DNA of 41,053 bases from Planctomycetota bacterium (GTDB lineage Bacteria > Planctomycetota > Planctomycetia > Planctomycetales > Planctomycetaceae). The DNA lies in contig VGZH01000052.1 of assembly GCA_016872645.1 (NCBI GenBank), positions 1 to 41,053 of the forward strand, written 5' to 3'. Positions 1 through 41,053 of this stretch are shown piece after piece. Made by a program: the position numbers and the translations under genes. The first letter of the stretch is position 1. Each line of letters starts with the position of its first letter. Below the pieces are notes generated by a model. The model ran no database searches. It was not told the DNA's origin and was given only the letters and a program-made list of their open reading frames with translations.

Positions 1-154
1 ATCCCCATTCTACGAGTCCGCTGTATCACGAGTGGCCCTTGGAAATCGTCGTGACTGACCACCACTTGACAACAAGACCGCCGCAGCGTCCCTACGGGAA
101 TACCCCGATGAAAGGAGACATTCGGTCGAAGATTCACGCCGGACCAAAAGCGAC

Positions 155-182
155 GAAGGACGGGCAAGTGTACCCGTCCTTC
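155..182 (-). terminator. Probable intrinsic terminator of the Spy-like gene
   Basis: A perfect 10-bp inverted repeat (155-164 with 173-182, 8-nt loop) begins about 15 nt past the stop codon of the secreted protein gene at 198-1079. On the minus strand it is followed by a short, interrupted T-tract. The perfect stem and its position support termination; the weak T-run leaves some doubt. Confidence 0.55.
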
Positions 183-197
183 GATCTGGCAATTAAA

Positions 198-1079
198 TTA
201 GTTGTCCGATTTCTTCTCGTCCGCCTTTTTGTCGTCCGCCTTTTTGTCTCCGTTTTGCGGACGACGTTGCGGGCGACCGTTGGGGTTCGCTCCCCCCTGC
301 CCCGGACCACCTCGGCCACCGCCAAAGTTCGGACGCAGAAGAGCAACGTCGAACGCCTTGCCTTTCATCTTTTCAAATTGAGTCTTCTGATCGGCCGTCA
401 GAACTTCGCTGAGTTGCTTATCCCGTGCCGCATTCATTTCCGTCATCTTCTTCATGATCTCTTCGAAGTTCAGACGCTCTCCGCCGCCACCGCCCCCTAG
501 GCCACCACGCGGCAACAGTTCACGTTGTTTGCCTTCGAAATCTTTGGTGATCGCAGCCAATTTTTCTTGCTGATCCTTAGTAATCTTCAAGGCCGCCACG
601 ACTTCGGCATTTTGGTAGGCTTGAGCACCCGATGCCTGAAGCTGAATCTGCTTCAGTCGGTCACGTTGTGGACCATCCAGGATTTCATCGAGCTTGGGTT
701 GGAACTTGTCGTTCACTTTCTTGATCGACTCGGCCATCTTCTCGCGGGCCTTGGCGCGCTCTTCGTCCGATTGATCCTGTCCGCCGAAACCTCCCGTGAA
801 TGCCGATCGCATTTCTTCACGGACCTGATCGCCCAGCGTTTTGACGTCGCCAACTTGCTCGTCGCTCAGATTCAGTTCTTTTTGCACGGCTTCATTCGCC
901 ACCAGCGTGAGCGAGGAATTCCCGCCACCGCCGAAGCCGCCGCCAAATCCCCCGCCAAAACCACCTCCAAAGCCACCCGGTCGGCCCCCTTGTCCGCCAC
1001 CGGGACGCTGTTGAGCGAACGCCACCGACGAACTGAGCAACAATGCCACGACCGCGAACCATTGAATACGACGAAACAT
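198..1079 (-). CDS. Secreted Gly-rich Spy/CpxP-like protein
   Basis: This 293-aa protein has a typical signal peptide ending near SVAFAQQ. A low-complexity stretch of repeated GGFGGGF units follows at about residues 27-53, and then a charged, mostly helical body. The body has repeated segments of the type LNLSDEQ, LKITKDQQEKL and LTADQKTQFEKM, which resemble the LTxxQ helices of the Spy/CpxP periplasmic chaperone family. The tail is Lys/Asp-rich with short KKADDKKADE repeats. A strong ribosome site (GGAGAAG) sits 7-8 nt before the ATG. It lies downstream of a sensor kinase and response regulator on the same strand, 141 nt from the kinase stop, so it may be a target or modulator of that system, as CpxP is for CpxAR. 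The family resemblance is seen in the sequence; the regulatory link is inferred. It could also be a planctomycete-specific protein only superficially like Spy. Confidence 0.8.
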   Translation of the reverse strand: MFRRIQWFAVVALLLSSSVAFAQQRPGGGQGGRPGGFGGGFGGGFGGGFGGGGNSSLTLVANEAVQKELNLSDEQVGDVKTLGDQVREEMRSAFTGGFGGQDQSDEERAKAREKMAESIKKVNDKFQPKLDEILDGPQRDRLKQIQLQASGAQAYQNAEVVAALKITKDQQEKLAAITKDFEGKQRELLPRGGLGGGGGGERLNFEEIMKKMTEMNAARDKQLSEVLTADQKTQFEKMKGKAFDVALLRPNFGGGRGGPGQGGANPNGRPQRRPQNGDKKADDKKADEKKSDN

Positions 1080-1220
1080 GAGAGCTTCTCCTTTTTTCAG
1101 CAGACCAACTTAGGGACTATCGCATATCGGACTTCTGTCCCAGCCAGCGGTGGCTGTGGCGATACGAACGACTGGACTACGTTCCAGTCACGAATGAAAA
1201 CCCGATGCCGTCATAAGGTT

Positions 1221-2861
1221 TCACAAATTCTGAACATCTTTGCCAGTTTCCGGTGATAATGGCAATCGAACCTCCAGCGTGGTTCCCTGTTGCGGTTCGC
1301 TGCGAGCGATAATCTGGCCGCCGTGCGCCTCGACAACCGATTGGCAGATCGCCAGCCCCAATCCCGTCCCTCCCTCGGCCCGCGTGCGTGCTTTGTCCAC
1401 TCGATAAAACCTCTCAAAAATGTGGGGCAATTCCTCTGCAGAGATGCCGATGCCGTTGTCCGAAACGGACACGATCGCGTCCCCATTGACCCGCTCGACT
1501 CGTACGTCGACGCGCCCACCGACCTGGTTGTAGCGGATCGCATTCGCCAACAGATTGGTGACAACTTGGCCCAGTCGGTCTCGATCACCAACCACCGACA
1601 GGGGAGTCGCGACGCTGCGGAGGGTGATTTGCCTCTCGGCCGCCAGCGACCGCAGCAACTCGACCGATTCGTTGGCAACCTCGGCCAAGTCCAAAGATGA
1701 ATGCTGCAAGTCGGGGTGCCCGGCATCGAACCGCGCGAGCAACAGTAACGAATCAATCAGCGACCGCATGCGGCGACCGGCTCGTTGGCAGGTCTCCAGT
1801 GCCGCGCGGTATTCGTCTGTTAAACGCGGCTTCGCGAGGGTGAGTTCCGTCTGAGACACAATTACCGCCAGTGGCGTGCGCAACTCGTGAGATGCGTCCG
1901 CCGTAAATCGCAACTGCTGCTGAAACGCCAATTGCAACCGATCGAACGTCTGGTTCAACACGAGAGCCAGTTGCCCCAGTTCGCTGTCGGTCTCTGCCAA
2001 ATCGATCCGTTGCGAGAGGTTCTCTCCGGAAATGCTTTTCGCGATCACACTCATCGCCGTGATGGAGCGCAAAGTACGACCCGATAGCCACCCGCCGCCG
2101 ACCACTCCCAAGGTCAGCACCGCCCATCCGCAAGCCGCCAGTAACCAACCGAAACTATGTTGCGCAGCAACGTCTTCTTGAATCGAACGCCCCACAAGAA
2201 CGTGGTGTCCAAAACTCGTACAATGAATCACCTCTCGCAGCCCGCCCCGCGATTGCACTTCTTGCACGGGCATCGAATTCCACCCTTTAAATAGATTTTT
2301 GAAAGGCACCAGCGGCGCAAAGTACGATTTTCGGAGAATGACCCCGTCGCGGTCCCAGACGGTGTAGTGCAACGGTGCCTCTTCTCCTTCGAACAACGCG
2401 GTGAAGTCTTCGGGCAACCATTGCTCATCGGCGAGAAATGGCGTCGTTTCATCGCGCGGCTCTGCGTAGGGAAATGGCCATTGACCAATTCGCTGCACCC
2501 GAAACTCCTCGCTCAAACTGCGTTCATCTTCGTCAGCAGAGACCACGGGTTGCTGTGGGCTCTGCGGTGTTGGTTCATTCTCGGTTTTCGAAAGATTTGC
2601 AGAAGTCAAGTTCTGCAGCCACTCGCGTTCAACAACTCCGGGGAGTTCCATGGGTGGTCGCCAATTGCTCACCTGACCTTTGGGAAACAATCGCCGCACT
2701 CGTGACGTCAGCACCTCTGCCGTCCGATTTAATTCCGCATCAATCTGGTGCAGCCGGGTTTGCCATTGCAGGTGGTACACCACCACACCAAAGATCGACA
2801 AAACGGCCGTCAGCACCACGGCGTGCCAGGCCTGTATTCGCCATCGCAAGGACCGAATCAT
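1221..2861 (-). CDS. Membrane sensor histidine kinase
   Basis: This 546-aa protein is a classical transmembrane histidine kinase. The first membrane helix is at about residues 13-33, a periplasmic sensor region spans roughly 34-235, and the second helix is at about 237-259. A HAMP linker follows (about 260-315). The dimerisation and phosphoacceptor motif SHELRTP has its phosphorylated His at about 325. The ATPase domain shows the N box (NLLANAIRYN, about 436-445), the G1 box DNGIGIS (about 468) and the G2 box GGTGLGLAI (about 497). It lies 30 nt after the response regulator gene on the same strand, so the two form one operon. The input signal cannot be read from the sequence; the periplasmic region has no domain I recognise. 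Possession of all catalytic boxes suggests an active kinase. Confidence 0.95.
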   Translation of the reverse strand: MIRSLRWRIQAWHAVVLTAVLSIFGVVVYHLQWQTRLHQIDAELNRTAEVLTSRVRRLFPKGQVSNWRPPMELPGVVEREWLQNLTSANLSKTENEPTPQSPQQPVVSADEDERSLSEEFRVQRIGQWPFPYAEPRDETTPFLADEQWLPEDFTALFEGEEAPLHYTVWDRDGVILRKSYFAPLVPFKNLFKGWNSMPVQEVQSRGGLREVIHCTSFGHHVLVGRSIQEDVAAQHSFGWLLAACGWAVLTLGVVGGGWLSGRTLRSITAMSVIAKSISGENLSQRIDLAETDSELGQLALVLNQTFDRLQLAFQQQLRFTADASHELRTPLAVIVSQTELTLAKPRLTDEYRAALETCQRAGRRMRSLIDSLLLLARFDAGHPDLQHSSLDLAEVANESVELLRSLAAERQITLRSVATPLSVVGDRDRLGQVVTNLLANAIRYNQVGGRVDVRVERVNGDAIVSVSDNGIGISAEELPHIFERFYRVDKARTRAEGGTGLGLAICQSVVEAHGGQIIARSEPQQGTTLEVRLPLSPETGKDVQNL

Positions 2862-2891
2862 GATATTCTCGTCTGCGATAATTCGGCTGAC

Positions 2892-3545
2892 TCAGCCTTG
2901 GATCATGTACCCTTGCCCGCGGCGAGTGGTGACAAACTCTCGTCCCAGTTTTTTGCGGATGTTGGACACATGCACGTCCACCAAGTTCGAGAGGCTGTCG
3001 TCTCCCTCGTCAAATAGATGGTCGTAGATCGTCGTCCGCGAAACCAGCTTCTGACGGTGCATCGCCAGCAATTCGACCAAAGCATATTCCGTCGGCGTAA
3101 GCGGCACGAGATCCTCGTTGCGAGTCACCGTCTTTGCCACTGTGTCGATGCAGACATCTCCAATTTCGATCACAGCCACGGCTTGACCGGCGGATCGTCG
3201 AATCAAAGCCCGTATGCGTGCCAGCAATTCTGACAATGCGAAGGGTTTCACCAGATAGTCGTCAGCGCCGCTGTTCAAGCCGCGCACTCGATCCGACACA
3301 GTGTCGCGAGCCGTCAGAATCAAAACCGGGGTTCGTTTGACGGTCCGCAATCGCTGTAACACCGACCATCCATCAAGCTTGGGTAGATTCAGATCCAGGA
3401 CGATTGCGTCGTACTCCCAAGTCTTGGCTTTGAACAGCCCGTCCTCGCCGTCTGCGGCGGCGTCTGCAGCATAACCCGCCTCGCGCAATGTTGTCGCCAC
3501 GACTTGCAACAGATCCGGTTCATCCTCGACGACAAGAATACGCAT
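2892..3545 (-). CDS. OmpR/PhoB-family response regulator
   Basis: This 217-aa two-domain regulator has an N-terminal receiver with the acidic pair near residues 8-9, the phosphoacceptor Asp51 in IVLDLNLP, and the conserved Lys100 in LVKPF. The C-terminal winged helix (about 125-215) has the usual recognition region around SNLVDVHVSNIRKKLG. It is the first gene of the operon with the histidine kinase and its expected partner. Its promoter should lie in the 135-nt gap shared with the divergent protease gene at 3681. Family and partner assignment are firm; the target genes are unknown, although the Spy-like secreted protein downstream is a reasonable guess. Confidence 0.95.
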   Translation of the reverse strand: MRILVVEDEPDLLQVVATTLREAGYAADAAADGEDGLFKAKTWEYDAIVLDLNLPKLDGWSVLQRLRTVKRTPVLILTARDTVSDRVRGLNSGADDYLVKPFALSELLARIRALIRRSAGQAVAVIEIGDVCIDTVAKTVTRNEDLVPLTPTEYALVELLAMHRQKLVSRTTIYDHLFDEGDDSLSNLVDVHVSNIRKKLGREFVTTRRGQGYMIQG

Positions 3546-3680
3546 GACAGGGCCACCAACAAGCTCAAGTCCATGGAAAAGAAACGGTCACGGAAGACTC
3601 GACGCTTGCATTGTAGGCTATCTCATCCAACCTTAAGAGGCGATGAGGTTACCCGCCGGTCACAGATTGAGGCTCTTGCT

Positions 3681-5228
3681 ATGCAAACAATTCGCTTGGG
3701 AACCGGGATTCTCCTGCTGTGTTCCTGGACCGCCGCAGGATTGGCTCAACCGCCAGTCGCTGCCGATTCCGCCACTCTTTTGGCTTCAGCCGAAGAGCAA
3801 CTCGTCAAAGTGATCGGTTCAGCCGAGTCGTCGGTCGTGGCTCTTGGCATCCTCAAACGGGAGGCCGCCGCTGTGCGAGTCGATGGATTCGGCTTGGACA
3901 TCGCGCCCCGCGCGACCGACGAACACAGCCCCGAATTCCTGCCCGGCGAGTTTGGCAGCGGAGTGATCATCACCGCCGGCACCGATGATGAACCGACCGC
4001 TGAACGCTTGGTGCTGACGATGTATCACCTCGTGCGGGGCGGGCCGGTCGTCGGCAAGGAGGCACCGGCGGATCGCCAGTTGCGAGTTCGCTTGCCCGGT
4101 CGACAAATTTGCGGTGCCAAAATCCTCGCCGCCGATCCACGTTCCGATTTGGCCGTATTGCGACTCGATCTGACCGGCACAAAGTTGACTCGAGAGGACT
4201 TGAAGCCCATGAAACTCGTCGAGCCGTCCGCACCGCGAAAGGGACAATTCGTGATCGCGCTCGGTAATCCGTACGCGATCGCTCGCGATGGTTCGGCCAG
4301 CGCAAGTTGGGGCATCATCAGCAACATTTCGCGATTCCCGGCTCCAGCCGAAATCGACAAGTCCAACGTTCCGGCCGCACGACGAGACACGTCGATCCAT
4401 CATCTTGGCACTTTGCTCCACATCGACACGCGATTGAATCTCGGCGGCAGCGGCGGCCCACTGCTGAATCTGCGCGGCGAACTGATCGGCCTGACAACCT
4501 CGCTGGCCGCCATCGAGGGCTACGAAAAATCAGTCGGCTTCGCGATCCCCATCGACGCGAATCTGAAACGTGTCGTTGAATCGTTGTCGAAAGGACTGGA
4601 AGTGGAATACGGCTTTCTCGGCCTGCAACCAGACGACATCCTGCTCGCGGCCTTGCGCGACCTGTCGCCGCGCATCAAACAGCCGACCGCCGCGCGCGTG
4701 CTGATGGTCTTCGCAGATTCGCCAGCCGCACTTGCAGGACTACGCCGCGAAGACGTCATCCTGGCAGTGAACCGAAAACCGATCTTCGGCAAGCTCGACT
4801 TGCTGCGCGAGGTCGGCTTACTCGGCCCCGGAGTCTTCGCCGAGCTGACCGTCTGGCGCGCTGCCGAACGCCGCGAACTGAGAGTACAGGCCGAACTCGG
4901 CAAGTGGCCCCTCTCCGACGAGGAGACGCTCATCGCCACCGAGCAACGTCATCCGGAATGGCGCGGCCTGCGAGTCGACTACCCCACTTCCCGAGCCAAA
5001 TACATGAACTGGCCGGAGCAGCGTTACCCCTCCGCCGTCGTCGTGACTTCGGTCGCTCCGCAATCGAGCGCCGCCGAAGGCAACCTCCAAGAAGGAGACT
5101 TCATCACACACGTCGAGCAGCAACCGATCCATACGCCCGCTGAGTTTCACGCCGTCGTCAGTAAGCTCGACAAACCGGACATCGTTGTCAAAACGCTCGA
5201 TGGACGCCGCCTCAAACTGAGTCGCTGA
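3681..5228 (+). CDS. HtrA-like trypsin-fold serine protease with PDZ domains
   Basis: The protein is 515 aa from the ATG at 3681. That start gives a clean signal peptide ending near AGLAQP; the frame stays open upstream to 3504 but adds only an unlikely basic leader. The protease domain (about 40-300) shows the catalytic triad of the HtrA/DegP group: His116 in LTMYHLVRG, Asp156 in PRSDLAVLRL, and Ser257 in GGSGGPL. Two PDZ-like segments follow, at about 310-405 (ADSPAALAGLRREDVI) and about 445-515 (PQSSAAEGNLQEGDFI). The motif around the catalytic His departs from the common TNAHVV form, but all three catalytic residues are present. It is predicted to act in the periplasm in protein quality control. 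It is transcribed divergently from the two-component operon, whose last gene is a Spy/CpxP-like protein, so an envelope-stress theme is possible. Confidence 0.9.
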   Translation: MQTIRLGTGILLLCSWTAAGLAQPPVAADSATLLASAEEQLVKVIGSAESSVVALGILKREAAAVRVDGFGLDIAPRATDEHSPEFLPGEFGSGVIITAGTDDEPTAERLVLTMYHLVRGGPVVGKEAPADRQLRVRLPGRQICGAKILAADPRSDLAVLRLDLTGTKLTREDLKPMKLVEPSAPRKGQFVIALGNPYAIARDGSASASWGIISNISRFPAPAEIDKSNVPAARRDTSIHHLGTLLHIDTRLNLGGSGGPLLNLRGELIGLTTSLAAIEGYEKSVGFAIPIDANLKRVVESLSKGLEVEYGFLGLQPDDILLAALRDLSPRIKQPTAARVLMVFADSPAALAGLRREDVILAVNRKPIFGKLDLLREVGLLGPGVFAELTVWRAAERRELRVQAELGKWPLSDEETLIATEQRHPEWRGLRVDYPTSRAKYMNWPEQRYPSAVVVTSVAPQSSAAEGNLQEGDFITHVEQQPIHTPAEFHAVVSKLDKPDIVVKTLDGRRLKLSR

Positions 5229-5233
5229 CTCAC

Positions 5234-5689
5234 TCAGAAGAATCCACCGCCGCCAGCACCGAGTCCACCGCCCCTGAAGTTGCGGCGGTACCTGGACACA
5301 GGTGCGTCACTCGGAGCAGCAAAGCTCTCCAAGAACTGAACCAGATCGCCGCGCTGCACCGACTCGGCTTGATTCAGACTGGCAGGGCGATCCGATTGTG
5401 CCTCGGACAAGTTCGCGACATACGTGGTCAGCGAGCTGCACTGATCTTGGGGCAAATCCTGCTTGGGAACAAACTGCACCCGATTTTCCGGCAACGCGGC
5501 CTCTTGTTCGCAGGTCGGTCGTGAATACACCGGACACGATTGTGAGTACCCCAGTACTTCCAGACCTAACTCCATAGAACACGCGGTCAGCACGAATTGA
5601 TGGAACGTGCTGACCTGTCCACGCCAGCCGAAACGACTCATCGCGTTGCACCCGTCTTGAAGAACTCGGATGCTGATCAGCGGTGCGTG
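5234..5689 (-). pseudogene. 3' remnant of a di-haem oxidoreductase gene
   Basis: An open frame with an internal ATG at 5641 encodes a segment beginning SRFGWRGQVSTFHQFVLTAC and continuing with MELGLEV, then LTTYVANLSEA and RGDLVQFLESF. I recall this order of elements from the C-terminal end of planctomycete di-haem oxidoreductase/peroxidase proteins (DHOR, formerly DUF1111), where a RFGWK segment is followed by an ACxxELGL helix and a final cytochrome-like helix. No CxxCH haem site or other N-terminal part is present, and the frame closes at a stop at 5690-5692, only 92 nt from the end of the topoisomerase gene. The Gly-rich tail ends 5 nt from the convergent protease stop. I interpret it as a truncated relic; a short expressed orphan is possible. 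The family assignment is from memory of the motif and is moderate. Confidence 0.5.
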
Positions 5690-5781
5690 TTATCTTTTCT
5701 GATGCTCGGATTGTGTGGCGAATCGGCCTCTTCAATTCGTGAATCGGGAAATCCGGTCGCTTTTCCGCTGAAATTGCCAGA

Positions 5782-8181
5782 TCATTTCGCGTCTTTGGCC
5801 TCGCCTTCCAACGTAGCCCAATCGACGAGTTCGATGGGGTCGCGGACGATTTCGACGTACTCGCTGCGGTGACTGGTGCGGATGCCACGGCCGCCGCGTG
5901 AAGTCATTGTGTATTTCATTTGGCCGAACGGCACTTTCTTGTCGCCGTTTGTCAGCACGTGCAGCGCATCGCTGGCACGGGAGAGTTGCTTGAATCCGAG
6001 CACACTGTCGCCACTTTCGACTTTGATGCCGCGCACTCCCTTGCCTGGGCCGGAGAGGATCGGCACATCGTCGATGCCAAAATGAATGAGCCGGGCCTTG
6101 CGAGTAACCACGAAAACCGACTCGGCATCGCGAATCAACTCGACGGCGACTACGCGGTCTCCAGGGACAACTCGGCAGAACTTGCGGCCGTTTTTGTTCG
6201 AGGCGGTGCGAAAGAATGTGAGCGGCACGCGTAACACATTTCCAAATGCCGTCACGACGAGCAGGTGCGGTCGCGGAAGTGGGTCTTTCTTTTTCTGCAT
6301 ATCTTCCGGAGTGAAACGAGCGTCGGTGGTCAGTGCGGCGACGATACTCACACCATCTTGCAGTTTGACGTGCTTGCTGATCGGCTCGCCGTAGCCGCTG
6401 CTGGCGGGAACTTGGTCAATCGGCAGCGTGTAGGCGATGCCGTCGCTCGCGAAAAAGACGACTGTGTCCAGAGTGCTGCCGGGGACGACGTCAAGGACAG
6501 TGTCTCCTTCGCGGACGCGAGTTCCCTCAACCTTCGCGAGCCGGCCGACCCGCTTGATCCAGCCTTCGCGAGTCAGCACAACATTCGCGTTTTCTTTGAC
6601 AATGTACGCGGCAGCATCGAACTCGGTGACTTCTTCGGACGAGCCGATGCTCGTCTTGCGCTTGTCTGGGAACTGCGAGAGTAACTCTTCGAGTTCGCTG
6701 CGAACGACGCCCCACAGGCGTGATTCGGATTTCAACAACTTGCGGAGTCGCTCGGCTTCGGCTTGTTTCTCGGCCAGCTCTTGGCGGATGTCGTCGATCT
6801 CCAGCTTGCTGATGCGGTACAGCATCATTTCGAGAATCGCCATCGTCTGGATTTCGTCGAGCGGAAACTCCTTCATCAGCTTGACGGCGGCGTCCTGTTT
6901 GCCATCGCTGGCACGGATGATCTTCAACGCTCGGTCGAGCCCGTTGAAGATGATCGCGAAGCCCTCCAAGATGTGAATGCGGCGTTCGAGTTGAGCGAGC
7001 AAATACTGGAATCGGCGGCGAACCGTTTGCAGGCGGAAGTCGAGGAAGTGCTTGAGCATCTCGGCCAGTGTGCAACGAGCGGGCGTCAGCGTTCCCGATT
7101 CATCCGGCACGAGACAGGTCGCGTTGTACGCGAAGTTTTGCTCCAGCGAGCTGTGCTTGTAGAGGTACGCCATGACCATTTCCGGATCGGCGTCCTTCTT
7201 GAGTTCGAGGACGATCCGTAGCCCGAGCTTCTCGTTTGTCTCGTCGTTGAGTTCGAGTACCTGCGGGAGATTGCGGCCGTTGATGATCTCCCCCAGTTCG
7301 GCCATCAGCGGGTTGGTCTCGACGCCGTAGGGGATCGTGTAGATCACGATCCGATTGGCGACTTCCTGCCGCCGCTCTTTGTCGAGCCGCCACTCGGCAC
7401 GGACTTTGATCGAGCCGCGGCCTTCCTCGTACATCAGTCGCAGCGACGTGCGGTCGGTGACGATGCGGCCTCCCATTGGGAAGTCGGGGCCTTTGACGTA
7501 CTTCATGAGCTGCGCGACGGTGACGTCACTGTCGGCGTCGATCAGATGCAGACAGGCGCGGATCAGTTCTTCGAGATTGTGCGGCGGAATATTCGTGGCC
7601 ATGCCGACGGCGATGCCGCTGACTCCGTTGGCCAGCAGGTTTGGAAAGCGGGCGGGCAAGACGACCGGCTCGTTTTTGCGAGCGTCGTAGTTCGGCCGCA
7701 TGTCGACGGTCTCGAACTTCAGCTCGTTCATCAGGTGCTCGGAGATCGCCGTCAGTCGAGCTTCCGTGTATCGCTGATGGGCGGGGGGTAGCCCCATGAT
7801 CGAGCCGAAGTTTCCCTGCCCGTTCACCAGCGGGTATCGCATGGTGAAATCCTGAGCCATGCGAACGAGAGCTTCGTAGACCGCGACGTCGCCGTGCGGG
7901 TGATAGTTGGCAAGCGTCTCACCGACGATTCCCGCGCATTTGCGCGGCTTGGTCGCGGCGAGCAATCGCAGCTCTTCAAACATGACGTAGAGAATGCGTC
8001 GCTGAACTGGCTTGAGCCCGTCGCGCACATCGGGCAACGCGCGGGACATGATGACACTCATCGCGTAGTTCAAATAGCGGCGGCGCGTCTCTTGGCTGAT
8101 CGAGACGTATTGCAACTGCCCGTCGTCGGCAGTTCCGTTGCCGTTGTCCTGTATCGTCGCGTCATCGTCGTTTCGTGGCAC
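5782..8181 (-). CDS. Type IIA DNA topoisomerase subunit A (GyrA/ParC family)
   Basis: The protein is 799 aa from a GTG at 8179-8181, preceded by a good AAGGA ribosome site. The frame extends to 8526, but that extra sequence has no family resemblance. The breakage-reunion domain has the QRRILY segment, YHPHGD at about 93-98 and the active-site Tyr138 in HQRYTEARLT. The C-terminal half has repeated beta-blade segments such as VVLTREGWIKRV, LLVVTAFGNVLRV and VFVVTRKARLIHF, about five in all. A canonical GyrA box (QRRGGKG) is not visible; the nearest is SRGGRGI near the C-terminus. The region before the Tyr, SIMGLPPAH, also differs from standard GyrA. It could therefore be a gyrase A or a topo IV-like paralogue, so no symbol is given. 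No B-subunit gene is nearby. Residues matching E. coli Ser83 and Asp87 are Val and Glu. Confidence 0.93.
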   Translation of the reverse strand: MPRNDDDATIQDNGNGTADDGQLQYVSISQETRRRYLNYAMSVIMSRALPDVRDGLKPVQRRILYVMFEELRLLAATKPRKCAGIVGETLANYHPHGDVAVYEALVRMAQDFTMRYPLVNGQGNFGSIMGLPPAHQRYTEARLTAISEHLMNELKFETVDMRPNYDARKNEPVVLPARFPNLLANGVSGIAVGMATNIPPHNLEELIRACLHLIDADSDVTVAQLMKYVKGPDFPMGGRIVTDRTSLRLMYEEGRGSIKVRAEWRLDKERRQEVANRIVIYTIPYGVETNPLMAELGEIINGRNLPQVLELNDETNEKLGLRIVLELKKDADPEMVMAYLYKHSSLEQNFAYNATCLVPDESGTLTPARCTLAEMLKHFLDFRLQTVRRRFQYLLAQLERRIHILEGFAIIFNGLDRALKIIRASDGKQDAAVKLMKEFPLDEIQTMAILEMMLYRISKLEIDDIRQELAEKQAEAERLRKLLKSESRLWGVVRSELEELLSQFPDKRKTSIGSSEEVTEFDAAAYIVKENANVVLTREGWIKRVGRLAKVEGTRVREGDTVLDVVPGSTLDTVVFFASDGIAYTLPIDQVPASSGYGEPISKHVKLQDGVSIVAALTTDARFTPEDMQKKKDPLPRPHLLVVTAFGNVLRVPLTFFRTASNKNGRKFCRVVPGDRVVAVELIRDAESVFVVTRKARLIHFGIDDVPILSGPGKGVRGIKVESGDSVLGFKQLSRASDALHVLTNGDKKVPFGQMKYTMTSRGGRGIRTSHRSEYVEIVRDPIELVDWATLEGEAKDAK

Positions 8182-8528
8182 GGTGAATCCTTCAATCGCG
8201 CATCGCCTGGGGGCTGCGCCGAGCCACTTAAAGTGAACTTGGAGAATCTGCGTCAGCCGCACCGGGGCAGATTCTAGCGGTTGGCTCGAGTTTGCAAGGT
8301 TCGGGGACTCGGCGGGATTTTCCGGGGATTCAGCGAGTGACGTCTGTGCCGCGTCACAGAGAACGTTGTGTGCCAAGGGTGGCTGAAGAACCGGCAAAAC
8401 CGATGCAGCAGGTCGGTCGTGACCGATTGGAACAAGCGTCACAAGAAGTCGCTGCCGGCCGACGGTCAGGGATGATCGGGCGAGTTGCCTGCCGACATGA
8501 ACAACAAGGACGTCGTGAAGGGGCAAAC
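8182..8528. other. Divergent intergenic region with an inverted repeat
   Basis: This 347-nt gap separates the topoisomerase start (minus strand) from the first secreted-protein gene (plus strand) and must hold both promoters. A perfect 8-bp inverted repeat (8243-8250 with 8268-8275, 17-nt loop) lies in the topoisomerase leader. An 11-nt palindrome CACTTAAAGTG lies at 8225-8235, and a GTGACG/CGTCAC pair at about 8337-8357. I could not pick a convincing -35/-10 pair. No gene is evident; the frames that cross the gap do not look coding. Confidence 0.4.
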
Positions 8529-8993
8529 ATGCTCAAATCAATTCTGTTCTCGCTGGGAGCCGCGGCGCTGATCGCGTTTGTGGCATCAGACTCAATGGCG
8601 CAGGCACCGAACGGTATTCGGCAGATGCCGGAAAACGCTCCGCAAGTCGCGCCGGGGCAACTGCCGCCGGGGGCCGTTGTCGTGATGCCTGCTCCGCGCG
8701 GATATCCGCATACGCACGCGCCGATGTATCCGTGTCCGGTGCCGAATGTACCGACGTACGTCGGCGGCACAACCTATACGAATCAAGCATTTGCGCCGCA
8801 CGAGATGCTGTACCCGCACGAGTACAAATCGTTGTACCCCCCGTTCTATTACAAGGTCAGCGGCAAATGGTGGTGGACTCCGTTTGGCATGGAGTCTCAC
8901 GATAAATGGGAACTGCAAGGGACCGAAGTGAAGGTCAAATACCGCAGCCACTATCGACTGTTCTCGGGCTTCTACCCGCCGAAGAGTTGGTAA
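8529..8993 (+). CDS. Secreted Pro/Tyr/Trp-rich protein, first of three
   Basis: This 154-aa protein starts at the ATG at 8529, behind a GAAGGGG ribosome site. The start gives a clear signal peptide (hydrophobic core AALIAFVASDSMA, cleavage before QAP). The mature part is rich in Pro, Tyr, His and Trp, with segments such as HEYKSLYPPFYYKVSGKWWW and a C-terminal YRSHYRLFSGFYPPKSW. I do not recognise a domain; the composition fits an envelope or surface protein. The same frame runs open upstream to 8292, but the added residues look non-coding. It is followed 61 nt later by another secreted protein in the same direction, and the three genes 8529-10775 look like one transcription unit. Function is unknown. 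Confidence 0.8.
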   Translation: MLKSILFSLGAAALIAFVASDSMAQAPNGIRQMPENAPQVAPGQLPPGAVVVMPAPRGYPHTHAPMYPCPVPNVPTYVGGTTYTNQAFAPHEMLYPHEYKSLYPPFYYKVSGKWWWTPFGMESHDKWELQGTEVKVKYRSHYRLFSGFYPPKSW

Positions 8994-9054
8994 CGATTCG
9001 TTTCTCAAAGACAGAACTTTGAACAATCCACTCACACGGATGCGGGAGCAGACA

Positions 9055-9972
9055 ATGAAGATCCTGGAAAATACATTCCGCTATGGCTTGCGAATGCTGA
9101 TGGCCGGAGCGGCCCTGCATGGACTGAGTACGATGACCTTGGCTGAGGATGTGCAATCGGCTGAGTTTCAGACTTCCAACGCATCGCGTGGCAAGCAAGT
9201 CGCGCTTGTCTCCGACGAACAGGCTCCCCCGCCCCCATCGGACGAGTCGCCAGCGCGAATCCAGAACCAAGGGCCCGGCGTGGCGCGGGTTCCCGGTTGC
9301 ACCAGCACAGCGTGTCAGAACGGCGTTTGCACGGTACGAGCGGGAGTTTGTGGACCGCTGGGCTGCGGTGCCAATGGCAGTCCGTCGTGTCCGAGTCGCG
9401 ACAATGGGCATTTCTCCGGCAACGGTTACGCGATGAACGATGTTGGCCAAACTTGGTGCGGAATTGGACATGCCACCCGACACGCCATGAAGAAGACGAT
9501 GGTACCAACCGTGCATGTGCTAGAGTGCGATTGGAACGATGAGATTGCGGATGGTTCGTCGCGAGGATCCGGCTACGGAAATGGAACGTGTCCGGAGTAT
9601 GGGCAGCAGAACGGTTCCCATTACTGCAGCTGGCTGCACGATCAATGGGACATGTTCAACGCTCACAACCGCCAGCAGGGCGAGATTCTGCGAGCACAAA
9701 TTCACGGCAAGCTCGCGTACTTTCATCCAATGGGAAACGGTGGCGAGGGAGTTCCTCCGTTCGGTTGTTATCACTTGGTCTATGCCGCGAATCCGGACTA
9801 CTCCGATCCGCGTGATAGCCAACTCTACGCGGCTCAGGGATATGGAGTTCCCATTTCGGTGCCTCTCGCACCGACCGTACGGCACACAATGAACTATTCG
9901 ACCGGCATGCCATCGAGTCGATTGACGCCGATCTCCAACGTCGTGCCGCCTCGTCGTGGACGTCACTGGTAG
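9055..9972 (+). CDS. Secreted protein of a planctomycete-type family, second of three
   Basis: This 305-aa protein starts at the ATG at 9055, with GGGAG upstream and a signal peptide ending near TLAEDVQ. An earlier in-frame start would place an unnatural leader in front. The N-terminal third is variable and Cys-containing (CTSTACQNGVCTVRAGVCG). The C-terminal half looks conserved and hydrophilic, with WLHDQWDMFNAHNRQQGEIL followed by an AYFHPMG region and a GCYHLVYA segment, then VPLAPTVRH. I recall similar sequences only as hypothetical proteins of planctomycetes; that is memory, not a search. No catalytic motif is recognised. The gene lies between two other secreted Tyr/Pro-rich proteins (61-nt and 50-nt gaps), suggesting joint export and a shared cell-surface role. 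Confidence 0.8.
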   Translation: MKILENTFRYGLRMLMAGAALHGLSTMTLAEDVQSAEFQTSNASRGKQVALVSDEQAPPPPSDESPARIQNQGPGVARVPGCTSTACQNGVCTVRAGVCGPLGCGANGSPSCPSRDNGHFSGNGYAMNDVGQTWCGIGHATRHAMKKTMVPTVHVLECDWNDEIADGSSRGSGYGNGTCPEYGQQNGSHYCSWLHDQWDMFNAHNRQQGEILRAQIHGKLAYFHPMGNGGEGVPPFGCYHLVYAANPDYSDPRDSQLYAAQGYGVPISVPLAPTVRHTMNYSTGMPSSRLTPISNVVPPRRGRHW

Positions 9973-10022
9973 ACACAAGAGCAAATGGCAAACGGGCACA
10001 GCCCGCAAGAAGGGATCGAGTC

Positions 10023-10775
10023 ATGAGTCGAACATTTCTCAAGAGACTACGCTTGGCCGGAATGTGCTTGCTGGCGTTGGCATCGGTACCAACCAGTCGG
10101 GCGAACGAATCGTGTCCGCCGTGTCCACAGCAGTGCCCGTCCTGTCCGGGATATGCTCGCACGAATAGTCACGAATGCTGCCTGACTCCGATCGTGAATT
10201 GGGCATTGTGCTGTGACTATTACATTCTGCCGCCAGATTACGGCTGGAATGCTCCGGTCAAAGTGCCGGTCGTGCGGCGCGGCGTGACCTATGATCGCTA
10301 TTGGCCGGAGCAATGGCACGGGACCGGCTCACCGGTGGCCGGGCAGTATCGCACCTATTCGCAGGTGTACTCGCCAACCGACACCACTCAACTAGGCTAC
10401 ATCTACCAACAGGTACCCTATTGGCAACCGGCCAATCGTTTGCCACCTCCACCCGTGCCGTCGCAGTGGCATGTGCGCGAGCCTCATCGTGGCTATCGCG
10501 GCCGTTGGCATGGCTATTATACGCCAATCCATCACCATCAATCCACGAACCTGCATTACTGGGTTGAGCCTCTGGACAATCGAAACTGGACTCAACCGAT
10601 GCCGGCAGCGCGACCGGCAGGACCAGTCGGATGTCCTCCAGCTCCCGAGCCGAACCCGGCACCGAAAAAGCTCGAACCCGAAGCGGCCGAGCCGACTCCA
10701 CCGCTTCCGGCCCCACCCGTGGAAGGCAAGACCGCGGCGAGAACCAAATCGCGATTGACATCGATGCTTCGCTAG
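10023..10775 (+). CDS. Secreted Cys/Pro-rich protein, third of three
   Basis: This 250-aa protein has a signal peptide (LLALASVPTSRANE) followed immediately by a Cys/Pro cluster, CPPCPQQCPSCPG, and then by further Cys residues (HECC, WALCCDYY). The middle is rich in aromatic residues and Pro. It includes HYWVEPLD and a His run, HHHQS. The C-terminal 50 residues are a Pro/Ala/Glu spacer (PAPEPNPAPKKLEPEAAEPT). The paired-Cys head suggests disulphides or metal binding outside the cytoplasm, and the Pro-rich tail suggests a flexible or cell-wall-associated end; both are inferences. It is the last of three secreted genes and is followed by a long hairpin. No homologous family of known function is recognised. 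Confidence 0.8.
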   Translation: MSRTFLKRLRLAGMCLLALASVPTSRANESCPPCPQQCPSCPGYARTNSHECCLTPIVNWALCCDYYILPPDYGWNAPVKVPVVRRGVTYDRYWPEQWHGTGSPVAGQYRTYSQVYSPTDTTQLGYIYQQVPYWQPANRLPPPPVPSQWHVREPHRGYRGRWHGYYTPIHHHQSTNLHYWVEPLDNRNWTQPMPAARPAGPVGCPPAPEPNPAPKKLEPEAAEPTPPLPAPPVEGKTAARTKSRLTSMLR

Positions 10776-10801
10776 TCCTGCAAATCACCTGGTGAACTGT
10801 T

Positions 10802-10856
10802 GAGGGGGTAACACGGTGACGGTGGCGATTCTGCCGCTGCACCCTGTCACCCCCTC
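10802..10856 (+). terminator. Probable terminator after the secreted-protein genes
   Basis: An 8-bp perfect outer stem (10802-10809 with 10849-10856) is extended inward by a second, imperfect stem, and is followed by a short CTTTT tract. It lies 27 nt after the stop of the gene ending at 10775 and before the next gene. A bidirectional or regulatory hairpin is possible, since the T-run is short. Confidence 0.5.
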
Positions 10857-10916
10857 TGTGCTTTTGACAAAATGATCGGTGATGTGTTTTCGACGTCCCA
10901 TCATGAAGTCCGCACC

Positions 10917-13067
10917 ATGCATCGCCAAGCTTTAATCGCCTGGCTAATGATCCTGCTGCAAGCGGCGATGTTCTGGTACATGTCGGAAACAATCGTGTTT
11001 CCGATACTGGTCGCCGTGATCAGTTCGCCTGCCTTGTGGTGGCGACATCGGTGGCAGATCTCATCGGCGTCTTTGCCATGGATTGACTTGGCGGTCGCGA
11101 TTGTCTGCGCCTTGCAGTGGAATCTCGCGCCGTATGAACCGCCGACAATGACCACTGTCTTGAACTACCCACTGGTGCATGCGGCTGGTCAATTCTTCTT
11201 GCTTGTTCAGGTGGCACGATTGTGGGCCAGCCGCTCCGACCGCCCGATGCCGATTTATCTGCCGTTGCTGGCAGTCATAGTTTTTATCTGTCTGGGCGAC
11301 GTGCAACTCTCGAAAACAGGTCGCATGCGGCGCATGCATCAGCGAGCGACATTAGCCTTGGTCGGACTTTCCTGCGCCTACTACTCGATGGCGAGGCGAC
11401 GTCAGGAATCGCAGTCAACTTCAGTTCGGTGGGTCCGTCCGACAGCAAGCGTGGCCATATTGGCGATTTGCGTGGTGAGCACTCGTGCCGGCAATGAGTG
11501 GCTGTTGGAAAAATGGTCGGACATCGAAAACTTCCTGCGCGGTTCCGAAACGCGTCCGGCTGCGGGACGACAAAATGTCCTGATTGGTTTTTCGGGGCAG
11601 GCTCCGTTGGGATCAATCCAGTTTCTGCGTTCGTCGCTGGATGAACAAATCGCGATGCGAGTCATTTCGGATCGAGCGCCGGGTTACTTGCGCGGCGCGG
11701 TCTTTGAACGCTACACGCTTCGTGGTTGGGAATCGCACAGCGACTGGATTCCGATCAGCCGCAGTCGGAAGGCTGTGCCAACACCGAATCGATCGGCTGC
11801 GGCGATTCATGCACCGAGTTCTGCACAGTCCGTATTTCTGCTACGCGAGAATTTCGCGAGCAATCTGCGGCCGGTCACGATTTGGCGCGCACCGTCGATG
11901 GACCAGTTTACTTTCTTGCCGTTGACCACATCGCAGTTGGAAGCTCCGATCGACATCCTGAACTTCGATCGCCACAGCGTGGTCAGTACGGACAATATGC
12001 CGCCGGAGGCCAAGCTCACAGCCTGGGTACCCGATCCATCCGGACTCAACCCCTTCGAACCAATTGTCCAACCGATGTTGTGGGAAACCGGAACGCCGTT
12101 GAATTTGGATCGGCAGGTCACAATGACGGCCAAGCTACGGTTGCAACAAGTCCCCGAGCAGTTGACCACGAACCCAAATCTCCTGCAACTCGCGACAAAG
12201 GTGTTTGAAGGCTGCAAATCGCCGAGCGAAAAACTCACGGCAATCCAGAATTACTTTGCAAAATGGCACTACTCAACCAGCGTCGAAATCCCACCGATGA
12301 TCGATCCGATGTTGTATTTCCTGCTGGAGAAGCCGGCGGCGAACTGCGAGTTCTTTGCCAGCGGCACAGCCATTTTGTTGCGAATCGCCGGGATTCCATG
12401 CCGCTACGTCACCGGTTTTTCCGGAGGAGAATACAACCTGCTCGGAAAATATTGGGTCGTGAGGCAGCGGGATGCTCACGCTTGGGTCGAAGCCTATGTA
12501 CCAAACGAGGGCTGGGTCATCGTGGACTCGACTCCGGCGGATCACATTCCAAAGGCCGTTACAAAGTTTGGGCTGTGGCAGTTGTGGGATGAACTCACTC
12601 TGCGAGGTCAGATAATTCGAACGGCGCTGGCCGCTGAAGGTTGGTCCAGCAAGTGGCGGGCATTGAAACTGGCTTTGCTTAGTTTTTTGAACACGATCCC
12701 CGGAGCATTGATGACTGGCGGATTACTGTTCTTAGCAGTTCGAAAGTTGAGGTTCGCTCGACGGAAAACAAATTCAAGACCACTCGAACCCACAGTCATC
12801 GAGTTACGACGCTTGTTGGATGAATTGGACCACCGGCTGAGACGGCTCAAGCTCGAACGCGCCGCTCACGAGACGCTGCACCAGTTCGCAGCGCGGCTGC
12901 ATCAGGCCGCGTCATCACACTCCATTTTGTCAGAAGCGGCGGAATGGTATCTCCACTATGCCGACACACGTTACGGCAGGCTCATGCACCCAGAAATTCT
13001 GAAAGCCCTCAGAATAGAATTACAGGCGGTGTGCGCTCGCCTAAGTGAACGACCGACGTCTCTGTAG
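10917..13067 (+). CDS. Membrane-anchored transglutaminase-like protein
   Basis: This protein is about 716 aa from the ATG at 10917; a start 15 codons earlier (10872) is also possible. The N-terminal part has several membrane helices (for example ALIAWLMILLQAAMFWYMS and residues around 110-140), like the DUF3488 region that precedes bacterial transglutaminase domains. The periplasmic transglutaminase core shows a Cys-His-Asp triad: Cys477 in PAANCEFFASG, His521 in RDAHAWVEAY and Asp537 in VIVDSTPADH. Another membrane helix follows (about 600-620), and the C-terminus is a charged helical DUF4129-like region. Such proteins often sit beside MoxR ATPase and DUF58 genes; these are absent here. Substrate is unknown: it may crosslink or cleave proteins or peptides in the envelope. 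Its end nearly meets the convergent ABC exporter gene. Confidence 0.9.
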   Translation: MHRQALIAWLMILLQAAMFWYMSETIVFPILVAVISSPALWWRHRWQISSASLPWIDLAVAIVCALQWNLAPYEPPTMTTVLNYPLVHAAGQFFLLVQVARLWASRSDRPMPIYLPLLAVIVFICLGDVQLSKTGRMRRMHQRATLALVGLSCAYYSMARRRQESQSTSVRWVRPTASVAILAICVVSTRAGNEWLLEKWSDIENFLRGSETRPAAGRQNVLIGFSGQAPLGSIQFLRSSLDEQIAMRVISDRAPGYLRGAVFERYTLRGWESHSDWIPISRSRKAVPTPNRSAAAIHAPSSAQSVFLLRENFASNLRPVTIWRAPSMDQFTFLPLTTSQLEAPIDILNFDRHSVVSTDNMPPEAKLTAWVPDPSGLNPFEPIVQPMLWETGTPLNLDRQVTMTAKLRLQQVPEQLTTNPNLLQLATKVFEGCKSPSEKLTAIQNYFAKWHYSTSVEIPPMIDPMLYFLLEKPAANCEFFASGTAILLRIAGIPCRYVTGFSGGEYNLLGKYWVVRQRDAHAWVEAYVPNEGWVIVDSTPADHIPKAVTKFGLWQLWDELTLRGQIIRTALAAEGWSSKWRALKLALLSFLNTIPGALMTGGLLFLAVRKLRFARRKTNSRPLEPTVIELRRLLDELDHRLRRLKLERAAHETLHQFAARLHQAASSHSILSEAAEWYLHYADTRYGRLMHPEILKALRIELQAVCARLSERPTSL

Positions 13068-13107
13068 CCTTGCTCTAACAACTCAGCGACACGCAAGCCG
13101 TGGCGAC

Positions 13108-15288
13108 TCACGTTGCTTTTCGAAGCGCTTCGGTCGGTGCTGTGTTGCTCGCAGGCTCAAACTTAATGACGTGTGGCGGGGCGATCGATGCGGACACATC
13201 GGATCCAGCCAACACGGGCCCGTCGATGCGGATCTCTGGCTGACAGTCCCCGGCAGGGCCTGAAATCTGAGCACGAAAGAGCCTCTGATACGCCGAACAA
13301 GATTGCAGTAATTCGTCATGCGACCCGACGGCGAGAAGCTGCCCCTGTTCCATGACCACGATCCGCGAGACAAACTCCAGAATCACAGGCTTCACCGCAT
13401 GCGTGATGAGAAACACCGTGCGCCCTTTGACAAAGTCTCCCAGGCACTGGTGGATCATCGATTCGCTCTGCGCGTCCACAGCGGACGTGGCTTCATCCAG
13501 AATCAAGATCGACGGATCAATCAGCAGCGCGCGAGCCAAAGCCACTCGTTGCCGTTGTCCTCCTGAAAGTCGACTGCCGCGCGGACCGACGCGTGTCGAA
13601 AACCCTTCCGGAAGTTGATCGAAGAACTGCGGTACTCGTGCCTTTTCGGCCGCGGCAAGCACTTCCGCATGAGTGGCGTCCGGTTTGCCGTAGCGAATGT
13701 TTTCGTAAATCGACTCGTCGAACAACAGTGTCTCTTGCGTGACCACGCCAATCTGATTGCGCAGATCGCGAAGCCGTACGTTGCGAATGTCGACGCCGTC
13801 AATCAACACCGAACCGGTGTTCGGGTCGTAGAACCTCGGCAGCAGATTAACCAGCGTTGACTTTCCGCTGCCATTCTCGCCAACCACGACCACCACTTCT
13901 CCCGCGGCGATTTTCAGCGACACGTCCGTGAGCGCGTTCGGCCGGTTGACCCCATCTGAGTCGTATTGAAACGAGACTTTCTTGAAGACAACGGATTGTG
14001 AGTGACGCGGCATCGGCTGCGGTTGTTCGGCCACCTTCAAAGCGGGCTGCCAATCGAGCACTTGGAAGATGCGCTGGGTCGCGGCGGAGGTGCGTTTAAG
14101 CTTCGTGTAGATCGATGACAACTTCCGCACTGGGTCGAGCGTGCCCGCCAACAAGGCATAAAACCACGACAAGTCTTCGATCGACAATGGTTCAGCGGCT
14201 AACTTGATGCCCCAGATCGAATCTTGGTGGCGGAGCACCAAGTACGCTCCTGGCAACAATGACACGCAAACGGCGAGTGTCAGCAACAACTCCGTGGTCG
14301 GACTGGTCAGCGAATCAATCTGCACGACTTTCATCGCCTGGTAGTAATAATCTTTGTTCTCGTGATGAAATCGCTGCCGATGCCGCCGCTCGCCGTTGAA
14401 AGAGATCACCACTTTCAGTCCATCGAAGGTCTCTTCCAACGATTTGTAGATGCGTGACATCCGCTCCATCATGTGATGGCTGGCTCGCTTCAACAGCAGG
14501 CCGTAGCGGTGAAAGATCACTCCCATCAACGGCACGCACACCATTGACAGCAGAGTGAGTTGCCAACTCACAAAAAATGCCACGAAAATACAGGCAAAGG
14601 CCTTGAGTGGCTCACGCACGATTCGCCCGCCGAGCAGATTCAGGCCGTCCGCAGCGATGCCGATGTCATTCGTGAATCGTGACATCAATTCCGATTTCCC
14701 GTGCCGCATCAACGTCTGGTAGTCCAAATTCAGCGCGTGCCGGAAGCAATCTTTCCGCAGCGCCATCACTGTCAATTCGACAACGCTGCCGACCAGCACC
14801 TCTTGAATGAAAACCGCGGTACCTTTGAGAGTCGTCCCAATCACCAGAATGGATAGGATCACGGCATAAGTTTTGAATTGATCGTTGGGAACCAAGGGGA
14901 TCACATGTCGACGAACCCAGCGAAACGCAACCAGCCGACGCGTGGCTGACTTGAGCTTGCCGGCGACACGATCCTGGCCTCGGCGAAGTTCTTTTTCTGA
15001 GGCAGATACCGTCCCACTCGGAAGTGCCCCAAATACATGAACCTCTAACTGTCGATCCAACTCGTCGAGCTCACGCTGGCGCTTGTCGATTTCAACTTCG
15101 CTGTTTTTGACTTCCAGTTCGACGTACTGCTGAAGGCTTTGATCTTGCAGCAGCACCTTTACGACCAGAAAGGTCAACGACAATGTACCCGCCCACAGCA
15201 CAGCGACAGCTAACGCAAACGCCGAGGATAAGTACAGCTTCCAACGGTGTTGCCAGAGATACGGCAGCAGTCTCGCGAATTGTTGCAC
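13108..15288 (-). CDS. ABC exporter, fused permease and ATPase (MsbA-like)
   Basis: The protein is 726 aa from a GTG at 15286-15288 with AAGGA 8 nt upstream; an ATG at 15324 would add 12 residues. The N-terminal membrane domain has about six helices. The ATPase domain has Walker A GENGSGKST, the signature LSGGQRQRVALARAL, Walker B LILDEATSAVD and the switch His in LITHAV, so it should be active. Two features are odd. A long charged helical insert lies between the first and second membrane helices (KNSEVEIDKRQRELDELDRQ onward, roughly 90 residues), and a tail of about 50 residues follows the ATPase domain. The family exports lipids, lipid A precursors, peptides or drugs as dimers; the substrate here is unknown. 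Confidence 0.93.
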   Translation of the reverse strand: MQQFARLLPYLWQHRWKLYLSSAFALAVAVLWAGTLSLTFLVVKVLLQDQSLQQYVELEVKNSEVEIDKRQRELDELDRQLEVHVFGALPSGTVSASEKELRRGQDRVAGKLKSATRRLVAFRWVRRHVIPLVPNDQFKTYAVILSILVIGTTLKGTAVFIQEVLVGSVVELTVMALRKDCFRHALNLDYQTLMRHGKSELMSRFTNDIGIAADGLNLLGGRIVREPLKAFACIFVAFFVSWQLTLLSMVCVPLMGVIFHRYGLLLKRASHHMMERMSRIYKSLEETFDGLKVVISFNGERRHRQRFHHENKDYYYQAMKVVQIDSLTSPTTELLLTLAVCVSLLPGAYLVLRHQDSIWGIKLAAEPLSIEDLSWFYALLAGTLDPVRKLSSIYTKLKRTSAATQRIFQVLDWQPALKVAEQPQPMPRHSQSVVFKKVSFQYDSDGVNRPNALTDVSLKIAAGEVVVVVGENGSGKSTLVNLLPRFYDPNTGSVLIDGVDIRNVRLRDLRNQIGVVTQETLLFDESIYENIRYGKPDATHAEVLAAAEKARVPQFFDQLPEGFSTRVGPRGSRLSGGQRQRVALARALLIDPSILILDEATSAVDAQSESMIHQCLGDFVKGRTVFLITHAVKPVILEFVSRIVVMEQGQLLAVGSHDELLQSCSAYQRLFRAQISGPAGDCQPEIRIDGPVLAGSDVSASIAPPHVIKFEPASNTAPTEALRKAT

Positions 15289-15387
15289 AGTGAAATCATC
15301 CTTGAAGCGACACTCCCGGCGCACCTCCGGCGTCCGGATGCAAGGAGGGGATTACAGCCCGATTGACAGCTGATTGTCCAGACGAAT

Positions 15388-16893
15388 TCAGCGAGGCACT
15401 TTCGTGCTCTGTACCACACCCTGCGCGGCTTCAAAGTAGACATAAGGCGACACGGCGGCGGCGATTCCCGGCTGTCGGCAGTAGTTGGGCCAACTGTGCC
15501 CTTTGCCGATCACAGGTGCAACGTCCAATTCGGAGACTTGCACGAGTCGGTCGCCCAGTTTTCGTTGATCCTTGCTCGTGAATCCTGTCCGAGCCAGCGC
15601 GCGGCTCGAAAAGGGCTTCCTCAACGGATACAGAGCCAACGCGTAATCGCATTCATTGCTCAAGTTGAGAAGGCATTCCACTCGGTTGAGCGCGCACCCA
15701 TAACGGTCATCGGGGTTGAGCCAATCGTGTTCGATGGCGGCCGCCGCCAAAACCACCCGAATCCGGTGTCCACAATCTGCGAGATTTCCGCGAGTTTGGC
15801 CGTGAACCGTCCCGCCGCCCAGCAAATGCAGACTGCTGGCAACGGTTCTCGCTCCCAAGCTGTGTCCGATCAAACTGACCGTCGTGGGGCCCGGCAACGA
15901 GCCGATCAGGTCAGCCAGATAAAAGCCGTTCAGTTCCGCGCGACTTCCCAGTACGCCGAAATCAAGACACGGAATCGCTGTCGACAATGGATTGTTCGGC
16001 ACCAGCGCGAATGGACCTTCACTGGGCCACGTGAAGTAAATGAAATTCAACGGCACTTGAGGACACGCTCCACGCAGCCAGCAATACGTGCATTCGGAGT
16101 CCTGCCAGACATCTTCCATCCGCGTGAAGCTGCCATGAGCCAGCACGCAGGTCGGAGCACCCGGAATCTGTCCAGCGATCAGCTGCTCTAAGCAAACCGG
16201 AACGTACTGACAATCCTGCGTGACCGCGTGACAGGTGAACCGGCAACTCAATCCGCACTTGTGATACGACTGACGGCAACACCGAGTGCTGACGATCCAA
16301 TATTTTACCGCGAGATTCGGGGCAGCGATCGGAGCTTGCAACTCCACGGTCGGAGGTACAGCCACTTTCGGAGCTGGCTCTTCTTCGAGCGGAGCAAACT
16401 TCAGCGTCGTGTGCGGCAAGTCTGGCTTCGACTCAGCCGACTCGAACTGACCACCGGGAGGCTGCCCTGGCAACGCTTCTTCGATGTTCGGATCACCCAA
16501 CGCGGCAGGCGCGGGGACGATCTTCGGAAATGCTGGTCGGTCCGGAGTTCCCTCGAACGCGACACCCGAAAACCGAATAGACGGGGTCGGCGTTTCGGCC
16601 TGCGGATCGACTTCTGCTTCCTGATTAACAACGGCTTCATCGGCTGCCGAAAGCTGGTCGGCTTTCCCAACCGGAGGAACGAGCATCTTCAGCTCATCCG
16701 AGGTCGAGACTTCTTGTTTCACCGGTTCATCAGGCAGCGGCGTGATCCCCGTCAGGACCGCATACGGTCGCCTGGTGGAAACCTGTTGCACGATCCGCTC
16801 GGTGCCGAGCAATCGGGGCAGACACACAAGGGAAGCCAGTGCCGCCAAAACCCAGATAATCCAAGGAGCGATACGTTGTTGTGAGAGCAACAT
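15388..16893 (-). CDS. Membrane-anchored alpha/beta hydrolase (DUF900-like)
   Basis: This 501-aa protein has one N-terminal membrane anchor (WIIWVLAALASLVCLPRLL). A low-complexity acidic/Pro linker spans roughly residues 40-190, and a C-terminal hydrolase domain follows. The domain has an oxyanion region after VLAHGSF, a segment YFTWPSEG, and the nucleophile elbow GHSLGARTV, matching DUF900-type esterases. A His in the final part (GKGHSWPNY) is the likely catalytic His. Several Cys residues (STRCCRQSYHKCGLSCRFTC, then VTQDC) precede the hydrolase core and may form disulphides if this part is outside the cytoplasm. Ester substrate unknown. The start ATG lacks a strong ribosome site. The gene is minus strand, upstream of the ABC exporter gene by about 100 nt, so the two could be co-transcribed. 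Confidence 0.85.
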   Translation of the reverse strand: MLLSQQRIAPWIIWVLAALASLVCLPRLLGTERIVQQVSTRRPYAVLTGITPLPDEPVKQEVSTSDELKMLVPPVGKADQLSAADEAVVNQEAEVDPQAETPTPSIRFSGVAFEGTPDRPAFPKIVPAPAALGDPNIEEALPGQPPGGQFESAESKPDLPHTTLKFAPLEEEPAPKVAVPPTVELQAPIAAPNLAVKYWIVSTRCCRQSYHKCGLSCRFTCHAVTQDCQYVPVCLEQLIAGQIPGAPTCVLAHGSFTRMEDVWQDSECTYCWLRGACPQVPLNFIYFTWPSEGPFALVPNNPLSTAIPCLDFGVLGSRAELNGFYLADLIGSLPGPTTVSLIGHSLGARTVASSLHLLGGGTVHGQTRGNLADCGHRIRVVLAAAAIEHDWLNPDDRYGCALNRVECLLNLSNECDYALALYPLRKPFSSRALARTGFTSKDQRKLGDRLVQVSELDVAPVIGKGHSWPNYCRQPGIAAAVSPYVYFEAAQGVVQSTKVPR

Positions 16894-17237
16894 GGATGTG
16901 ACTCAGGCCGTCTGTTTGCGAGCGTCGTCAGCACCCTTCTGGTTTCAAACGCTCTAGTTATCGACGAAGACACAGTCTCGTCGGCGAGTTTCTCACCGAT
17001 TGCCGAGGACAGCACACGAGCACTTTTTGCAAGTCGCGCCGACGAAATCGGCAGCGGAAATCAAACCACCCTCGGAAACGTTACCGTCCGCAACATAGCT
17101 TGCATTTGGCGAGGTGTTGCGAAACTTTAACACTCACATCAAACAGACCGGCGCAGTTGTGACGATCAAATGGATCGCACCGAAGGCACTCACCGCACGT
17201 TCGTATTTTTCCGGGTGTTGACCGATGACGTCTTTGG
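16894..17237. other. Divergent intergenic region
   Basis: This 344-nt gap lies between the hydrolase gene (minus) and the flippase-like gene (plus) and should contain two promoters. I see no long open frame with protein-like composition, no RNA gene, and no clear hairpin with a T-tract. Imperfect inverted repeats around 16975-17020 (GTCTCGTCGGCGAG against CTCACCGATTGCCGAGGAC) are too weak to call. Confidence 0.35.
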
Positions 17238-18320
17238 ATGACAGCGATTCAAAAACCAAGGGGTGACTGCGTCGTGAAGGACTCAAGCACAGGCGACTCA
17301 GCCGGTTGGCGGCGACTTCGATCGTGGGCCAAATGGCCTTTTGCGGCAGCATTGATGACGTTCGTACTGTGGCGACATTGGGACAAGCTGCGACAGATCA
17401 CTGAACAAGCGTTGCATTGGCCTAGCATTGTGATGGCTCTCGGACTGTGCGGCGGTGCAATCGTGCTGACTTTTTTTCGCTGGTACTTTTTGGTCAAGGC
17501 ATTGGGGTTCGCGTTCACGATCCGCGATGCGCTGCGATTGGGATTCATCGGCTACCTCTTCAACTTCGTGGCACCTGGCTCGGTCGGAGGTGATGTGGTC
17601 AAAGCCACGCTGCTCGCGAAAGAACAATGCAACCGACGCACAACAGCCGTTGCGACCGTTCTACTGGACCGAATCCTGGGGATGCTCTCGCTGTTTTTGA
17701 TCGGTGCTTGGGCCGCCTGGCCACAGTGGACCGAGATTCGTGAACGAGCCGAACTCAAAGCACTTGTCGGTTTGCTGATCCTCGGCAGCGCGGCCGGGTT
17801 GGTCGGATTCGCACTGATGCTGATTCCAGCAGTGACTCGCTCGCCAGCCTGGCAGCACCTCGCTCGGCTACCGGTCGTCGGGCACATGGTCGCCGAGTTG
17901 GTCGAGGGGGTGCGGCTGTATCAATCACAGCGGCGAGTCCTGTTCATCGCGCTGGGAATCAGCTTCGTGGGACACTTTGGCACCATCTCGTCGTTCTATT
18001 TTAGTGCGAAAGCCATCAGCGGTGCGTCGTTGCTGCCGAGCTATGTTCAGCACTTGTTCTTCATCCCGGCAGCCGAGTTGGCCGGAATCGTTCCGATCAC
18101 TCCCGGTGGCGTCGGGCTTTTGGAAGAGGCTGTCAACGCGCTCTACAAACTCAACGGAGCCGCCGACGGTACCGGTATTCTGACGTGCCTGGCCTATCGA
18201 GCGGTCACTTTGGCCATCGCGCTGATCGGCGCGGCATGCTACTTGACGGCGCGCCGCGAAATAAACGAGGCACTGCACACAGAGCCCCACCAAGAGAATG
18301 CCGCGAACACCTCAACGTAG
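17238..18320 (+). CDS. Flippase-like membrane protein (LPG synthase TM / YbhN family)
   Basis: This 360-aa polytopic membrane protein has the hallmarks of the UPF0104/lysylphosphatidylglycerol synthase transmembrane family. These are a GYLFNFVAPGSVGGDVVKA segment in the first half, a following VLLDRILGMLSLFLIG helix, and a TPGGVGLLEEAVNALY segment in the second half. Around seven to eight helices are visible. Members are stand-alone membrane proteins linked to lipid or glycolipid translocation; the catalytic lysyl-transferase domain of MprF is absent. The ATG at 17238 is used; a GTG about 13 codons later is an alternative. It ends 142 nt before the SpeD gene in the same direction, so it could be linked to the polyamine cluster, but the gap allows a separate promoter. 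Confidence 0.9.
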   Translation: MTAIQKPRGDCVVKDSSTGDSAGWRRLRSWAKWPFAAALMTFVLWRHWDKLRQITEQALHWPSIVMALGLCGGAIVLTFFRWYFLVKALGFAFTIRDALRLGFIGYLFNFVAPGSVGGDVVKATLLAKEQCNRRTTAVATVLLDRILGMLSLFLIGAWAAWPQWTEIRERAELKALVGLLILGSAAGLVGFALMLIPAVTRSPAWQHLARLPVVGHMVAELVEGVRLYQSQRRVLFIALGISFVGHFGTISSFYFSAKAISGASLLPSYVQHLFFIPAAELAGIVPITPGGVGLLEEAVNALYKLNGAADGTGILTCLAYRAVTLAIALIGAACYLTARREINEALHTEPHQENAANTST

Positions 18321-18462
18321 GCCTCAAATTCGATTGCCGCACTGGCCTCGAGAGTCCAGTTCTCTTCCTTGTAGAGACAGCGAATGATTTAATGATTAGG
18401 TCAAATCTTGTCCGCTTCAGGGACGACTACAAGAAAACTTGCGAAGCGACGAACTACGCTGC

Positions 18463-18897
18463 ATGATGACGACGTCGATCGAACAAGGAGTGGTCAAGAC
18501 CGACCGTGCCCCCGCCGGCGCGGGTCGCGAGTGGATCGTCGACGCGAGCGGTTGCTCGTGCGAGCGGTTGCAATCGCTGCAATCTGTGCGAGCCGTTTGC
18601 GAGCGTGCCGTTCGCGAACTGGAATTGCAGGTCGTCGGTCAACCGCTGTGGCGACAGTTTCCAGAACCGGGAGGTGTCACCGGACTCTATTTGCTCAGCG
18701 AGTCGCATCTCGCTTGCCACACCTGGCCGGAATCAGGATTGGCGACGTTCAACCTGTTCTCATGCCGACGCCGCGGCGATTGGCCGTGGAAAGATCGACT
18801 GCGCGAAATGCTCGGCGCTGAGTCGGTTTCGGTACGCATTGCAGAACGTGGTGCTGCCGTTTCGTCCTTCATTCGGCCGGAAGGAGCGACGGCATGA
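18463..18897 (+). CDS. speD: S-adenosylmethionine decarboxylase proenzyme (class 1b)
   Basis: This 144-aa protein matches the short bacterial SpeD proenzyme. Its core is LYLLSESHLACHTWPESGLA. Self-cleavage is expected between Glu80 and Ser81, so that Ser81 becomes the pyruvoyl cofactor. The catalytic Cys is at 101 in NLFSC. The product, decarboxylated AdoMet, is the aminopropyl donor for spermidine-type synthesis. The ribosome site before the ATG at 18463 is weak; the next codon is also ATG. The gene overlaps the following DUF4178 gene by 4 nt (ATGA), implying translational coupling, and a spermidine-synthase-like gene follows 2.2 kb later in the same direction. The family call is firm; whether it feeds free spermidine or a membrane-linked product is open. 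Confidence 0.9.
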   Translation: MMTTSIEQGVVKTDRAPAGAGREWIVDASGCSCERLQSLQSVRAVCERAVRELELQVVGQPLWRQFPEPGGVTGLYLLSESHLACHTWPESGLATFNLFSCRRRGDWPWKDRLREMLGAESVSVRIAERGAAVSSFIRPEGATA

Positions 18898-20489
18898 AGA
18901 AGCGAATCGTCGCCTGTCCCGCGTGTGCCGCGCCGGTCGAGTTCAAACTCAGCACCTCGCTGGTCACGGTGTGTGACTTCTGCCGTTCCGTCGTTGCCCG
19001 GGCCGACAAGAAAGTCGAAGACCACGGCAAGGTCGCGGACCTGGTCGAAACGAACTCGCCGATTCATCGAGGTCTGTCGGGAAAATACAACAAAAAACGA
19101 TTCGATGTCGTCGGCCGCGTGCAGTATCAGCATCCGGCAGGGGGCGTCTGGAACGAGTGGTACTTGCGATTCCCGCAGGACAAAGTCGGCTGGTTGGCGG
19201 AGGCTCAGGGAAAGTTCTACTTGATGTTCGAACGACGCTTCGCCAGCCAAGCCGAATTTTCCAGCTTTGAATCGCTGGAAGTGGGACATCGCTTCCAATC
19301 GTCGGTCGAGGGGAAGAGTTCGCCATCTTCCGGTGTAACCGGTTATGTCGTTGCGGAGAAAGGGACCGCGACGGCTGCCGCGGCGGACGGCGAAATTCCC
19401 TGGGCCTTTCGCCAACACGCCGAGCATCGGTTCGCCGATCTGCATGGTGATGGTCACGAATTCGGGACCCTCGAATACAGCGGCGATCGTCCGCGCGCGT
19501 TCTTTGGTCACGAAGTTTCGCTGGCCGATCTGAATCTTGAATCGGACGGCTGGGCGTCAGCGCTACCGGCTGGTCCGAACACCCCCGCCTTGCAACTCAA
19601 CTGTCCGAAATGTGGCGGCCCGCTGACGCTGTTCGTTCCCGATCAATCGCAGCGGATCACCTGTGTCAGTTGCCATTCGTTGCTCGACTGCGGACAGGGC
19701 AAGCTGGAATACCTCAAGACGCTCAGCGGCCGAGGAATCGACAAACCGCTCATTCCACTCGGCTCGGTCGGCAAGCTCTTCGACACCGAATACACGGTCA
19801 TCGGATTCATGGGACGCTTCGCCGTTTGGGAAGGCAAACATTTTCCGTGGACTGAGTACCTGCTCTACAACCCGGCGAAAGGATTTCGTTGGCTGGTTTG
19901 CAATCAAGGGCATTGGAGCTTTGTGGAGGCCGTCCCGCTCTCGAAGGTCGCTCGGCGAGGCGACCGGGATGACGTCGTTTTCAACGGCCAAAAGTTCAAG
20001 CTCTACGACCGCGGGACGGCCCATGTGAATTTTGTCGTCGGCGAGTTCTATTGGCGTGTGACGACCGAAGAAAAAGTTCACACTGCGGATTACATCGCTC
20101 CGCCGCTGATGCTGTCGTTTGAAACAACACGATCGGACAAAGGGTCGGAAGAAAACGTTTCCCTGGGGAAATACCTCTCCGTCGAAGAGGTCGAAGCTGC
20201 GTTCAAACGGTCGGACCTGCCTCGTCCATTCAGTGTGGGCACAATTCAACCGCAGCCAAGGCGGTCGGACGTTTGGGGCTTGTGGGTCTGCCTGGCGTCA
20301 TTGTTGGCGGTGCTGGATTGCGTGTTCGTCTCTGGGGCCGTGAAGACACCGGTCAGTCAGGGACATTTCATGACCGCACAGTTCATGATTGCCGCGTTCC
20401 CGTTGATGCTGCTGTTTGTGCGGCATACGTTCGAGGTCAATCGGTGGCAAAACAGCGACTACAGCCCGTACGCACAAAGCGAAGAATGA
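18894..20489 (+). CDS. Double DUF4178 protein with zinc ribbons and C-terminal TM helices
   Basis: This 531-aa protein has two halves of similar design. Each begins with a zinc-ribbon-like Cys set: Cys8/Cys11 with Cys27/Cys30, and Cys237/Cys240 with a CVSC motif about 20 residues later. Each continues into a DUF4178 domain, recognised by segments such as KRFDVVGRVQYQ and WNEWYLRF in the first and TEYTVIGFMGRF and WTEYLLYN in the second. The last 80 residues hold two membrane helices (WGLWVCLASLLAVLDCVFVSG and FMIAAFPLMLLFV). The domain's chemistry is unknown; I recall it being encoded next to DUF350 and spermidine-synthase-like genes. Here it overlaps speD by 4 nt and precedes a DUF350 gene, so it is probably an inner-membrane scaffold or adaptor of that system. 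Role is inferred. Confidence 0.88.
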   Translation: MKKRIVACPACAAPVEFKLSTSLVTVCDFCRSVVARADKKVEDHGKVADLVETNSPIHRGLSGKYNKKRFDVVGRVQYQHPAGGVWNEWYLRFPQDKVGWLAEAQGKFYLMFERRFASQAEFSSFESLEVGHRFQSSVEGKSSPSSGVTGYVVAEKGTATAAAADGEIPWAFRQHAEHRFADLHGDGHEFGTLEYSGDRPRAFFGHEVSLADLNLESDGWASALPAGPNTPALQLNCPKCGGPLTLFVPDQSQRITCVSCHSLLDCGQGKLEYLKTLSGRGIDKPLIPLGSVGKLFDTEYTVIGFMGRFAVWEGKHFPWTEYLLYNPAKGFRWLVCNQGHWSFVEAVPLSKVARRGDRDDVVFNGQKFKLYDRGTAHVNFVVGEFYWRVTTEEKVHTADYIAPPLMLSFETTRSDKGSEENVSLGKYLSVEEVEAAFKRSDLPRPFSVGTIQPQPRRSDVWGLWVCLASLLAVLDCVFVSGAVKTPVSQGHFMTAQFMIAAFPLMLLFVRHTFEVNRWQNSDYSPYAQSEE

Positions 20490-20507
20490 CGAGAGGGAGA
20501 GTGGTTC

Positions 20508-20708
20508 ATGTGGAAGAACATTTCGAGCGTCGGTTGGTGTTATTTGACCTACGGGTTGCTGACGTGCGGATACTTCTGCGCCGCTGCGATCGGCGGTTGG
20601 CGGTATCCTGATCTTCTCAGCGCCCTCGATTCACCCGGTTATTCAAGTAATTCAAGCGGCTCATCGTACGGCCGCAGTTCTGGCGGCTCTTGGGGAGGAG
20701 GTAAGTAG
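20508..20708 (+). CDS. Small Ser/Gly-rich membrane protein
   Basis: This 66-aa protein has one hydrophobic helix (YLTYGLLTCGYFCAAAIGGW) and a short low-complexity tail dominated by Ser, Gly and Tyr ending in GGSWGGGK. It starts 18 nt after the DUF4178 gene behind GAGAGGGAGAG, and its stop overlaps or abuts the next start. Tight packing, a good ribosome site and a credible membrane segment argue that it is real. I do not recognise a family. By position it may be a small subunit of the membrane system formed with the DUF4178 and DUF350 proteins. Confidence 0.7.
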   Translation: MWKNISSVGWCYLTYGLLTCGYFCAAAIGGWRYPDLLSALDSPGYSSNSSGSSYGRSSGGSWGGGK

Positions 20709-20710
20709 TG

Positions 20711-21007
20711 ATGAGTATCGAATTCATTTCGGGCTGGATGCTGCCGGCCACGCTGGCCTTTGCGGAGGAGACTGCCATGTTGGACGGAGCCTCGCAAGGG
20801 AAGTTGTGGATGCACTTGCTCGCGGCAATCCTTTTCTCGTTGGTTGGCGTCGCCGTGTTGGCGCTTTGCTTCAAACTGATGAACAAGTTCTCGCCATTCT
20901 CGCTCAAGAAAGAGATTGAAGAAGACCAAAACGTCGCACTGGCGGTCATCATGGGAGCCGTCATCATCGGCATGTCGATCATCATTGCGGCGGCGATTCA
21001 GGGATAG
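20711..21007 (+). CDS. DUF350 (UPF0719) membrane protein
   Basis: This 98-aa protein has three hydrophobic helices. The second (LLAAILFSLVGVAVLALCFKL) and third (VALAVIMGAVIIGMSIIIAAAI) flank a charged loop with FSLKKEIEEDQN, the characteristic pattern of one DUF350 unit. The ATG at 20711 follows a GGAGGAGG ribosome site; a GTG one codon earlier is an alternative. DUF350 proteins, such as E. coli YjfL, are of unknown function. From memory, they occur beside DUF4178/DUF2491-type proteins and polyamine-type enzymes. The present neighbourhood fits that pattern. Local role (membrane partner of the aminopropyl transferase) is inferred. Confidence 0.85.
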   Translation: MSIEFISGWMLPATLAFAEETAMLDGASQGKLWMHLLAAILFSLVGVAVLALCFKLMNKFSPFSLKKEIEEDQNVALAVIMGAVIIGMSIIIAAAIQG

Positions 21008-21057
21008 CTGACCAGTGAGCGGCTCGGAGCTCACGAAGTGAAACGATTGAGTGACGC

Positions 21058-22686
21058 ATGAAGTCCGCAGACTCGATGAATCGCGCACCGTTGTTCCTGT
21101 TGTATCTCAACGTGCTGATCATTGCGTCGTGCGGACTGGTCTACGAACTGCTGGCCGGCACGCTCGCGAGCTACCTGCTGGGAGACTCGGTCACCCAGTT
21201 TTCGTTGGTGATCGGTGTCTACCTGTCCGCGTTGGGAGCCGGCGCGTGGATCTCACGGTTCGTCGATCAGCGTCTGGCTCGTTGCTTCATCGAGGTCGAA
21301 CTCGCGGTTGCGTTGGTCGGTGGACTGTCGGCTCCAGTGTTGTTCTTGGCGTTCTCATCGGTCGGCGCGTTTCGAGTCGTGCTGTACGGCATTGTATTTG
21401 CCATCGGAGCCCTCGTCGGCCTCGAATTACCGCTGCTGATGCGGCTACTTAAAGAGCATCTCGATTTTGAAGATCTTGTCTCGCGCGTGCTGGCGTTCGA
21501 CTACCTCGGAGCGTTATTCGCGTCGCTGCTGTTCCCGATGTTCTGTGTGCCGCGGCTCGGCCTGGTGCGAACGTCGCTGCTGTGTGGATTGCTGAACGCG
21601 GCGGTCGGCCTCTGGGGGACGTACTTGCTGCGGCCGCTGCTATCGTCGCGCGGGCTGAGCGGCCTGAGAGGCCGAGCCTGTCTGGTGATCGGTCTGCTGA
21701 TCGTGGGCATCATCAAAGCCGACAGTCTGACAACTCTGGCGGAAGAACGGGTACTGGGTGAGCCGGTCGTGCATGCCGAATCGACGCCGTATCAGCGGAT
21801 CGTGCTGACTCAAAACGCGCGTGGCTTTCAGCTTCATCTCAACGGGCATCTGCAATTCAACTCTGTGGACGAACATCGCTACCACGAAGCACTCGTGCAC
21901 CCGGCGTTGTCGTCGGTGAAGTCGCCGCGTCGAGTGCTGGTGCTCGGTGGCGGCGATGGATTGGCGGTGCGCGAGATCCTGCGATACCCGTCGGTCGAAT
22001 CGATCACGCTGGTCGATCTCGATCCCGGCATGACGTCGCTGGCGGATCGCTTTCCGCCGCTGGCCGAACTGAGCCGCTCATCGCTGAAGGAACGCCGCGT
22101 GACCATCATCAACGAGGATGCATTCCTGTGGGTGGGCCGGGTGGCACGCCCTGAGTCATCCAAGGGCGTGGAGACTGACCACTCCCACGCCCTTCCCGAA
22201 GGCTCAGGGCGTGCCACCCAACGTGATGATGCAACGTTGTTCGACTCCGCGATCATCGACTTCCCTGATCCCGGCACGTTCTCGGTCGGAAAGTTGTACT
22301 CGACGCGGTTCTATCGAATGCTGCGCGAGCGTCTGACGGGCGACGCCGTCATCAGTGTGCAATGCACGTCTCCGTTGGTTGCACCGCAGTCGTATTGGTG
22401 CATCGTGAAAACGCTCGAAGCGGTGGGCTTCCGCGTTCGGCCGTATCACGCCGCCGTGCCGTCGTTCGGTGAATGGGGTTTCGTCTTGGCCTCGCCCAGG
22501 CCACTGCCAGAGACATTGAGCCTGTCATCTGAACTCCGCGGGCCGTCGCGCTTTTTGACCGACAAGATTTTGAACAGCCTGTTCGACCTGCCACTTGACC
22601 TTGCTCGTGTCGAGGCAGAAGTGAATCGGCTCAACAACCAGGTGCTGGTGCATTACTACGACCAAGAATGGGGATCGCTGAAGTGA
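21058..22686 (+). CDS. Membrane-anchored spermidine-synthase-like aminopropyltransferase
   Basis: The protein is 542 aa. The N-terminal ~220 residues carry about six or seven membrane helices, starting [20 protein letters not shown]. The C-terminal ~320 residues are a spermidine synthase domain. The AdoMet-binding loop is [16 protein letters not shown], an acidic VDLDPGM follows, and the SpeE-type motif [19 protein letters not shown] appears later. A stretch at about residues 359-390, just before that motif, is encoded by a large palindrome and looks inserted in frame. The fusion of a membrane domain to a SpeE domain suggests chemistry at the membrane, perhaps aminopropylation of a lipid or of a membrane-delivered amine, using decarboxylated AdoMet from the SpeD above. 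True substrate unknown. It overlaps the next gene by 4 nt. Confidence 0.88.
22139..22219. repeat. In-frame palindromic element inside the synthase gene
   Basis: A perfect 17-bp outer inverted repeat (22139-22155 with 22203-22219, arm GGGTGGCACGCCCTGAG) encloses a 10-bp inner one (22162-22171 with 22185-22194, arm AAGGGCGTGG). Together they can form a long cruciform or RNA hairpin. The DNA is translated in frame as a polar stretch ([13 protein letters not shown] and onward) between two core motifs of the aminopropyltransferase domain. This is the signature of a REP/MITE-like or RPE-like insertion. No second copy is apparent in this window. Confidence 0.8.
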
Positions 22687-24335
22687 CGCTCACTCGCCGC
22701 GAACTGATCGCCATCCTGCTGGGGTCTCCGGCGCTGTTGACGACGGGATGTTCGACAGTGCCGCATCTGCCGCCGGCGGGAGAATTGCTCGGCCAGTCGC
22801 TGGAAATCGGCCATCGGCTGCGCGACGGTTTTCGATGGCCATCGCCAGATACAGATCAGTGGCAGGACGTTGGCGTGGTCATCGTTGGGGGAGGTGTCGC
22901 CGGACTGTCGGCCGCGTGGCGATTGAAACAAAACGGCTGCGAGGATTTTGTGATCCTCGAATTGGAATCGCAGCCGGGCGGGACATCGCGATCGGGGCGC
23001 TGCGAGCTGACTCCGTATCCATGGGGTGCCCATTATCTGCCAGTGCCGTTGCCTCACAACCGCGATCTGATTCGGCTGCTGGAAGAAATGGGATGCGTTG
23101 AATCGCTGAACCCCGACGGTTCGCCAGTCATCGCCGAACAGTTCTTGTGTCGCGATCCCGACGAGCGGGTGTTCGTGAACGGCCAATGGATCGAGGGCTT
23201 GTATCCCTCCCTTGGAGCTTCGAACGATGACTTCGCACAACTCGCGGCGTTTCGCCAGGAGATCGACCGTTGGACGGCGTGGCGTGACACGGCCGGTCGC
23301 CGAGCCTTCTCAATCCCCATTCGCCACTCGACGGACGACGCCGAGGTACTGGAACTCGACAAGCTGTCGATGGCCGAATGGTTGCGGCAGCACGAATGGA
23401 CTTCGCCACGATTGCACTGGCTGGTCGACTACAGTTGCCGCGACGACTACGGCTTGACGGCCGAACAAACCAGCGCGTGGGCCGGCGTGCTGTACTTCGC
23501 CGCTCGACTGAAGGAGCCGGGGGCCGACCATCAACCGCTGATGACCTGGCCGCATGGGAATGGCCGAATCATCGAATACTTGGCTTCGCAAGCTGACACG
23601 CGATTGAAGCCTGGTATCGCCGTGACTCGAATCAATCCAAGCCATGAGAACCCGAACGCGACTCTCGAAGTCCTCGCTTTCGACACGGCGTCTGAGCAGC
23701 CGATTGGATTCCATGCAAAGTCGGTCATCTTCGCCGCTCCGCAGTTTCTCGCACCCCGTTTGATCGACGGATTTGCGGAAAGAACTGGCCGCAGTGCCGA
23801 TCCGTTTGAATACGGCTCATGGCTGGTCGCGAACGTGCATCTCCGCCACCGCCCACGTGAATCGAGCTTTCCGCTGAGTTGGGACAATGTGATCCACGAT
23901 AGCCGCTCGCTGGGTTATGTCGTCGCGACGCATCAATCCGGCGACGATCACGGGCCAACGGTGCTGACGTGGTATCACCCACTCTGCGACGACGATGTCA
24001 AAGCCGCGAGACAGCAATTACTCAAAGCGAAGTGGTCGGACTTGGCCGACGTGGTGCTGACCGATCTCGAACACCCGCACCCGGAGATTCGCGAGCTGGT
24101 CACTCGCCTGGATGTCTTTCGCTGGGGACACGCGATGATTCGCCCTCGTCCCGGCTTCATCACCAGTCGCCACCGTCGCGACGCTGCACAGCCCGACGGT
24201 CGAATCCATTTTGCGAACACGGACCTCAGCGGCATCGCGTTGTTCGAAGAAGCCTTCGACCACGGCCTGCGTGCGGCCGATGAAGTGCTGGTCGCTCAGA
24301 ATTCTCGCCCCTCGTCCCTTATCCCTTGCCGCTGA
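22683..24335 (+). CDS. Exported FAD-dependent amine-oxidase-like lipoprotein
   Basis: The protein is 550 aa from a GTG at 22683, which gives a 4-nt overlap with the synthase stop (GTGA) and a GGGGA ribosome site; an ATG at 22668 is an alternative. The N-terminus [18 protein letters not shown] looks like a Tat signal with twin Arg, followed by a lipobox TTGC (Cys23). The dinucleotide-binding fold is [16 protein letters not shown] with a downstream acidic residue (LELESQPGG), typical of flavin amine oxidases and phytoene-dehydrogenase-like proteins. The C-terminal FAD segment is around the [20 protein letters not shown] region. A folded flavoprotein exported by Tat and tethered by lipid fits an oxidase acting on the polyamine or aminopropyl product of the preceding enzyme; that link is inference. 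Substrate could instead be an unrelated amine or lipid. Confidence 0.85.
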
Positions 24336-24342
24336 CCCAAGC

Positions 24343-25425
24343 ATGCCCTACCCGTGGCTATTTTCTGCGAAGACCGACTTGCTGACGTTCGGCGGCAGCG
24401 CGGTCCTGGCATTGTTGCTGGTGGTTCTGGGTTGGCCGCTGGGCTGGTTGGAAAAGGAAACGCCTGATTGGTTGTGGGTGGTCTCGGTGCTGCTGATCGA
24501 CGTCGCTCACGTCTACGCGACCGGATTCCGTGTGTACTTCGATCGGGCGGAACTGCGACGTCGAGCCTGGCTGTACGCGCTGGTGCCGCTGCTGGCGTTC
24601 GGGATCGGAGCGGCGTTGTATTCTGAAGGTGCGAGTCTGTTCTGGAGGACATTGGCGTACGTCGCCGTCTTTCATTTTGTCCGCCAGCAATACGGCTGGG
24701 TCGCACTGTACCAAGCCAAAGCCGGTGAACACGACAAACTTGATCGAGCCATCGACTGGGCGGCGATTTATCTGGCGACGATTTATCCGCTGGTCTTTTG
24801 GCATTCGCACTCGCGCCGCTTCTCGTGGTTCGTACGGTCCGATTTTTTCGAGGTGCCGGTGCTCGCAGAACGAGTCTTGGCTCCAATCTATTGGACGGTG
24901 CTGGGCCTGTACGCGGGACGCTCGTTGTTTCGAGCAATTCGGCTACGGCAGTCCAATCCGGGCAAAGACCTGGTAGTGGCGACCACGGCGTTGTGCTGGT
25001 ACGTCGGCATTGTCGGCCTCAACTCCGACTACGCCTTCACGGTGACGAACGTGATCACGCACGGGGTGCCGTACATGGTTTTGGTCGCGTGGTTTCAATC
25101 GGCAGGCCGTGCCGAGTCCTCGGCGTCTCCGGTCAATCGACAGCCCGGCTGGCGCTGGTGGCAATTCCTCGGCTTGCTGTGGCTGCTGGCTTACGCTGAG
25201 GAGTTGCTCTGGGACTGCGGCGTCTGGCACGATCGGTCGTGGCTGTTTGGCCCCGCTTGGAACGTTGGCGGATGGGATCAGGTACTCGTGCCGTTGCTGG
25301 CGGTTCCGCAGATCACGCATTACGTCCTGGATGGATTCATCTGGCGGCGACGCTCGAACCAGGATGTCGGCCAATTTGTGGCATCGAGCGGAATGTCGAT
25401 GACGGTGCTGAAACCTCCATCTTGA
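24343..25425 (+). CDS. Polytopic membrane protein with conserved-looking His residues
   Basis: The protein is 360 aa from the ATG at 24343, only 7 nt after the flavoprotein gene; upstream in-frame starts lie inside that gene. About eight membrane helices are visible. Several His-containing motifs lie at or near helix ends: DVAHVYATG, FHFVRQQYGW, FWHSHSRR, THGVPYM and QITHYVLDGFIWR. Multiple membrane His residues recall metal-dependent membrane oxygenases or desaturases, but no classical HxxxH/HxxHH box set is present, so I do not assign a family. It is the last gene of the tight 18463-25425 run and so probably functions with the amine oxidase and synthase. Confidence 0.8.
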   Translation: MPYPWLFSAKTDLLTFGGSAVLALLLVVLGWPLGWLEKETPDWLWVVSVLLIDVAHVYATGFRVYFDRAELRRRAWLYALVPLLAFGIGAALYSEGASLFWRTLAYVAVFHFVRQQYGWVALYQAKAGEHDKLDRAIDWAAIYLATIYPLVFWHSHSRRFSWFVRSDFFEVPVLAERVLAPIYWTVLGLYAGRSLFRAIRLRQSNPGKDLVVATTALCWYVGIVGLNSDYAFTVTNVITHGVPYMVLVAWFQSAGRAESSASPVNRQPGWRWWQFLGLLWLLAYAEELLWDCGVWHDRSWLFGPAWNVGGWDQVLVPLLAVPQITHYVLDGFIWRRRSNQDVGQFVASSGMSMTVLKPPS

Positions 25426-25462
25426 CCCTCTTCAGCAAATCTGGGACAAGCCGCTCCCCTCC

Positions 25463-25484
25463 GACCAGTCAAGGACGACTGGTC
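25463..25484. other. Hairpin-forming inverted repeat after the cluster
   Basis: A perfect 8-bp inverted repeat GACCAGTC/GACTGGTC with a 6-nt loop lies 37 nt after the end of the membrane protein gene and 39 nt before the next start. It lacks a T-tract, so it may be an mRNA-stabilising or attenuating hairpin rather than a strong terminator. It marks the likely 3' edge of the polyamine-like cluster. Confidence 0.4.
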
Positions 25485-25523
25485 ACTGCCCTCTCATGTT
25501 CCGTCTGTGCCAGGGATGGCGAT

Positions 25524-27431
25524 ATGCGTGGCCTCTTGAATCTCCCGCGTTACTGCGGACCGAATGCCTGCTGGGTAGCGTTGTGCCTCGGCTGGCTGAG
25601 CCTCTCTGGCTGCGCCAACATCATCGAGTTGCGTGCCATCGAGCGATTCAGCGACGCGCTGAAAAGCGAAGACTTTGAGAAGCTCAAGACTGCGGCCTCG
25701 ACAGACTTTGAACAACGGGCGTTGCGAAAAGATGTGGCACTGGACGACCTCAAATTGCTGAGGCTGCCCACCGGTGACCTGGAAATCGACAAAGTCGAAG
25801 AAGTCTCGCCGACGGTGAAGCGTGTCACCGTGATGGTTGGCGAGTCGAAACAAAAGCTGAAATATCAATTGAAGCTCGACCCGCAGACCAAGAAGTGGGT
25901 CGTGGATGACATTTACCTCAAGCAGAAAAAGGACGGCGTCACGGCCACGAAGTCCGTCACCGAGCAAATGGACTTGCTGCTTTCGGTGCGTGAATTCCTT
26001 GACGCCTGGAAGGACGGCGACCGCGAAGACGTACTCCGCACGGTGACTCCCGAATTCGCGGAGACACTGCGACCGCTGCCACCTGCGTACCTGAACCGGC
26101 TGACGCAACAAGTGATCGGCAAACAAAAGACTGGCAAGCGACTGCAACCGCGAGCACAACTCGATGAAAACACGGCTCACGTCCGCCTGCCGATCGCAGT
26201 CGGAGAACTGTGGCTGACGGCGAAACGTGCTGACGGTCACTGGCTCATCGACGACGTCGAAGTCAATTCTCGCGAGGAGAAGGAAGCCATTCCGTCCACG
26301 CGGCAACTGGCGCAAGTCACCCACACGGCAACAGCGTTCCTCAATGCGTATCAAGCGGGTGACAAGTCACGTCTGCAATCGCTTTGTACGACAAAGTTTT
26401 TCAGTGGCAGCCTCGCTCCGGCGAATCTGTCGCAAGTGACATTGCCCAGTGGTGATGTTCCAGCCGACAACGTGCAGATTCATGTCGCCTGGCAAGGCTT
26501 CTCCACAACCGATCCGCAGGAGGCTCAGCTTCGCGGAAAACATTCAGACTTTGTGGTCGAAGGGCCGAGTGAAGTGCTCAAGTTGAGCCTGCTCAGGGAA
26601 GAGGCCAGCGACGCTGATCACAAAGTGAAATACTTGATCGAAGAGGCGACCCTGTACGAACTCGACAGCCGGCAAGAAAAGCGGCTGTCCGCGCTATTCA
26701 CCGCGCACGCGCTGGTGCAGATTTACGCTGAAGCGCTGGTTTCCCGTGATCTCGAAGCCATTCGAGCCAGTTCCTCGTTGGACTTCGACCGTCGGGTGTG
26801 GCGTTCACTGCATGCTGGCCTGGTGCATGAGATGCCGCTCAACGAAATCGAAGATGCGACACCCAGAATTCAATCGACCGTCTTCTCTGGGCCTCTGACG
26901 GAGGTCACAGTCACTCAAGGCACGCGGGCGTTGACCTACATACTGCAAGACCGCCAGGGCGAACTCTTGGTCGATGACGTGCTGTTACCGACAATCGGCC
27001 GACCCAGTTCATTGAAAGCCACATTGGAACTAATGTTGCCGGTGCTCGATTTCGCTGCTGGCCTGCGTTTGGGGCAACTGGATGCGCTGCAACGACATTC
27101 CTCCAGCGATTTCAATCGGCTGGTGTGGCACCAAACACCCAAGATTCCCCGCATCGATCACGACATCGTGCAGCACCTGCACGCTCCACTCGTCTCAATC
27201 GAACAGAGCGACGACCGTGCCCTGTTGGTTTTGGGTGATGACAAATTCGGTGCTCAAGTCACATTGATCCGCGAGTCCGGCCGACTAGTCATCGATGACG
27301 TCTTGCTGATCACCGGAACGATGCCGCGTGACCACGTTGAACTCAAACGCCACTTGCGATTGCACATCGCCTCCTTCGGCGTCGGCAAACTGCCACGAGA
27401 GGAAGTCAACCCGACGAGCGGCCAGCGTTAA
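25524..27431 (+). CDS. Lipoprotein with five tandem NTF2-like repeats
   Basis: The protein is 635 aa from the ATG at 25524, which gives a lipoprotein signal with lipobox LSLSGC (Cys30). The frame is open upstream to 25239 without coding character. The mature protein seems built from five diverged units of about 105-125 residues. Each starts with a helical segment of the type FLDAWKDGDREDV or FLNAYQAGDKSRL and ends with a beta segment of the type WVVDDIYL, WLIDDVEV, LLVDDVLL or LVIDDVLL. The design (helix, then curved sheet closing in a [W/L]xxDDV strand) resembles small NTF2/SnoaL-like domains. No catalytic residues are recognised; a binding or scaffold role at the membrane is plausible. It follows the cluster after 98 nt but may be separate. 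Confidence 0.85.
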   Translation: MRGLLNLPRYCGPNACWVALCLGWLSLSGCANIIELRAIERFSDALKSEDFEKLKTAASTDFEQRALRKDVALDDLKLLRLPTGDLEIDKVEEVSPTVKRVTVMVGESKQKLKYQLKLDPQTKKWVVDDIYLKQKKDGVTATKSVTEQMDLLLSVREFLDAWKDGDREDVLRTVTPEFAETLRPLPPAYLNRLTQQVIGKQKTGKRLQPRAQLDENTAHVRLPIAVGELWLTAKRADGHWLIDDVEVNSREEKEAIPSTRQLAQVTHTATAFLNAYQAGDKSRLQSLCTTKFFSGSLAPANLSQVTLPSGDVPADNVQIHVAWQGFSTTDPQEAQLRGKHSDFVVEGPSEVLKLSLLREEASDADHKVKYLIEEATLYELDSRQEKRLSALFTAHALVQIYAEALVSRDLEAIRASSSLDFDRRVWRSLHAGLVHEMPLNEIEDATPRIQSTVFSGPLTEVTVTQGTRALTYILQDRQGELLVDDVLLPTIGRPSSLKATLELMLPVLDFAAGLRLGQLDALQRHSSSDFNRLVWHQTPKIPRIDHDIVQHLHAPLVSIEQSDDRALLVLGDDKFGAQVTLIRESGRLVIDDVLLITGTMPRDHVELKRHLRLHIASFGVGKLPREEVNPTSGQR

Positions 27432-27488
27432 TTCGTCGCCATTCGACTTTCTCGTCCGACGTCATCCGCACGATCAAGGACTCCATCA

Positions 27489-28406
27489 ATGGTCGAAGTA
27501 CCACCGCTCAAAACCGGATTTCGCCGAGGACTCTGCCTGGCATTTTATCTGTCCAGCCTCAGCCTCTGCGCAGGCGAATTGGCGGCAGGCGAAGGCGACG
27601 CGGTACGACTGACGTATCGCTTTCAGCCCAGCGAGTCGCTGCACCTTGAATACAAACAGAACATGACGATGGACATTCGCCTTCCGAACCTCAGACGGAA
27701 GTTGGTCAGCCAAACGCTCGCTAACAAGCACCTGCGAGTCATCTCCGTGGATGAAAACGGCAACGCACTCGTCGAGCCGATCATCGATCGCACGCGCATG
27801 ACCAGCCAGCAAGACGATGACCCCGAATCAATCTTTGACTCGGCCGATGGACCGGACAGTTGCCCGGCCGAATATCGGCCGCTGTTGGCGACTGTGGGCA
27901 AGCCGCTAGTCCGAATCAAATTCGCTCCCAATGGAAAGCTCATCGTGGCGGACAGCGTGACCGGCGACGGCAAGATTTCTAAAGACTTCAAGGATGACCC
28001 CACGCTAAATTTTCTGATCGTTTTCCCGGATCATCCGGTGCAAGTCGGCGACACTTGGAAAGACGAATTTGAGGCAATTGCGCAACTGGACAGGACGCTC
28101 AAACAAGGAGTCAAACTCCGCCGCGAATATCGGCTGCAGAAACTGGAGGGCGCATTGGCCGAGATCGAATTGCAAACCTCCTGCTTGACTCCACTACGCG
28201 ATCCGATGGTGGAAATGCAAATCACCGCGCGGTTGCTCAGTGGAAAGATCGTCTTCGATCACCAGCGAGGACAAATCGTCACACGCGAGATGCGTGTCGA
28301 AAGCCAGGTTCTCAACGGCATCGGACCCAACACGCTGGTCAACACCGTGATGACGCAGTCCGAGCGCCTCGTCCCGAATCCGAAACTCGCGAATCGAGAG
28401 AAGTAA
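27489..28406 (+). CDS. Secreted protein of unknown function (DUF6263-like)
   Basis: This 305-aa protein has a signal peptide (LCLAFYLSSLSLCAGELAAG) and a mature region dominated by beta strands. It begins with RLTYRFQPSESLHLEYKQNM and later has PDHPVQVGDTWKDEF and LQTSCLTPLRDPMVEMQ. The overall pattern resembles a planctomycete family of secreted beta proteins (DUF6263-like, from memory). An AAGGA ribosome site lies 8 nt before the ATG. It starts 57 nt after the repeat lipoprotein and is followed by the DAC gene after 19 nt, so the three may be co-transcribed. No catalytic motif is visible; function unknown. Confidence 0.8.
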   Translation: MVEVPPLKTGFRRGLCLAFYLSSLSLCAGELAAGEGDAVRLTYRFQPSESLHLEYKQNMTMDIRLPNLRRKLVSQTLANKHLRVISVDENGNALVEPIIDRTRMTSQQDDDPESIFDSADGPDSCPAEYRPLLATVGKPLVRIKFAPNGKLIVADSVTGDGKISKDFKDDPTLNFLIVFPDHPVQVGDTWKDEFEAIAQLDRTLKQGVKLRREYRLQKLEGALAEIELQTSCLTPLRDPMVEMQITARLLSGKIVFDHQRGQIVTREMRVESQVLNGIGPNTLVNTVMTQSERLVPNPKLANREK

Positions 28407-28425
28407 CCCCAGGGCATTTCGCCGC

Positions 28426-29364
28426 ATGATCAAGCGTCACGAACTTTCGCGCCAATCCGAAAGCCTGTTGTTCGCCGCGCGCAAAGTCGCGGAAGACACT
28501 GAGGCCGTTGCGGTCGTGATGTTGGCCGAAGTGCCGTACAACTTCGCCGAGATTCGCGACTCACTCAAGAAGACGCGATTGATCGTCACCTCGGACAATT
28601 CCGACGTGCAGCAAGCGGCCAACGACGACGAAGTGGCCATCGTGCCTCTGCAAGTTGAGCCGCAGACTCGGCAATACCAAGTCAGCCAGGCTTTGCTGGA
28701 AGCGATCAGCGACGAACTGCTGCGAAGCGGCGACACCGTTGTGGCGGTCTACGCCGGCTTCGACAAGGAAACACTCGACACGCTGACCTACATCCGCCTG
28801 GGCGAGCATTTGACATCGCTGACCTCGCGCGACTTGCAGAAGCTGGAAACTCAAGTGCCGCTGGAAACCTTGCGGCAGGTGACCGACATCGCCATCGAGA
28901 TCGGTCGCGAAGGCCGCGAGGGCCAACCGGTCGGCGCTCTGTTCGTCGTCGGACAACACCGCAAGGTACTGGAGTTTTCGCACGAGCAGATTCACGATCC
29001 GTTCCGAGGATACGCTCGAAAGGAGCGACTGATTCGCTCTCCGCGCGTGCGTGAGAGCGTCAAAGAACTGGCTCAGATCGACGGTGCTTTCGTGGTTTCG
29101 GCAGACGGAGTCATGATCTCGGCAGGCCGCATCCTGGACGCTCCAGCCAGCGGCGTCGCGTTGTCCAAGGGCTTGGGCGCTCGGCACTGGGCGGCGGCCG
29201 CGGTCTCGAAAGTCACCAAGGCCATCGCCATCGCCGTCTCGCAATCCACCGGCACCGTGCGAATCTTCCAGAACGGGCTGGTGGTGTTGCGCATCGAGCC
29301 GATGGACCGCACTCCGATGACCTGGCACGACGTCACGACCGAACCGCCGCCGATGACCGACTGA
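28426..29364 (+). CDS. DacZ-like diadenylate cyclase domain protein (c-di-AMP)
   Basis: This 312-aa protein has a C-terminal DisA_N/DAC domain. The catalytic DGA motif is at residues 219-221 (DGAFVV). The second motif, usually RHR, is RHW at 253-255 in GARHWAAAAVSK. It is followed by a conserved AIAIAVSQSTGTVRIFQNG strand pair. The N-terminal ~170 residues form an alpha/beta domain with SGDTVVAVYAGFD, resembling the pyruvate-kinase-like domain found with DAC in archaeal DacZ. If active it would make c-di-AMP from two ATP in the cytoplasm, a second messenger for ion and osmotic balance. Replacement of the last Arg leaves activity uncertain. No membrane segment is seen, and no c-di-AMP phosphodiesterase or Ktr/Trk gene lies nearby. 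Confidence 0.85.
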   Translation: MIKRHELSRQSESLLFAARKVAEDTEAVAVVMLAEVPYNFAEIRDSLKKTRLIVTSDNSDVQQAANDDEVAIVPLQVEPQTRQYQVSQALLEAISDELLRSGDTVVAVYAGFDKETLDTLTYIRLGEHLTSLTSRDLQKLETQVPLETLRQVTDIAIEIGREGREGQPVGALFVVGQHRKVLEFSHEQIHDPFRGYARKERLIRSPRVRESVKELAQIDGAFVVSADGVMISAGRILDAPASGVALSKGLGARHWAAAAVSKVTKAIAIAVSQSTGTVRIFQNGLVVLRIEPMDRTPMTWHDVTTEPPPMTD

Positions 29365-29439
29365 TCGGTGAGCCTGCACTCAACCGGCATCACACAGTAT
29401 CTTCCGCGAGGCCAACCTCGTTGACGAAAGGACTGTGCG

Positions 29440-30960
29440 ATGCGGAAAGTCGATGCAACCTATCTGGACTTGCTGACTCAATTGCGTGATGCGGCGGTGC
29501 TCGGCTCGTGCGCAAGCGTACTGGGTTGGGACGAGCAAACCTTCCTGCCTCCCGCCGGAGCAAATCATCGCGCGGAACAACTGGCAACACTCGCGGGACT
29601 GACGCATGAACGTGCCACGTCGCCGCGCATCGGAGAATTATTGACCGAACTGGAACAGTGCGGGGCGCTCGGCGATGAGACTTCGGCGATGGCAGTCAAC
29701 GTGCGAGAGGCTCGGCACAGCTACGACCGCGTCACGAAACTTCCGCGAGCATTGGTCGAAGAGCTGTCGCGCACAACGACACTGGCCCAAACCGCCTGGG
29801 TGACTGCTCGGAAGAAATCCGACTTTGCGGAGTTCCAACCGTGGCTGGAGAGAATGGTGGGGCTCAAACGGCAGCAGGCCGAGGCTCTCGGCTATTCCGG
29901 CGGCGTGCCGTACGACGCACTGCTCGACGAGTTCGAACCGGGGGTGTCGTCTCGTGAGATCGCGGCGACGTTTGCTCCGCTGCGCGATGAACTCGTCAAG
30001 CTGGTCGATGCGATTCAAGGAAGCTCACGACGTCCGAACGTCAGCTTGCTGACGCGACGATTTCCGTTGGACGCACAACGACAGTTTGCTGAAAACGCCG
30101 CACGCAAGATCGGCTTCGACTTCGAAGCGGGACGGCTCGACGTCGCTCCGCATCCGTTTTGCAGTGGCCTCGGACCGGGCGATTGCCGGCTGACCACTCG
30201 GTACAACGAGCAACATTTCCCCGGTGCCTTCTTCGGCGTGCTGCACGAGGCAGGTCATGGGTTATACGAACAAGGCCTCGACCGCACTGCGTTCGGCAGT
30301 CCGATGGGCGAGACTGTCTCGCTGGGAATTCACGAATCGCAATCGCGGTTGTGGGAGAATTTCGTCGGCCGCAGCCGAGCGTTCTGGCAACATTTCTTTG
30401 CTCCGGCTCAGCAGGCGTTTCCGGAAGCGTTGACGGGCGTGAACCTCGCCGATTGGTACGCGGCGATCAATGACGTGCGGCCCTCCTTCATCCGCGTCGA
30501 GGCGGACGAAGTCACCTACAACCTGCACATCATGCTGCGATTTGAACTGGAGCAACCGCTGATCTCCGGCGATCTCAAACCGGCTGACGTGCCCGCGGTT
30601 TGGAACGAGACTTTCTCGCGGTACTTCGGACTGACGCCTGCCGATGCGGCCTGCGGTTGCCTGCAAGACATCCACTGGAGTGCGGGATTGATCGGCTATT
30701 TTCCGACGTACTCACTGGGCAACATGTACGCGGCACAATTTTACGAAGCCGCTCAACGAGACCTTGGAGACTTGCCGACACAATTCGCTCGCGGCGAGTT
30801 TCACCCGTTGCTCGATTGGCTGCGGAAGAACATCCACTCGCGAGGCAAACAACTTCGTGCCGGCGAACTGATTCAGCGAGTCACCGGAGCACCTCTCTCG
30901 CATCAGGCATTGATCACTCACTTGCATCGCAAGTTCGACGGGTTGTTCGGGTTGACTTAA
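29440..30960 (+). CDS. M32 family metallocarboxypeptidase
   Basis: The length of 506 aa is normal for the M32 carboxypeptidase Taq family. The zinc site is HEAGH: His269, Glu270 (catalytic) and His273. The third ligand, Glu299, is in IHESQSRLWEN, the family's HES motif. Other family segments are present, including DEVTYNLHIMLRFELE and GLIGYFPTYSLGNMYAAQ. The enzyme removes C-terminal residues from peptides in the cytoplasm; there is no signal peptide. It follows the DAC gene by 75 nt on the same strand. All family motifs are intact, so it is probably functional. Confidence 0.95.
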   Translation: MRKVDATYLDLLTQLRDAAVLGSCASVLGWDEQTFLPPAGANHRAEQLATLAGLTHERATSPRIGELLTELEQCGALGDETSAMAVNVREARHSYDRVTKLPRALVEELSRTTTLAQTAWVTARKKSDFAEFQPWLERMVGLKRQQAEALGYSGGVPYDALLDEFEPGVSSREIAATFAPLRDELVKLVDAIQGSSRRPNVSLLTRRFPLDAQRQFAENAARKIGFDFEAGRLDVAPHPFCSGLGPGDCRLTTRYNEQHFPGAFFGVLHEAGHGLYEQGLDRTAFGSPMGETVSLGIHESQSRLWENFVGRSRAFWQHFFAPAQQAFPEALTGVNLADWYAAINDVRPSFIRVEADEVTYNLHIMLRFELEQPLISGDLKPADVPAVWNETFSRYFGLTPADAACGCLQDIHWSAGLIGYFPTYSLGNMYAAQFYEAAQRDLGDLPTQFARGEFHPLLDWLRKNIHSRGKQLRAGELIQRVTGAPLSHQALITHLHRKFDGLFGLT

Positions 30961-31073
30961 TTGCACGCCAAGAAGTTGCCCACCTGCCCCACGTTTCCTT
31001 GCGGAATCTTCGCCGTCGCAAATCGGCAACATCTCGCCGGAACAGATTAGCAGCGGCCTGTCTCCGTCCGCCG

Positions 31074-31124
31074 GTTCACCGCGTTGCCGAACTACTCGGC
31101 CAACAGGCTTCTGACGCGGTGAAC
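31074..31124. other. Inverted repeat after the carboxypeptidase gene
   Basis: A perfect 11-bp inverted repeat (31074-31084 with 31114-31124) contains an inner 5-bp stem (31086-31090 with 31096-31100). It lies in the 248-nt gap between the carboxypeptidase and the PilZ-like frame. There is no T-run after it, so a rho-independent terminator is uncertain. The rest of the gap shows no convincing gene. Confidence 0.4.
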
Positions 31125-31208
31125 ATCACGACCTAAATCCTCCTAATCTCCCTCGAACGGCATTGGCGACCGGATTTCCTTCTCTCTCGCCGAAAGAACT
31201 CACCAGCC

Positions 31209-31481
31209 ATGAACGAACGCCGCCAACCACCACTACGTCGCGTCACCCTGACCCGCAACAATCCCGAGCGACTCGAAAACGAACGGCGCGAGTCCCCCCG
31301 CTTTCGCGTATCGGCCAGCGTCCGCTTTCTGCGAGCGGCAACCGACGGCCCGAAAGTCATCGACGGCGACGCCCTCAAAGTGTCTCTGATAGGAATGCGA
31401 GTCGTCCTGAATCAGCCAATTCACAAGAATGAGCAACTGCTGGTCGCGACCACTGGACTAATTGCTACTCCGTGCTGTTGA
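31209..31481 (+). CDS. Truncated PilZ-domain protein
   Basis: This 90-aa frame begins with a basic leader and then the PilZ start RRESPRFRVSASVRF, followed by DALKVSLIGMRVVLNQPI, which matches the D/N-x-S-x-x-G strand of c-di-GMP-binding PilZ domains. After NEQLLV the sequence departs from the family and the frame ends in an unrelated ATTGLIATPCC. The lost part would carry the last beta strands. The same DNA past about 31433 encodes, in another frame, the end of a DUF1501 protein, so the PilZ gene was probably cut by a recombination or deletion event. It may be a pseudogene; the ribosome site is weak. Confidence 0.55.
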   Translation: MNERRQPPLRRVTLTRNNPERLENERRESPRFRVSASVRFLRAATDGPKVIDGDALKVSLIGMRVVLNQPIHKNEQLLVATTGLIATPCC

Positions 31482-31688
31482 CGGGAGCCGGTGTCAAAGG
31501 CGGTACACTCTGCGGAGCCAGCGACGCACTCGCGGCACACGTCGCCGATCGTCCCACTCGTCCCGCCGACATCTGCGACGATCTATCGGCGCCTCGGCAT
31601 CGATCCAGAGTTGCTGCTCCACGATCGCTTCGGCCACACGGTTGCAATCGCTCACGGTGACGAACCGATCGGTGAGATTTTTGCTTGA
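31433..31688 (+). pseudogene. Frameshifted 3' fragment of a DUF1501 gene
   Basis: In a frame different from the PilZ one, the DNA encodes GRDHWTNCYSVLLTGAGVKG and then ASDALAAHVADRPTRPADIC, the C-terminal hallmark of DUF1501 proteins. Near 31574 the frame is lost, and the remainder (TIYRRLGIDPE to GEPIGEIFA-like, ending in TGA at 31688) continues in another frame. A deletion of about two bases explains the shift. Only some 85 codons of a gene normally near 450 codons remain. DUF1501 proteins are Tat-exported, sulfatase-fold proteins found in many copies in planctomycetes, so this is a relic of one of those. The family call is firm. Confidence 0.75.
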
Positions 31689-31824
31689 TTCGCCACCCCG
31701 CCTCGTTCCGCGATGATCGGCCTTGATTGCTGATTAAGCCGGAGACCCCTCCGACGCTTGCCAAGACAAGGCCGTCGCTGCAATCTGTCGCGGTCTGGGT
31801 GTCTCCCACAAGCCAGGAGGTTGA

Positions 31825-32337
31825 ATGATGAGTGCTGATCGAAGTGTGTCTCGGCGTGCGTGGATGAGTTCGGTGGCGACGGCCTCACTGGTGAGTGTCG
31901 CGGCCGCGCAAGAGAAATCCCCGGCGAAGCCGAATCGGGACGAGTTGGAAAGGGCTTTCGCTGAACGGATGACCGGAACGGTGCTCGTGGGAAATTATTC
32001 CGTGGTCGGCCAGGATTCGAAGCCGGAGAATCCAGAACGATATGAACTGAAGAAGGTCTCGAAGTTCGCCGAGGACTTGTGGATCTTCGAGGCACGCATC
32101 AAGTACGGCAAGACAGACGTCACGTTGCCGCTGACGCTGCGAATGATCTGGGCGGAGGACACGCCGATGATCACTCTGACAAACGCGACCCTGCCGGGTT
32201 TAGGTACCGCGTTTGGAGCGCGGGTGATCTTCCACGGTGACCTGTACGCCGGCACTTGGCAACACGGCAAAGTCGGCGGGCATCTCTGGGGAACGATCGA
32301 AAAAGCCACTGCGGCCAAGGACGAAAAGGGCAAGTGA
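31825..32337 (+). CDS. Small Tat-signal protein of unknown function
   Basis: This 170-aa protein has an N-terminal SRRAWMSSVATASLVSVAAA segment, a likely Tat-type signal with twin Arg, and an AGGAGG ribosome site before the tandem ATG at 31825/31828. The mature part is a beta-rich domain with MTGTVLVGNYSV, YELKKVSKFAEDLWIFEARI and AFGARVIFHGDLYAGTWQHG. I recall similar short secreted proteins in planctomycetes but no function. It is convergent with the large FG-GAP gene (85-nt gap). It may store or bind a small ligand; this is speculation. Confidence 0.75.
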   Translation: MMSADRSVSRRAWMSSVATASLVSVAAAQEKSPAKPNRDELERAFAERMTGTVLVGNYSVVGQDSKPENPERYELKKVSKFAEDLWIFEARIKYGKTDVTLPLTLRMIWAEDTPMITLTNATLPGLGTAFGARVIFHGDLYAGTWQHGKVGGHLWGTIEKATAAKDEKGK

Positions 32338-32422
32338 CCTTTTGGAGTGCAGCGTGTCAGCACCGCTTTGGATTGGATGAGTGAAAACAACAGTGCTGCT
32401 GACACACCGTACTCTACAATTT

Positions 32423-34825
32423 CTACGGTGCCGTCGTGGCCGGCGTCTTTGTCTCTTCGGGACGGCCGTCGTCTTGCGGGTAGATCAGAATTCGGTCGTG
32501 GACCAGCAGGACCAAGTCGGGGCGGCCGTCGTTGGTGACGTCCACGATCAGCGACTCGCGAGGTTCGAAGTCGCCACCTTCCCCCTCGCGGCCGAAGCTT
32601 TTCTCTTCGAAGATTTGAAAGGCGAGTGCCGAACGAAGCGATGCCGGCTGGTCGAGCGTCGGCGGCGTGAATTTCAAAACTTCGATGGTGTGCGAGCGAG
32701 TGTCGATGACGGCCAGATCGGGCTGAGCGTCACCATTCAAGTCGCCACCGACCACGTCAGCGAAGAACGTTTTTTCGGTTTTCGTTTCGTAAGTCGTGAG
32801 TTCTTTCATTGTCGGGACGGCTCGGCCAGAGTACAGCACGGCGAATTTGCCTTGGCCGAACAGCAGCAGATCGTCCTGCTGGTCTCCGTTGAGATCGGCG
32901 ACGTGCGCGGACTTGAAGGGGAAGCGGCCGAGTTCAATCTCTTGCCACGGGCGATAGACATTTTCTTCCCGACGCAGGATTTTTAGTTTGTGCACGCCGA
33001 CGTCGATCAGCACGATTTCGTTGCCGGGTTGCCCGTCGAGATTGATGGTGGCCGCTCCCAACGTTTTGGCGGTCGCTTCTGACGAATTAAATTGATCGGC
33101 GACTTGCCAACCGCGAGTCGCCTGATCGAATCGCATGTTGCGGACGAACTTGTCCTGCGCCACCAGCAGCGCGGGACCTTGCAGTTGTCCGAAGAAGACG
33201 GCTCCCGGCTGCACGTTGCCGAGTTGAATGCCCCCTTCAGTCTTCACTTCTTTCGGAACGCCTTTCTCGTCGAGTGAGAACAGTGCCGGAGCTTTGTCCG
33301 AACCGCCGAAGAGCATGAATTCGGGACGGCCGTCGTTGTTGAGGTCCAGGCGTTGAATGCGGTTCGGTGCAGCTTTGAGTTCCAGTGTCACAGACGGCTT
33401 ACCGTCAAAGAGGTGCGGTTCCCAAGTCCCATTGGCGGCGCTGTGCAAAGCTTCCAACGTGTAGGTCGTTTCTCGTGCGGCGCGGGCCTTGGTCAGATAG
33501 ATGATTTCGGGGTGTTTGTCGGCGTCCAGATCGGCAAGTTCCAGGGCGATCGGTTCTTTGCCTCCCATCGGCAGTGCCTGAGGAAACGTCAATCGGCCTT
33601 CGGCCATGCGGCTGATGCCGATGGTCTTCTCCTTGGTGCTGAGCACAACAAGTTCAGCGGCCCCGTCGCCGTCGAGGTCTCCCGTGCGGACTTGTTCTGC
33701 GCCGACGAGGCCGGAAAACGCTTCACCCTGTTCGAGTCCGATTCCTTTCCGCTGCTTGAAGACAATCATCTGCGCGGCATCGGGATCAGCGACAACGACA
33801 TCGGTCAGCCCGTCACCGTCGAGATCCGCGGTGGCGATATCGCGAGACTTGTCGGCTGCTTGCTGGCCGAGTCCGTATTGAATCAAGCGGCTGGCGAGTT
33901 CACCGGGCTTCGGGACCGGACGTTCGAGTTGCAGAAGTTTGACGCGACCGGTCAATGAATCCACGGTCAACACTTCGACCTGCGGCGATTGATCGAACTG
34001 CGCGATCGACAACGATCGCGGCTTGGACATCTCGAACCGCAACTCCGGGCCGAGTCGACCGTCTTGCCCTTGCAACCGCGCGGCGAGAGCTTGCTCAGCT
34101 TCGTCGTGCGAGAGGTAGCACAAATCTTTGCGGCCATCGCCATCGAGATCCGCGATCTGGCCAAGCGTCAGTCGCTGTGACGTGTTGAACAGACTCTCCG
34201 GCGAGCCAAGCTTGCCGTCTTTCTGCTGGTACAACAGGTACGTCTGGTTCAAACCGAGCACGGCGATGTCGTCGCGTTTGTCACTATTGAGGTCTCCCGC
34301 GAGCACGACCCACGCAAACGCTGGAACATCCGGCAGCCGAATCGTGGTCTTCTCAGTCCAGTCGCCGGTCTTCGGTTGAAAGCGGATGACAAGCTTGTCG
34401 GTGCCGCCAAAGTACGCCACGTCGCTCAGTCCGTCGTTGTTGAAATCTCCAACTGCCATCGCGGCGATATCGTGATCGACGCTGAGCTTACGATGATCGA
34501 ATCGCCAATTGGCTGCGAATTGATTGACCTCCACTTTTCCGGCGGCAGCATTCGCGGGCTTAGTGCCCCGTTGCAACAGCAGGTCGATGCGGCTGTGAGC
34601 ATTGTCGGCAATCGCCAAGTCGGTGATGCCGTCATGATTGAAATCTCCCGTGACTAAATTGGCCGATCGATCCGAGAGCTTCACCAGTTCCAGCGGCTTA
34701 AAACCGTAGAACTGCGACAATTCGTTGACCATGTCCACGTCGTCCTGGGCGGGCAATGTCGAAATCGCCATAGCCGCCGCGACAGCCACCAAAAGAACTC
34801 CCAACCGCTGGCAAACCACTCGCAT
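32423..34825 (-). CDS. Large secreted FG-GAP/VCBS repeat protein
   Basis: The protein is 800 aa from the ATG at 34825, which has a GAGGAG ribosome site and a signal peptide (LLVAVAAAMAISTLPAQ); earlier in-frame starts add a poor leader. The mature protein consists of many repeats of the FG-GAP/VCBS type with calcium-binding loops of the form DFNHDGITDLAI, DLDGDGRKDLCY, DLDGDGLTDVVV and DLNNDGRPEFML. These should fold into beta-propeller blades, roughly two propellers' worth. Such proteins bind Ca2+ and often act in adhesion or carbohydrate binding on planctomycete surfaces. No catalytic domain is attached. It is divergent from the ceramidase-like gene over a 139-nt promoter region. Confidence 0.9.
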   Translation of the reverse strand: MRVVCQRLGVLLVAVAAAMAISTLPAQDDVDMVNELSQFYGFKPLELVKLSDRSANLVTGDFNHDGITDLAIADNAHSRIDLLLQRGTKPANAAAGKVEVNQFAANWRFDHRKLSVDHDIAAMAVGDFNNDGLSDVAYFGGTDKLVIRFQPKTGDWTEKTTIRLPDVPAFAWVVLAGDLNSDKRDDIAVLGLNQTYLLYQQKDGKLGSPESLFNTSQRLTLGQIADLDGDGRKDLCYLSHDEAEQALAARLQGQDGRLGPELRFEMSKPRSLSIAQFDQSPQVEVLTVDSLTGRVKLLQLERPVPKPGELASRLIQYGLGQQAADKSRDIATADLDGDGLTDVVVADPDAAQMIVFKQRKGIGLEQGEAFSGLVGAEQVRTGDLDGDGAAELVVLSTKEKTIGISRMAEGRLTFPQALPMGGKEPIALELADLDADKHPEIIYLTKARAARETTYTLEALHSAANGTWEPHLFDGKPSVTLELKAAPNRIQRLDLNNDGRPEFMLFGGSDKAPALFSLDEKGVPKEVKTEGGIQLGNVQPGAVFFGQLQGPALLVAQDKFVRNMRFDQATRGWQVADQFNSSEATAKTLGAATINLDGQPGNEIVLIDVGVHKLKILRREENVYRPWQEIELGRFPFKSAHVADLNGDQQDDLLLFGQGKFAVLYSGRAVPTMKELTTYETKTEKTFFADVVGGDLNGDAQPDLAVIDTRSHTIEVLKFTPPTLDQPASLRSALAFQIFEEKSFGREGEGGDFEPRESLIVDVTNDGRPDLVLLVHDRILIYPQDDGRPEETKTPATTAP

Positions 34826-34964
34826 AAAATGCTCCTCGAAATCGCCGAGACGCTCGGAAATCCGTTTGTACTCCGCAGGTTCGGCAGCGGGAGCATAGCA
34901 ATCGGGACGACGAGTCGCAAAAACACACGAAGTTATCGCAAATGTTTTGAACCGGAGTTTTGCC

Positions 34965-36407
34965 ATGAAACGAAGTCTGTCGGCCAGAGGCGTCATTCAA
35001 CTGGCGTGTTTGTGCTTTGCCGTCTCGTCCCAGGCAACTGCCAGCGAACTGCGGGCCGGAGCGTTCGCGATGGATGTGACTCCACTGAAGTTTCCGATCT
35101 CAATGAACGGCAACCTGCAGGATGCGCTCGCCAAAAAGGCGGCCGATCCGCTGCACGCCCGCTGTTTGGTACTCGACGACGGACAGACGCGAGTGGCATT
35201 CGTCGTCGTCGATAACTGCCTGATCCGCCGCGAACTGATGGACGACGCCAAACAGCGAGCCAGCAAATTGACCGGCATCCCGATCGAACGGATGCTGATT
35301 TCCTCCACACACGCACATTCGTGTCCGACGGTCACCGGAGTTTTCCAAAGCGAACCGATCGTCGAGTATGTCGAGTTCCTGACCGAACGGATCGCCGCCG
35401 GGATCAAGCAGGCCAATGACAACCTCGCGCCGGCTCGGATTGCGTGGGGAGTCGGGCGCGACGAGACACAGGTGTTTAATCGCCGCTGGCTGCTGAAAGA
35501 GCCTTCGAATGACTCCAACCCGTTCGGCCGAACCGACAAGGTTCAAATGAATCCAGGGTTCAACAATCCCAAGGTCTCGAAGTCGGCCGGTCCGGTCGAT
35601 CCGGAAGTCAGCTTCTTGAGCGTGCAATCTCCCGAGGGCCAGCCGCGCGCGTTCCTGGCAAATTATTCGCTGCATTATGTCGGCGGCACTGGCGGCGATT
35701 TGTCCGCGGACTACTTCGGAGCCTTCGCCGAACGGATCGGACAATTGCTGAAGGCTGATAACTCAGCTAAGTCCTCGTTCGTCGGCATCATGTCGAATGG
35801 GACGAGCGGCGACGTCAACAACATCAACTACGGCCTGACAACCCCGCCAAAATTTCAACCGTTTGAAAAACTCAAGCTGGTCGCCAACAGCGTCGCGATG
35901 GCGGCCTTCGCGGCACATGAAAAATCTGAGCACCGCTCGAACGTGTCGATCGCAATGCAGGAGACCGAGATTAATCTAAAAGTCCGCAAGCCTTCGCCTG
36001 ACGACATCGCCGCCGCGAAGGAACGGCTCTCGATGGCAGGCGACTTTCCCTACAAATCGATGCCCGAGATCTACGCGCGAGAGACGCTCAAATTGGCCGA
36101 GTACCCCGACACCGTGAAACTGAAATTGCAGGCCATTCGCATCGGCGATCTGGGGATCGTCGCCATCCCGGCCGAAGTCTTCACCGAAATCGGTCTCGAA
36201 CTCAAACGCCGCAGCCCGCTCAGGCCGACCTTCACGATCACGATGGCAAATGGCTGGAACGGCTATTTGCCGACTCCGCAGCAACACGAACTGGCCGGCT
36301 ACGAGACGTGGCGAGCACGTTCCAGCTATCTGGAAGTCGGTGCGTCTTCGAAGATCGTCGAGACGCTGCTGAAGCTGCTGAAAGAGGTCGCGGTCGAAAA
36401 CAAGTGA
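34965..36407 (+). CDS. Neutral/alkaline ceramidase-like secreted protein
   Basis: The protein is 480 aa from the ATG at 34965 (GGAG upstream), with a signal peptide ending near QATASE. It matches the N-terminal catalytic part of the neutral/alkaline ceramidase family. The segment LRAGAFAMDVTP starts the domain, the metal-site region is STHAHSCPTVTG, and the later MSNGTSGDVNNINYG corresponds to the family's GDV motif. It lacks the C-terminal Ig-like domain of canonical ceramidases. Planctomycete genomes carry many such proteins, and their substrates need not be ceramide; amide or ester hydrolysis outside the cytoplasm is likely. The Zn ligand set is only partly traceable by eye. Confidence 0.85.
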   Translation: MKRSLSARGVIQLACLCFAVSSQATASELRAGAFAMDVTPLKFPISMNGNLQDALAKKAADPLHARCLVLDDGQTRVAFVVVDNCLIRRELMDDAKQRASKLTGIPIERMLISSTHAHSCPTVTGVFQSEPIVEYVEFLTERIAAGIKQANDNLAPARIAWGVGRDETQVFNRRWLLKEPSNDSNPFGRTDKVQMNPGFNNPKVSKSAGPVDPEVSFLSVQSPEGQPRAFLANYSLHYVGGTGGDLSADYFGAFAERIGQLLKADNSAKSSFVGIMSNGTSGDVNNINYGLTTPPKFQPFEKLKLVANSVAMAAFAAHEKSEHRSNVSIAMQETEINLKVRKPSPDDIAAAKERLSMAGDFPYKSMPEIYARETLKLAEYPDTVKLKLQAIRIGDLGIVAIPAEVFTEIGLELKRRSPLRPTFTITMANGWNGYLPTPQQHELAGYETWRARSSYLEVGASSKIVETLLKLLKEVAVENK

Positions 36408-36424
36408 CCGCGGACTCTCGCTCA

Positions 36425-37468
36425 TTATTGCAATCGAGCGCGGTTGAAGTCTTCGAGTTGAACTTGCGCTTCAAAGTCAACGTTTTTGAAGGCGTAGAGT
36501 TCCAACAGCGTGGTTTGATCGAGCTTTTGCGGATTCGCATCGGCGATCTTTTCCGGCCAGCCGTAGCTGCGAATGCAGGTCGGCAGCTTGGTCTGCGAGT
36601 CAATGTAAACCATCGACTTGCGGTACTCTTTCTTTTCGTCCGAAGCGAACTCTGGTTTCGCGTATTCAACGACCAGGCACTGGCAATCGCGACCGTTGAG
36701 ATTTTGATGGTCCAACAGCTTGACGGAAACTCCTGATTCCAGTTTCAGGTCCGCCTGGCGGTGCTGGCGAGTGATTTTCGTCAGATTGAGAAGTCCAGCA
36801 TCCGTAATCGGATGTCGAGAGTGCTTCATCGCCATCGTTCCGGACGGGTTCAGCGAAATGACTCCCAACCGAGCCTCGATGCCATTGAGTTTACGGACCA
36901 ACATGTCCCCGTCATTTTCCCCCTCGGCGTAAATGGCTCGTTGGCCGGCGTCCTTGCCTCCTTCCCACTTCATCGAAATTCGCTTCGGTTGGTGAACCAT
37001 TCGAAGCTGAATCACTTGGAGTTCGGTCAGTGCATTGCCGATCCGTTCTTGTTTGACGAACGTCGCACTGTAGCTCGCGATTTTTTCGAGCTTGGCTTCA
37101 GCTTCTCCAAGGATGCGATCGCATTCCAAGAGCGCCTCTTTGCCGGTCAGCGAGGGTGCGTTGTCCGCAACAACGGCCGACGACGACGATCCCACGGAAC
37201 CGACGGTACCTGCGCCAGCAGCGGGACTGCCAAATTCCTTCTCAACGTCCGCGAGAGTCGCACCGCCATTGGCAGACACTGGATCGGTTCCAGCCGTCGT
37301 CGGCTGAGCTTGAACGTACAAGAATCCGATCGCCAGAAAGACAACGAACGAACCCAGCGAATTATGTCGGTGAGGCGAACGCCGTAATCGACGAGCAACG
37401 TTCGGAACATTGGGAATGGGATTGATCAACCAGCGAGACTGGCCCAAAAACCAAGACAGGTATTTCAT
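36425..37468 (-). CDS. DUF1571 domain protein
   Basis: The protein is 347 aa from the ATG at 37468; an upstream TTG frame to 37507 is less likely. One membrane segment lies near the N-terminus (LGSFVVFLAIGFLYVQAQ), followed by a Ser/Ala-rich linker. The DUF1571 domain runs from about residue 110, with SYSATFVKQERIGNALTELQ and RMVHQPKRISMKWE, and ends with LYAFKNVDFEAQVQLEDFN. The fold resembles LolA-type lipoprotein carriers in general outline (my inference from the strand pattern), but function is unknown. The ribosome site is weak. The gene ends 17 nt from the convergent ceramidase-like gene. Confidence 0.85.
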   Translation of the reverse strand: MKYLSWFLGQSRWLINPIPNVPNVARRLRRSPHRHNSLGSFVVFLAIGFLYVQAQPTTAGTDPVSANGGATLADVEKEFGSPAAGAGTVGSVGSSSSAVVADNAPSLTGKEALLECDRILGEAEAKLEKIASYSATFVKQERIGNALTELQVIQLRMVHQPKRISMKWEGGKDAGQRAIYAEGENDGDMLVRKLNGIEARLGVISLNPSGTMAMKHSRHPITDAGLLNLTKITRQHRQADLKLESGVSVKLLDHQNLNGRDCQCLVVEYAKPEFASDEKKEYRKSMVYIDSQTKLPTCIRSYGWPEKIADANPQKLDQTTLLELYAFKNVDFEAQVQLEDFNRARLQ

Positions 37469-37899
37469 GCGACGAGCGGCCTTGCGCGTTCCGAACGGAT
37501 CCGACAAGCGAAGACCTCAATCCCCTGAGATCACCGAATCGACAGGACACCGCGGTTAGCGAGTTAGACGTGATGAATCCCGATACCCGAAGAGTCCGTC
37601 CGCACGGGGCAGTTAGGACACAGATCGGCGCATCGTTTTCGTCGCAGTGACGAGATTTGCCGCCGTCAGACGAACCGTCGCGACGAGCCTGCCGCGGATG
37701 TTGAGAAGATTTGGCATCCCATGACTGGTCGCCGCCAACTGCCCGACCGGTGCAATCGCGAAGGTTTGTCGCTGACGCGATAAATGCCGTTCAGACTTAA
37801 GTCGCAGGACCTGCGGTCGGCACACTTTGCCTGTGATTCTGCGAGCACTGCGCTCGCGACAGGTGGCCGATCTCACAACAAACGAAATATCGGCAAACG
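37469..37899. other. Intergenic region between the DUF1571 and YdjY genes
   Basis: These 431 nt lie between two minus-strand genes and should contain the promoter of the DUF1571 gene. The frames that cross it do not look coding. Short palindromes occur at about 37802-37814 (CGCAGGACCTGCG) and about 37840-37857 (GCGAG/CTCGC), close to the YdjY gene's 3' end, where a terminator is expected, but neither has a T-tract. Confidence 0.35.
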
Positions 37900-38880
37900 C
37901 TACTTCGACTTCTCCGCCGGCTTGGCGGGTTTGTCGGCCGGTTTGTCGGCCGGTTTCGGGTCGAACTCGGGTACGAGTTCCAGCAAGACTTCTGAACCGA
38001 CGGGGGGAATTCGATCGGTCCAGGCTTCCCACATTAAATTGCTCTCTCCAGTGGCAGAACTTTGCACGGCGAGATCCAGCATTGCGGACGCAAAGTTCGC
38101 CACGCAGATCAAGTCGCCTCCTTCGGCCAAGTACGACTTTGTGCCGGTAGCCTCGTCCACGAAGAAGCCACTACCGGCAAAGACCCACGGATCCGTGAGG
38201 GGGTGTGGCTGCGTTCGGACGAAGAACTTTTGAATCGACTTGCGATACTTCGCATCCTTCGACATCGCCAGGAATGAGTCACGTTGCTTTTCCGACATGT
38301 GACCAAACCAATACAGCTCTTTGTTTTTCTCGTCCCACTTCAATTCAGAGTCCTCTTTCAATTCGAGGCCGACCGGCTTTTCGTCAAACAGCTCGACAAA
38401 GTACCGCTTCGAGGAATTGCGGACCCAATTTTCCGCCGGCTGGCGATGGTGCTTGCCATCCTTGTCGGTCCATTGGCAAAAGATGCGAATCCGAGTCCCC
38501 TTGGGAGGCGCATACTCTGGCTGAATCTTCACTGGCGATCCGGGCTTCGCCCCCAGCGCGAGCAGGCCGGTGTGAATCACGTAGGCCTCGGAATCAATCG
38601 AAAGAATTGACTCGTGCTCTTTGGTCTGCTTCAGACAGCAGAACATTTCCAGCACCCCCTCGCGCAGGCAGACTTTGGTTTTCAGCAGCAAGCGTTTGCC
38701 GTCCACGTCGAGCAGTACGGTTCCTGATTTGTTAAGCGGCACTGGCTCTTTCGACTTCTTGGCGTCTTTCGCTGGTTCGGCCGCCATGGAACAGTCGGCT
38801 GCAAGCGCCCAGCCTGAGACGGCCGCCAACCTGCTTATGAACTCGCGACGTGCAAAAGTGCGGTCTGTGCTTTCAAACAT
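37900..38880 (-). CDS. Tat-exported YdjY-like protein
   Basis: This 326-aa protein has an N-terminal twin-Arg motif (ARREFISRLAAVSGWALAAD), pointing to Tat export, and a GGGAGAAG ribosome site. The central domain resembles YdjY (first half: GVLEMFCCLKQTKEHESIL then VIHTGLLALGAKPGSP). The second half has WTDKDGKHHRQPAENWVRN and DPWVFAGSGFFVDEATGT, a pair I also associate with planctomycete YdjY-type proteins. The C-terminal tail is a short repeat KPADKPADKPAKPAEK, encoded by a repeated GTCGGCCGGTTT unit on the plus strand. YdjY of E. coli is tied to electron-transfer proteins, but its role is not established; the present function is unknown. Confidence 0.82.
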   Translation of the reverse strand: MFESTDRTFARREFISRLAAVSGWALAADCSMAAEPAKDAKKSKEPVPLNKSGTVLLDVDGKRLLLKTKVCLREGVLEMFCCLKQTKEHESILSIDSEAYVIHTGLLALGAKPGSPVKIQPEYAPPKGTRIRIFCQWTDKDGKHHRQPAENWVRNSSKRYFVELFDEKPVGLELKEDSELKWDEKNKELYWFGHMSEKQRDSFLAMSKDAKYRKSIQKFFVRTQPHPLTDPWVFAGSGFFVDEATGTKSYLAEGGDLICVANFASAMLDLAVQSSATGESNLMWEAWTDRIPPVGSEVLLELVPEFDPKPADKPADKPAKPAEKSK

Positions 38881-39013
38881 GGTCTTCTCCCGAAGTCTCT
38901 AACGCGGCGAAACGAGAACCGAGTATAGCCGCCCGACTCGCGGCAAGCTCCAATCGCAATTGGCCAAAAGATCGACACTGGTGGTCACAACACGACCACG
39001 ATCCTCGCAGGCG

Positions 39014-40051
39014 TCAGCGATTGGCGGGCGGCTGGCTCGCCAATTGGATCAGTGCTTCGCGGACGCGTGCGATCTGTTCCGCGGTCACTGTCAAATATCG
39101 CTGCGGTCCACCATCCATGGCTTCGAACTGCGTCACGTCTTGCGCATCGACACGAATTCGGCCAGCGGGTGACAGGCCGAAGTAGCCATGATTCGGCCGG
39201 ACCGCATACAGCACAGAGGTCAGATCCCAGGTTTCACGGTCGTACGGCATCTTTTGGTAAAGCTCATAAGCCTGCTTGAGCGGATGATGCTTCACATAGC
39301 CGAAATCCCGTTCGATGCTCGATGCGGGAAACTTGATGGCTAACCCGATCTCGAAACCGCTGGTGACGAGCGGTGTCGGCCATTCGGTGAAAACCCTTTG
39401 AGCAGCCGGTGAGTCGATGAAGACGTTGTATTCTTTAACACGATTTTTCTCGCTGAACATGCCAGCCATCATCGACAGCAGCCGAACTTTCCGAGTCACC
39501 AGTTCTTGGCCGGTCAACGGCGAGTTCTGATCGGCCGGCGAGTCCAACAACCGCAAGATGTTCGTCGAGAAGCCCACAACGACCAGTGCCACCGAACGAT
39601 CGGGCTGCGCCGCGAGCGTCTTCCGCAACAGGCCAACTGCCTCAGGAGCATCTTTGCCGCTGCGAAGTTCGTGCGGGAATCGCGACTGGCCATTGTCGGA
39701 AGCTTTGACCGTGTCGGTCAGATAACGGCTGTCTTCAGGAGTCTTACCATTCCGGACAACTCCCAGCGGAATATTGCCGCGACCATAGAAGGTGTTAACC
39801 AGATCGACGAATGGCGCCGCGAGATCGTTGTCCTTACTGAGCGTGACCGCCAGCAATTCACACTCGCCGCGACTTTGCAGCGCGTGAATGACGCCGAGCG
39901 CGAGCGCATCGTCAATGTCGTTGCCCATGTCTGTGTCGAAGATCAGCTTGACCGGGCGAGTGAGCGGTTCATCGGCACAAGTCGGCTGCGTCATGGACAT
40001 GACGAACAACAGCCAGAGGGAGGCGGACAGGATCGAGAAGGACATCGGCAT
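39014..40051 (-). CDS. Secreted inosine/uridine-preferring nucleoside hydrolase
   Basis: This 345-aa protein has a signal peptide (FSILSASLWLLFVMSMTQPTCADE) and the nucleoside hydrolase N-terminal calcium site DTDMGNDIDDALALG. The ATG at 40051 has GGGAG 8 nt upstream. The family cleaves the N-glycosidic bond of ribonucleosides to release ribose and a base. Export would fit scavenging of nucleosides in the periplasm. The C-terminal half is less conserved than in canonical enzymes and the usual catalytic His is not obvious, so specificity could differ (planctomycetes have many such secreted paralogues). No purine or pyrimidine gene is adjacent. Confidence 0.88.
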   Translation of the reverse strand: MPMSFSILSASLWLLFVMSMTQPTCADEPLTRPVKLIFDTDMGNDIDDALALGVIHALQSRGECELLAVTLSKDNDLAAPFVDLVNTFYGRGNIPLGVVRNGKTPEDSRYLTDTVKASDNGQSRFPHELRSGKDAPEAVGLLRKTLAAQPDRSVALVVVGFSTNILRLLDSPADQNSPLTGQELVTRKVRLLSMMAGMFSEKNRVKEYNVFIDSPAAQRVFTEWPTPLVTSGFEIGLAIKFPASSIERDFGYVKHHPLKQAYELYQKMPYDRETWDLTSVLYAVRPNHGYFGLSPAGRIRVDAQDVTQFEAMDGGPQRYLTVTAEQIARVREALIQLASQPPANR

Positions 40052-40113
40052 TGAAATACTCCCAAAGGTGACGTCGGTTGCGCCATTTCAACAAATTTCT
40101 GCGCAACAAAAAA

Positions 40114-40138
40114 CCCTCACCGCACAATGCGGTGAGGG
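40114..40138 (-). terminator. Intrinsic terminator of the small pilin-like gene
   Basis: A perfect 11-bp stem (40114-40124 with 40128-40138) with a 3-nt loop is followed on the minus strand by six T residues (plus-strand A 40108-40113). It lies 87 nt after the stop of the gene at 40225-40518 and before the nucleoside hydrolase start, so the two genes are separate units. Confidence 0.85.
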
Positions 40139-40224
40139 CGGAGAGAGAACTCTCCGTTGGCAGGCCGTCGTTGAGAGTTTTCGCGACATTGAGGAACGTC
40201 AGCACGATCTAGTCCATGACGGGA

Positions 40225-40518
40225 CTATTCATCTTCCAACGTGACGGGAATCTCAACGATGTCGAAATCACTGCCGCAGAAGTCCTTGTTGTCGGAAAAT
40301 CGAGAACCCGAGAAGCAGGCTTTCTTGGTCATCAAGCCAGCGTACGAGTAGCTCTGATTCATGCTGCCGGCGACAGAGGCAAGGTCTTCAAGTAGCTCGC
40401 TGCTCACTTGAAGAACTTCGACCAGTCCAACGGACAAGCCCAGAGCCACAATGGTCGAGACGCGGATCAATTCTGCGGAAACCACAAAACCATTCTCATC
40501 ATCGAACAAGCTCTGAAT
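40225..40518 (-). CDS. Small planctomycete SAEL-type protein (pilin-like N-terminus)
   Basis: This 97-aa protein begins with a short DE segment, then FVVSAELIRVSTIVALGLSVGLVEVL, a hydrophobic helix preceded by a Ser-Ala-Glu junction, as in Flp-type pilins. The C-terminal half is hydrophilic with SMNQSYSYAGL. I recall many similar planctomycete proteins of unknown role starting M-x-SLWNDExGF. In this gene the equivalent start falls on an ATT at 40516-40518 with AGGGGAG 8 nt upstream; the first canonical start, TTG at 40509, has poor spacing. A clear terminator follows. The pilin resemblance is seen; a role in surface fibres is inferred. It is not part of a visible pilus operon. Confidence 0.75.
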   Translation of the reverse strand: MQSLFDDENGFVVSAELIRVSTIVALGLSVGLVEVLQVSSELLEDLASVAGSMNQSYSYAGLMTKKACFSGSRFSDNKDFCGSDFDIVEIPVTLEDE

Positions 40519-40954
40519 GATTCTCTCTCCCCTTGATGCTGAGTAGTTGAAACTGTCTGTTGTTTTATTTGGGGAGGTTTGGTGTCGTGGACGAGAAAGG
40601 TGTAAAACGCGCTGAATGCCGTACTTTCTTAACAGTTCACAAAGTTTGCGCTCGTGCTCACAAAATGAATCGCAACCCGTTGGCCAACAGAGGGAAAAGT
40701 TTTTGTTGAGACTTCCCTAAAATTGCGGCTGGCTTGCCATGGTTCTGCGGGAACAACGTTGTCGAAAAACGACGTGGCATTGAGGCTTTCGCCACAAGTC
40801 TTTGGGCCATCGTCGTGCACTGCGATTCGGCAACATCGAGGCGAAAAAGGACATCGCATCCAAGCGAACCGTTGATGAGACATCGCCTCGCTTTCCGTGA
40901 CGACTTCGCTTGCTACGATGCCGGATCTTCGGAACCGTCCGTCAGGAGACTTTC
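40519..40954. other. Intergenic region before the last gene
   Basis: This 436-nt gap separates the divergent small pilin-like gene and the partial gene at 40955. It includes A/T-rich patches around 40555-40575 and 40695-40725. A possible -10 element TACGAT lies at about 40912-40917, but I see no good -35 partner. No coding frame or RNA gene is evident. Confidence 0.35.
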
Positions 40955-41053
40955 ATGGACACGGCAGCGGATCACGTCTTCCATTCTCAGTCCGCGTCGC
41001 AGGCACTTCTGAAAGCGATGCGAGAACTGGCTGATGCGACGGATCGTGCTCTA
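40955..41053 (+). CDS. Start of a gene truncated by the window end
   Basis: An ATG at 40955 follows a CAGGAGAC ribosome site with good spacing and opens a frame of 33 codons to the end of the window. The visible residues (MDTAADHVFHSQSASQALL and onward with MRELADATD) are helical and polar, without a signal peptide. Too little is visible to assign a family. The gene continues beyond the window. Confidence 0.6.
   Translation, partial: MDTAADHVFHSQSASQALLKAMRELADATDRAL

What the first reader, a model, noticed from the sequence alone, without database searches (positions are those of the whole stretch)
18463..25425. Compact SpeD, DUF4178, DUF350, membrane SpeE, exported flavoprotein cluster
Seven same-strand genes with overlaps or gaps of at most about 50 nt combine a decarboxylated-AdoMet maker, a membrane-fused aminopropyltransferase, an exported FAD amine-oxidase-like lipoprotein and four membrane or zinc-ribbon proteins of unknown function. 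DUF4178, DUF350 and spermidine-synthase-like genes are known to me as neighbours elsewhere, but this set adds SpeD, a lipoprotein oxidase and a His-rich membrane protein. It suggests envelope-linked aminopropyl chemistry (lipid or exported amine) rather than routine spermidine synthesis.
Basis: partly seen in the sequence, partly recalled or inferred. Interest (0 to 1): 0.75.

Follow-up and report, generated by a model that had tools for sequence, protein, structure and literature searches.

The report
Membrane aminopropyl-transfer and oxidation gene cluster
Seven adjacent genes in a planctomycete encode what looks like a conserved envelope pathway that attaches a small amine-bearing group to an unknown molecule and then oxidises an amine; it extends a published but unexplained type of gene cluster with two co-inherited partners, one of them from an unnamed protein family.

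Summary
In detail: SpeD, a double-DUF4178 zinc-ribbon protein, a small membrane protein, a short DUF350 protein, a 7-helix membrane protein fused to SpeE, a Tat-exported FAD lipoprotein and a 10-helix orphan ("gene 7") lie on one strand with gaps of at most 50 nt. The core (SpeD, DUF350, membrane SpeE, DUF4178) is a published kind (Ravi 2024, passages read; Li 2019, recalled). No paper in my searches describes the FAD lipoprotein and gene 7 as partners. Both track membrane SpeE in Planctomycetota: FAD is in 19 of 199 sampled genomes, all 19 with membrane SpeE (24 of 199 overall). Of 28 genomes whose fetched gene 7 locus lacked SpeE, 28 have SpeE and 28 FAD elsewhere or nearby. The full order recurs in 28 of 80 loci, 7 titled Acidobacteriota. 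Charge distribution (44 of 44 sequences) predicts the SpeE domain outside the cytoplasm, on the FAD lipoprotein's side. Best reading: envelope aminopropyl transfer coupled to amine oxidation. Substrate, topology and gene 7 chemistry are unproven; routine spermidine synthesis is not excluded, as the cluster holds the genome's only detected SpeD and only canonical SpeE. New variant of a known kind.

The parts
18463..18897 (+). speD-like, class 1b AdoMet decarboxylase, divergent cluster-type subfamily
   Evidence: PF02675 87.1 bits; TIGR03330 73.0 bits, just under its cut-off of 75.65. S81, H86 and C101 (equivalents of T. maritima S63, H68, C83) invariant in 23 of 23 rows. Only PF02675 match in the genome.
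18894..20489 (+). DUF4178 protein: two zinc ribbons, two DUF4178 domains, two hydrophobic C-terminal segments
   Evidence: PF13785 123.9 bits; two matches, 19071-19520 and 19758-20180; CxxC pairs and hydrophobic segments read by eye from the translation.
20508..20708 (+). small protein, one hydrophobic segment and Ser/Gly tail, 66 aa
   Evidence: No family. Found in the same place in the six complete same-genus loci and, by tblastn, in 13 of the 80 loci.
20708..21007 (+). short DUF350 (YjfL-type) membrane protein
   Evidence: PF03994 49.1 bits, profile positions 4-66 of 133.
21058..22686 (+). 7-TM domain fused to an aminopropyltransferase (SpeE) domain
   Evidence: NF002956 625.5 bits. AF2 pLDDT 84.2, pTM 0.68, seven long helices within 10-219. 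VIA Z 35.4, rmsd 2.2 A over 278 residues to 1uir. Charge distribution N-in/C-out in 33 of 33.
22668..24335 (+). Tat-exported FAD-dependent amine-oxidoreductase-like lipoprotein
   Evidence: PF01593 67.9 bits. R10, R11 and C28 invariant in 36 of 36. Among NCBIfam families the one matched by most members is PigB, 35 of 36, far under its cut-off.
24343..25425 (+). gene 7: orphan 10-TM membrane protein with four invariant intramembrane histidines (H56, H111, H240, H326)
   Evidence: No Pfam family matched by more than 2 of 58 members at E up to 1. AF2 pLDDT 87.9, pTM 0.86. His invariant in 58 of 58; N-in/C-in charge distribution in 58 of 58.

Best explanation
The cluster is one conserved membrane module for aminopropyl transfer followed by oxidation. 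SpeD decarboxylates AdoMet in the cytoplasm (inferred from kept catalytic residues). The SpeE domain carried on the 7-TM protein transfers the aminopropyl group to an amine substrate at the membrane (fold and catalytic residues shown; substrate unknown). The Tat-exported FAD lipoprotein oxidises an amine at the outer face of the cytoplasmic membrane (export signal shown by sequence, reaction inferred from family). Gene 7 is its near-constant membrane partner (co-inheritance shown) and probably holds a metal or heme site made by four buried histidines, acting as electron outlet to the quinone pool or as an oxygenase (inferred). The 7-TM charge pattern puts the SpeE domain on the same outer side as the FAD protein (predicted, not shown). 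DUF4178, DUF350 and the 66-aa protein are probably scaffold or regulatory parts (inferred).
For: Order SpeD-DUF4178-DUF350-SpeE-FAD-gene 7 on one strand in 28 of 80 loci, 6 of the 28 from the window's genus and 7 titled Acidobacteriota. Phylum sample of 199: FAD protein (E up to 1e-60) in 19, all 19 with membrane SpeE (24 of 199 have it); by genus 16 of 16 against 21 of 157, hypergeometric 7e-18, kinship above genus not corrected. Gene 7 (E up to 1e-40) in 16 of 199, 15 of them with FAD. 28 genomes with gene 7 and no SpeE in the fetched locus: 28 have SpeE, 28 have FAD. Partners are unlinked in, e.g., G205 and G232. SpeD was found in 16 of 16 FAD-bearing relatives against 11 of 43 others. In L127, L128 and L132, where no cluster-type SpeD was found upstream, a SpeD match of 31-34% identity lies 0.1-1.2 kb after gene 7, so AdoMetDC activity seems required. 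RR and Cys invariant 36 of 36. SpeE Z 35.4 to 1uir; compared residues invariant 33 of 33. Topology: 33 of 33 cluster SpeEs and 11 of 11 further membrane SpeEs fit N-in/C-out. G035 keeps a separate SpeE-like protein without the membrane domain and a classical SpeD beside the cluster.
Against: No activity, substrate or topology experiment exists here. dcAdoMet outside the cytoplasm would need export that I know of nobody having shown. In this genome no other canonical SpeE or SpeD was found, so ordinary spermidine synthesis may depend on the cluster. G019 has the cluster without gene 7; G124, G133, G166 and G186 have FAD without gene 7 and G075 has gene 7 without FAD; five genomes of the sample have full-length membrane SpeE without FAD, and among the relatives G034 has a membrane SpeE (38% identity) and SpeD without FAD, gene 7 or DUF4178. 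More distant FAD relatives need not be lipoproteins: the ORF in L149 has twin arginines but no lipobox Cys by eye. The gene 7 model has no clear fold match (best Z 7.0 to rhodopsins, within noise), and no coordinates were at hand to measure the His site.
Confidence: 0.5

Rival explanations
1. Routine spermidine (or related polyamine) synthesis by a membrane-tethered SpeE, with the FAD protein as an exported polyamine oxidase that limits or recycles it.
For: Only SpeD found and only canonical SpeE found in the genome; SpeA present (785 bits); all compared catalytic and amine-anchoring residues of SpeE are invariant; nearest fold is a triamine/agmatine aminopropyltransferase; NCBIfam names the family polyamine aminopropyltransferase. 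PMC11841054 (passage read) calls M. tuberculosis Rv2601 a spermidine synthase; that Rv2601 is of the same membrane family is recalled, not tested.
Against: Membrane fusion with predicted outer SpeE domain; G035 carries the cluster beside a separate SpeE-like protein and classical SpeD; gene 7 has no role in this scheme; Li et al. 2019 (recalled abstract, not held) report that such fusions do not complement a spermidine synthase deletion.
Confidence: 0.25
2. An envelope-stress module like the PspA operons of Ravi et al. 2024, in which aminopropylation or polyamine level is a signal and the oxidase and gene 7 are accessory.
For: DUF4178, DUF350 and 7TM-SpeE are shared with those operons. The same phylum has the PspA type: L145 and L146 (PspA by Pfam) and L144 (PspA by eye, K+ channel by Pfam).
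Against: No PspA match among the ten proteins scanned from 17238 to 28403. The three genomes of L144-L146 (G074, G115, G121) have no FAD or gene 7 match, so the two sets look like alternatives; G101, with two membrane SpeEs, was not resolved.
Confidence: 0.15
3. A chance or operon-convenience grouping of unrelated genes.
For: Genes flanking the cluster (upstream flippase-like gene, downstream lipoprotein) are also syntenic in the nearest relatives, so local synteny alone means little.
Against: Conserved order in 28 of 80 loci across two phyla and co-inheritance when unlinked (28 of 28 and 28 of 28).
Confidence: 0.03

Closest known systems
AdoMetDC / membrane-fused spermidine-synthase-like / DUF350 clusters (Li, Kurihara, Kim, Liang, Michael 2019, Biochem J, doi 10.1042/BCJ20190561; not held, abstract recalled)
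   Same: SpeD, membrane-fused SpeE and DUF350 together; hypothesis that the fusion aminopropylates something other than putrescine.
   Different: The FAD lipoprotein and gene 7 are not in the abstract as I recall it; the full text could not be read.
PspA-CesT/Tir operon with 7TM-SpeE, DUF350 and DUF4178 (Ravi et al. 2024, PMC11237479; passages read)
   Same: 7TM-SpeE, DUF350, DUF4178; membrane context.
   Different: Here no PspA match was found (CesT/Tir was not sensitively tested); DUF350 is a short form; DUF4178 is a double domain with zinc ribbons; SpeD, FAD lipoprotein and gene 7 are present instead.
ATP-grasp/DUF350 polyamine operons, variants with AdoMetDC and polyamine oxidase (same paper, third group)
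   Same: Combine AdoMetDC, an amine oxidase and DUF350.
   Different: No match to an ATP-grasp ligase, band-7, DUF4247 or DUF2617 among the cluster proteins; 7TM-SpeE and gene 7 are there. Whether the paper's polyamine oxidase is the same FAD family was not tested.
PigB (NF053556), prodigiosin pathway FAD oxidoreductase
   Same: NCBIfam family matched by most members of the FAD protein alignment, 35 of 36.
   Different: 55 bits against a cut-off of 850; the function does not transfer.

Membership tests
7TM-SpeE / DUF350 / AdoMetDC clusters (Li 2019 type) | SpeE domain fused to an N-terminal membrane domain | tested here: met
   NF002956 625.5 bits; 7 helices then SpeE fold.
7TM-SpeE / DUF350 / AdoMetDC clusters (Li 2019 type) | AdoMetDC and DUF350 genes in the cluster | tested here: met
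   PF02675 87.1 bits, PF03994 49.1 bits.
7TM-SpeE / DUF350 / AdoMetDC clusters (Li 2019 type) | fusion does not make spermidine | not testable with these tools
   Needs complementation and polyamine analysis.
PspA-CesT/Tir 7TM-SpeE operon (Ravi 2024 group 2) | PspA (of the PspA/CesT-Tir dyad) in the operon | tested here: not met
   No PspA match among ten proteins from 17238 to 28403; the same scan finds PspA in L145 and L146 of the phylum. CesT/Tir was not sensitively tested.
PspA-CesT/Tir 7TM-SpeE operon (Ravi 2024 group 2) | DUF4178 and 7TM-SpeE | tested here: met
PspA-CesT/Tir 7TM-SpeE operon (Ravi 2024 group 2) | 8TM DUF350 protein | tested here: not met
   99 aa, profile positions 4-66 of 133, against 286 aa with two DUF350 stretches in L145.
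Polyamine aminopropyltransferase (SpeE) | fold and catalytic residues | tested here: met
   Z 35.4, rmsd 2.2 A, 278 residues to 1uir; Q266, Y275, D300, D320, D354, D401, D404, Q435 invariant in 33 of 33; their roles in known SpeE are recalled.
Polyamine aminopropyltransferase (SpeE) | soluble cytosolic enzyme | tested here: not met
   Seven TM helices; predicted C-out.
Class 1b AdoMet decarboxylase | pyruvoyl Ser, processing His, catalytic Cys | tested here: met
   Invariant in 23 of 23; positions S63, H68, C83 named in PMC10407285 (passage).
Class 1b AdoMet decarboxylase | substrate AdoMet rather than ornithine or arginine | tested here: inconclusive
   TIGR03330 73.0 bits against 75.65; a classical-type SpeD after gene 7 in loci without the cluster type argues for AdoMet.
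Flavin amine oxidoreductase (PF01593) | Pfam gathering score | tested here: met
   67.9 bits against 19.8.
MAO/PAO-type amine oxidase | conserved active-site Lys (recalled) | tested here: inconclusive
   No alignment column has Lys in more than 15 of 36 rows, but the position was not mapped on a structure.
PigB equivalog | NCBIfam cut-off 850 bits | tested here: not met
   55.1 bits.
Any Pfam family (gene 7) | match over the gathering score | tested here: not met
   58 members scanned; no family matched by more than 2, best E 0.046.
Rhodopsin-like 7TM fold (gene 7) | clear structural match | tested here: inconclusive
   Best Z 7.0, rmsd 4.6 over 168 residues, below the level that means anything for helical bundles.

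The most novel reading that the evidence does not exclude
An extracytoplasmic aminopropyltransferase: the 7-TM domain passes decarboxylated AdoMet across the membrane to its own SpeE domain on the outer side, which aminopropylates an outer-leaflet or periplasmic amine; that product is then oxidised by the Tat-exported FAD lipoprotein with gene 7, a four-histidine membrane redox protein of a new family. AdoMet-derived chemistry outside the cytoplasm would be a new kind.
Probability: 0.3. Interest if true: 0.88.

Novelty: new variant of a known kind. Interest (0 to 1): 0.62.

Why it matters
It gives an open question, namely what membrane-fused SpeE proteins aminopropylate, two new handles: an exported FAD enzyme that may act on the product or a close relative, and an orphan membrane protein that is nearly always co-inherited. 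It also makes a sharp, cheap prediction (SpeE domain outside the cytoplasm) that would change how AdoMet-derived chemistry in envelopes is seen. Planctomycetota and Acidobacteriota envelopes are poorly understood, and the product could be a new lipid or surface amine.

Tried and rejected
Gene 7 fold: Foldseek against PDB gave no match with E up to 0.001 and VIA only rhodopsin-like bundles at Z up to 7.0, which the tool's own note calls common for helical models; no fold claim is made. Sequence profile of gene 7 against PDB: none at E up to 1. The fold of the 7-TM part of SpeE was not tested: the search list was filled by the SpeE domain. Flippase link: the LPG_synthase_TM gene upstream (17238-18320) looked attractive for lipid export, but it is present in 4 of 7 same-genus loci that hold upstream sequence (L022, L023, L024, L051; absent in L027, L029, L030), so it is left out of the cluster. 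Other SpeE-like genes of the genome (C25, C19) were checked as alternative aminopropyltransferases and score far under the SpeE cut-offs. Neighbours of lone gene 7 and lone FAD genes in the eight loci listed showed no common extra partner by eye. Literature, judged from listed titles and abstract starts: DUF4178 occurs in one held paper, Ravi 2024; DUF350 with polyamine in six, of which only Ravi 2024 was opened; a search for a periplasmic or extracellular aminopropyltransferase listed 7, none relevant; (3, 10 and 3 papers) and the capped lists (20 of 22 listed; 20 of 32; 12 of 418) showed no report of this cluster beyond Ravi 2024. Passages in PMC11107197, PMC10407285 and PMC7857480 cite Li 2019 in their reference lists without telling its content. 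Most subscription papers are not held.

Rows dropped before counts: gene 7 rows L114, L126, L129 and L139, FAD row L078 and SpeD row L127 had a stop inside the matched stretch. Alignments use chosen rows: A2 57 of 76 plus the window, A3 35 of the 50 long FAD rows plus the window, A4 32 of the 42 long SpeE rows plus the window, A5 22 of 32 SpeD rows plus the window. Of 500 gene 7 relatives found, only the best 80 were kept. Of 33 loci without SpeE, 28 were sent; the five left out (L067, L086, L095, L100, L134) begin inside or just before the FAD gene. In the phylum searches the first look passed only up to 7 (FAD, SpeE) or 10 (gene 7) candidates per genome to scoring.
Full report
WHAT IS THERE. 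The window is contig C52 of a 5.76-Mb genome; the nearest matches of its gene 7 are planctomycete MAGs. Between 18463 and 25425 seven genes lie on the + strand with overlaps of 4 and 19 nt and gaps of at most 50 nt. They are a class 1b SpeD, a DUF4178 protein (two zinc ribbons, two DUF4178 domains, hydrophobic C-terminus), a 66-aa membrane protein, a short DUF350 protein, a membrane-fused SpeE, an FAD amine-oxidoreductase-like lipoprotein and gene 7, a membrane protein with no family.

BOUNDARIES. In the same genus all seven genes stand in order in 6 of 6 fetched loci whose contig covers the whole cluster (L022, L023, L024, L027, L029, L030). The gene before (LPG_synthase_TM, 17238-18320) is found in 4 of 7 loci with upstream sequence, and the two genes after in L022-L024 only. 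The conserved unit is therefore the seven genes.

SPREAD. A search with gene 7 found 500 relatives in species-representative genomes; the best 80 were kept. In 28 of these 80 loci SpeD, DUF4178, DUF350, SpeE, FAD and gene 7 follow in that order on one strand; 6 of the 28 are from the window's genus and 7 bear Acidobacteriota titles. FAD is on 54 of the 80 loci, SpeE on 47, DUF350 on 42, DUF4178 on 38, SpeD on 33 and the 66-aa protein on 13 (many loci are cut by contig ends). On a SpeE tree of 33 rows the nine Acidobacteriota rows lie in one half that also holds eight planctomycetes (midpoint root, weak support for the exact split), which would fit transfer of the module but does not prove it.

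CO-INHERITANCE WITHOUT LINKAGE. In 59 relatives the FAD protein and DUF4178 occur in the same 16 genomes; gene 7 (E below 1e-100) occurs in 15 of these 16, missing in G019; SpeD is in 16 of the 16 and in 11 of the other 43. Ten of the 16 are one genus, so the genus count is fairer: 7 of 44 genera for both FAD and DUF4178. In 199 genomes drawn from the phylum FAD (E up to 1e-60) is in 19, gene 7 (E up to 1e-40) in 16 and membrane SpeE in 24 (23 over the cut-off, plus G219 split in two pieces; three further partial hits, G064, G075 and G141, not counted). All 19 FAD genomes have membrane SpeE; 15 of 16 gene 7 genomes have FAD; by genus the hypergeometric values are 7e-18 (FAD with SpeE) and 8e-14 (gene 7 with FAD) (kinship above genus not corrected). 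Against the pattern: G124, G133, G166 and G186 have FAD but no gene 7, G075 has gene 7 without FAD, and five genomes (G074, G115, G121, G122, G227) have full-length membrane SpeE without FAD. Of these five, G115 and G121 carry the PspA type of operon by Pfam and G074 by its ORFs plus a K+ channel match; G122 and G227 carry DUF350 beside SpeE, with DUF4178 (G122) or SpeD (G227), and lack FAD. Among the relatives G034 has a membrane SpeE (38% identity) and a SpeD on one contig without FAD, gene 7 or DUF4178. In G205 and G232 the three genes stand on separate contigs, with at least 7 kb on both sides of SpeE and of gene 7 free of the other two. In 28 genomes with gene 7 and no SpeE in the fetched locus, 28 have SpeE and 28 have FAD; SpeE and FAD are neighbours in 11 of the 28 by the listed coordinates. 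Sub-pairs also occur: FAD with gene 7 (L112, L116, G101) and SpeD with gene 7 (G138, L162). This is the strongest evidence that they share a function.

THE ENZYMES. SpeD: the Ser, His and Cys needed for self-processing and decarboxylation are invariant in 23 of 23 rows (positions from PMC10407285, passage read). It is a divergent subfamily, just under the NCBIfam cut-off, so its substrate is inferred. In L122, L127, L128, L132 and L134 a SpeD match of 30-34% identity lies 0.1-1.2 kb downstream of gene 7; in L127, L128 and L132 the upstream side is held and shows no other SpeD, in L122 and L134 it is cut off. The three aligned (L122, L128, L134) are of the classical type. This suggests that AdoMetDC activity is what is needed. 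SpeE: the model matches T. thermophilus triamine/agmatine aminopropyltransferase (Z 35.4, rmsd 2.2 A, 278 residues, 30% identity). The residues compared are invariant in 33 of 33 (roles recalled). FAD protein: twin arginine and lipobox Cys invariant in 36 of 36, though the distant relative in L149 lacks the Cys by eye; PigB is the NCBIfam family that most members match, 35 of 36, at low score. No lysine column typical of MAO/PAO enzymes was seen (at most 15 of 36), but the position was not mapped on a structure.

TOPOLOGY. The SpeE model has seven long helices (10-41, 44-66, 73-100, 102-131, 137-167, 169-190, 197-219). With an odd number of helices the SpeE domain is on the other side from the N-terminus. 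Mean K+R is 8.1 on the sides that would be inside in an N-in model and 3.5 on the outside ones, and inside exceeds outside in 33 of 33 cluster SpeEs; in 11 further membrane SpeEs it is 9.6 against 3.3, 11 of 11. This predicts an outer SpeE domain, the side to which the FAD lipoprotein is exported. It is a prediction only: inside and outside stretches differ somewhat in length, no coordinates were seen, and I know of no dcAdoMet exporter. Gene 7: ten helices, N-in/C-in in 58 of 58 (K+R 19.3 against 4.8), with H56 (helix 2), H111 (helix 4), H240 (helix 8) and H326 (helix 10) invariant in 58 of 58, all at mid-depth of helices that run in the same direction. A buried metal or heme site is likely but was not measured.

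WHAT IT PROBABLY DOES. An envelope pathway that transfers an aminopropyl group and then oxidises an amine, with gene 7 as redox partner or oxygenase. Rival: membrane-tethered spermidine synthesis. In this genome the cluster holds the only SpeD found and the only canonical SpeE; the other two SpeE-like genes score far under the cut-offs, and arginine decarboxylase is present, so this rival stands. Against it, G035 has the cluster together with a separate 357-aa SpeE-like protein (250.3 bits, just under a cut-off of 260) and a classical SpeD (146.4 bits, over its cut-off), and gene 7 and the FAD lipoprotein would be superfluous.

COMPARISON WITH PRINT. Ravi et al. 2024 (PMC11237479; passages read) describe 7TM-SpeE, DUF350 and DUF4178 with PspA and CesT/Tir, and another operon type with AdoMetDC and a polyamine oxidase beside an ATP-grasp ligase. 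Li et al. 2019 is cited there; I know its content only from memory of the abstract (not held). So the core and the idea of non-polyamine aminopropylation are known. The FAD lipoprotein and gene 7 as co-inherited partners, and the outer placement of the SpeE domain, were not found in the listings of the searches made (some lists capped); most subscription papers are not held.

VERDICT. Real, conserved and functionally coherent; a new variant of a known kind, with a bold and testable topological prediction.

Noticed in passing
17238-18320: LPG_synthase_TM / flippase-like gene directly upstream on the same strand; syntenic in 4 of 7 same-genus loci with upstream sequence. A cationic-lipid flippase beside this cluster would fit but is not conserved.
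   Followed up: partly
L144, L145, L146: The same phylum carries the PspA-type operon (PspA, DUF4178, long DUF350, membrane SpeE); in L144 and L146 an ion channel with RCK-like domain follows SpeE. It appears to be an alternative to the FAD/gene 7 type.
   Followed up: partly
L122:5589-5984, L127:11122-11547, L128:12245-12586, L132:12249-12590, L134:2876-3232: SpeD of classical type (aligned for L122, L128, L134) placed 0.1-1.2 kb after gene 7 where the divergent cluster SpeD is not seen upstream or the upstream side is cut: an apparent displacement inside the same cluster.
   Followed up: partly
L049 (G034): A membrane SpeE at 38% identity with a SpeD and a lipoprotein nearby but no DUF4178, FAD or gene 7: possibly a third cluster type.
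   Followed up: no
L036, L037, L038, L039, L040: Distant gene 7 relatives at 22-27% identity, with no other cluster gene on the locus: gene 7 belongs to a wider unnamed membrane family.
   Followed up: no
25524-27431: Predicted lipoprotein of about 635 aa after the cluster, apparently of several repeated segments (by eye); only weak Pfam matches.
   Followed up: no
34947-36407: Secreted protein that looks like a neutral ceramidase-type enzyme (by eye); a similar ORF lies beside lone gene 7 in L076. Probably coincidence, as I recall such genes being common in planctomycetes.
   Followed up: no
L164, L165 (G000:C25, G000:C19): Two large proteins with weak SpeE-like domains in the same genome.
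   Followed up: partly
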